Shown here piece by piece: positions 1 to 40,492 of a stretch of DNA of 40,492 nt. Position 1 is the stretch's first letter; each line of letters starts with the position of its first letter. Made by a program: the position numbers and the translations under genes. Source of the stretch: Patescibacteria group bacterium (lineage in GTDB: Bacteria > Patescibacteriota > Gracilibacteria > UBA1369); the NCBI GenBank assembly GCA_963169815.1, contig CAUJDC010000013.1, positions 1-40,492 on the forward strand. The letters run 5' to 3'. Below the pieces are notes generated by a model. It was given only the letters and a program-made list of their open reading frames with translations. It did not search any database and was not told where the DNA came from.

Positions 1-518
1 AGGAACTGAGTTGAGTCAAGAGTGTCCAATGTATCAGCATCACCACCGGTTGAAGCAATCCATCTTGAGGCAGCAGGATTTGTATCCTGACAGATGTATT
101 CTTTATTTGCCGTTAAAGTTTGAGCACCGTTCACACCAGAGATGTTAGAAGAACCAACAAAGATTTTTTTACCTCTATCAGTTGAAGCCGCGCAGGTAGG
201 CACGTCTGCTAGAACTGTAACGTTTTGTACTCTAGCATTTACCAATTGATTAGATTGCATATCCAAGTCATTTGACAATTGGAATTGGCCATTGGTGATA
301 TTGAATCTGAGATATCTTGATCCAGCACTACCAAAATTCAAAGTAATGTTGCCAGTAGAAGTATCGTCATAGTCGATGTAATACTGATCATCAGTAGTTA
401 CACCAGATGTGTTTGCACCGTCATAAAGCACCTCAGCTTGCGCAATCCCAGTGCTAACCAGGAACGTTAACAGAAGAGATGCCCGAAGCGCTTTCAATAA
501 ACTGAATGTTTTATTCAT
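1..518 (-). CDS. Secreted fibre/adhesin-like protein, N-terminal part (runs off the left edge)
   Basis: The frame is open from an ATG at 516-518 down to base 1, giving 172 codons with no stop, so the C-terminus lies outside the window. Residues 1-28 look like a signal peptide: a basic start (MNKTFSLLKALR), a hydrophobic stretch and an A-x-A-like end (IAQAEV). The rest is rich in Ser, Thr, Asn, Asp and Gly with few charged helices, as in secreted beta-rich surface proteins. The last visible residues contain DADTLDTLDSTQF, a motif I associate with large tail-fibre-like or surface proteins of CPR bacteria; this is from memory, not a search. It lies downstream of the pilus operon on the same strand but has its own good promoter. 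An exported surface protein is likely; its specific function is unknown. Confidence 0.7.
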   Translation of the reverse strand, partial: MNKTFSLLKALRASLLLTFLVSTGIAQAEVLYDGANTSGVTTDDQYYIDYDDTSTGNITLNFGSAGSRYLRFNITNGQFQLSNDLDMQSNQLVNARVQNVTVLADVPTCAASTDRGKKIFVGSSNISGVNGAQTLTANKEYICQDTNPAASRWIASTGGDADTLDTLDSTQF

Positions 519-544
519 AATGTATATGTTTATTTTTTCTCATT

Positions 545-573
545 ATTATATCATCATTTTGACACTTTTCCAA
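545..573 (-). promoter_or_regulatory. Sigma-70-type promoter of the fibre-like gene
   Basis: On the minus strand TTGGAA (568-573) and TATAAT (545-550) are separated by 17 bases. The predicted transcription start is near 538, leaving a leader of about 20 bases before the ATG at 518. No clear Shine-Dalgarno site is visible. Confidence 0.7.
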
Positions 574-603
574 AACACTATCAAAAGTAAAATTCACAGA
601 ACT

Positions 604-668
604 ATTGACATAAAGTCAAAAAGGAGGAGAATCCTTCAGTTCTAGGATTTTACTCAGAATTATCTGAG
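604..668. repeat. Cluster of three short inverted repeats at the left edge of the porin island
   Basis: Three small perfect inverted repeats follow one another: TTGAC/GTCAA (604-608, 614-618), AATCCT/AGGATT (630-635, 644-649) and CTCAGA/TCTGAG (653-658, 663-668, loop ATTA). The composition switches from AT-rich to GC-rich just after them. They could be weak terminators, operator sites or chance. An AAGGAGGAG stretch at 621-629 resembles a Shine-Dalgarno sequence but is about 70 bases from the porin ATG. Confidence 0.35.
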
Positions 669-698
669 CCTTATGCCTAGAAGAACCTCGAAAGCACG

Positions 699-1940
699 AT
701 GAAGCATCTTCTGATCAGTCTGCTGGCTATTACGGCTAGCGTAATCAGTTCTGCCTTCCCCGCCCAAGCCCAAACGGCGCCTGCGGCAATGGCTACCAAA
801 CACATCAACCCTCAACCTGCTACTCCCTCGCTCGGTGAGTTCAATCCCTTCGCTGTGGTCGAAGCCTATTACGCCTGGAACTTCAACCGTCCGGCGAACG
901 GCCTCAACAACGACCATGCGACCGATTCCAGTCGCCACAATAGCTTTACCGTGGGCAACTTTGCCCTCGGTGGACTGTGGAAGAAGGAAGCGCTCTCCGG
1001 CAAGGTCGTCCTGATGTTCCCGCAAACTCCGCATACCGTCTACCCGACGGATCCGGTCAGTTCCGGCAAACCCGGACTCGCCGACGCTTCCACCTGGAAA
1101 TACGTCCAGGAAGCCTGGTTGGCCTACAAGGCCCCGGTGCTGGCTGGGTTGACCATCTCGACCGGCCTGTTCCGTAGCTCTTTCACACAGGAGAAAACTT
1201 TCGTCAAGGACAACTGGAACCTCAGTCGCGGTCTATCCTTCTTCGGCACCCGCATGTATTACGTGGGTGTTCGCGCCCGTCTGCAGTTCGACGAGCACTG
1301 GTCTTTTACTCTCTCCGGCCTCAACGGCTGGAACGGAGTGATCGACAACAATGAGGGCAAGACCATCGATGGTCAGCTGCTCTACGAACAGAAGAACAAG
1401 CTCACGATCTCCTTCCAGTACATGGGGGGGCCGGAGCGCGCCAGGGATGCTCCCGAAGGGGACGATTCTTGGCGGCACGCCTTCGATGCCTGGGGCAAGC
1501 TTGCCCTTGGCAAGCGCATCTGGCTGGGTCTCGGCTTGAACGGTGGACTCGAAGAGAACAATTTCGGCCGCTCCGGCTGGTACTCAGGAGCGCTCTACTC
1601 GCAGGCCCAGCTCTGGCGGCAGGATGACAGTCCCAACAAGGGCTTCTATCTGGCCACCCGCGTCGAGGGGTTTCACGAAGACGTGGCATCGAACAGCAAG
1701 GGCAAGGCCACACCGATCTTCTGGCCAGACCCGGCCAAAAGCAGCCTCGCTTCTTTCACGGGTACCGCCGAGTACAAGCCGATGGAGCTGGTCTCCTTCC
1801 GTCTCGAAGGTCGCTACGATCACGGCGACCACGACATATTCTACGGCAAAAAGTCGCCCAAGGACGACAAAGGCGGGTACAAGCCCGACCAGCGCGATCA
1901 GTTCTTGATGATGCTCGGAGCCACTGCCTGGTGGCAATGA
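699..1940 (+). CDS. OmpL-like (BBP2-type) outer-membrane beta-barrel porin, foreign composition
   Basis: A 413-residue protein with a classical signal peptide (MKHLLISLLAI, cleavage likely near PAQAQ, residues 22-26) and alternating aromatic/polar strands throughout. The start of the mature region (VEAYYAWNFNRP, with NSFTVGNFALGG shortly after) and the closing strand EYKPMELVSFRLEGRYD are typical of the putative beta-barrel porin-2 family, whose members sit in the outer membrane of diderm bacteria and pass small solutes. Two sampled 60-base lines have 55-67% GC, against roughly 28-42% in nearby genes, and codons such as GGC, CTC and AAG dominate. It has no good ribosome site and no operon partner. 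It is either a horizontally acquired gene or a mis-joined contig segment. The family call is by pattern recognition and fairly secure; the origin is inference. Confidence 0.75.
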   Translation: MKHLLISLLAITASVISSAFPAQAQTAPAAMATKHINPQPATPSLGEFNPFAVVEAYYAWNFNRPANGLNNDHATDSSRHNSFTVGNFALGGLWKKEALSGKVVLMFPQTPHTVYPTDPVSSGKPGLADASTWKYVQEAWLAYKAPVLAGLTISTGLFRSSFTQEKTFVKDNWNLSRGLSFFGTRMYYVGVRARLQFDEHWSFTLSGLNGWNGVIDNNEGKTIDGQLLYEQKNKLTISFQYMGGPERARDAPEGDDSWRHAFDAWGKLALGKRIWLGLGLNGGLEENNFGRSGWYSGALYSQAQLWRQDDSPNKGFYLATRVEGFHEDVASNSKGKATPIFWPDPAKSSLASFTGTAEYKPMELVSFRLEGRYDHGDHDIFYGKKSPKDDKGGYKPDQRDQFLMMLGATAWWQ

Positions 1941-2000
1941 TGTCTCTTTCTTAGCTTACGCTCAGTCAACTTAAGTTGTGCGAATACGTACTCGTTCAAA

Positions 2001-2024
2001 CCCCCTCTGGGAAACCAGAGGGGG
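2001..2024. terminator. Strong hairpin between porin and pilC
   Basis: A perfect 10-bp stem (CCCCCTCTGG at 2001-2010, CCAGAGGGGG at 2015-2024) closes a GAAA loop. It lies downstream of both the porin (plus) and pilC (minus), so it could end transcription from either side. Neither flank has a long U-tract (AAAAC on one side, TTTG for the minus strand), so its efficiency as an intrinsic terminator is uncertain. Confidence 0.6.
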
Positions 2025-2045
2025 AAAACTTAATATTCTTTACAT

Positions 2046-3359
2046 TTAGCCAATTCCGCCTCCGGCGATATTGGTTAGTTGAATAATTGGTAACATAATT
2101 GCTGCGACTAGTCCTCCAACAGTAATACCTACTACTACTATAATCAACGGTTCCATAACTTTAGTTAAAGCAGTTACTGCATTGGATACTTCTTCATCAT
2201 AGAACTCACCGATTTTTTGCGTAACATTTTCTAGCTGAGCTGTTTGTTCACCTACTTCAATCATATTTACTAACATTGATGGGAAAAGTTTGGAATTGGA
2301 GAGGTTTTCGGCCATTGGAATACCACTTTTCATGTCTTCAGCAGTCAACAAAAATCTTTTACGATAAACTTCATTTCCCACTGCTACCGCCACGATTTCC
2401 ATAGCCTTGATAATTGGCACGCCAGAAGAAAGTAAATTACCAAATGAATAAGCAAACTTTGATAATGTCGATTTTTTCACCAGATTTCCAAATACTGGAA
2501 TACTCAGTAAGAATAAATCCCAGTAATAGCGCCCAGATTTAGAATTTTTCCAGGAAATAATCGCTGAAACACTGCCGATTATTACCAAAAATATTGCCCA
2601 CCAGTAAGCCAAAGTGAAGTTACTCGTGTCAATCAAAAGCTGCGTAACAGCAGGTAATTTTTGACCACTTTGAGTAAATAGATCAGCAATTTGTGGAATT
2701 ACCAGCACCATCATCAAGAAAATTACCACGATCATCAGGGCGATAATAGCTATCGGATAAACCATTGCACCTTTAACTTTACCAACAATTGAAGCAGACT
2801 TCTCCATTTCTGAAGCTAAATTACGCAAGGTTTGATTTAATTGACCAGAGGCTTCGCCAGCTTGAATCGCACCCACTTGAGCTTGAGAAAACACTTCCGG
2901 ATATTTCAACATTGATTGTGAAAAACTGCTACCTGTTTCAATTTGATGAGCCAGATCAAACAGTACTCTTTGTAATTTTATGTTTTTCTCAGATTGAACT
3001 CCCAAAATATTTAAAGACTTAACCAGAGGCATACCTGCATTAATCATAGTTGCTAGTAGGCGATAGCTAACAGCAATTTCCTTCACAGTTATTTTACTGT
3101 GATCAATCATGTAGTCATTTAGTTTGGTAAAACTGTCCAACAAACTATTTCCAGTATACTTTGACTGTAAACCTTTTTTCGCCAAGAAGATTTTTTGATT
3201 GGTGGCATTTTTATCCAAACCAATATTCATAATAAAACCGGGCACAGTTTGGTCTTCACCTTTATTAAGGAGACTTTTATCTGCTTTTTTTTCCGCACCT
3301 ACCTTGAATGTTTCTGATTCAAGATCTTCGTAAAACCCTTTTGTCTGTCTCTCAGCCAT
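2046..3359 (-). CDS. pilC: Type IV pilus assembly inner-membrane platform protein (PilC/GspF family)
   Basis: A 437-residue protein with two GspF domains (roughly residues 95-215 and 295-420), each ending in long hydrophobic segments, for example VIFLMMVLVIPQIADLF and the C-terminal IIVVVGITVGGLVAAIMLP. The family signature AQVGAIQAGEASGQL is present in domain 1. The protein anchors the pilus machine in the cytoplasmic membrane and couples the PilB ATPase to pilin polymerisation. About 90 residues at the N-terminus are charged and probably cytoplasmic. It lies 10 bases after pilB in the same operon and is the last pilus gene here. Confidence 0.92.
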   Translation of the reverse strand: MAERQTKGFYEDLESETFKVGAEKKADKSLLNKGEDQTVPGFIMNIGLDKNATNQKIFLAKKGLQSKYTGNSLLDSFTKLNDYMIDHSKITVKEIAVSYRLLATMINAGMPLVKSLNILGVQSEKNIKLQRVLFDLAHQIETGSSFSQSMLKYPEVFSQAQVGAIQAGEASGQLNQTLRNLASEMEKSASIVGKVKGAMVYPIAIIALMIVVIFLMMVLVIPQIADLFTQSGQKLPAVTQLLIDTSNFTLAYWWAIFLVIIGSVSAIISWKNSKSGRYYWDLFLLSIPVFGNLVKKSTLSKFAYSFGNLLSSGVPIIKAMEIVAVAVGNEVYRKRFLLTAEDMKSGIPMAENLSNSKLFPSMLVNMIEVGEQTAQLENVTQKIGEFYDEEVSNAVTALTKVMEPLIIVVVGITVGGLVAAIMLPIIQLTNIAGGGIG

Positions 3360-3369
3360 GGTTTTTTAT

Positions 3370-4683
3370 TTATAATTCCATTTTCTTGGCTACACGATAA
3401 ATTTCTTCGAGTGATGTGATTCCCTGCATTGCTTTGATCACACCATCCTGTTCCAAAGTCACCATCCCGCTTTTCATAGCAGTTTTTTCAATATCCAAAG
3501 CAGAATCTTTATCCAAAATCATTCTACGAATCTGATTATTCATGCGCATAATTTCATAGAGACCAACACGACCTTTATAACCGATGCCATCACATTCTGG
3601 ACAGCCATGTTCACTTTCTTTGAAGAAGTTTGGTTTGGCTGTTTGTTCTTCAGTAACTATTCCTGGCACTCCCAGATTATCAATAGCCATTTTGAGTCTG
3701 CGTTGCTCATTTTCATCAGGAGTATGAGGAACTTTACATGCCTGGCAAAGTTTTCTAACCAGACGTTGGGCAATAATCAATTCAATAGTCGAAGCCATCA
3801 GAAACGGCGCGACTCCCAAGTTATCAATACGTGTCAATGTTTCAATCGCGCTATTAGTATGGATAGTGGATAGTACAAGGTGGCCTGTCAATGATGCTTC
3901 AATGGCAGTTTGAATAGTTTCATGGTCACGAATTTCCCCCACCATGATAATATCCGGATCCTGACGAAGTGCAGTACGTAGACCAGAAGCGAAGGTGTAA
4001 TCAATGTCGGCATGCACCTGACTTTGATTGAGACCATCGATCTGAATTTCCACCGGGTCTTCAATAGTCAAAATGTTTACATCAATATTATTGAGACGGT
4101 TTAAGCAGGAATACATAGTAGTAGTCTTACCTGAACCAGTTGGCCCTGTGGTTAGAATAATTCCATTTGGTAGATCAAGCGCTTCAGTCAGCAGTTGGAA
4201 ATTATGTGGATCAAGACCAAGTTCTGGCAAATCAGGAATCTTGCGAGACTTGTCCTGAATACGCATTACGATCTTTTCACCATTTACTGTTGGAAGTGTT
4301 GATACACGAAGATCCATTTCACGATTATCCTTCGTAGTTACGGCACAACGACCATCTTGAGGAATACGCTGTTCATCAATTTTCAAATTAGACATGATTT
4401 TCACTCTCGAAACAACAGCCGGATGAATATTTAATGGATATTCAACAATCTGTCTGAGCACACCATCTATTCTATAGCGCAATCTCACCGTGTAAGTTTC
4501 TGGCTCAATATGAATATCTGATGAGCGCAAATCCAAAGCATAACTAATAATATTCAAAACCATCTGAGGAATATTTCCGCTCAAAATACCTTCCTGAAGC
4601 TGTTTGAGCTTCGGATTCTGTTCGGCCGCCGCTTCTTGTGGAGCAGTCCTGCCGACAACTGATTGTGTATTTTGTTCGTCCAT
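3370..4683 (-). CDS. pilB: Type IV pilus extension ATPase (PilB/GspE family), short form
   Basis: A hexameric ATPase that powers pilus extension. Visible motifs are the Asp box DIHIEP (residues 56-61), Walker A GPTGSGKT (180-187), Walker B leading to E250 (IIMVGE), the His box TGHLVLSTIHTN (267-278) and a zinc tetracysteine C313-x2-C316 with C361-x2-C364, which points to PilB/GspE rather than PilT. At 437 residues it is shorter than the usual 550-570 because the N-terminal MshEN-type domain is missing; only about 35 residues precede the core. It follows the pilO-like gene by 18 bases and precedes pilC by 10. No retraction ATPase, pilin or prepilin peptidase gene is in the window. Confidence 0.94.
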   Translation of the reverse strand: MDEQNTQSVVGRTAPQEAAAEQNPKLKQLQEGILSGNIPQMVLNIISYALDLRSSDIHIEPETYTVRLRYRIDGVLRQIVEYPLNIHPAVVSRVKIMSNLKIDEQRIPQDGRCAVTTKDNREMDLRVSTLPTVNGEKIVMRIQDKSRKIPDLPELGLDPHNFQLLTEALDLPNGIILTTGPTGSGKTTTMYSCLNRLNNIDVNILTIEDPVEIQIDGLNQSQVHADIDYTFASGLRTALRQDPDIIMVGEIRDHETIQTAIEASLTGHLVLSTIHTNSAIETLTRIDNLGVAPFLMASTIELIIAQRLVRKLCQACKVPHTPDENEQRRLKMAIDNLGVPGIVTEEQTAKPNFFKESEHGCPECDGIGYKGRVGLYEIMRMNNQIRRMILDKDSALDIEKTAMKSGMVTLEQDGVIKAMQGITSLEEIYRVAKKMEL

Positions 4684-4701
4684 TTTTATTTTACAGAGCG
4701 C

Positions 4702-5403
4702 TTATTGCTGAACAGCGTCTACAGGTTTTTGATAAAAAGCATTAAGGTTCATTGTAGCTGTAATGCTACGATCTTCTGGTAAAGCAGTTGCAGTTGAACC
4801 AGTACCATCTGAAATTACTGCGCCATTTTCATCATAAGCTACAGCATTGTAGTTGGTATTTTCATAACTGAGATTAAAAGTGTCTATATCTAATAGACGA
4901 GTTTTATTATTTAAATCGCCGCTATTTTCAACGTAATTCAAGAATTCTTTTAAACCAGCTTCATTGCCTGAGAAAGTCATTGAGAAAGGCAAAGTTCCAT
5001 AATCTTGGTCAGCCTTAACCACTGGCGGATTGAAGCGCAAATCACTGAGGAACATTGAGTTCAAGCCAGTATTAGTATTCAAGAAATATTTATCCAATTC
5101 TCTGGCTAAGTTGGTGAAGTCTTCGCCACTTGGCATGATCTTTTCAATTGAATCATTTAAACCAGAGTTTTGTGTGTCTAAAGTTTTCTTCAATTCCAAA
5201 TAATCTTTTTTGGATTTATCAGCACTTCCTTTTAATTGAGAAATCAAAATATTTTCCTGATCAAAGGCAGCTTTGGTAGCTTGATATTCAGTGTAATGCA
5301 TATAGCCAAAGTATCCACCAACAATCAATATTGCCAGAGTCAGCAGAGCGTATTGTACAATACTGCTTTTTAATTTTCTTTTTGTAACTAATTGATTTTG
5401 CAT
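4702..5403 (-). CDS. PilO-like pilus alignment protein
   Basis: A 233-residue single-pass membrane protein: a short basic cytoplasmic tail, one transmembrane helix (about residues 16-35, YALLTLAILIVGGYFGYMHY), a coiled-coil region (to about 100), then an alpha/beta domain with YGTLPFSMTFSGNEAGLKEF, the form seen in PilO ferredoxin-like domains. PilO pairs with PilN to link the membrane platform to the cell envelope. Position between the PilN-like gene (3 bases upstream) and pilB supports the call. Sequence similarity to classical PilO is low, so the assignment rests on architecture, motif and context. Confidence 0.75.
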   Translation of the reverse strand: MQNQLVTKRKLKSSIVQYALLTLAILIVGGYFGYMHYTEYQATKAAFDQENILISQLKGSADKSKKDYLELKKTLDTQNSGLNDSIEKIMPSGEDFTNLARELDKYFLNTNTGLNSMFLSDLRFNPPVVKADQDYGTLPFSMTFSGNEAGLKEFLNYVENSGDLNNKTRLLDIDTFNLSYENTNYNAVAYDENGAVISDGTGSTATALPEDRSITATMNLNAFYQKPVDAVQQ

Positions 5404-5406
5404 AGT

Positions 5407-7002
5407 TTATTTGTGTTTAACTGGAACTTTGATAGTCGCAACTTTTGCCGCGTTTAAGTCAGCAATTGGGGCATTCTGTTTTGAGAAAGCGCCTTTTTCA
5501 ATAGACATATCAATTTTGAAACTCATGGAGTATGCCATAACATTAGTTGCAGGATCAGCAGTTCTGCTAACCGGGAATGATCTGAGTGTTACATCAGTAA
5601 ATTCTGGTGAAGCTTCGAATGCTTCAATCAAGAAAGTCATTACTTCGCGATTTGTTCCACTGGCAGTTGTATTTACACCACTTATCGAAACATGATTATT
5701 GGTTGTATTAAACTCAAAGCTGGAATAATCCATCTTACTGGCATTGGAAGAACCAAGGCCACTGTTATGATCACTATTCACTTTATTGGTAATTTTTTGA
5801 ATTCTATCCATCACCTCAGAGAGTTTAATACGGCCGTTTCTGAGATTAGTGATTGTAGCAAGGTTTACCTTTGTTGAAGCCAATAAATTGTCAACATATT
5901 GGCGGAAAGTCTGCTTCTGTACTGGGTCATCTCCATTAGCAAATTCATCTGCTTCAATTTGGAAAGCATCAACAGTTTGAGCCTGAAGATTGCTGATCAG
6001 TTTAGAATTACCCACCAATTTCAAAGCATTATCATAAAAATTCAATTCCTGTTCCACTGTGTCAGTATTTTCATTTCCAGATGCAGTTTTAATGGCCTGT
6101 TTTTCATTGAGAATCGAAGTACGCAATTGTCTCTGGAATTCAGCTTCTTCGCTAACTGGAGCGGCATCAGTTTCTTCACCACGAGTTTTAAAAGTAGTTA
6201 CTGCAACAGGTTGAGTCAAATTTTGTTTTGCACCTGCCAGTAAATCAGGAAGACGAGTCTGGGCTTCTGTGATCACGCTGGTAATAGCAGCTTTGTCAGT
6301 TTCTGCTCCAGATGCGGCTAAATTTACAACTCCATCAATGAAGCGAGTTGATTCATAGCCGAATTGATTCAAATAAAGTTGGCCAGTCAAATAGCGGTAC
6401 TTGTTTAAATCTGTTTGTACTCCCCGCAAGCTCTCATTGAGATTAAATAAATCATTTCTAAGATTTGAGTCAAAATTGTAGCTAAACAAACCGAAAGCAT
6501 TGATACCTGGACTGAGCTGAAAATAGAGAAATGCATTAACACCAATCATGACCATTGCTGAAGCAAAAGCCATAAATTGCATTAAGAGTTTCTTCTTTTT
6601 GAGCTTCAATTCAGTTTCCTGTTCTATCGTTTTCTCCAGAATTGTCGATTTCTTACCCAGTAGATCTTCAATTTTTGGTTGCTCAATTTTGGCTTTCTGA
6701 CTAGCGATATTTTCCATCAATTTGCTAGTGCCGGCTTTCTCTTGCAAAGCATTGCTGGAGAAAAACTCACTTTTATCAGCTTTTTCCAAATCAGATTTTT
6801 TAATCTCCAAATTCAGTACTGGTGCCTTACTTTCAGCTGGTTTCGCCGTGCCGCTATTTAGTTTTGCGACGGGAGCGGGTTGTGGAGTGACAGGGGGACT
6901 AGGAAGTTTAGGCGCAAAATTAATTGATACTGAATCTTGGTTTTCTGGCTTCTTTGGCACATTATCCTGTGGTTGGCCACCATCTAGCTTTATTGGATCC
7001 AT
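5407..7002 (-). CDS. PilN-like pilus assembly protein with long disordered N-terminus
   Basis: A 531-residue protein starting with about 135 cytoplasmic residues that are Pro/Lys/Ala-rich (APKLPSPPVTPQPAPVAKLN) and then strongly basic (ELKLKKKKLLMQF). One transmembrane helix follows (about 139-162), then a long external domain. The C-terminal 130 residues (SSFEFNTTNNHVSISGVNTT, then EVMTFLIEAFEASPEFTDVT) resemble the ferredoxin-like domain of PilN/fimbrial assembly proteins. Classical PilN is about 200 residues, so this is much enlarged. No PilM gene is present; the long cytoplasmic tail might contact another partner (inference). It is the first gene of the pilN-O-B-C operon. Confidence 0.65.
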   Translation of the reverse strand: MDPIKLDGGQPQDNVPKKPENQDSVSINFAPKLPSPPVTPQPAPVAKLNSGTAKPAESKAPVLNLEIKKSDLEKADKSEFFSSNALQEKAGTSKLMENIASQKAKIEQPKIEDLLGKKSTILEKTIEQETELKLKKKKLLMQFMAFASAMVMIGVNAFLYFQLSPGINAFGLFSYNFDSNLRNDLFNLNESLRGVQTDLNKYRYLTGQLYLNQFGYESTRFIDGVVNLAASGAETDKAAITSVITEAQTRLPDLLAGAKQNLTQPVAVTTFKTRGEETDAAPVSEEAEFQRQLRTSILNEKQAIKTASGNENTDTVEQELNFYDNALKLVGNSKLISNLQAQTVDAFQIEADEFANGDDPVQKQTFRQYVDNLLASTKVNLATITNLRNGRIKLSEVMDRIQKITNKVNSDHNSGLGSSNASKMDYSSFEFNTTNNHVSISGVNTTASGTNREVMTFLIEAFEASPEFTDVTLRSFPVSRTADPATNVMAYSMSFKIDMSIEKGAFSKQNAPIADLNAAKVATIKVPVKHK

Positions 7003-7028
7003 GGGACTTATGTTTATTTAATCCCTCT

Positions 7029-7034
7029 ATTATA
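7029..7034 (-). promoter_or_regulatory. -10 box of the pilus operon promoter
   Basis: TATAAT on the minus strand at 7029-7034, with a weak -35 (TTTCGT) 17 bases upstream. The predicted start would leave about 20 bases of leader before the ATG at 7002. Between here and the terminator at 7190 I see no gene. Confidence 0.5.
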
Positions 7035-7189
7035 GCAAAAAATGACCAAAAACGAAAGCCCAGACACCAAAGCGTCAATGATACGGTTTGGAATAATTTG
7101 AAACGAGTTTTCCAAGGAAACAAGAAAAAATCCTGATGCATGTTATATTGCGTGAAACAAATTATTATCAGCAGTACAAAAAGATGAAA

Positions 7190-7237
7190 ATAAAAAAAAG
7201 TCCGCAGTGTACTTGTGGTACATGAGGACTTTTTTTA
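7190..7237. terminator. Bidirectional intrinsic terminator after rplL
   Basis: An A-tract runs into a hairpin whose outer stem is AGTCC/GGACT (7199-7203, 7226-7230), extended by A-T pairs, with an inner GTGTAC/GTACAT stem. It is flanked by an A8 tract and a T7 tract, so it works as a terminator on both strands: it ends the rplJ-rplL transcript on minus and could insulate the pilus promoter. Confidence 0.85.
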
Positions 7238-7269
7238 CTGAAACCGACGCGGTAATGCGCTGTTAGAAT

Positions 7270-7659
7270 TTATTTCAATTCAACAGTAGCACCAGCTTCT
7301 TCCAATTTCTTTTTCATATCTTCAGCTTCTGCTCTAGCAACACCTTCTTTAAGAGGTTTTGGAGCACCGTCTACGAGATCTTTAGCTTCTTTGAGGCCAA
7401 GACCAGTGAGTTCACGAACAACCTTGATTACACCAATCTTTTGAGCACCACCGCTAACTAGAACAACGTTTACAGTTGAAGATTCTTCAGCGGCACTGCC
7501 AGCGGCAGCTCCACCAGCAACCATCATCATAGGAGCAGCAGCAGATACACCGAATTTTTCTTCCATAGCTTTGACCAAATTAGCCAAATCCATTACTGAG
7601 AGGCCTTCTACCATCTCAATAATCTTCTCAGCATCTTTGCTTAAGTTAATTTCTGACAT
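7270..7659 (-). CDS. rplL: 50S ribosomal protein L7/L12
   Basis: A 129-residue protein with the full L7/L12 plan: an N-terminal helical dimerisation domain ([19 protein letters not shown]), an Ala/Gly-rich hinge ([19 protein letters not shown]) and the conserved C-terminal domain ([20 protein letters not shown], ending in GATVELK). L12 dimers bind L10 and form the ribosomal stalk that recruits GTPase translation factors. It sits 36 bases after rplJ and is followed by a strong terminator, so the pair forms one transcription unit. Confidence 0.98.
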
Positions 7660-7695
7660 TTGAGTAAATAGTTAAATAAATTAGTAAATGAACGA

Positions 7696-8319
7696 TTAAG
7701 CTGCCGGAGCATCAGCCGGAGTGCTCGACGTGCCACTATTTAGTGACGTGGCCGGAATGACTGGAGCTTCAGCAACTGGAGCGCTCTCAGTAACAGCCGG
7801 AGCTGCTGCTGGAGTATCAGATGTAGACGACTTCTTGTCGTGTAAACCTTTGAGTACCATATAGAATCCAGATACTGGACCCTTGATTGCACGAACCAAA
7901 CGAGCCAACAATTCCTGTTTTGAAGGAAGAGAAGCAAGCTCCATGGCTTCCGCCTTGCTCAGTAATTTGCCTTCCATGATACCACCAGTGAGAACAACTT
8001 TGTTGTCTACTGTTGCACCAAAATCTTTAACAATTTTTGATGGGAGAATCATGTCTTGATAACCGATAACTGCCGCAATAGGACCAGGTAAAACCTCATC
8101 AGTAACTTCAGGGAGGTTCTGGTTTTTGGCAGCGAGTTTCATCAAGGTTTTCTTGGCTACCACAAAATCTACTCCATTTTCACGGAGCTTTTTGCGTAGA
8201 GCAGAAACATCCTTAACGGTTAAACCTTTGTTTTCAGCAAAGTACACAGCTTGAGCCTTGGAAAATTTATCTTCCAATTTCTTCAGGATTTGGCCTTTTT
8301 TATCTTTTGTAATTGCCAT
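7696..8319 (-). CDS. rplJ: 50S ribosomal protein L10 with Ala/Pro-rich tail
   Basis: A 207-residue L10 protein; the ATG at 8317-8319 (MAITKDKKGQ) is chosen because it gives the normal L10 N-terminus, whereas the longer open frame to 8385 runs through the attenuator hairpin. The core contains FVVAKKTLMKLAA and GPIAAVIGY, as expected. L10 is the base of the L12 stalk. The last 40 residues are an unusual low-complexity Ala/Pro/Ser/Thr tail (TPAAAPAVTESAPVAEAP) after the usual L12-binding helix region, which may be a lineage-specific extension. Confidence 0.95.
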   Translation of the reverse strand: MAITKDKKGQILKKLEDKFSKAQAVYFAENKGLTVKDVSALRKKLRENGVDFVVAKKTLMKLAAKNQNLPEVTDEVLPGPIAAVIGYQDMILPSKIVKDFGATVDNKVVLTGGIMEGKLLSKAEAMELASLPSKQELLARLVRAIKGPVSGFYMVLKGLHDKKSSTSDTPAAAPAVTESAPVAEAPVIPATSLNSGTSSTPADAPAA

Positions 8320-8330
8320 TGTTTTGGACC

Positions 8331-8372
8331 AAAAATAAAATAAAAACTCAACTTTGCCGAAGACAGTTGAGT
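8331..8372 (-). terminator. Attenuator-like terminator in the rplJ leader
   Basis: On the minus strand ACTCAACT (complement of 8365-8372) pairs with AGTTGAGT (8346-8353) and is followed directly by a long U-rich tract (TTTTTATTTTATTTTT, 8330-8345), only 11 bases before the rplJ ATG. A terminator inside a ribosomal-protein leader points to transcription attenuation. Confidence 0.7.
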
Positions 8373-8455
8373 GCAATTGATACAAACTAAACCACTCTGC
8401 AGTGCAGGTGATAAGCCGATATTTGCGTCTCGGTAGGGGGTGATTACGGCACGAC
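8373..8455 (-). promoter_or_regulatory. Putative L10 leader (autoregulatory RNA)
   Basis: The leader upstream of the attenuator contains a hairpin-forming GCCG/CGGC region and a CACCTGCACTGCAG segment reminiscent of the CCTGC-containing element of known L10 leaders, which bind L10-L12 and repress rplJL. The match is by eye only. A separate hairpin, GGCACG/CGTGCC (8448-8453, 8461-8466), overlaps the stop codon of the upstream SelO-like gene. Confidence 0.45.
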
Positions 8456-9718
8456 CTATCCGTGCCTACCTACTGTCTTTGACGAGCGGATTCTAGCTGA
8501 TTTAAGGCTATAGTCAAGCGGATTTTCATCTAATCCAGCGATCGGCAGGTAATTGTATATGTCCTCAATATCTTGATATTCCCTAATTTTCCAGCAGGTC
8601 ATAATCTCATCATGAAATTTTGTGATAATCTTGGAAGGTCGACCACTCTCTAATAAAGTTTGCCAAACAATGGCTTCTACCAGCTCAGACAATTTTGAAG
8701 AAGGTAGGATAAATTTTCTGCCGAATTCAACCAGCACATGATGAATTATTCTCACCACCCCTGGCCAACTTTGTTTTACTGAAAATGGCTGCCCTGGAGG
8801 TTTCTCCAACTCATGGATTGTTTCAAAGTCTATCTCTTCTCCATGTATACTAATATTTCTGGCGTGAACTATGGCATTCACACTAACAAGCTGTTTACCC
8901 GCTGCCATGCATAAAGAGTTATTTCTGATAATGTCAGACACCACTGCCAGAAAATATTCACGCAAGTTACCATAATCTTCTTCGAGTTGATCTAGTAGTA
9001 GTTTTAGACTTTTATCTTTCCTCATTACTTTTAAGTTCAGTAAGTCCAGCACTCGGAGATTACTACGCATCGCTCTAACCAAAATCACCGGGTTGTATTT
9101 TTGATGTATAACGCCAACGTCTTTCAAGGTTTCCAGGCTCCTTACTCCACCATCTGGATTTGGTAATTCTAAAATACGATAAATACCGAGTACCGTCTGC
9201 ATTGTAATGCCAAGCTCCTGATAAGATTCAGAAAAAAGTGTCTCTAACTTCGCTTCATTTTCAGACATTAGTCCTCTGATATCTCTAATGAATCTTCTCC
9301 TGTCCAGTGTTTTTAACCAGTAAGTCCAACAGGCCTGCAATTGTGTATCATCACTATTTCTAATTTTATGCTCAAAAATCCTTTTCACGTAAGCTGTTGC
9401 ACCCATCCCCTTGAAAGTGATCACCTTTGCCATTCCATCAATATTGACAGATTGATCTGCTTCCAAAACACGCCCACATTCTAGTGGAGAAGCCATTACT
9501 TTGATCGCCGCTTTTTCCTCTTTAGTAAGTTTTTTGATAATTTCAGGAGGAATGATAAAGCGCATCCCTTCAGTAATAGTTTCTCTTAATTCTCTAGAAA
9601 TATCCAAAATAGGGGATTCATAAGCTTTCTCAACTGCAACAGGAACGGTTGCTTCTATATTCAGATAACCACTGCCGGCAAAAACAGAGTTTAATCTTTT
9701 GTTTGTACTCTTGAGCAT
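8456..9718 (-). CDS. Divergent SelO-like (UPF0061) protein, possible pseudo-AMPylase
   Basis: A 420-residue protein with no obvious family at first sight, but it carries SelO landmarks in the right order: KGMGATAY (103-110; SelO KGxGxTPY), LGITMQT (169-175; LGIPTTR), R215 and R222 in VRAMRSNLR (RVAPSHLR in SelO), and NAIVHARNISIHGEEIDFE (281-299), which lines up with SelO's GVMNTDNMSxxGxTxDYG. SelO is a pseudokinase-fold enzyme that transfers AMP to proteins. Here the metal-binding Asn (N288) and Asp (D297) are kept, but the Asp before the Asn is R287 and the DYG glycine is E299. The protein may be inactive or chemically changed. It is transcribed divergently from miaA, with rplJ downstream. 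Confidence 0.55.
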   Translation of the reverse strand: MLKSTNKRLNSVFAGSGYLNIEATVPVAVEKAYESPILDISRELRETITEGMRFIIPPEIIKKLTKEEKAAIKVMASPLECGRVLEADQSVNIDGMAKVITFKGMGATAYVKRIFEHKIRNSDDTQLQACWTYWLKTLDRRRFIRDIRGLMSENEAKLETLFSESYQELGITMQTVLGIYRILELPNPDGGVRSLETLKDVGVIHQKYNPVILVRAMRSNLRVLDLLNLKVMRKDKSLKLLLDQLEEDYGNLREYFLAVVSDIIRNNSLCMAAGKQLVSVNAIVHARNISIHGEEIDFETIHELEKPPGQPFSVKQSWPGVVRIIHHVLVEFGRKFILPSSKLSELVEAIVWQTLLESGRPSKIITKFHDEIMTCWKIREYQDIEDIYNYLPIAGLDENPLDYSLKSARIRSSKTVGRHG

Positions 9719-9772
9719 CTTTCTGTAGAAAATAAGAACATAGTTTATGACAAATCCCTTTTAAGTCAACTG

Positions 9773-10753
9773 TTGCTATCAACCACACTCAAAATTCAGG
9801 CCCAAGATTTGCTCAAACAAATCAAGGAATTTCAGGAAAACTCTGCCCAAGCAGGTCTCATTCCACTTATCTCCATCATTGGCCCAACCGCTTCTGGTAA
9901 AACCGCCGTGGCTATTGTTTTAGCGAAGCTCCTCAATGGAGAAGTTATTTCTGCTGACTCGCGCCAAATTTATCGTCAAATGAATATCGGCACAGCCAAA
10001 GCCACTCCTGCCGAACAGGCCGCAGCTAAGCATCATTTAATCGATATTGCTGATCCTGACCAAACTATCAGCCTCTCAGCATATCAAAAACAAGCCACCA
10101 CCATTATCAAAAAAATTCACACAGACCGTTATCAGCCAATTCTTGCAGGAGGAACAGGGCTTTATGTCAGCGCAGTTACTGAAAATTATCAACTTCCTGA
10201 GTCCAAGCCCGATCCAGAATTACGAGCCGAACTTGAGAATTTCGCCGCCACTTACGGCGCTGAAGCTCTTCATCAAGAGCTCCTGGCTCAAGATCCAGAA
10301 TCAGCCGCGCGCATCCACCCCAATAATCTTCGCTACGTCATCCGCGCCCTGGAAATAGTCAGCCAAACCAATCGTCCCAAGTCCGATCAACGCGCGCCTT
10401 CTGAATTCGCCTCATTCTTTATTACAGTCGAATGGCCTCGCGACCAGCTTTATCAGAGAATTAATCAACGTATTGATCAACAAATGGAAGAGGGGCTGCT
10501 CGAAGAAACTCGTCTATTACTGGGCAAATATCCGGCTGATTTACCATCACTTAGCTCGCTTGGCTATCAGGAATTAGGACAATACATTCGTGGAGAAATC
10601 CCCATGGAAAAGGCTTTGGAAGACTTCAAGCAAAACACTCGTAACTTTGCCAAGAGACAATTAACTTGGTTTCGCAAATATCGCCATGTATACTCCATTG
10701 ACGGGGCAACCCTTTCTGATTTTATAGCTGAGCTAAACAAGTTTAAATCGTAG
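9773..10753 (+). CDS. miaA: tRNA dimethylallyltransferase
   Basis: MiaA adds a dimethylallyl group to A37 of tRNAs reading UNN codons. Seen here are the P-loop GPTASGKT (residues 37-44), the signature SADSRQIYRQMNIGTAK and the GGTGLY motif. At 326 residues it is normal for the family. The start is a TTG at 9773-9775, since no in-frame ATG precedes the P-loop; the roughly 30-residue stretch before the P-loop is longer than usual, so a later start is possible. It is separated by five bases from recJ and clearly co-transcribed with it. Confidence 0.95.
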   Translation: MLSTTLKIQAQDLLKQIKEFQENSAQAGLIPLISIIGPTASGKTAVAIVLAKLLNGEVISADSRQIYRQMNIGTAKATPAEQAAAKHHLIDIADPDQTISLSAYQKQATTIIKKIHTDRYQPILAGGTGLYVSAVTENYQLPESKPDPELRAELENFAATYGAEALHQELLAQDPESAARIHPNNLRYVIRALEIVSQTNRPKSDQRAPSEFASFFITVEWPRDQLYQRINQRIDQQMEEGLLEETRLLLGKYPADLPSLSSLGYQELGQYIRGEIPMEKALEDFKQNTRNFAKRQLTWFRKYRHVYSIDGATLSDFIAELNKFKS

Positions 10754-10758
10754 CCATT

Positions 10759-12474
10759 ATGACTACCCTAAATAATCAAAAATCTTTGCTTGGAAAAGTT
10801 TGGAAACTGCGTCCACAAAACTCAGGTTTAAACATGTTCCAAAATATCCTCAAAAACCGTGGCATTGATGGTACTGACAATGTTAACGCTTACCTTAATC
10901 CCAATTACAAAAAAGGCTTTCACAATCCTTTTTTGATGAAGAATATGGATAGAGCGATTGAACGTCTGAATCGCGCCATCGACAATCAGGAACGCATAGT
11001 GATTTTCGGAGATTATGATGTTGATGGAATCAGCGGCACTGCTGTTCTTTACAATGCTTTGGCGCTTTGTGGAGCCAATCTTTCTTATCGCTTACCACAT
11101 CGTCTCAATGATGGTTATGGCATCAATATGAAATTCATTGAAGAGTTTAAACAGATCAATCTAAAAGTCCTGATCACAGTTGATTGCGGTATTTCCTGTC
11201 GAGAACAAATCAATAAAGCTGCTGAATACGGCGTTGATGTGATTATCACCGACCATCACACTATACCTGAACAAATCCCCGAAGGTGCCTATGCCATTCT
11301 TCATCCAAAACAAACGGATTGTCCTTATCCATTCAAAGGCCTAACTGGAGCTGGAGTCGCTTATAAACTGGCTTCTGCATTAATCACTGCTCGCTTTGAA
11401 GGTCCTGAACGCGATAGAATCCTTTTTTCTCTGTTAGATTTAGCCAGCCTTGGGACTGTGGCTGATATCGGTCCATTATTGGATGAAAATCGTATTATAG
11501 TTAAATATGGCTTGGAGGCCATGCAAAATTCCAATTGGCCTGGTCTAAAAATGCTCATGGAATCAGCAGGTATTGAGCCTAAACAGAAGGTAGAAGTTAC
11601 TGATATCGGTTTCAAAATTGGCCCTCGTATTAACGCGGCCGGCCGCATTGATCACCCTTATTTCGCTTTACAAATGCTCTTGCATCAGGGGGACCAAATT
11701 GAGGGCCGTCAAAAAGCCGCCTATCTGGAAAAACTCAATCTCGAACGTCAGCAAATGGTTCAAAAAGCTCTTGAAGAAGCAGAACTCAAGTACGCAGAAA
11801 AGCCTGAATATCAAAAGGTTTTCATCGCCTGGAGCTCAGAATGGCATGTCGGTATTCTCGGACTAATTTGCAGTAAAATCATGGAAAAGCACAATCTTCC
11901 TACCATTATTTTGCAGGAGCATCCTGATCATTTAGTTGCTTCTTTCCGTTCCACTGAGAATTTCAATGCCGTTGATGCCCTCAATCATGTCAAAGACTAT
12001 CTTGAGCACTATGGCGGTCATGCTCAGGCTGCTGGTTTTAGTATCAAAAAGGAAAATCTTCCAGCTTTCATCGAACACCTCACCAATTATGCTGCCGATG
12101 TTTTGGAAACTCACCGTTTTGAGCAGGAGTTAGCCATCGACGCTGAAATTGAAAAGTCCGATATTAATGATAATTTCATTCGTTTGCTTTCCCAAATGGA
12201 ACCATTTGGAGTCGGGAATTCCAAACCAATTTTTCTGGTCAAAAATGTCGTGCTTGAGGATTTGAAAGCCGTTGGTAAAGAAAAAAATCATCTCCATTTC
12301 CAGGCTAATACTGGCACAGGTCGTTTCTCTTCAATTGCCTTTAAAATGAGTAAATATCTGCCTCAACTAGCCGACATGAAAGCGGCAGATTTGGCTTGTC
12401 ACCTTGAAAAAAATATCTTCAATGGACGCGAGCATATTCAATTTCAAATTCTTGATATAACACCGATTGTCTGA
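10759..12474 (+). CDS. recJ: Single-stranded-DNA-specific exonuclease RecJ
   Basis: A 571-residue DHH-superfamily 5'-3' exonuclease used in recombination and mismatch/base-excision repair. Motifs in order: GDYDVDGISG (motif I), VDCGIS, ITDHHT (DHH motif), the core GPRINAAGRIDHP, and the DHHA1 motif YGGHAQAAGFSI, followed by a C-terminal OB-like domain. The ATG lies five bases after the miaA stop. The gene ends in TGA, which shows that UGA is used as a stop here. Confidence 0.95.
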   Translation: MTTLNNQKSLLGKVWKLRPQNSGLNMFQNILKNRGIDGTDNVNAYLNPNYKKGFHNPFLMKNMDRAIERLNRAIDNQERIVIFGDYDVDGISGTAVLYNALALCGANLSYRLPHRLNDGYGINMKFIEEFKQINLKVLITVDCGISCREQINKAAEYGVDVIITDHHTIPEQIPEGAYAILHPKQTDCPYPFKGLTGAGVAYKLASALITARFEGPERDRILFSLLDLASLGTVADIGPLLDENRIIVKYGLEAMQNSNWPGLKMLMESAGIEPKQKVEVTDIGFKIGPRINAAGRIDHPYFALQMLLHQGDQIEGRQKAAYLEKLNLERQQMVQKALEEAELKYAEKPEYQKVFIAWSSEWHVGILGLICSKIMEKHNLPTIILQEHPDHLVASFRSTENFNAVDALNHVKDYLEHYGGHAQAAGFSIKKENLPAFIEHLTNYAADVLETHRFEQELAIDAEIEKSDINDNFIRLLSQMEPFGVGNSKPIFLVKNVVLEDLKAVGKEKNHLHFQANTGTGRFSSIAFKMSKYLPQLADMKAADLACHLEKNIFNGREHIQFQILDITPIV

Positions 12475-12567
12475 ATCCACCATAGACGCTTTGACAAGTC
12501 AATTTTTGTAATATTTCCGTTCTTTTTTAGTTAAACCTCTTGATTGGATCAGAAAAAAGTCAATTTG

Positions 12568-12596
12568 TTGACAAAACTAGCAAATTAGTTTAATTT
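12568..12596 (+). promoter_or_regulatory. Promoter of the 842-residue protein gene
   Basis: A consensus TTGACA (12568-12573) and TAATTT (12591-12596) are spaced by 17 bases. The spacer is a small perfect inverted repeat, AAACTA/TAGTTT (12574-12579, 12586-12591). The predicted start near 12603 leaves about 20 bases before the ATG. Confidence 0.6.
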
Positions 12597-12622
12597 ACGT
12601 CCTATTTTAACTTAGTACCACC

Positions 12623-15151
12623 ATGTCATTTAGTTCAAGACCTCCAGAGTCATTAAAGTCAATTTCGAATCTGCAAAATCAGTTACGATTACTGGTTAGA
12701 GATTTAACTCCACAGAAAGTCGAATCTGGTGATCCTGTTCAATATCCTTCCGTACAAGCACTCTCTGAATTGTATCAAGCTATTGAAGTTTGCAATGCAA
12801 ATGAACAAAATATCGAATTGGCGTCGAATGTTACTAAAAAACTCAGAGGAGTAGTTTCAGCTGTGTTTATGGATGTGGAAAAATTCGCCAAAGAAGGCAA
12901 ACGTGGCTACGCCATGAGATTGATTAATGCTTTGGCAGATTCAATTCCTGATATTGAAGCTGAGCTTTCAACTCGTCAAATCCATTACACTTTACTCGAC
13001 GTGATTGGTTCTGACCCAGCTGCCGAAGGATTATTCAGCAATACTATACATACCCTGACCAGTTTTTATTATCAGACCAGCAAAAACGATGCTTATTTCA
13101 CCAAAGATACGATCAAGCCAATACCACGCACTAATGGCGGGCCACAACGTCAACTTAAAACTGAATTGGGTATGGGAAAACCTGAACAAGCAGCCATTGA
13201 AGAAGCTCAGGCAACTGCTCGAGTTGAAGCAGCCAAATTAACAGGATTGCGTCCAAGCAAATTACCAGATGCCAAAGCACTTGGTATATTCAGTGCCGAC
13301 GATGAGCCAACTTCTACCGAAAATGAAGAACCAGCACCAGTATCTGCGCCTCAAGACGATGCTGAAGACGGTAAGGATCCGGAAATAACTAATGTATTTT
13401 TGAATCCAATTGGTTTGCTTGGTAAAATAGCTCAAAATCAAGATAGTCAGCCCACTGTAAGTGAAAAACGACATTCAACGGTTCCAATGGCTACTGTTTA
13501 TTCAGCGCGCGATATGCAAGAGGCTGTAGACTTTGCATTGCAAAATGGAGGTAATGCTTTTGCAATTACGGGAAATCATCCCGATTACAAAGAAAAAGTT
13601 AAAAAGCCAGAACAGGCCGTTTCACCACTACCTGAACCACCTTCATTTAAAGTAGATCCACTTCCACCAATTATTGCTGAACCAGATCAATATCCGAGTG
13701 GCGTCGGCCCAACATCATTACCTGGAGGCCGTCCAGTTCCGCTTACGCCATTACCAATCCCAACTGGCCTTACTCTGCCTTCAAGTTATTTGCCTAAAGT
13801 TCCAGAAAAGAGTTCTTCAAATGGCAAAATTATAGTTAGAGATGTAACAGCATCTAGAAATAACAGTGAGAAATCAAAGAAGCCATTGATCACTAGAATG
13901 CGTGCCGTAATAGCTGCTTCAGTGATGAGCATGCTTGGTTTGGGAGCAGTCGCCAGTGCAGTTGGGAGAAGTAATACTGAGCCTAAACTAGGTTCTGCGA
14001 GTAGTGTTCAACTGGGCAATACTTCTTCACCAAAACCTCCAGAACCTAAAAAAGAGGTTGCTCCAGAGAAAAAAGAAGTCAGAGCAGAAACCGGTTTTTA
14101 TCGTATGGATACAAGTTATGCAGGTTACCAAAATTATTTGGCTAAATACAAGAAATCCAGTGGTTTAATCCAGAATGTTAAAAATTTCTCTGAAGAAGTT
14201 CGAGTTATTTACCGCCAAGATCCAGTCGAAGTGAAAAAACTACGTAATGAAGGAAAACTGGTTATGACTGGTGCTGAAACTGAAGAAGAACAGAAATTAA
14301 TTATGTTTGAAGGTCTGATTCAGGTGTCTGCAAGAAAACATTACGGTAAAAATAATGCTGTTAAAGACTATTTCGAAAATGCTGGTAGAGCTTTAGCAAA
14401 TTACAAAAAGACTGGCGTTTGGGACAGTATGGCTATTGGTTATGGTTCAAAAGAGCTGTATCAAATTGTCGGTAAGCCTCTCAAATTCAAAGATAATCCT
14501 AATGTTGCGGGCTATACTTTTGATAATAATCCAGAGTCAAATCTGGCTCTCAACAGAATCAAAACCTCTGCACCAACATACTATAAACTCTTGATTAAGG
14601 CGGGTGATGAAATTAAAGCCGAAACAGACCCTAGCAAATTTTCAAGATTTGACGATCCGACTGCTATCAAAAAATTTACATGTGATCGCATTGTCGCCGT
14701 GGCTAAAACCTACAAGAATGCCGATGTAGAAAGTGGCGTCGCCTACATGAATGGTCAATGGTGTAAGCCCAATGATACCAATCCTGATAATTACCTCAGT
14801 CAAGTAGTACAAAAAACCATCCCTAAACCTGTCGCCAATCAGCCTGCTTCAGCAGTTCAGCCTCTGGCACAGCCAAATCAGCCAGCACCTCAGGGAACTT
14901 TCCTACCTAACATTGCACCGTTACAGGCTCAACCTCTTAGCGTTCCAGTTGAAGCTCCAAAGGCCAAGCCAGGTTTCTGGAATAAGTTGAAATCAATTTT
15001 CAGTTCTGAACAAAAATCTACGGAACAGAAGCCACCTGCTAAGCCAATAATGCCCCAACAGAAACCAGTATCAAGCTCAATTTTAGGTAGCATCAGTACT
15101 AATGATGTTGAGTTAGCGGCAAAAGCAAGAAAGTTCCGCAGACTTTCTTAG
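12623..15151 (+). CDS. Large single-pass membrane protein of unknown function
   Basis: An 842-residue protein of unrecognised family. Residues 1-145 are a helical, probably cytoplasmic domain. Residues about 160-420 are low-complexity, acidic and then Pro-rich (PLPEPPSFKVDPLPPIIAEP). A likely transmembrane helix lies near 426-446 (VIAASVMSMLGLGAVASAVG). A second folded domain, probably outside the cell, spans about 490-720 and contains two cysteines (TCDRIVAVAKTY and NGQWCKPND) that could form a disulfide. The tail is Pro/Gln-rich with a Lys-rich end. It has its own promoter and is followed by another, so it is likely monocistronic. An envelope role is plausible; nothing more specific can be supported. 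Confidence 0.8.
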   Translation: MSFSSRPPESLKSISNLQNQLRLLVRDLTPQKVESGDPVQYPSVQALSELYQAIEVCNANEQNIELASNVTKKLRGVVSAVFMDVEKFAKEGKRGYAMRLINALADSIPDIEAELSTRQIHYTLLDVIGSDPAAEGLFSNTIHTLTSFYYQTSKNDAYFTKDTIKPIPRTNGGPQRQLKTELGMGKPEQAAIEEAQATARVEAAKLTGLRPSKLPDAKALGIFSADDEPTSTENEEPAPVSAPQDDAEDGKDPEITNVFLNPIGLLGKIAQNQDSQPTVSEKRHSTVPMATVYSARDMQEAVDFALQNGGNAFAITGNHPDYKEKVKKPEQAVSPLPEPPSFKVDPLPPIIAEPDQYPSGVGPTSLPGGRPVPLTPLPIPTGLTLPSSYLPKVPEKSSSNGKIIVRDVTASRNNSEKSKKPLITRMRAVIAASVMSMLGLGAVASAVGRSNTEPKLGSASSVQLGNTSSPKPPEPKKEVAPEKKEVRAETGFYRMDTSYAGYQNYLAKYKKSSGLIQNVKNFSEEVRVIYRQDPVEVKKLRNEGKLVMTGAETEEEQKLIMFEGLIQVSARKHYGKNNAVKDYFENAGRALANYKKTGVWDSMAIGYGSKELYQIVGKPLKFKDNPNVAGYTFDNNPESNLALNRIKTSAPTYYKLLIKAGDEIKAETDPSKFSRFDDPTAIKKFTCDRIVAVAKTYKNADVESGVAYMNGQWCKPNDTNPDNYLSQVVQKTIPKPVANQPASAVQPLAQPNQPAPQGTFLPNIAPLQAQPLSVPVEAPKAKPGFWNKLKSIFSSEQKSTEQKPPAKPIMPQQKPVSSSILGSISTNDVELAAKARKFRRLS

Positions 15152-15172
15152 TCTTCTTCTCCAATCCGGGTT

Positions 15173-15211
15173 TTGTCAAAAGACCAATCTATGTTATAAT
15201 TCATAGATTGG
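15173..15211 (+). promoter_or_regulatory. Promoter of nrnA with the -10 box inside a palindrome
   Basis: TTGTCA (15173-15178) and TATAAT (15195-15200) are spaced 16 bases. The -10 box lies in the 8-base loop of a perfect 10-bp inverted repeat, CCAATCTATG (15184-15193) and CATAGATTGG (15202-15211). This looks like an operator. The transcript would start near 15207 and carry a leader of about 105 bases. Confidence 0.7.
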
Positions 15212-15311
15212 TTTATTTGAACTGTTTTAATAATTAAGCAAAGGATAAGACTTGCAAATACAGATGAATCAATTTATAAAAATTACTTATCAAGAACTCT
15301 AAACATCTTTC

Positions 15312-16646
15312 TTGAAAAACATTGAAAAACAAATTCTTGGGCTAATTGAAAACGCCAAAAGCATTCTGATTATGCCTTCTAGTCCGCCAGATGGTGATTC
15401 TCTGGGTTGTGCAGTAGCCATGTACTTGGCACTACGTCAGTTGGGAAAAAATGTAACTGTAGTTTGCGCGGATCCAGTGCCAGATGTTTTTCAATTCTTG
15501 CCAATGATCAGTACTATTACCAATGAATTTACTCCAACTCCAGATTTCATCATCACTCTCGACACAGAAAATGGCGAACTCGGCGCTATTCAGAGCAAAG
15601 TAGAAGAAAGCAAAATTAACATTATCTTGACTGCCAAAAAAGGGCGTTTCAGCGCTGAAAATGTCAGCTTCAGTCACGGTGAAAGTCGCTACGATTTGAT
15701 TATTACTGTTGATACAGCAGCTCTTCAGCAACTTGGTAGATTTTATGAAGACAATGTCCCACTATTTACTGAAATTCCTGTAGTAAATATTGATCATCAC
15801 GCAACCAATGACCAATTCGGCCGCATCAATCATGTTGATGTGATGAGCTCTTCCACAGCTGAACTTGTCCTTGGTTTACTCGAATCTTTTGAGCAGCATT
15901 ATGGCAAAGAATTAATCAATGAAGATATTGCCACTCTGCTTTTAGCCGGTGTGATTACCGATACGGGCTCATTCCAGAATTCTAATACCAATCCAAAATC
16001 TTTTTCTAATTCAGCCAAGTTGATCAAGAGGGGAGCGCATCAACAAGAAATTATTCAGCATGTTTATAAAACCAAACATCTCTCTACCCTTCGTCTCTGG
16101 GGGCGCATTTTGAGTAATATCCATATTGAAAAGCCCTACAAATTCCTCTGGTCTATCATCACTCGTAAAGATTTAGCTGATACAGGTAGTCGCGCAGATG
16201 AAACAGGCTCCATCGTCGACGAATTGATGTCCAATGCTCCAGACACTGATATCGTCTTGTTACTCAAAGAGCGTGAAGATGGCTTGCTCACTGGTAGTAT
16301 GCGTACGCTTACTGACGGTGTAGATGCTAGTGAAATTGCCGCTTTCTTTGGTGGCGGCGGTCATGCCAAGGCTGCTGGTTTTAGAATCAAAGATGGAACT
16401 TTTGCCAAAGATGGTCACAAGATTATTGCCAAGATCAAAGAGTATCAAACCAACCGTCTCAATTTAACTCAAGAGGAAAATTTCCAACAAATCAATAATC
16501 AACAAATCAAAGCCCCAATAGAATCTCCTAAAAAAACTGAGGTTAAAGAAAAGTCAGAGCACAAAGAAAGTCACCATACCATTTCCAAGAAAAGCACTGA
16601 GCCTAAAAACCTGGAGCCAGGAGCTCGTTATAAATTCGAAGACTAA
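15312..16646 (+). CDS. nrnA: DHH/DHHA1 phosphoesterase (NrnA-type oligoribonuclease/pAp phosphatase)
   Basis: A bifunctional family that degrades short RNA oligonucleotides and 3'-phosphoadenosine 5'-phosphate. Motifs seen are SPPDGDSLGCA (metal-binding DxD), TVDTA, NIDHHATN (the DHH motif), GVITDTGSFQ and GGGGHAKAAGF (DHHA1). The core is normal, but a hydrophilic Lys/Glu-rich tail of about 60 residues is added after residue 383. The start is TTG at 15312; in-frame ATGs further up are separated by a stop, and the next Met is too close to the active site. The stop overlaps the stop of the convergent lipoprotein gene (CTAA shared by both strands). Confidence 0.88.
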   Translation: MKNIEKQILGLIENAKSILIMPSSPPDGDSLGCAVAMYLALRQLGKNVTVVCADPVPDVFQFLPMISTITNEFTPTPDFIITLDTENGELGAIQSKVEESKINIILTAKKGRFSAENVSFSHGESRYDLIITVDTAALQQLGRFYEDNVPLFTEIPVVNIDHHATNDQFGRINHVDVMSSSTAELVLGLLESFEQHYGKELINEDIATLLLAGVITDTGSFQNSNTNPKSFSNSAKLIKRGAHQQEIIQHVYKTKHLSTLRLWGRILSNIHIEKPYKFLWSIITRKDLADTGSRADETGSIVDELMSNAPDTDIVLLLKEREDGLLTGSMRTLTDGVDASEIAAFFGGGGHAKAAGFRIKDGTFAKDGHKIIAKIKEYQTNRLNLTQEENFQQINNQQIKAPIESPKKTEVKEKSEHKESHHTISKKSTEPKNLEPGARYKFED

Positions 16647-16909
16647 TTTGATTTCAAAGGTAGTGTCAGACGGATATTCTCTTTTGTTGTGATAGCCTGA
16701 GCGTTGGTATTAGGACTTTCTGGTGGAGGAGCGTCCGGTCCATTATCCAATGAGGGAGGAGTATCTGGTCCTTTAGAAGCAGGCTCACCATGGCTCACCA
16801 CAGGCGTTTTATCTGTAGCCTTATCGATATTTTCAATTTTTACATCAGCCTGACAGGCTGAAAGTATTAAAGTCGTTAGAAATAGTGTTGTCAGTGATAA
16901 TTTCTTCAT
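16643..16909 (-). CDS. Small lipoprotein
   Basis: An 88-residue protein with a lipoprotein signal: basic start, hydrophobic helix and lipobox LSAC with the acylated cysteine at residue 19. The mature part is short, Pro-rich and probably disordered (a repeated GPD-x-PP pattern). It shares the lipobox context LILSACQA and a following TDKTPV segment with the lipoprotein at 30020-30571. It lies 8 bases after the SLH gene and ends the tsaD-hisS operon. The function is unknown. Confidence 0.75.
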   Translation of the reverse strand: MKKLSLTTLFLTTLILSACQADVKIENIDKATDKTPVVSHGEPASKGPDTPPSLDNGPDAPPPESPNTNAQAITTKENIRLTLPLKSN

Positions 16910-16917
16910 AAATTTTC

Positions 16918-18330
16918 TTAAAAAGAACTAATTTTATCTTCTTTACTCGCCAAAATTGTCGCAGCATTACGGTCAATTTTCAATGTTAAATTAAGGGCTG
17001 CGCTGAAATAATAATCCACCGGTCCAGTTCCAATACCAATGCTGTCAGTTTCAAATAGCTGTTCATCAGTCAGTAAACTCAATGCTTCCGTGGCCTTGCC
17101 ATTTACCAAAACCATTTTTAATATTTGTTCCTTCAAGTCAGCTGTACTTCCGCTAGTGGCGCTAGTTGTAGTAGTTGCAGCCGCACTTGCTATTAGACAA
17201 TTTTCAGTTCCATTTTCAGGTCCAGCCGAACTTCTTACGCTACCAATCATATAACGAATTTCTTCCTTCAATTGTGCAGACAAACTGCCATCTCCAACTT
17301 GCGCGTAAACTATCACAATGCTGCCATCTGGCATTTGGAAGTAGCTATCCTGTAAGCCAGTCTGCTCAATGTAAATCGATGCGTAAGGCATACTGTTTAG
17401 AGTAATAACCTGCTTATTGGCATCCTGACCATACTCAAGCGTTGATAGATATTTATCCAGAGTTAATTTCTGGCTATTCTCATCACGCGCTACCACAATC
17501 ACCGCGCTATTTGGATAAACTCTGGCGAAACTCACTTGTCCATTTGGGACATCTTTCTTCCAGAAAATCATCTGGTCACTTGCTGGCACCTTTTCCCAAG
17601 TGAAAGGATATTTAATCTTATAACCTTCATTATAATTATTACAGCTATTCCAGCCAGCACTCATTGGGTATTTATCCAATTTATTCTGTTCAACATAAAT
17701 CGCTCTAAAAATTGCCTCGGCAAACTCGACACGAGACATTTTTCTTTCTGGCATATAGCTATTGTCGCTCCGTCCTTCAATTAGCTGTCTATTCTTGGCG
17801 TATTCTACATAAGGAGCATACCAGGCGCTCGTAGATACGTCAGAATAAGGTGAGGTTGAGACAGCGGGTTCATTGAAATTAGTGATCAGGGTTTTTTCAA
17901 TTATTTTCAAACTCTCTGAAGCTGTGATTTCATTAGCAGGTTTAAATGACCCATCTGTGTAACCCTGGACAACATTCAAGCTGAAAGCTTTCTGAACATA
18001 CGGATAATACCAATCTGAAGCTTTTACATCAGGAAAATTTATTTTTTGTAAACTGATACTTTCATCTCCTCTCAGTAATTTTCTTGCTAAAAAAACTATT
18101 TTCAAGGCTTCCGCTCTATTAATAGTTTTATCTGGTTGAAAACTACCATCGGGATAGCCACCAATAATATTATTCAATTTCAAATATTCTACGGCTACTG
18201 AATGCTCACTATGATCTGCCACATCAGGAAAGACGCTCCCTGCAGCCACTATATTGCTACAGCTTAAATTAAAAAAAAATATTAAGCAGCCAGTCAATAA
18301 TTTATTTTTTCTTGTTAATTTCATTTTCAA
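16918..18330 (-). CDS. S-layer homology (SLH) domain protein
   Basis: A 470-residue exported protein. After an N-terminal hydrophobic signal (residues 9-28) come three SLH domains, about 32-75, 98-140 and 160-205, each with the FPDV or YSDV start and a GYPDGSFQP or GYTDGSFKP core. SLH domains bind secondary cell-wall polymers and anchor surface proteins. The remaining 260 residues contain a beta-rich region (YKIKYPFTWEKV, like PsbP-type 'CDS starts with Y-x-I-x-YP' secreted domains), a Thr/Ser/Ala linker (AAATTTTSATSGSTA) and a final small domain. The start overlaps the end of the DsbA-like gene by 29 bases, suggesting coupled translation; Met3 at 18324 is an alternative start. Confidence 0.9.
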   Translation of the reverse strand: MKMKLTRKNKLLTGCLIFFFNLSCSNIVAAGSVFPDVADHSEHSVAVEYLKLNNIIGGYPDGSFQPDKTINRAEALKIVFLARKLLRGDESISLQKINFPDVKASDWYYPYVQKAFSLNVVQGYTDGSFKPANEITASESLKIIEKTLITNFNEPAVSTSPYSDVSTSAWYAPYVEYAKNRQLIEGRSDNSYMPERKMSRVEFAEAIFRAIYVEQNKLDKYPMSAGWNSCNNYNEGYKIKYPFTWEKVPASDQMIFWKKDVPNGQVSFARVYPNSAVIVVARDENSQKLTLDKYLSTLEYGQDANKQVITLNSMPYASIYIEQTGLQDSYFQMPDGSIVIVYAQVGDGSLSAQLKEEIRYMIGSVRSSAGPENGTENCLIASAAATTTTSATSGSTADLKEQILKMVLVNGKATEALSLLTDEQLFETDSIGIGTGPVDYYFSAALNLTLKIDRNAATILASKEDKISSF

Positions 18331-19471
18331 TAATCTTTGTAAAGTTTTCTTCGGATGTAGCGCCTCCTAGGAAAAACTGATTAATGAAAAATCCAGGTGT
18401 ACCCATTACACCGTATTGGCGGCCTTCCTCTGTTTGTCTGGAAATTTTTTCAGCATAAGTACCAGCCTTCGCACAGGCTAAAACCTTGTCTGCATTTGCG
18501 CCTGCCGCTTTGGCCGCCTTTTTAATTTGCTCATAAACTGCTGCTTCAGCCTTATCTCCTGTCTGCATTGCCTCAAAAATATCTGATTGTTGGGCATATA
18601 AATTAGTCACCATTGCTTCTAATTTATTTTGATCGGCCGCGCATTCTGCAGCTCCATTCAAGAGTTGATCAATTCCACCACGATCATAGTTTTTATAAAC
18701 CCAAGCAACATCATTTGGATATTTCTTCAGTACATTATCAATAATTGATTGCATTTCCTGACAATAATGGCAGGTTAAACTAGCGTATTCAGTAATTACT
18801 ACTTTAGCTTTGGCCAAATTGCCCACTACTCTAGCGTCTCCCGGAGCAGGAGTTTCCAAATATTCCATACCTTCTGAACTGAAACTCATGATGCCATTTT
18901 TCTGTGTTATAGCTTGAGCAAACTGAGAATACATTGGATGTTGTTTGATACTGTCATCAGTTGTAAAAATCGGAATGTATTTGGCCTCCAGTTTCTTAAT
19001 AATATCCTGACCAGCTGGGTCATTTTTATCAATTAAAGTAGTTTTAACTTCGGTATTTGGCAGATTTGTTTCGACATTCTTAACATATTGATCAATCGAA
19101 GTTGTTTGATTGGCATCAGACTTGTTCAAAACAATGGTCAAGTTGATCGTAGACTTTGGTACAACAGGCTTTTCTCCAGCTTTATCCAACTTAACTAGGC
19201 CAGTTGAATTAATCATGAAAATCAAATTATTTCTAAAATCACGATTGTATTCAAATAAAACAACGCTGGCAAATACCAGTAATAAAACCAAAGAAACTAG
19301 GCTCCACCACGGGAAAGAACTTTTTTTCTTAGTTACAGTTTTTTCAATTCTTTCTGTCGTATCATGAGAGACCATTTCATTTAATTTTTTTTCCACCACA
19401 TTCTCAGTCTTTTTTGTTTTTTTGGTTTTGCTGATTACTTTTTTTGTAGGCATATTAATTGAATTTTGCAT
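18302..19471 (-). CDS. Membrane-anchored DsbA-like thiol:disulfide oxidoreductase with extra N-terminal domain
   Basis: A 389-residue protein: a Lys-rich cytoplasmic tail, a transmembrane helix (about 55-74), an intermediate domain (about 108-205) that looks like a thioredoxin fold without a CxxC, then a DsbA-type domain with the active site C234-H-Y-C237 (SLTCHYCQEM) and the cis-Pro loop GTPGFFIN. It probably forms or shuffles disulfides in secreted proteins. It overlaps the upstream thioredoxin-like gene by 17 bases; an alternative start at Met7 (19453) would give TAATATG spacing instead. The SLH protein made next in the operon has cysteines and may be a client (inference). Confidence 0.88.
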   Translation of the reverse strand: MQNSINMPTKKVISKTKKTKKTENVVEKKLNEMVSHDTTERIEKTVTKKKSSFPWWSLVSLVLLLVFASVVLFEYNRDFRNNLIFMINSTGLVKLDKAGEKPVVPKSTINLTIVLNKSDANQTTSIDQYVKNVETNLPNTEVKTTLIDKNDPAGQDIIKKLEAKYIPIFTTDDSIKQHPMYSQFAQAITQKNGIMSFSSEGMEYLETPAPGDARVVGNLAKAKVVITEYASLTCHYCQEMQSIIDNVLKKYPNDVAWVYKNYDRGGIDQLLNGAAECAADQNKLEAMVTNLYAQQSDIFEAMQTGDKAEAAVYEQIKKAAKAAGANADKVLACAKAGTYAEKISRQTEEGRQYGVMGTPGFFINQFFLGGATSEENFTKIIENEINKKK

Positions 19472-19877
19472 TTATTGGGGGACAACCAGTAGCGGCTGCC
19501 AACTCTTCCAGGCTTTTTAAACCCGCGGACATCTTATCATCAATTTCCCAGACGGGGTACCCTGTAATACCCTTTTCGGCGCAAACTGATTTGTCAAAAT
19601 CACAATTTATGTAATTGATCTTGGTAAAATCTTCTCCAAACATTTTCTTTTGATTTTGGCAATAGGGACAGGTATCACTTCCATACATTTTTACACCCTT
19701 TTCAGCCAAACATTTGGCTAAGGATTTTCTCTGCTGTAAATAGTTGTTTACTGAACCATCAGTTGCATTCTCTGCATTATTTCCACCTATCGCAAACTTC
19801 ACCACTACTAAAACCAAAACCGCAGCTAGAAACAGCTTCAGTAGAACATCTAATTTAGCAGGTTTCTTTTTATTCAT
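19455..19877 (-). CDS. Membrane-anchored thioredoxin-like protein of the VKOR C-terminal type
   Basis: A 140-residue protein with a transmembrane anchor (about residues 11-29) and a small thioredoxin-like domain. KMYGSDTCPYCQNQKKMFG with C70/C73, a second pair C92/C99, the cis-Pro loop GYPVWEI and SLEELAAATG match the thioredoxin domain normally fused to bacterial vitamin K epoxide reductase homologues. The four-helix VKOR part is absent, so this is a stand-alone partner domain. Its start overlaps the hisS stop by one base (TAATG). Likely role: electron transfer with the DsbA-like protein encoded next. Confidence 0.85.
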   Translation of the reverse strand: MNKKKPAKLDVLLKLFLAAVLVLVVVKFAIGGNNAENATDGSVNNYLQQRKSLAKCLAEKGVKMYGSDTCPYCQNQKKMFGEDFTKINYINCDFDKSVCAEKGITGYPVWEIDDKMSAGLKSLEELAAATGCPPINAKFN

Positions 19878-21280
19878 TAAACCGGTTCACTTGGATTATA
19901 AAAATCCAGATTCTTTTCGCCAATACGTTTAATTATTTCAGGAACAACTTTGTCAAAAGCTACAGTCGTCTGAGTTCCTACTGACATGTCTCTTATAATG
20001 GCTTTCCCTTCACGCACTTCAGTTTCACCAATCAGCACACAATATGGAACTTTAAAACGATCAGCAATCTTCAACTGATTCTTAATGGCTGGTTTCCCCA
20101 GTGCCCCCATTGCTTTAATACCTTTTTCCCGTAATTTATCAATCAAAGGAATAGACAGTCTCTTGGCTTCTTTGCCAAGCTGGGCAATAAATACATGCAA
20201 ATCATCTTTGCTTGGCACACGCACCTTATTTCTTTTCATTTGAGCGATAACTCTTTCCAGCCCCATACCAAAGCCAATTGCTGGGGTTGGTTGGCCTCCC
20301 AAAAGTTCAATCAGTCCGTCGAATCTGCCACCACCACCAACTGAATTCTGTCCACCTTTCTTTTCATCGTAGAATTCAAAAACAGTTTGATTATAATAAT
20401 CCAAACCCCTCACCAGATTGTCATTTTCCACATATGGAATCTTCAAATCGCGCAGGAACATCAAAACTTCTTCGTGATATTCTTTACTTTCTTTAGAAAT
20501 GAAGTCCTTAAATTTAGGAGCGGATTGATTAAGAATCATTGTGTCTTCGTGCTTGGAGTCAAGAATACGCAGTGGGTTTTTCTGCAGCCTGGCTTTATCT
20601 TCATCGCTTAAGTATCTTTCTTTTCCATAATAATAATCGCGTAACGCCTCAGCATATACTTTGCGAGATTCTAAATCACCAATGTTGTTGATCTGCAATT
20701 TAAGTCCATCAGCAATGCCCAAATCTTGGTAAATACGATAAGCTAACAAAATTACCTGAGCATCTAAAGCTGAATCAGTTTCTCCAATCAATTCAAAACC
20801 AAATTGCCAGAACTGACGATAACGACCAGCTTGCGGTCTTTCATAACGGAAAAATGGCTCAATATAATAAAGTTCAACTGGTTGTGGCAAATTGTGCATA
20901 CCATGTTGAACATAAGCGCGGCAAACCGGCGCAGTCCCTTCTGGTTTTAAAGTCAGAGAACGGCCTTTGCGATCTTCAAATGTATACATCTCTTTTGTTA
21001 CGATGTCTGTAGCCTCACCTACAGTTCTCTTGAACACTTCAGTGTACTCAAATATTGGTGTAGAAATACGCTTAAAACCAGCTTGTCTACAACGATGTCT
21101 GACAATCTTTTTAATGTAAGTGTAATATTCATGATCATGCGGAAGAATGTCATGTACACCTTTTGGCGTCTGAAATGGAGGAACACGACCTTCATTTTCA
21201 TCACCTTCATCTCCGTCTTCAACATAAAGATTCTTATTTGTCTTTTCGTCTGCTGACATAATCAAAAAATTAATATTCAT
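19877..21280 (-). CDS. hisS: Histidyl-tRNA synthetase
   Basis: A class II synthetase that charges tRNA-His. Seen are the N-terminal GVHDILP, motif 2 region FRYERPQAGRYRQFWQFGFE, the histidine-A motif GLDYYNQTVFEF, GRFDGLIELLGG and a C-terminal anticodon-binding domain. The open frame extends to a TTG at 21334, but I prefer the ATG at 21278-21280, which has an AAGGA about 13 bases upstream; the ATG at 21259 is also possible. Roughly 35 acidic residues precede the conserved core in any case. It lies within a long operon, 76 bases after the flippase-like gene. Confidence 0.95.
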   Translation of the reverse strand: MNINFLIMSADEKTNKNLYVEDGDEGDENEGRVPPFQTPKGVHDILPHDHEYYTYIKKIVRHRCRQAGFKRISTPIFEYTEVFKRTVGEATDIVTKEMYTFEDRKGRSLTLKPEGTAPVCRAYVQHGMHNLPQPVELYYIEPFFRYERPQAGRYRQFWQFGFELIGETDSALDAQVILLAYRIYQDLGIADGLKLQINNIGDLESRKVYAEALRDYYYGKERYLSDEDKARLQKNPLRILDSKHEDTMILNQSAPKFKDFISKESKEYHEEVLMFLRDLKIPYVENDNLVRGLDYYNQTVFEFYDEKKGGQNSVGGGGRFDGLIELLGGQPTPAIGFGMGLERVIAQMKRNKVRVPSKDDLHVFIAQLGKEAKRLSIPLIDKLREKGIKAMGALGKPAIKNQLKIADRFKVPYCVLIGETEVREGKAIIRDMSVGTQTTVAFDKVVPEIIKRIGEKNLDFYNPSEPV

Positions 21281-21356
21281 CAATGTGGCGCTGTCCTTTT
21301 TGGCAGACCACTTAGTATCCTGAATATAATACAAAATTTCTTTTCAGAAAAGCCCT

Positions 21357-22388
21357 TTATTCGCTTTTTACTTCAAAATCTTTCTGAAACTCCTTTCTCA
21401 TTACTTTTACTCCTTTATGCCACCCTCTAATCAAACCCAAAAGTACAAAAATAAAGTCACGCAATCTAATAATAAACACAAAAGCAAAAGCGTTAATACT
21501 AACTCCGAGCAGCAGGAAAATTGAGGCATGCCCACTTTCTAATACCCCAATACCACCAGGAACTGGCAGTAAATAAGCAATGTAGGGGATTGTACTAGCT
21601 AAAAATGCCTGTAAAAAAGTCAGCCTAACTCCCATAAACCAGGCCACCAGGAAGTGTTCAGCCAAAATGAAAACAATTGTAAAAATACTGATGGCGATCA
21701 AAGTAAGTAGAGAACGTGGATTATGCTTATAAAAAGCATTCATTTCTTTTTCAAAACTATTCAATTCTGTTTCCAAATGCTCTAAACGTTTGATTTTCTT
21801 GAGATGTAGAAATTTATAAATTGAACTGAAAAAGCCAATTCCATTAATTGAAGTATAGTAGAACCAGAAGACCAGAAATAGCATGATTAAGCCTATTGGC
21901 CCAATCACAGTTTTCATTGCCATGTCGATTCGCCCATCAAACATTGCTACCAAAATCCCACTGGAGATAAAAATAATCAATGTCGAAATTTCCAGAGCTT
22001 TATCAATAATAATCGAAGATGTTCCAACACTTTTTGGCACTCCTTCTTCCTCAATCAACATGATGCGCAGTGGCTCACCACCAAGCTGTGCCGTCGGCGT
22101 CACATAGCTCAGCGCATAGCCTGCCATTCTGTCCCAGAAAAAAGTCGAGGAGGGAATTTTCTTTCCTTTAAATAAAACTTTGACAATCAATTCCCAACGC
22201 AAACTGTATAAATAGAAATTCAAGAAAGACAGTCCCACCAAAACCATGAACTTTAATAATGAAAATTCCTTCAAAACCTTGATAATATTGCCAATGCCTG
22301 ATGTGTAAATGGAATGGACAAACAGTACTATGCCCAGTAATAGAAATAAGACAAAGAAAAATGATTTCTTATTTGTTTTGTGAGGCAT
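21357..22388 (-). CDS. Multi-pass membrane protein, LPG synthase TM/flippase-like (UPF0104 family)
   Basis: A 343-residue protein with about eight hydrophobic segments. The conserved PTAQLGGEPLRI and the late VPGGIGVLESG are hallmarks of the lysylphosphatidylglycerol-synthase transmembrane (AglD/YbhN-like) family, whose members move lipid-linked groups across the membrane or modify glycolipids. There is no soluble aminoacyl-transferase domain, so it is the membrane part only. The start overlaps the end of tsaD by 20 bases. Substrate unknown. Confidence 0.82.
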   Translation of the reverse strand: MPHKTNKKSFFFVLFLLLGIVLFVHSIYTSGIGNIIKVLKEFSLLKFMVLVGLSFLNFYLYSLRWELIVKVLFKGKKIPSSTFFWDRMAGYALSYVTPTAQLGGEPLRIMLIEEEGVPKSVGTSSIIIDKALEISTLIIFISSGILVAMFDGRIDMAMKTVIGPIGLIMLFLVFWFYYTSINGIGFFSSIYKFLHLKKIKRLEHLETELNSFEKEMNAFYKHNPRSLLTLIAISIFTIVFILAEHFLVAWFMGVRLTFLQAFLASTIPYIAYLLPVPGGIGVLESGHASIFLLLGVSINAFAFVFIIRLRDFIFVLLGLIRGWHKGVKVMRKEFQKDFEVKSE

Positions 22389-23436
22389 CTAGGTTTTGAT
22401 AGAGATTTAATTGAGGGGAGGGGAGCAGATCTGTCATCGAATTGTACGCCCCCGGCGAACGCATCCAGAACTGATAAGCAGCTGCGCCCATCATGGCAGC
22501 ATTGTCCGTGCAATAATGAATGTTCTGGGCGAAACGCAGTTTCGCCTCGATTTTATACTTTTTAATTTTCTGCTCAACCATTTCGCGCAAATGGCGATTG
22601 GCAGATACACCGCCGGCTAAATGAATTTCCTTGGCCTGGTACTCACGAGCCGCCACTAAAAGTTTTTCACTGAGAATATCTGCGACGCATTCCTCAAAAC
22701 TGGCTGCCACATTTGCCACAAATTTTTCTAAAAGTTTGCCATTTTTGTCATGTTCTTCTTCGAGTAGTCTCAGTACTGCACTTTTTAGTCCTGAAAAACT
22801 AAAATCAAAATTTCCAGACTTAAGCATAGCTCTTGGAAAATCAAAAGCTTTGGGGTCGCCCTGCAAAGCCGCTTTGGCAATCACAGGTCCACCAGGATAA
22901 CCGAGTCCCAGCAGTCTAGCTACTTTATCAAAAGCTTCGCCAGCCGCATCATCCTGAGTTTCGCCTAGTAATTCAAATTCTGTATGGTCTCGCATCAGCA
23001 CTAATTCATTGTGCCCACCAGACACTGTCAAAATCACAATCGGAAATTCTCCGTCATCCTTTGCTCTGCGGTCCAGCCAATTCGCATAAATATGCCCAGA
23101 AACATGATGCACTGGGATCAAAGGTTTCCCAAGGGCGCGCGCCAATGTAGAAGCGGCGGTAAAACCAATCACCAGTGAACTAAGCAGCCCTGGCCCCTGA
23201 GTTACGGCAATCGCATCTATCTCATCCCAACCGAGGTCAGCCTTTTGCATAGCTTCCTCAATCACTGGTTTAATCTTCACCACATGTTCGCGCGCCGCCA
23301 CTTCTGGCACCACGCCGCCAGTGGCCGCATGAATATCAATCTGCGAAGCCACCACTGAACTCAGTACTTTCCGTCCATCGCGCACAATGGCGCAGGCAGT
23401 TTCATCACAGGATGTTTCGATGGCGAGTATTAACAT
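22369..23436 (-). CDS. tsaD: tRNA N6-adenosine threonylcarbamoyltransferase
   Basis: TsaD transfers the threonylcarbamoyl group to A37 of ANN-decoding tRNAs, together with TsaB and TsaE (not in this window). Motifs: IETSCDETACA at the start, the metal-binding HHVSGH, GGHNELV, the glycine-rich GGVSANRHLR and CTDNAAMMG at the end. Length 355 is slightly above the usual 335-345. It is the first gene of the minus-strand operon that runs to 16643. Confidence 0.97.
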   Translation of the reverse strand: MLILAIETSCDETACAIVRDGRKVLSSVVASQIDIHAATGGVVPEVAAREHVVKIKPVIEEAMQKADLGWDEIDAIAVTQGPGLLSSLVIGFTAASTLARALGKPLIPVHHVSGHIYANWLDRRAKDDGEFPIVILTVSGGHNELVLMRDHTEFELLGETQDDAAGEAFDKVARLLGLGYPGGPVIAKAALQGDPKAFDFPRAMLKSGNFDFSFSGLKSAVLRLLEEEHDKNGKLLEKFVANVAASFEECVADILSEKLLVAAREYQAKEIHLAGGVSANRHLREMVEQKIKKYKIEAKLRFAQNIHYCTDNAAMMGAAAYQFWMRSPGAYNSMTDLLPSPQLNLYQNLDASQNK

Positions 23437-23458
23437 AAGAAAAATTTATTCAAACAGC

Positions 23459-23464
23459 AGTATA
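23459..23464 (-). promoter_or_regulatory. Possible -10 box for the tsaD operon
   Basis: TATACT on the minus strand at 23459-23464, 22 bases upstream of the tsaD ATG. The -35 region (TTTTAT at 17-base spacing) is poor. Confidence 0.4.
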
Positions 23465-23520
23465 ACGCCATTTGTTCGAAAATAAAAATGCTTTAAAATA
23501 TAGAGAAAAACAATTATTCA

Positions 23521-23536
23521 TGATAAAATATAAACA
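23521..23536 (+). promoter_or_regulatory. Extended -10 promoter of cca, possibly leaderless
   Basis: TGA followed by TAAAAT (23524-23529) forms an extended -10 box. The expected start about seven bases on falls on the A of the cca ATG at 23536, so the mRNA may have no leader. There is no good -35 box. Confidence 0.35.
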
Positions 23537-24867
23537 TGAGAATTCACGCAATCGACATTATCAAAACTCTTCAGGCCAAAGGCTTCCAGACGTATTTTGC
23601 CGGGGGTTGCGTGCGCGACATGCTTCTTGGTATCAACTCAAAGGATTTTGATATTGTCACCAGTGCTACTCCTGGTCAGATTGAAGCGATTTTTGAGAAA
23701 ACAATTCCAATCGGTAAACAGTTTGGTGTTATTCTGGTGGAACAGGGAGGTAATCATTTTGAAGTAGCAACTTTCCGTTCAGACGCGAGCTATTCTGATG
23801 GGCGTCATCCAGACGCGGTAATTTTTACCAATGCTGAAGAAGATGCTAAACGTCGTGACTTCACTATCAATGGCATGTTTTACGATCCTGTCACCGAACA
23901 AATTCACGATTATGTCGGCGGACAAAAAGATCTCGAAGCACACCTGATTCGTTTCATTGGTAACCCAGATCAACGCATCGAAGAAGATCATTTACGTTTA
24001 TTACGCGCCGTGCGTTTCAAAAATCAATTTGATTTTCAATATGAACCTGAAACCTATGCTGCCATCAAGTCCCATTCAAAACTCATTCTCCAAAAAGTTT
24101 CTACTGAAAGAATTCGTGATGAATTCTCCAAAATGCTCATGGATAAAACTTTTCCATCAATGGCTTTCAACGAAATGTCTCAATTAGGTTTACTAGAACT
24201 GATAATTCCTGAACTCGAGCGTTTGCATGGCTGCGCCCAGCCATTTGAGTATCATCATGAAGGTGATGTCTGGACACACACCATGAATGCTATTGATACA
24301 CTTGCACCGGATACGCCACTGACAGGTAGATTGGCTACATTATTTCACGATATTGGTAAGCCAGACACATTTCAACTGGCGGAGAGAATCCGCTTTGATT
24401 CTCATGCGAACATTGGTAGTAAAATCACAGAGCAAATCATGCATCGTCTGAATTTCCCCACACAGCAGATCGTAGAAGTTAGCTGGTCAATAGCTCATCA
24501 CATGATGATGACATCATTTTTAGAAATGAATGATGGCAGATTGATGCATTGGTTTCATCATCCTGCTTTTCCGCATTTGCTTACTCTCATGAAAGCCGAT
24601 GCCGAGGGAACTATTCCAAGCGATCTCTCCCTCTACACCAAAATTGAAAATCTCTATCGACTCAAAATGGCAGAGCATCCAGAATTACCAAAGCCATTGC
24701 TTACTGGTGAAGAAATTATGCTGATTGCCGGATTACCTGCTGGTCCCAAAATTGGCGAATTAAAAGCCATTTTATTGGAGGCCCAAATTGATAAAAAAAT
24801 CAATACACGCGGTCAGGCAGAGTCCTTGGTTAAGGAAAGTGTCTCTCATTTGAAAACCGCCTTTTAG
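23536..24867 (+). CDS. cca: CCA-adding tRNA nucleotidyltransferase with HD domain
   Basis: A class II nucleotidyltransferase of 443 residues. The N-terminal catalytic head has AGGCVRDMLLG and the metal-binding DFDIVT, followed by the RRDFTINGM and the LRAVRF neck motifs. A HD phosphohydrolase domain follows (THTMNAIDTLAP, FHDIGKPDTF), as in one branch of bacterial CCA/poly(A) polymerases. It repairs or builds the 3' CCA of tRNAs. An A-adding or poly(A) function cannot be excluded by eye. Convergent with the next gene, 54 bases apart. Confidence 0.93.
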   Translation: MRIHAIDIIKTLQAKGFQTYFAGGCVRDMLLGINSKDFDIVTSATPGQIEAIFEKTIPIGKQFGVILVEQGGNHFEVATFRSDASYSDGRHPDAVIFTNAEEDAKRRDFTINGMFYDPVTEQIHDYVGGQKDLEAHLIRFIGNPDQRIEEDHLRLLRAVRFKNQFDFQYEPETYAAIKSHSKLILQKVSTERIRDEFSKMLMDKTFPSMAFNEMSQLGLLELIIPELERLHGCAQPFEYHHEGDVWTHTMNAIDTLAPDTPLTGRLATLFHDIGKPDTFQLAERIRFDSHANIGSKITEQIMHRLNFPTQQIVEVSWSIAHHMMMTSFLEMNDGRLMHWFHHPAFPHLLTLMKADAEGTIPSDLSLYTKIENLYRLKMAEHPELPKPLLTGEEIMLIAGLPAGPKIGELKAILLEAQIDKKINTRGQAESLVKESVSHLKTAF

Positions 24868-24921
24868 AGTTTCAGACTGTAAGGCAAGTACAGATCAATC
24901 TAAACTTGATTGGGGATGATA

Positions 24922-25743
24922 TTAGTTAATATCCCTCTTATCCAAAGGTTTATTACTTGAATCGTCAATATATCCCTGTTCAGATTCATTCAGATTGGAA
25001 AGATATCCTAATCTGTCCGCTAATTTGAATTTAGCTAGCAAATTCAAAGTATCTCTGATATTTCTTTTGGCCAGTTCTGGTTTATCACCATTTATATTGA
25101 ATTGATTTACTATGTAAACTTCCAACTCATACATCAATTGCCAGTCTCCCAATTTAGCTGCATCATATAACCAATCAGTGAATTCTTTTCTAGAAAATTT
25201 TTCTTTGAAAGCACGTGAATATTCACTATCATATTCATCCAAAGCTAGATTGATTTTGATTATTGCATTTTCACCATATTCGAGAGCCAAATCAATTTTC
25301 ATTATTGCTTCGTCAACATCTTTAGTTACTTCATCATTTAATATACTGACGGCTTCTAATAGATTAGCTGCGGTTTTCTGAGGGCTATGGTTTGGATATT
25401 CTACCAGTATTCTTTCCAAAATCCTACTGTAAGAATTAGCCCAGTCAGGTCGTCCAACCAGTTTCATCAATAAGTCATTAACATTTTTTAGATTTGTTTT
25501 ATTCAGCAGTTTTTTTATATTATTCAGGAATTCACTGTATTGATCTTCACTAACCATAAGTAAACCAACTTCTCTCAATTGAACGCGAACCCTGGTCCAC
25601 TTATCAATGTCTTTATCAGCAACTTGAACACTTTTTTCAAAATCAGCTTCAATCGACTTTACTTGTTTTTCAGAAAGACTGGAAGGATCTTGATTATCAT
25701 TTGCTGCTTTAACCTGCGCAGCTAAAACATTTTTATTAGACAT
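24922..25743 (-). CDS. Helical protein of unknown function
   Basis: A 273-residue soluble, acidic, almost entirely helical protein that I do not recognise. It has no signal peptide and no Cys. Two adjacent segments look like a tandem duplication (EAIMKIDLALEYGE then NAIIKINLALDEYD), and YDAAKLGDWQLMYELEVYIV resembles a TPR-type helical hairpin. A scaffold or adaptor fold is plausible. It has its own -10 box at 25766-25771. Confidence 0.75.
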   Translation of the reverse strand: MSNKNVLAAQVKAANDNQDPSSLSEKQVKSIEADFEKSVQVADKDIDKWTRVRVQLREVGLLMVSEDQYSEFLNNIKKLLNKTNLKNVNDLLMKLVGRPDWANSYSRILERILVEYPNHSPQKTAANLLEAVSILNDEVTKDVDEAIMKIDLALEYGENAIIKINLALDEYDSEYSRAFKEKFSRKEFTDWLYDAAKLGDWQLMYELEVYIVNQFNINGDKPELAKRNIRDTLNLLAKFKLADRLGYLSNLNESEQGYIDDSSNKPLDKRDIN

Positions 25744-25765
25744 AAATTTTTAATTAATTCCCTAC

Positions 25766-25771
25766 ATTATA
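25766..25771 (-). promoter_or_regulatory. -10 box for the helical protein gene
   Basis: TATAAT on the minus strand at 25766-25771, 22 bases upstream of the ATG at 25743. The -35 (TGGCAA) is weak. Confidence 0.45.
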
Positions 25772-25877
25772 CCTGAAATCTGCTGTAATTGCCATGACAC
25801 ATTCTAAAGCAAAAATATGCACATGTATCACCTCGCTCAAAAAAATCCCTACTGACAGAAATGATGAAAGAAAGTTA

Positions 25878-27323
25878 TTACAAAGAAATAGTTCTTTCCA
25901 GAAGTACAACCGTTTCAACGTGATAGGTATGGCAAAATTGATCCACTGGCTGAATAAATTTTAGCTGAAAACCACTGCTCACAAAAATCTTCAAATCTCT
26001 AGCCAAAGTCGACGGATTACAAGAAACATAAATTACTCTTTTTGCTTTGGTTCCGACTATTGTCTGAATCACATCTTCATGTAAACCTGCTCTCGGCGGA
26101 TCCACAACTACCAAGTCAACTTCCTCGCTTCGTGCTGGTAAAACCGTGCGAACATCACCCACAGCGAAATCAATATTTGCTACTTTATTTTGCTGGGCAT
26201 TAATTTTCGCATTTTCCACTGCTGGAGCATTCATCTCTATACCAGTAACCTGCGCGGCCTTGTCCGCCAAACAAATCCCAATCGTTCCAGTACCACAATA
26301 CAAATCAAACACTCTCTCCGCGCCGCTCAACCCCGCCAATTCTCTCACCAATCCATAAAATCTCTCCGCCTGCATTGTGTTCGGTTGCAGAAAGGCCTGC
26401 GGCGCTACTTCAAAAATCAACTCTCTATCAGCACTGATTTTCAAAATTTCTTTAAACACTGGTGCGCCCCATAAAAGTTTTTCCCTAAATTCTTTGCGTT
26501 GGCCCTTTTTATTAATGATATGAGTTAGAAAAACTGAAACCAATTTGTCGTCTGCGCTTCCCAGTCGGCCCCAAAATTCATTCACTACTTTCAGGAAGCT
26601 CGTCTCAAATGAAACTTCACCATTCTCAACCTGTAGATTCACCATCACTTCTCCAGTACCGCTACCTCTGCGCACAATCAGCGAAACAAATTCACCATCA
26701 TAGCCACTCACTCCTGCCAGCCAATCTCGCATTGTTTTCAGAAACTCACCGACCCATGGGCGGAATAAATAACATTCTTCGATTTCACAAACATCATAAA
26801 ATCGCCCTTTCATATGCAGTCCCAATTGCCATGGCCCAAAGTTTCTCGAACCATCATCACCTCGAGTCATTTGTCTGGAAAAACTGAAATCCATTTTATT
26901 TCTATAAAACCACGGATTTTCCATCAACATAATTGGCTTCCAAATAGTGTCCAATTCAGCAGTAGCAAATCCACCAATACGCACTAAACTTTGTTTAACT
27001 TCATCTTCTTTAACTTTCAGCTGATCCTCATAGGACATAAATTGCCAACTGCAGCCGCCACATTTCAAAAAGTGTTTACAGCGCGGTTCGATTCTCTTCT
27101 CTGAGCGCTTCACAAAATTAGTCACACGCCCCATAGCCAGGTTTCTCTTCAAGGAGAAAATTTCCAAATCCACTTCATCCCCAGGCACAACACCTTCGAC
27201 AAAAATAGCCATCTTGCGTGTCTTTCCTTCGGCGTCAACACCTCCATCAACGCGCACTACGCCCGAACCGCCGAATACTAATTTATCGACTACACCTCTC
27301 ACTGTATCTCCTTTTTTATACAT
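25878..27323 (-). CDS. 23S rRNA (uracil-C5)-methyltransferase, RlmD/TrmA family
   Basis: A 481-residue SAM-dependent methyltransferase. The N-terminus is a TRAM domain (MYKKGDTVRGVVDKLVFGGS); an iron-sulfur cysteine cluster follows (CKHFLKCGGCSW); the methyltransferase domain has FDLYCGTGTIG, VVDPPRAG and the catalytic cysteine in YVSCNPSTLARDL. This is the plan of RlmD and RlmCD, which make m5U in 23S rRNA. The exact target base cannot be read from the sequence. It follows yajQ by 5 bases on the same strand. Confidence 0.92.
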   Translation of the reverse strand: MYKKGDTVRGVVDKLVFGGSGVVRVDGGVDAEGKTRKMAIFVEGVVPGDEVDLEIFSLKRNLAMGRVTNFVKRSEKRIEPRCKHFLKCGGCSWQFMSYEDQLKVKEDEVKQSLVRIGGFATAELDTIWKPIMLMENPWFYRNKMDFSFSRQMTRGDDGSRNFGPWQLGLHMKGRFYDVCEIEECYLFRPWVGEFLKTMRDWLAGVSGYDGEFVSLIVRRGSGTGEVMVNLQVENGEVSFETSFLKVVNEFWGRLGSADDKLVSVFLTHIINKKGQRKEFREKLLWGAPVFKEILKISADRELIFEVAPQAFLQPNTMQAERFYGLVRELAGLSGAERVFDLYCGTGTIGICLADKAAQVTGIEMNAPAVENAKINAQQNKVANIDFAVGDVRTVLPARSEEVDLVVVDPPRAGLHEDVIQTIVGTKAKRVIYVSCNPSTLARDLKIFVSSGFQLKFIQPVDQFCHTYHVETVVLLERTISL

Positions 27324-27328
27324 TGGGA

Positions 27329-27826
27329 TTAGCGGTAATTTTCAAAACTGAGTGGCATTCCAACTTTCTCTTCTTTATCACGCAAAAAAATAATTACCTT
27401 TTGAAGTTCGTCTTTGTCTTTGCTGGAAACTCTCACTGCATTGCCGTTGATAGAAGGTTTTACTTTGAAGCCAGCTTCTTTAATCATCGCTGAGACCTGT
27501 TTGCATTTTTCCTGACTCAAAACCTTCACCAATTTAACTTCCAATTTATAGTCCAGGCCTCCAGTTGGTTTGGATTCCTGCTTATCCATAATTTTTGGTG
27601 ATTGTTTACGATTGATGATTTTCTGCAAAAGCGTGTCATAAACCTGTTGTACTTTCAGATCGCCCGGTGCGATAATTTCAATCACTTCGTCTTTTAATTC
27701 TACTGAAGCTTTAATATCTTTAAAGTCATAACGGGTAGTGATTTCACGTTTCACCTGATCTACCGCATTGCGAACTTCCTGCATGTCGAACTGTGAAACT
27801 ACGTCGAATGAATATTCAGATGCCAT
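27329..27826 (-). CDS. yajQ: YajQ-family nucleotide-binding protein
   Basis: A 165-residue protein, the normal length. It starts at the ATG 27824-27826 (MASEYSFDVVSQFDMQEVRN); the open frame extending to 28030 overlaps rlmH on the other strand and is not used. Other signatures are TTRYDFKDIKASVEL and the C-terminal VRVSSKDKDELQ. YajQ proteins have two ferredoxin-like domains and bind nucleotides, in some species cyclic di-GMP. It shares a 40-base divergent promoter region with rlmH. Confidence 0.94.
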   Translation of the reverse strand: MASEYSFDVVSQFDMQEVRNAVDQVKREITTRYDFKDIKASVELKDEVIEIIAPGDLKVQQVYDTLLQKIINRKQSPKIMDKQESKPTGGLDYKLEVKLVKVLSQEKCKQVSAMIKEAGFKVKPSINGNAVRVSSKDKDELQKVIIFLRDKEEKVGMPLSFENYR

Positions 27827-27866
27827 AATGTATAGATTAATTGTAACGGTATGGTAGCATAGCCTC

Positions 27867-28343
27867 ATGCAAATTACCATTCTACAAATCGGTAAAACCA
27901 AACATGATTTTGTCCTCCAGGCAGAGACAGAATACCTCAAACGCCTCCAAACTTGGGCCACAGTAAATATCGTTACCCTCAAAGAAGTTTCAGTAGATTC
28001 AGATTCTAAAATTGCCCGCCAAAAAGCCAAAGAACAAGAAGGGGAGCGTCTTTTGGGAAGTCTCCCTGGAAAAACTTTTTTAATTGTTCTGGATGAAACT
28101 GGTAAACAATTTACTTCACCGGATTTTGCTAAGCTAATTCAAAAAAATCGCGACTTCGAAGGAGCCAATTTAACTTTCCTGATTGGTGGTCCTTTTGGCC
28201 TTTCAGAAGAGGTTCGAAAACGATCCAACCTGCTCCTTAGTTTTTCCCAATTCACTTTCACTCACGAAATGATTCGCATGCTTTTACTAGAACAGATTTA
28301 TCGCGCCTTCACCATTATTTCCAATAAAACCTATCATTACTAA
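27867..28343 (+). CDS. rlmH: 23S rRNA (pseudouridine-1915-N3)-methyltransferase
   Basis: A 158-residue SPOUT methyltransferase acting on helix 69 of 23S rRNA in assembled ribosomes. The SAM-binding knot FLIGGPFGLSEEV and the C-terminal SFSQFTFTHEMIRMLLLEQI, followed by YRAFTIISNKTYHY, are diagnostic. The stop overlaps the start of the next gene by one base (TAATG), so the two are translationally coupled. Confidence 0.97.
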   Translation: MQITILQIGKTKHDFVLQAETEYLKRLQTWATVNIVTLKEVSVDSDSKIARQKAKEQEGERLLGSLPGKTFLIVLDETGKQFTSPDFAKLIQKNRDFEGANLTFLIGGPFGLSEEVRKRSNLLLSFSQFTFTHEMIRMLLLEQIYRAFTIISNKTYHY

Positions 28344-29947
28344 TGATTAAGAAATTAATTTTCCTCCTCGGCGCCATAGCTTTGGCAGTAGTCTCAGTTG
28401 CTCTCATTTCACAAACCTACCCAGTTAAAACGAGTCTCCTTGATTCGCCAAAACCATATTTTCAGACTGATCGTGCTATCCATGCGGCTATTTTAAGTCA
28501 AAAGAAAACCGAAGTTGCCGACCTTGATCGCAACAACTTGCAGAAAGCCACTGCCAGCCTCTTCGCCAAACTCAAAGCTGATCAAAAATATGATCAGATT
28601 ATTGTTGTTTATGACCCAAGCTATCCCGCAACTGATCCAGATATTCTCATCGAGCAGGCCAGACATGATTTTCCTTCTGCCAAATTACAAAGCCTGATCG
28701 TCCAGACCACTGACACTGAAATCACGCTCTATGATCAAGTCAAAGCAGCAGGAAACCTAGATGCGACGCTGGTAGTGGTTCACAGTTACTTAAATTACAC
28801 TGATCAAATTCCTGAATTGGCAGATTTTGAAAAAGCACATTATCAAAATGTGTATGATCATCTAGATAAAAAAGCTATTAATACAATTCCGTACACCAAT
28901 TCCGAAGCTATCAAAGCTCTCTACCAAATCGCCAAAGAACAAAACTCTCTCAAATCTCTCCCCACTCTCGCCGACAATACTTTCCAGTATCAAATCCAAT
29001 TCCTGGCCGAAGGGTCAGGTGCTAAAACTCAAGTCGCCCATTTGGTTTTCTTTGGCGATATGATGCTCGGCCGCCATGTCCGTGTACTGATGGATGCCAA
29101 TAAATCTCTCGATTATCCTTTTGCCAAACTTGATCATGCTTACCTTCAGTCAAATGATTTGCTGATAGCCAATCTCGAAGGTCCTATCGCCGAAAAAGCC
29201 ATCGCTACCTCCAAATCAATTGCCTTCCGCTTCTTGCCTGACATTGCTCCACTTTTACAGAGGCACTATTTTGACGCTCTCTCCCAGGCTAATAACCACG
29301 CCTTCGATATGGGCAAACAGGGTTTTGCTGACACCACCAAATATCTTCAAAACAACAATATCGTTCCATTTGGAAATGCCCGCGAATTATCAGACCTCTC
29401 CGTGGCCAAATTTGATTTGAACGGCCAAAAAGTAGCCTTACTTGGTCTCAATCACACTGATTTCAAACTCGACAAACCAGCTGTTATTGCCAAGATCAAG
29501 TCCCTTGGCGAAGAAGGCTATCAGGTTTTTCCTTACATTCACTGGGGGATAGAGTACCAGCATACTCCAACCACTGAGCAAATTGAGCTCGCACATTCTT
29601 TTGTTGATGCTGGCGCCAAGGCTGTCATCGGCATGCACCCACACGTAGTAGAAAGTATAGAAATCTACAACAATGCTCCGATTTTCTATTCACTCGGCAA
29701 CACTGTCTTTGATCAATATTTCAGTCCTGACACTCAGGAAGGTTTAACTCTGGCTATGGAATTGTCACCTCAGAAAATGACAATTTTGCTTTTGCCAATT
29801 TCCATTCGCCAAAGCCAGCCAGAACTGATGAATCCAGACCAGAGAACCGCTTTTCTCCAGAAACTTGCTGGTTGGTGGAGATATGATCAGGAAATAAAAG
29901 ATCAAATTGAAAAAGGGAAAATTGTAATAAATTTGGCAAAGAATTGA
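28343..29947 (+). CDS. CapA-family (PGA_cap) metallophosphatase-like protein, possible degenerate Memo-like N-terminal domain
   Basis: A 534-residue protein anchored by an N-terminal helix (about residues 3-25). From residue 231 it is a CapA domain: VFFGDMMLGRHVR, ANLEGPIA, NNHAFDMG, HWGIEYQ, GMHPHVVE and SLGNTVFDQ, as in poly-gamma-glutamate capsule proteins. Residues about 45-210 are a separate alpha/beta domain; the order of secondary elements and VVVHSYLNYTDQ near residues 144-154, followed by DKKAINTI, recall the Memo/AmmeMemoRadiSam-B fold, but the metal-binding His residues are missing. The CapA call is firm, the Memo one speculative. Likely acts outside the membrane on envelope polymer. 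Confidence 0.85.
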   Translation: MIKKLIFLLGAIALAVVSVALISQTYPVKTSLLDSPKPYFQTDRAIHAAILSQKKTEVADLDRNNLQKATASLFAKLKADQKYDQIIVVYDPSYPATDPDILIEQARHDFPSAKLQSLIVQTTDTEITLYDQVKAAGNLDATLVVVHSYLNYTDQIPELADFEKAHYQNVYDHLDKKAINTIPYTNSEAIKALYQIAKEQNSLKSLPTLADNTFQYQIQFLAEGSGAKTQVAHLVFFGDMMLGRHVRVLMDANKSLDYPFAKLDHAYLQSNDLLIANLEGPIAEKAIATSKSIAFRFLPDIAPLLQRHYFDALSQANNHAFDMGKQGFADTTKYLQNNNIVPFGNARELSDLSVAKFDLNGQKVALLGLNHTDFKLDKPAVIAKIKSLGEEGYQVFPYIHWGIEYQHTPTTEQIELAHSFVDAGAKAVIGMHPHVVESIEIYNNAPIFYSLGNTVFDQYFSPDTQEGLTLAMELSPQKMTILLLPISIRQSQPELMNPDQRTAFLQKLAGWWRYDQEIKDQIEKGKIVINLAKN

Positions 29948-30019
29948 TTTATATAAGTAAACAACCTACATTAAGGTTGGAATTTAAAAACAAATTAAAT
30001 TTTAAGCAAACTTCACAAA

Positions 30020-30571
30020 ATGAATAAGAGCAATAAACTAATCTTTGCCCTCACTTTTACGCTAATAATCCTGTCTGCCTGCCAGGCCCCTCTGGAACCT
30101 GAGCATGTGGTTAAATTCGACCGCAATACAGATAAAACCCCAGTAGAAGAAGTACTTCCAGTTCTAAAAGTAACTCAAGGCCCAGACCATTCTGAGTTGA
30201 AATTACGCAGTCAAACTTCACGTTATTTAAATGCTGAGAAATCAGCCATTGAAATTACTCTCAGTAGCTCCAAGATTGCTTTTTGTGAGAATCAGGCACC
30301 TGCCCTCAAAGAAGGGGAAGCCGAGCTAAAAATCACAGTCAAAGCCAAAGATGGTAAAAAAGCCATTAGCAAGGCCGACCTCAGTAAAGACGCTGATTTA
30401 GAAATCACTGCTGTTTACAAGACGCCAAGTGGTGAGATTAACATCAGTGGAGATCAATTCAAATCCCTAGCTATTTCTGATCTCAACGAAGCCATTCTCC
30501 GCGGTAATATTCAGGTTTCCGCCAAGGATTTTGCTATCGAAGGTGAGTATTTCACGGCTATCTGTAAGTAA
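30020..30571 (+). CDS. Lipoprotein of unknown function
   Basis: A 183-residue protein with a signal peptide and lipobox LSAC (acylated Cys at residue 21). The mature part is a small beta-rich domain with two further cysteines (AFCENQAPAL and the C-terminal TAICK) that could form a disulfide. ILSACQA, NTDKTPV and the nearby GPD echo the lipoprotein at 16643-16909. It is 72 bases after the CapA gene and may belong to the same transcript. Confidence 0.8.
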   Translation: MNKSNKLIFALTFTLIILSACQAPLEPEHVVKFDRNTDKTPVEEVLPVLKVTQGPDHSELKLRSQTSRYLNAEKSAIEITLSSSKIAFCENQAPALKEGEAELKITVKAKDGKKAISKADLSKDADLEITAVYKTPSGEINISGDQFKSLAISDLNEAILRGNIQVSAKDFAIEGEYFTAICK

Positions 30572-30578
30572 AACTAAT

Positions 30579-30631
30579 TTGACGCTATAGAATAAGATTG
30601 TATAATGCCTGCTCCGCCATACAATCTTATT
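30579..30631 (+). promoter_or_regulatory. Promoter overlapped by a 13-bp perfect palindrome
   Basis: TTGACG (30579-30584) and TATAAT (30601-30606) are spaced 16 bases. AATAAGATTGTAT (30591-30603) is repeated inverted as ATACAATCTTATT (30619-30631), loop 15 bases, covering the -10 box and the likely start near 30613. The ATG at 30605 lies inside the -10 box, so the downstream ATG at 30638 is the start of the gene. Confidence 0.7.
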
Positions 30632-30637
30632 TTCAAA

Positions 30638-31852
30638 ATGAGTAAAGAACAGTTTAAAACGACTACAATTGCTATTGATGCAGCTCAAGCCGGAGCTGAA
30701 CCAGAAAATGAGCCCACTTTAGACGTCTATGACGCTGCAAGAGTTAGAGCTGCCTGCAAAGATCTCAACTCTTTGAATTTTTATTCACATCACCCAATTG
30801 GCCAATTGCTGGTCGAATGGAACTTGAAAACCCACCCAGTCTTGCGGGAAAAACTTTTGCAGGATGAGAAGCTGCTTGATTTGCAAGAACGTATTCTGCA
30901 CTCTGGAATTGTCAAAGATCAGTCAGCAGCCAGTAGGTTTGCAGAGGCAGAACCTGATTTTCAACCAAAAACAGAAAATCAGTTGATCCTGGAGACTTGC
31001 ATAGATCAAGCTATTCAAATAGTGACAATCAATGCGGTTTATTCCGATCAATATGAAGATCTTGCCCAATTTGATTTTAGAAACGACATGGAATCACACA
31101 TAGGTGATTTACGCGATACTACCAAGCTCGCTGCCTTGCAGGCAGCTTTTCCAGCACAGCTTGAAGAACGGCAATACGTTTTCCTGCGTGATACATTTTT
31201 GAATGCTCTAGCTAAAAGAGATTACCTGCGCGTACTGGAGGTATTAGACAGATTCTACGATAATTCTACCTGGAAAAACGCAGCTCAGAGGTCTGGTACT
31301 TTGGTGTTGGCTAATTTAGCTAGTGAGCCTGTGTTACAACGTGTCGCTACCCAGGCGCTCATTAAGAAACTGGTGCAAACAGATGAAGAAAGTTTCAATA
31401 AATACGCTCAATTTTTAGAAGAATGCGGCCTCAGCTTGGCTGAGAATAAATTAGAAAATGCAGGTCAGGATTTTGTCTCCAGACAATTAGAAACTCTCTG
31501 GGAACGCAGCCCACTCAGATATTATGAAGTGATCGAATTATTACTCTACTATGAATTGGTTTCAGCCGAACATCTCGCCCAAAACCGCTGGGTTAAACTT
31601 CGCACCATGCAATTTATCCTGTATTCTTTCCGCATCGGCAAATATAGTTTAGCCAGAGAACAGGCAACTGCTATCATCACTAAACAGTTAAAATTACATA
31701 GTCCAGAAGACCTCCAGGCCGCCCACTCCCGCGTACTCTGGATGAACTATTGCCAGGCCTGTAATAGCGAAGACCTAGTAGTTGATCCAGAGCTTGCCAA
31801 CTTTTATCGCCAGGGGCGTATTAATCGTTACTCAGAAGACGACGAAGAATAA
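30638..31852 (+). CDS. Protein of unknown function, helical
   Basis: A 404-residue acidic, mostly helical cytoplasmic protein (MSKEQFKTTTIAIDAAQ start) that I do not recognise. No signal peptide or membrane segment. The middle and C-terminal parts contain repeated helix pairs (for example LAKRDYLRVLEVLDRFYDNS), as in alpha-solenoid scaffolds. It ends in a run of acidic residues (SEDDEE). It has a strong promoter with a palindromic operator-like element, so it is probably regulated. Confidence 0.75.
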   Translation: MSKEQFKTTTIAIDAAQAGAEPENEPTLDVYDAARVRAACKDLNSLNFYSHHPIGQLLVEWNLKTHPVLREKLLQDEKLLDLQERILHSGIVKDQSAASRFAEAEPDFQPKTENQLILETCIDQAIQIVTINAVYSDQYEDLAQFDFRNDMESHIGDLRDTTKLAALQAAFPAQLEERQYVFLRDTFLNALAKRDYLRVLEVLDRFYDNSTWKNAAQRSGTLVLANLASEPVLQRVATQALIKKLVQTDEESFNKYAQFLEECGLSLAENKLENAGQDFVSRQLETLWERSPLRYYEVIELLLYYELVSAEHLAQNRWVKLRTMQFILYSFRIGKYSLAREQATAIITKQLKLHSPEDLQAAHSRVLWMNYCQACNSEDLVVDPELANFYRQGRINRYSEDDEE

Positions 31853-32029
31853 TCTGTCTAATTACGGCCTATTGAACTAAACTTTGCCAGTCATCATTTC
31901 TTTTATGACTGTACAAACCATCCACTACCAAAAGCTCCGCTGAAACTTTCCTTCGCTGTTGTTTCCTCTGACATTCGTAATAGTTTTATCCTGGCTTTTG
32001 TATTACTTTCAGATCAGTCCAAATTGTGC

Positions 32030-32055
32030 TATAATGTTTAGATTTATTAAACATT
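32030..32055 (+). promoter_or_regulatory. -10 box and small inverted repeat before the beta-CASP gene
   Basis: TATAAT at 32030-32035 (weak -35), followed by an 8-bp perfect inverted repeat, AATGTTTA (32033-32040) and TAAACATT (32048-32055), ending 4 bases before the ATG at 32060. Confidence 0.45.
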
Positions 32056-32059
32056 GACC

Positions 32060-33478
32060 ATGAAAATTCATTTTTGGGGAGCAGCACGCGAAGTAACAGG
32101 CTCCAGACATATTCTCGAAGTAAACGGCAAACGTATCTTGCTTGATTGCGGTATGTTCCAAGGCCGCCGTAAAGAAGCTGAAGTAAAAAACAAAGATTTT
32201 GGTTTCGATCCAAAAACCATCGATGCCGTAATTCTCTCACACGCTCATATCGATCATTCTGGCTGTTTACCACTACTCGTTAAACAAGGTTATAAGGGGC
32301 CAATTTACAGTACTTTCGCTACTCGCGATCTTTGTAATTTTATGCTGATGGACTCTGCCTTCATTCAGGAAAAAGATGCTGAATATGTGAATAAAAAGCG
32401 TCTCAGGAAGGATTCAAAGGTTGAATTGGTGAAACCACTCTACGATTCCAAAGATGCCCAGCAGGCACTTTGTCAATTCTATGGAATTGGTTATGAAACT
32501 GCCTTCGTTGTAACTGATGGCGTAGTTTGCTCATTCTACAATGCTGGTCACATTCTCGGTTCTTCTCTTGTTCATTTGCTCATCAAAGATCAAGCCGCTG
32601 GCAAAACTTACAAAGTTGCTTTCACGGGTGACCTCGGTCGTAAAAATCTTCCTATTCTCCGCGACCCAACTCCTATGCCTCCAACAGATTATCTGATCAC
32701 CGAATCCACTTACGGAAATCGTTTTCACGAATCGATGCTCGATGCGGGCGGCAAACTCAAGGAAATAGTTAATCGCGTTGCCAATCGTGGCGGCAAAATT
32801 ATTATTCCAGCATTCTCTGTAGAGAGAACTCAGGAAATAGTTTACCAGCTCAATGTACTTTGGCAGAAAAAAGAAATTCCTGATATTCCAGTTTATGTTG
32901 ATAGTCCACTGTCCGTAAATATCAGTGAAGTATTTATCAATCATCCAGAATGTTACGATGAGGAGATTTATAAAGAATTCATTAACAATCGAAAAAATCC
33001 TTTCGGTTTTGGCCGCCTCCAATACACACACAGTGTAGAGGAATCCAAGGCTCTCAACTCGCATCATGGTCCATGTATCATCATTTCTTCTTCAGGTATG
33101 TGTGAAAATGGTCGCATTTTGCATCATCTCAAAAATAACATTGAAGACAGCCGTAACCTGATTCTAATCGTTGGTTTCATGGCCAAAGATACTCTTGGTC
33201 GTCGTATTTTGGAAAAACAGCCATCAGTTAAAATTTTCGATGAAGAATATCGTCTCAAAGCTGAAGTAGAAGTAATGAACGCATTCTCTGGTCATGCAGA
33301 TCGCTCCGATCTGCTTGAGTACATCAAACAAATCAAAGATCTGAAAAAAGTCTTTCTCGTTCACGGTGAAGAAACTCAAAGTCTTGGTCTCCGCGAATAC
33401 CTCTTGGAAATAGGCATTCCAGCCGTAGAAGTCCCGGGTAGGGGAGAGACGGTAACTATTGAGGAAAAAGAAAGCTAA
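32060..33478 (+). CDS. RNA-processing metallo-beta-lactamase with beta-CASP domain
   Basis: A 472-residue protein of the CPSF/Ysh1-like bacterial group. The zinc site SHAHIDHSG and the later GHILGSSLV, TGDLGRKN and TESTYGNR are conserved; the beta-CASP region has IPAFSVERTQE and SSSGMCENGRI, and the C-terminus has FSGHADRSDL and VHGEETQ. Members are endo- or 5'-exoribonucleases; here it is a candidate for mRNA turnover. I use the ATG at 32060 (MKIHFWGAAREVTG); an in-frame TTG two codons upstream is unnecessary. thyA follows by 57 bases. Confidence 0.93.
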   Translation: MKIHFWGAAREVTGSRHILEVNGKRILLDCGMFQGRRKEAEVKNKDFGFDPKTIDAVILSHAHIDHSGCLPLLVKQGYKGPIYSTFATRDLCNFMLMDSAFIQEKDAEYVNKKRLRKDSKVELVKPLYDSKDAQQALCQFYGIGYETAFVVTDGVVCSFYNAGHILGSSLVHLLIKDQAAGKTYKVAFTGDLGRKNLPILRDPTPMPPTDYLITESTYGNRFHESMLDAGGKLKEIVNRVANRGGKIIIPAFSVERTQEIVYQLNVLWQKKEIPDIPVYVDSPLSVNISEVFINHPECYDEEIYKEFINNRKNPFGFGRLQYTHSVEESKALNSHHGPCIIISSSGMCENGRILHHLKNNIEDSRNLILIVGFMAKDTLGRRILEKQPSVKIFDEEYRLKAEVEVMNAFSGHADRSDLLEYIKQIKDLKKVFLVHGEETQSLGLREYLLEIGIPAVEVPGRGETVTIEEKES

Positions 33479-33535
33479 TCAGTTAAAACATTTTCGCCAT
33501 TCAGTCACTTTTTTTATTGGTTTGAGCAGGTTATT

Positions 33536-34492
33536 ATGGCCATGCTTTTAACCAAATCCAAAATGGCTCTTAAAGAAATCTCCCGCATCATGTCCGCTCA
33601 GGAGGTACAGGATAAGATTTCCCAGGTTCGCCGTGAGCATGAGTTGTTGGCACTTAGTCCAAAACTCAATCCCACTGACCGGGCTTATTTGGAACAAATT
33701 CGCGAAATTTTGTTAAATGGTGAATACAAACCAGACCGCACAGGAACAGGTACAATTTCCATTTTTGGCTTACAAAAAAAGTACGATCTGCGCAACGGTT
33801 TCCCTCTCCTTACCACCAAAAAAGTTCGCTATGATGGAATTCTCCGCGAATTACTCTGGTTCCTCAAAGGTTCAACCAATATCAATGACGATTTGACCCA
33901 GCACACACCAATTTGGGACAATTGGGCTTTGCCAGATGGCGAACTCGGTCCAGTTTACGGTTATCAATGGCGCAAATGGGAAAAGTTCAAGAAAAATTCC
34001 GAAACTGGTCAATATGAAAAAACTCATGTCGACCAAATCTCCAATATCATAAGTCGCATCAAAACACAGCCAGATTGCCGCCGCATTATCTTAACCGCCT
34101 GGAATGTGGGCGATATCCCCGAAATGCGTCTTCCACCATGTCACGCTTTCGCGCAGTTTTATGTAGTAAATGGTCGTCTCGATTGCCAACTTTATCAGCG
34201 TTCCGCGGACTTTGCTCTGGGTATTCCTTTCAATATTGCCAGCTATTCTTTCTTGATGACTATGATTGCTCAGGAATGTGGGCTAATTCCAGGTATTTTC
34301 TCTCACACCATCGGTGATGCTCATATTTATGTAAATCACATCGACGGTTTACTTACCCAGTTGCAACGCCAAGGCCATCCACTTCCTACTTTGAAATTAA
34401 CAAAAAAACCTTTCGACGAAATCAAATTTGAAGACTTTGTCATCGAAAATTATCAGCATGAACCCTTTATCAAGTTCGAGGTAGCGGTTTAG
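33536..34492 (+). CDS. thyA: Thymidylate synthase
   Basis: Converts dUMP to dTMP using methylene-tetrahydrofolate. The core is complete: DRTGTGTISIFG (phosphate-binding Arg), the catalytic cysteine in LPPCHAFAQFYV, QRSADFALGIPFNIASY, and the terminal HEPFIKFEVAV. About 45 extra helical residues precede the usual start; the ATG at 33590 (MSAQEVQDK) is an alternative that would trim part of this. Encoded just before folA, the partner that regenerates tetrahydrofolate. Confidence 0.97.
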   Translation: MAMLLTKSKMALKEISRIMSAQEVQDKISQVRREHELLALSPKLNPTDRAYLEQIREILLNGEYKPDRTGTGTISIFGLQKKYDLRNGFPLLTTKKVRYDGILRELLWFLKGSTNINDDLTQHTPIWDNWALPDGELGPVYGYQWRKWEKFKKNSETGQYEKTHVDQISNIISRIKTQPDCRRIILTAWNVGDIPEMRLPPCHAFAQFYVVNGRLDCQLYQRSADFALGIPFNIASYSFLMTMIAQECGLIPGIFSHTIGDAHIYVNHIDGLLTQLQRQGHPLPTLKLTKKPFDEIKFEDFVIENYQHEPFIKFEVAV

Positions 34493-34532
34493 TGCTGCTG
34501 GCAAAGTAAAATAATAATTTCAACAATCACTC

Positions 34533-35096
34533 ATGAAACAATTCTCAATCATTGCAGCAATAGACCAACAAATGGGTATTGGTAAAAATGGCACTTTGCC
34601 TTGGCATCTACCTGAAGATCTCAAGTACTTCAATAATGTTACCAAGAAAACTGAACCAGATAAAGAAAATGCCGTAATTATGGGACGCCGCACCTGGGAA
34701 TCTCTTCCTGAAAAGTTCCGCCCACTTCCTGACCGCATCAATGCCGTTATCAGCTCTAATTCTGAATTAGAATTACCAGATGGAGTTCTGCATTTTGATT
34801 CCCTTGATGCCGCGCTTACTGCCATGTCTACCAGTTCCAAAATCGATCAAATTTTCGTTATTGGTGGCGCCAAACTTTATGAAGAAGCAGTGCTTCATCC
34901 AGAGCTAGAGCGTATTTATCTCACTCGTATCGAGTCAACTTTTGACTGCGATACTTTTTTCCCTGACCAAATTCCTGAAGAGTTTGAAATTGTTTCCACA
35001 ACTGATAATCTGGAATCTGACGGCCTCGAATATAATTTCGTTATACTCGAAAATGACGTCGATCATAGTGATGATGTTTACATTGAAACCCACTAA
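34533..35096 (+). CDS. folA: Dihydrofolate reductase
   Basis: Reduces dihydrofolate, the by-product of ThyA, with NADPH. Seen are IAAIDQQMGIGKNGTLPWHL (folate site), AVIMGRRTWESLP (NADPH site), IFVIGGAKLYEEA and a C-terminal acidic tail. At 187 residues it is slightly longer than usual. It lies 40 bases after thyA and is probably co-transcribed. Confidence 0.96.
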   Translation: MKQFSIIAAIDQQMGIGKNGTLPWHLPEDLKYFNNVTKKTEPDKENAVIMGRRTWESLPEKFRPLPDRINAVISSNSELELPDGVLHFDSLDAALTAMSTSSKIDQIFVIGGAKLYEEAVLHPELERIYLTRIESTFDCDTFFPDQIPEEFEIVSTTDNLESDGLEYNFVILENDVDHSDDVYIETH

Positions 35097-35123
35097 AATC
35101 TCGATACTAGTTGGACTGCTGCC

Positions 35124-35219
35124 ATGAGCTGGTTCCGTACCAAGAAACTCAAACTCGACAATCCTTCCAGTACGCCGGCCAAAAAACTTCGCACAGAAAT
35201 TTTGATTGGTACGCGCTAA
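35124..35219 (+). CDS. Possible 31-residue basic peptide
   Basis: A short open frame (MSWFRTKKLKLDNPSS...ILIGTR) directly after folA, ending four bases inside the convergent M29-like gene. It is strongly basic. There is no ribosome site and no known family, so it may be chance. Confidence 0.2.
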   Translation: MSWFRTKKLKLDNPSSTPAKKLRTEILIGTR

Positions 35220-36235
35220 ACCGTCCAAGCGCCATTCTCAAAAACTTTCTCACCATCCAACCAAACTTCACTAACAGCAGGAAATATGTCGATGTGGTAA
35301 TGCTCTGCTTTGCTTTTTCCCATTTTACCTCTATAGATATCATGTTTCAGTCCTAACGACATATGTACGCCACATAATCTCTCATAAGCAGATATATCAT
35401 CCAGTCTAACTGTGCGAGAAATACCTCTATTCAAGCCAAGTCCCAGCTCTCTTGCCCACACCACACCATCCGAATTTTCGCTCTTAAGAAGCTCTATTAC
35501 TTGATTAAATTTCTCAGGTGAGTTAGATCCAGCTTCCACTTGTCCATTCATAATTTTTAGTAAAACTGGCTGTTCCGGAAAAATCACCCGATGTTCGGTA
35601 TCAGCGAAAGCAAATATTTCAACCACACCATTAACTGCTTCGAGATTAACTGGCTCAGTGAAAACTTCACCTATCGGAAATCCACAACCTTTGGTTGCTT
35701 TACCTGAAAAATTACCCAGGTTTTTTTTCACTTCTTCAAATGGGCCACTATAAATAAGCTGGGCTCCTCCATCCGAAATTATTTTTACCTCGTTAGCATT
35801 AGATAATTTTTCTGCCAAAATGTTTCCCACTCTTTCCAAATATTCCGAATCGTCACGCAAAGTTTCTAAATAAGTTTCTGTCTGCTCTGGCAAATTATTT
35901 CCTAAGTGAGCATGTTCAATTACTCTTAGTCCGCGATTAAATAGTTCTAGTCTCCAGCGAAAATTCGACATTCTAAAACTGGACGATTCAATCAAGATCA
36001 CCAGATCATCTTTTTTGCATTTATCTACAGCTGTAATTACTTCTTCCCGCTGCATTGCGTAGTAGTCGAGACAAATAGCTGCTGGCAAAAGATCCTTATA
36101 TGCTTCAAACAGTCTCTCAGCGATTGGAGTGTGTAAGTCATAGATAATCAAGAAATCTGCTGCTTCCAGATCTGGCATTTCCAAATTTCTTCGCACAATC
36201 TTCGCCAAGTTCTTTACTAAATCTGCTTTAATCAT
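35216..36235 (-). CDS. Aminopeptidase-like metallopeptidase (M29-like)
   Basis: A 339-residue protein whose C-terminal half carries the pattern of M29 aminopeptidase metal ligands: E190 in PIGEVFTEPV, E263 in ARELGLGLN, H291 in GVHMSLGLKH and H314-x-D316 in EHYHIDIF. The N-terminal half is a divergent alpha/beta domain (LIIYDLHTP, LVILIESSSFRMS). M29 enzymes release N-terminal amino acids; related proteins include ring-cleaving dioxygenases, so substrate is open. It overlaps the preceding transglutaminase-like gene by four bases. Confidence 0.7.
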   Translation of the reverse strand: MIKADLVKNLAKIVRRNLEMPDLEAADFLIIYDLHTPIAERLFEAYKDLLPAAICLDYYAMQREEVITAVDKCKKDDLVILIESSSFRMSNFRWRLELFNRGLRVIEHAHLGNNLPEQTETYLETLRDDSEYLERVGNILAEKLSNANEVKIISDGGAQLIYSGPFEEVKKNLGNFSGKATKGCGFPIGEVFTEPVNLEAVNGVVEIFAFADTEHRVIFPEQPVLLKIMNGQVEAGSNSPEKFNQVIELLKSENSDGVVWARELGLGLNRGISRTVRLDDISAYERLCGVHMSLGLKHDIYRGKMGKSKAEHYHIDIFPAVSEVWLDGEKVFENGAWTV

Positions 36236-37506
36236 AATTGTTTTAAAATCTCATTTAAATTATTAGCCAAAGCGGAATCTTCCATTTTCCTGGCCAAATC
36301 TAGCATTTTCTCATAATCATATCGATGTGCCCTCATCGTTGCTAAATCCTTAATGCCATTCACCCGGCTTTGTAGCTGATTATATTCTTTGGCATAAGTC
36401 GCTTTAACCATTTGCTGATTTCCGGCTTGAGCAAACAAGTCCCTGGCTTTGCTCAAACTACCACTATCATATTCATAAGCACCTTCTTGTTCATCAACAT
36501 ATTTTCTCAAATCATCTTCATTACTCTTGCTCAAATAAAAGCGCGCTCTGGAAAATTTTTGTTCTTTTACATGAAAAACTACTGCATTGTGATAAATATT
36601 CTGCAAAAAGATTCTATCGTCTTCGCTATCGCCAATTTTTTTTGCAAAGTATTCAGCCGTTTCAAAATCATTCTGATTCAAAGCATCTACCATCACATTT
36701 TGGCAGGCGGCTCGTAAATTTTTAGTCACCAACTCCCGGTCAGAAGCCAGATTAAAAGCGAGTTCTGCGGCATGTAAAAAATCTTTCGGGCTGACCTGTA
36801 TTTGTTTGTCACGGAAATCCGAAACATCCAGCAAATTAGTCGAAATCAGCTCTGTAATCGGCAGAGTTTTCTTTACATCTTTATAGTTGGCAAATACCCC
36901 GGCCGTTGCTTCTATATCCACACCTTTAAAACTCAAGCAAACATGTTCCTTAGGTAACTTTATCTCCAAATCTTTAATTGGATAGCGCAGCGAATACAAA
37001 TAAGTGTAAAAAGTCACTATTTGATTACAGTCACCAATCAATTTTTGATGGCTCTTTGCATCAGTTAGCAATTTTCCAAAGGAAGCCCCCGCCAAATATT
37101 CAAAACGCCCTTTGCCTGGAGCTAAATAGCTCATTATCGCTACAATATAGCGCAATTTATCTTTGTCTTCTGGGAGACTCGGTATATAAAGCCCCAATTC
37201 TTTCAAATTGGCATTAATAGCATCATCATGGAATTGCACTCCCTTGGCATAATGCAGGAATTCTTTTTTTCTTTCCTCAACGTTAGCGTACATTCTTTTG
37301 CGTGCGCCCTTTTTTAAGTACTTGTAGCCTTTGAAGCGAGCTTCCAGCCAGAGATTCATTTTTACCAAGTCTTCCTGCATCAATTCTGAAACCCTTCTTT
37401 GTACCTCGAAAATTCCCATGCCATTTACGCCACTCAATAAGCGGTCTACTTTTTTTTCAAAAGCATCAGCATATTTCGAAAATGGATTCCAAACAGATTT
37501 CAGCAT
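36232..37506 (-). CDS. Transglutaminase-like protein with helical repeat C-terminus
   Basis: A 424-residue protein not recognised as a named family. Residues about 115-215 look like a transglutaminase/cysteine-protease core: C160 in LIGDCNQIVTFY at the start of a helix, H188 in KEHVCLSF and D197 in GVDIEATAG on successive strands, the spacing expected for a Cys-His-Asp triad. The first 110 residues are basic and helical; residues 230-424 look like TPR-type helix pairs (AEYFAKKIGDSED, YDYEKMLDLARKME). No signal peptide, so probably cytoplasmic. It starts two bases after the YvlD-like gene. Confidence 0.65.
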   Translation of the reverse strand: MLKSVWNPFSKYADAFEKKVDRLLSGVNGMGIFEVQRRVSELMQEDLVKMNLWLEARFKGYKYLKKGARKRMYANVEERKKEFLHYAKGVQFHDDAINANLKELGLYIPSLPEDKDKLRYIVAIMSYLAPGKGRFEYLAGASFGKLLTDAKSHQKLIGDCNQIVTFYTYLYSLRYPIKDLEIKLPKEHVCLSFKGVDIEATAGVFANYKDVKKTLPITELISTNLLDVSDFRDKQIQVSPKDFLHAAELAFNLASDRELVTKNLRAACQNVMVDALNQNDFETAEYFAKKIGDSEDDRIFLQNIYHNAVVFHVKEQKFSRARFYLSKSNEDDLRKYVDEQEGAYEYDSGSLSKARDLFAQAGNQQMVKATYAKEYNQLQSRVNGIKDLATMRAHRYDYEKMLDLARKMEDSALANNLNEILKQL

Positions 37507-37508
37507 GC

Positions 37509-37856
37509 TTATTTTTTAGCGCCAACCAATGTGCTAAGTACACTATTGATTACTGATACGATTAAACTGAACAGTAATGCGTACCAGAATCCTCCTACTG
37601 TGAAGCCAGGAATTAAGTTCCCAGCCAGCATCACCAGTAAAGCATTCAATACAAAAGTAAATAAACCTAAAGTCAGAATGTTTATTGGCAATGTTAGAAT
37701 CAAGAGAATTGGAGCGATCACTACGTTAATTAACCCAAGCACAACTGCGGCCACCAAGGCAGTTGTAAAGTCAGCTACCATAATACCAGGCTGTAACAAA
37801 TAAGCAGCCGCATAAATCGCAAAGGAAAAAATTAGCCATTTAATTAGTAGTCTCAT
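37509..37856 (-). CDS. YvlD-like / phage-holin-family small membrane protein
   Basis: A 115-residue protein of four hydrophobic helices with the family pattern VLGLINVVIAPILLILTLPI, then LGLFTFVLNALLVMLAG. Members are widespread in bacteria and their role is unsettled; in some they are linked to envelope stress. First of three closely packed genes with the transglutaminase-like and M29-like ones. Confidence 0.85.
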   Translation of the reverse strand: MRLLIKWLIFSFAIYAAAYLLQPGIMVADFTTALVAAVVLGLINVVIAPILLILTLPINILTLGLFTFVLNALLVMLAGNLIPGFTVGGFWYALLFSLIVSVINSVLSTLVGAKK

Positions 37857-37909
37857 AGTTGTTTGTTTAAGATATGTTTATCCTATCTCAAAAACGTTCA
37901 CAGCTCAAC

Positions 37910-38605
37910 CTAGTACTCTGCTAAGTCATATTCCTCAAAGTGCACTATTATCTTAGCCATTGTAAATCCTGGCTGCGTCCCAGCTAGAGTATATGTGAGA
38001 GACATATCTTCCAGATGTTCTTTTAATCTATCTAACATTTTTGGATAATTCCTTATTTCCGCCTCCACGTTGATGAATCCTGAAAACTTTCCACCCATCA
38101 TTTTCTTTTTCTCAAAAGCAGATTGATAGAAGGTTTCCATATATTTTTCAATTTCTAGGGCAATGGTTGTTCCTTTTGGTAATACTGGCAAGATACAAAA
38201 AACTTTTACTTGCTGTTTTTTAACTTCTTTTTGCTCAGGAACGAGATCTGGTAACTTGGCGTGAGTTTTTGGATCCGAAACTTTCTGTGCCCAATAGCCC
38301 CAAGGTGTTCTAGATTTAACTTGAGGGATAGCACTCTCTACTGACTCTGCCGTTTCGTCTCTCACGTCTTTTACTTCAATAGAATCTAAAACCAGTTTCG
38401 CTCTTTTCTCTTCATACAACAATTTGCTTGGACCTTTTTGTACACATAATTGCCCTTGGCTATTTAGCACAAGTTGTACTCTTTCATCAGTCTCTTGATT
38501 GATTGCCCATACTTCTATGAAGCGTCCTGATTTTAAATCTAGCTCCAAATATCCCGGAACTATCTGTCTCTCTGAAAACGGTTTTTCTTTGTAATCTATG
38601 CGCAT
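37910..38605 (-). CDS. Protein of unknown function
   Basis: A 231-residue cytoplasmic protein with no recognised family. The ATG at 38603-38605 (MRIDYKEKPFSERQ) is chosen because the promoter -10 and -35 boxes lie at 38626-38653, inside the longer open frame. The first 75 residues look beta-rich, a charged linker follows, and the C-terminal 100 residues (KVFCILPVLPKGTTIALEIE, then FSGFINVEAEIRNY) look alpha/beta. 53 bases separate it from the YvlD-like gene. Confidence 0.7.
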   Translation of the reverse strand: MRIDYKEKPFSERQIVPGYLELDLKSGRFIEVWAINQETDERVQLVLNSQGQLCVQKGPSKLLYEEKRAKLVLDSIEVKDVRDETAESVESAIPQVKSRTPWGYWAQKVSDPKTHAKLPDLVPEQKEVKKQQVKVFCILPVLPKGTTIALEIEKYMETFYQSAFEKKKMMGGKFSGFINVEAEIRNYPKMLDRLKEHLEDMSLTYTLAGTQPGFTMAKIIVHFEEYDLAEY

Positions 38606-38625
38606 AAATACAATTAAGTGACAAT

Positions 38626-38653
38626 ATTTTATCAAAATAAAAATACAATTCAA
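38626..38653 (-). promoter_or_regulatory. Promoter of the 231-residue protein gene
   Basis: On the minus strand TTGAAT (38648-38653) and TAAAAT (38626-38631) are 16 bases apart; predicted start near 38619, about 14 bases before the ATG. The -10 box lies in a small inverted repeat (TATTTT/AAAATA, 38625-38639). Confidence 0.55.
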
Positions 38654-39120
38654 GAATATGTATACACCTATAATTTGCTAATATAAAAATATTTGATATT
38701 ATGGCGTGAAGCTCAGATTTAGGAAGAACAAAAATTGGTTTCTCCCTACGAGCCTCAAAACAAAAGCTCTCATACAGGTCTAGAACCTGAAAAAACAAAA
38801 GATCATTCACAAATCAAACTGACTGGGAGTTCTAGGAAGCCGAACTCCAACCTCATTTACTTAAATCATCTCTTCCACCGCTACTAATAAAAGATTGCAT
38901 CTTTGCTTGAGTCCCGTGGGGCTCGCTCGTTCAATCAACAATATTAAGAGGGAAGAAAACCCCGAGCATCTGAGACTTTCGACTTCTCGAATTCCCTAGT
39001 CCCAACTTATATCATGGAGCAACCCGAATCATTCGGGTTATTAAACATGTTTGACAATGTGTCAAAATGATTACAAAGTATATTTTGCAATACTCCAGAA
39101 GCTCAGTCTAGTCCCGTTTC
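38654..39120. other. Gene-poor, hairpin-rich intergenic region
   Basis: About 470 bases without a convincing gene. It holds a series of perfect inverted repeats: CAGGT/ACCTG (38775-38789), GGAGTTC/GAACTCC (38826-38848), AAAGAT/ATCTTT (38890-38904), AACCCGAA/TTCGGGTT (39021-39039, 3-base loop) and TTGACA/TGTCAA (39051-39065). No tRNA, 5S, tmRNA or RNase P signature is visible on either strand. It may hold an unrecognised structured RNA or be regulatory. Confidence 0.5.
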
Positions 39121-39148
39121 TTGATTAAAAATTTCTATCTGTTATGAT
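39121..39148 (+). promoter_or_regulatory. Promoter of the 39.15-39.64 kb unit
   Basis: TTGATT (39121-39126) and TATGAT (39143-39148) with a 16-base spacer; the predicted start is about 39155. GTTATGAT is directly repeated here (39141-39156). Confidence 0.5.
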
Positions 39149-39151
39149 GTT

Positions 39152-39511
39152 ATGATTTCTTCAAGAATAGAAATCAGCAACAAAGAAAAAGATCCTTTAC
39201 ATAAAGAATTAGACAACTGCTTCCGCCAGAGACTCCCGTTTAGGACCAACTCTGCCGGGAACAGATTTGTAAAGATAGATCGGGAGTCAAAATGGTTGCC
39301 TCCAATTAATGTTCGGGAGACCAACGCCCTAGAACATTTTGGCTTCTCTCTATCTTTGCTGGGTGTTGGATACTTACATAAGACTGCGTTTGTATCCGTT
39401 CAAAGCGATCCGGAGTGGTACTTTAGCCCTAGTGGCTTCTACTTGCTCTACTGGTCTTCACTGACTAGCGGGTGGACCGTGGCAGGTCTGGAAAAAACCG
39501 CCAAAGCCTAG
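39152..39511 (+). CDS. Possible 119-residue protein of unknown family
   Basis: An open frame between a fair promoter and a strong terminator. The N-terminal half is charged; the C-terminal half is rich in aromatic residues (PEWYFSPSGFYLLYWSSLTS). It uses CGG, AGG and CCG more than neighbouring genes. There is no ribosome site and the predicted transcript starts at or just after the ATG, so translation would be leaderless. The same DNA can form nested helices (AAAGATAGA/TCTATCTTT, CAAAATG/CATTTTG, AATGTTC/GAACATT between 39271 and 39357), so a structured RNA is a real alternative. Confidence 0.35.
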   Translation: MISSRIEISNKEKDPLHKELDNCFRQRLPFRTNSAGNRFVKIDRESKWLPPINVRETNALEHFGFSLSLLGVGYLHKTAFVSVQSDPEWYFSPSGFYLLYWSSLTSGWTVAGLEKTAKA

Positions 39512-39615
39512 GCATAGAATAGGATTAGTCAATCCACAAATCTCTAAAAACAAAAATAAAAACTAGAGTTCTCACTACATATAACTTTTGAGGACCCATT
39601 AGTATCGAGATTTGG

Positions 39616-39642
39616 CTCCCCACTTCGGTGGGGAGTTTTTTT
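39616..39642 (+). terminator. Strong intrinsic terminator
   Basis: CTCCCCAC (39616-39623), a TTCG tetraloop and GTGGGGAG (39628-39635) followed by T7. It ends transcription on the plus strand about 100 bases after the 119-codon frame. Confidence 0.93.
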
Positions 39643-39699
39643 ATGTGAGATGAGTTGGCTCAATTATCTGGTCTGTCCTGGAAAAAAGTTGGGTTAAGA

Positions 39700-39728
39700 T
39701 TGTAATAACGTATGTTTTATGTTATAAT
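39700..39728 (+). promoter_or_regulatory. Promoter of the repeat protein gene
   Basis: TTGTAA (39700-39705) and TATAAT (39723-39728) with 17-base spacing; start near 39735 and a 38-base AT-rich leader without a Shine-Dalgarno site. TTGTAAT and ATTACAA (39727-39733) form an inverted repeat across the promoter. Confidence 0.7.
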
Positions 39729-39772
39729 TACAAGATTTATTGTAAATAAAAATAAAAATAAATGAAATTATT

Positions 39773-40492
39773 ATGAAAGCTAAACAATTTAAAGAAGGAC
39801 AGGAATTTGATCATGTTAATGATGAATTGTTGGTGGATGATAAAGACGATAAGTCATTTGAAAATATATCTTCAATTGTACACATAAAGTTAAAGATGGC
39901 TAATGGAGAAAAGCTTCATTTGGAAGAATTGAAGGCTTTGTTTAGAGATGGTGATGATGTTTTATTGGAAAAATTGACTGATTGGAGACTTGATAAACAA
40001 TATCCTGCTGAATTAGCAGAGCTTGATACAATTCGTTTTTGCGACAATGATTTGGTGCTTCAATTAATAAAAAAAAATAAAATAGAATTACTAACGGCGA
40101 TAATAAATAAAACTAATTTCGATGAATATAATCAGGAAATCGCGGAGAAACTGATTTCAGCGGGAATAGGAACTGTGGTAGCCAAGAATCTGGAAAAATT
40201 TGTGGGACTGAATCATCAGGAAATCGCGGAGAAACTTTTTTCAGAAGGACAAGGAGACGCGGTAGCCGAAAATCTGGAAAAATTTGTGGGACTGAATCAG
40301 GAAATCGCGGAGAAACTTTTTTCAGAAGGACAAGGAGGGGCGGTAGCCAGAAATCTGGAAAAATTTGTGGGACTGAATCATCAGGAAATCGCGGAGAAAC
40401 TTTTTTCAGAAGGACAAGGAGAGGTGGTAGCCAGAAATCTGGAAAAATTTGTTGGGGTTGATGCAGATTTTAAAGCAAAATTACAGCGAATC
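39773..40492 (+). CDS. Tandem-repeat protein, N-terminal part (runs off the right edge)
   Basis: Open for 240 codons from the ATG at 39773 to the window end. Residues 1-115 are a charged non-repetitive region (MKAKQFKEGQEFDHVNDELL start). From about residue 120 come four near-identical units of 27-28 residues with the consensus QEIAEKLFSEGQG then AVARNLEKFVGLNH, and the pattern then loosens (VDADFKAKLQRI). The units look like helix-turn-helix pairs of an alpha-solenoid. I recall similar repeats in very large CPR proteins, without being able to verify it. No signal peptide, so a cytoplasmic binding scaffold is a reasonable guess. Confidence 0.8.
   Translation, partial: MKAKQFKEGQEFDHVNDELLVDDKDDKSFENISSIVHIKLKMANGEKLHLEELKALFRDGDDVLLEKLTDWRLDKQYPAELAELDTIRFCDNDLVLQLIKKNKIELLTAIINKTNFDEYNQEIAEKLISAGIGTVVAKNLEKFVGLNHQEIAEKLFSEGQGDAVAENLEKFVGLNQEIAEKLFSEGQGGAVARNLEKFVGLNHQEIAEKLFSEGQGEVVARNLEKFVGVDADFKAKLQRI
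40133..40465 (+). repeat. In-frame tandem DNA repeats of 81-84 bp
   Basis: Four units begin at 40133, 40217, 40298 and 40382, each starting CAGGAAATCGCGGAGAAACT. Lengths are 84, 81 and 84 bases; the 3-base difference is one optional His codon. Third codon positions are nearly identical between units, a sign of recent duplication or ongoing homogenisation. Long-read support is advisable because such repeats often collapse in assemblies. Confidence 0.9.

Follow-up and report, generated by a model that had tools for sequence, protein, structure and literature searches.

Why does the AT-rich genome of a seemingly monoderm bacterium carry a GC-rich gene for an outer membrane porin? The window analyzed here, the whole stretch of 40,492 nucleotides, is contig 13 of a near-complete Patescibacteria metagenome-assembled genome (MAG), G000, which totals 1.09 Mb over 59 contigs and has a genome-wide GC content of 0.39 and a GC3 of 0.35 (bulk around 0.34). 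A sequence-only reading had taken the porin gene for either a recent single-gene transfer or an assembly join of two genomes. We compared the locus with G001, an independent MAG of the same genus (JADLFY010000093.1, publicly labeled Candidatus Peregrinibacteria isolate SJ404), with G002 and G007, which represent other genera of the same family, and with G432, a different CPR lineage (Patescibacteria bin.120, JALHOH010000002.1). G000 was read as loci nearly whole, around 17 kb excepted; the samples of G001 and G007 were partial, and that of G002 covered about 40% (406 kb). Gene names that do not come from Pfam were read off the sequences.

A GC-rich porin gene between AT-rich flanks

The left part of the window contains the following features:

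3 to 518, minus strand: fibre gene, exported, truncated by the contig end; host flank on the left (tblastn to G002 and G007)
519 to 698, no strand: AT-rich intergenic leader (sequence)
699 to 1940, plus strand: BBP2-family (OmpL-like) porin of 413 amino acids, intact ORF with an ATG start (PF07642)
2001 to 2024, plus strand: 10-bp hairpin in the gap between the porin gene and pilC, CCCCCTCTGG-GAAA-CCAGAGGGGG
2046 to 3359, minus strand: pilC-like T2SSF protein; right host flank (PF00482, E value 1.9e-53)
3370 to 4683, minus strand: pilus ATPase (T2SSE), in the operon of pilC (PF00437, E value 3e-128)

The porin gene proved to be real. Its product matches the PF07642 family (BBP2, putative beta-barrel porin-2, OmpL-like) with an E value of 3e-44 over residues 52-408 of 413; the score of 152 bits is above the cut-off of 26.2, and the match extends over positions 6-335 of the 339 of the model, as expected for a member of the family. 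A putative N-terminal signal peptide (around residues 1-25) was recognized by eye from a hydrophobic segment and an AQA cleavage-like site. The AlphaFold2 model, of low confidence (pLDDT 54), is a barrel of about 15-16 predicted strands, so that both the signal peptide and the porin-type barrel of the BBP2 family are predicted. The best Foldseek matches of this model, OprP, OmpF and Omp32, were all porins (E values of 1e-8 to 1e-10), but share only 10-13% sequence identity with it; a sequence search of solved structures and of NCBIfam gave no match. The gene differs from known BBP2 porins in that it sits in a Patescibacteria genome without Omp85 and has a composition foreign to that genome.

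The GC content of the porin gene is 0.589 and its GC3 0.746, against 0.33-0.48 and 0.26-0.44, respectively, for the 29 other tabulated genes of the window. In steps of 60 bp, the GC content climbs from 0.33 to 0.60 over positions 601-721; on the other side, it drops from 0.58 to 0.37 over 1861-2041. The correlation of its codon usage with the genome bulk is 0.13. The sharp GC switch on both sides and the changed codon use, both noticed earlier from the sequence, were thus borne out, and the 10-bp hairpin that had been described is present. This hairpin is likely a terminator between the convergent porin and pilC genes, as judged from its sequence and position; a different GC-rich hairpin occupies the equivalent position in G001. 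The small inverted repeats that had been placed at 604-668 are weak, since the 200-nt leader folds at a z value of only about -1.3. In the leader, a consensus scan revealed a promoter-like TTGACA (605-610) separated by 16 nt from GAGAAT (627-632) on the plus strand.

The junction is shared by a congener and the slot is empty in sister genera

In G001, a porin fragment of 117 residues is found at a contig edge. It is 44% identical to the G000 porin, has a GC content of 0.58 and a GC3 of 0.65, and ends about 175 bp from the pilC homologue, in the same orientation as in G000. In G002 and G007, the fibre gene lies 110-125 bp after pilC with no porin gene between them. The pilC protein is 82% identical in G001 and 68% in both G002 and G007, the pilus ATPase encoded at 3370-4683 is 90% identical in G001, and the fibre gene product shows 48% identity to G002 and 63% to G007 by tblastn. 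Because G001 shares the junction, and because pilC and the fibre gene are adjacent in G002 and G007, both flanks of the porin gene are host DNA. These data refute an assembly join of two genomes and show that the porin gene at 699-1940 truly belongs to the chromosome of a Peregrinibacteria genus, in a slot that two sister genera leave empty.

A BBP2 porin was detected in two genomes among the 353 of the class, which belong to one genus, and in two of 380 genomes sampled across the phylum, where the one additional carrier is G432. The G432 porin (L045 8600-9775, minus strand), at 36-38% identity, is likewise exported and CPR-borne. It differs from the G000 porin, however, in that its GC content equals that of its 57% GC surroundings, that its coding RNA shows no structure excess (z of -1.0) and that it is located near ATP synthase genes. 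A small ORF just 3′ of it resembles, by eye, a CsoR-type repressor.

The search for a donor yielded distant matches only. Using tblastn against plasmids and phages, we found identities of 24-29%, in Bacteroidota; no porin homologue was found in the viral contigs. A scan of genome contigs with two peptide patterns, which a donor could escape because both were taken from the C-terminal third, retrieved the two CPR relatives and nothing else. Across the plasmid, phage, viral-contig and genome-contig searches, no homologue exceeded 44% identity. The rarity of the gene in the class and the empty site in two genera make a foreign origin of the porin plausible.

A GC content above the expectation for an old transfer

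Foreign genes are expected to drift toward the composition of their new genome. Between G000 and G001, the NG86 dS value is 1.66 for pilC and 1.33 for pilT. On a two-state estimate, which is rough given the crudeness of NG86 and a nearly saturated dS, third positions that started at 0.8-1.0 GC should by now be at 0.46-0.56. The GC content observed at fourfold sites is 0.75 in the G000 porin gene (n = 210) and 0.64 in that of G001 (n = 63). A dS of 1.3-1.7 in the neighboring genes is therefore too old for an unameliorated transfer, and contradicts a recent transfer of this one gene unless the transfer happened more than once. Since the observed values exceed the expectation, either the porin gene was exchanged anew once the two lineages had separated or its GC content was maintained; the other GC-rich genes, described below, favor maintenance. 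As for a recent arrival, the site is empty in relatives; the gene is nonetheless present in the sister species, and no close donor homologue was found. As for a gene retained at its locus, synteny and high GC are found in two species; the porins, however, have diverged faster (44% identity) than pilC (82%).

A GC-rich cassette inherited through several genera

The porin gene is not the only GC-rich gene of G000. GC3 exceeds 0.7 in about nine ORFs, most of which encode exported or membrane proteins: besides the porin gene, they comprise two genes for SulP permeases, a gene for a barrel-like exported protein, lipoprotein-like genes and a small unassigned ORF. The codon use of these genes is correlated at r = 0.85-0.94 among themselves and at about 0 with the genome. 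No Pfam family was found for the barrel and lipoprotein-like genes, and these assignments rest on sequence reading. Three of the units are:

L059 2168-6416 (contig 12), minus strand: cassette of two lipoprotein-like genes (lipo1, lipo2) and one barrel-like exported protein, by sequence reading
L060 2331-4028, plus strand: GC-rich SulP anion transporter gene, alone among AT-rich genes
L080 14679-16478, plus strand: GC-rich SulP anion transporter gene, alone among AT-rich genes

The gene order rfbD-rfbA-lipo2-lipo1-barrel-csaB-rplS is the same in G000 and G002, and relatives of the barrel gene adjoin the same csaB gene in G007, G002 and G005. Between G000 and G002, protein identity is 34% for the barrel, 43% for lipo1 and 33% for lipo2. 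Because csaB itself stands at 37%, the cassette and its neighbors are of about the same age. Concomitantly, the GC3 of the cassette reaches 0.83-0.87 in G000 (bulk 0.34) and 0.59-0.69 in G002 (bulk 0.16), and that of the barrel gene 0.70 in G005 (csaB 0.23) and 0.83 in G007 (0.62). The cassette thus combines conserved synteny, a divergence like that of its neighbors and a GC3 far above that of the genome. G002 is strictly bimodal, four of its 335 ORFs (in 406 kb) lying at 0.55-0.68 and the next at 0.28. Among the relatives searched, the cassette was seen in this Peregrinibacteria family only. These comparisons of gene order and composition show that at least one three-gene cassette has been inherited at one locus through several genera, with its high GC kept against a strong AT bias. 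The SulP genes were not found in G001 (a partial sample) or in most relatives, and those of G000 could be recent.

An AT-rich spacer (0.16-0.46) separates the GC-rich genes of the cassette in G002. For this reason, a regional mutation or conversion bias was rejected as the source of the GC. The 3′UTR and intercistronic DNA of the GC-rich units are also GC-rich. An insertion sequence or flank repeat that the units have in common was likewise rejected, as no 9-mers recurred in three or more separate units and no Rfam family was found. A shared promoter does not act as a common switch: the motif TTGAC-N-TAGGCT precedes two GC-rich genes and occurs once elsewhere, and it is not found upstream of the porin gene. 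In the form TTGAC[AT]-N15-19-TAGGCT, only three sites were present in G000 as read (L060 2073-2101, L059 8020-8048 and, on the minus strand near 39.5 kb, window position 39532), the last being the one not upstream of a GC-rich gene. The fourth GC-rich gene of G002 (L197 12204-13238, plus strand, contig 4) encodes an exported protein with a C-terminal Cys-rich CGDGF...EKCD motif, recognized by eye.

Predicted excess of RNA structure in most GC-rich coding sequences

The folding of coding RNAs was expressed as a z value relative to synonymous shuffles that preserve the protein, the codon counts and the dinucleotides. The porin gene gave a z of -3.2. Across five window settings its values ranged from -1.9 to -4.3, and in four of them none of the 60 shuffles was as low. 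For the barrel gene, z was -8.4 in G000, -7.8 in G002, -6.1 in G005 and -5.6 in G007; values of -2.9 and -9.0 were obtained for lipo1, -2.6 and -4.0 for lipo2, and -2.0 and -5.6 for the SulP genes. The native gene sets of G000, G002, G007 and G432 had means of -0.04 to -0.44 (sd 1.0-1.4). The 15 most GC-rich genes of G007 averaged -0.9, with one exception at -5.4. GC-rich plasmid controls of the same families gave 0.0 (Methylomagnum SulP), -0.3 (Rhizobium SulP) and +0.8 (Hymenobacter porin), and the Rufibacter porin reached -2.4. When 726 ORFs of G000 were scanned over their first 720 nt with seven shuffles per ORF, stabilization was greatest for the C28 SulP gene, and the porin gene came third. 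The signal was usually greater on the sense strand; for the 117 residues of the G001 porin it was weak on that strand (z of -1.5). Three of the about nine GC-rich genes (C4, C29 and C12_8125) lack a clear excess, so that the class as a whole is not characterized by RNA structure.

That bacterial coding regions can be under selection for RNA secondary structure is known (e.g. PMC3763529). The present case shares with it that synonymous sites are ordered to favor base pairing; it differs in being strong in a few GC-rich genes for exported proteins and in being linked to GC retention against an AT bias. The folding predictions suggest that a main reason for the persistence of the GC is selection acting on mRNA structure.

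Long hairpins were also observed in the 5′ leaders of L080 14679 (plus strand), L060 2331 (plus strand) and L059 2168-3082 (minus strand), where a simple test with mononucleotide shuffles gave leader z values as low as -7.1. The exceptional G007 gene (L169 2071-3324, plus strand; z of -5.4), in which an IPTLPEW motif was recognized by eye, is possibly a further member of the GC-rich structured class.

No sign of an outer membrane

Omp85/BamA (PF01103) was not found in G000, G001, G002, G007 or G432, and no OmpA domain was found; the controls were positive in both searches and, for Omp85, included atypical diderms. The earlier impression of a cell without an outer membrane is in keeping with these results, and residence in a membrane assembled by BamA/Omp85, which is usual for the BBP2 family, finds no counterpart here. 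The missing Omp85 argues against the conventional location of a porin, not against membership in the sequence family. CPR cells studied so far have been described as monoderm (PMC8871954), and published Peribacteria genomes encode peptidoglycan, S-layer and sortase genes (PMC4736985). Taken together, the lack of Omp85 and OmpA and the monoderm cells of the CPR indicate that the usual assembly of a porin is not possible in this cell. As no BAM core was found, we favor a function of the porin where the cell touches a diderm partner, or on the cell surface, over one in an outer membrane belonging to the cell itself. An SLH-domain protein is encoded in the window beside a DsbA-like thioredoxin gene (16918-18330 and 18302-19471, both on the minus strand).

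Discussion

We give an about even chance to the explanation that the porin is an acquired diderm-type protein and that its gene is one of a set of envelope genes in which selection on the mRNA keeps the GC high. Counting against it are the G001 porin, available as 117 residues at a contig edge and with a weak sense-strand signal, and the three GC-rich genes without a clear excess of structure; the RNA structure is predicted from sequence. An ancestor of the genus would have acquired the porin gene from a diderm, and the GC-rich codons would then have been held by selection at the mRNA level, not by recency. The selected messages would be structured, long-lived or slowly translated, and would encode abundant envelope proteins. 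The porin would be exported by Sec and work at the contact with the diderm partner or at the surface.

A fresh import would likewise be expected to leave GC-rich DNA, and the GC-rich 3′UTR and intercistronic stretches of these units also weigh against selection on codons. Porin genes may have entered the site beside pilC and the fibre gene repeatedly, the donor being a diderm of high GC content and perhaps the host; the copies would then be young and the locus old. Such recurrent replacement, to which we give roughly a one-in-four chance, would account for the identity of 44% between the G000 and G001 porins where pilC stands at 82% and pilT at 91%, for the unameliorated porin gene and the patchy SulP genes, and for the uniform, foreign codon use of all GC-rich genes. 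It is at odds with the kept gene order of the cassette and its divergence like that of csaB and pilC, and with the absence of an RNA-structure excess from most GC-rich controls of the same families, although the Rufibacter plasmid porin is an exception. A chimera or bin contamination would be in keeping with a draft MAG in 59 contigs, a contamination estimate of 1.15% and sharp GC edges; this we consider practically negligible, since the junction recurs in an independent MAG, the flanks adjoin in sister genera, and the same pattern is seen at several loci with conserved host-gene flanks.

The remaining readings concern the place where the porin is used. That G000 encodes two barrel-type exported proteins and lipoproteins could point to an unrecognized outer membrane housing the porin and the barrel protein, but the Omp85 and OmpA searches, the monoderm descriptions of CPR cells and the SLH protein of the window make this unlikely. 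Alternatively, the GC-rich genes could be made for another cell: their DNA or RNA would pass into a diderm host of high GC content, where the Sec, Lol and BAM machineries would place the proteins, with codons matched to the host and a structure that protects the message. The products indeed suit a diderm envelope while the producer lacks BamA, and foreign codon use has been kept over genus-level time together with ordered RNA structure. Against this, G000 possesses cognate tRNAs for several GC-ending codons, in a scan that recognized only 28 tRNA genes, and we know of no precedent for delivering genes or messages to a host for envelope building. Furthermore, the T4SS of Patescibacteria mostly lack a relaxase (PMC12102498). 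We regard this delivery as improbable. Its extension to the family, in which Peregrinibacteria would keep envelope genes in host style (codon use and RNA architecture) and deliver the genes or messages, so that the host equips its own envelope with the porin, the barrel protein and the lipoproteins to the benefit of the epibiont, appears about as improbable.

Under the explanation that we prefer, maintenance of GC by selection on mRNA, a handful of genes for exported proteins resists compositional drift. In G002, a genome of 29% GC, a syntenic cassette that crosses genera has a GC3 of about 0.6 against about 0.16-0.17, and its mRNAs are predicted to be unusually folded. This would offer a direct, testable case of selection at synonymous sites strong enough to override the AT bias of a genome, and it raises the concrete question of what use a seemingly monoderm epibiont makes of outer membrane proteins.
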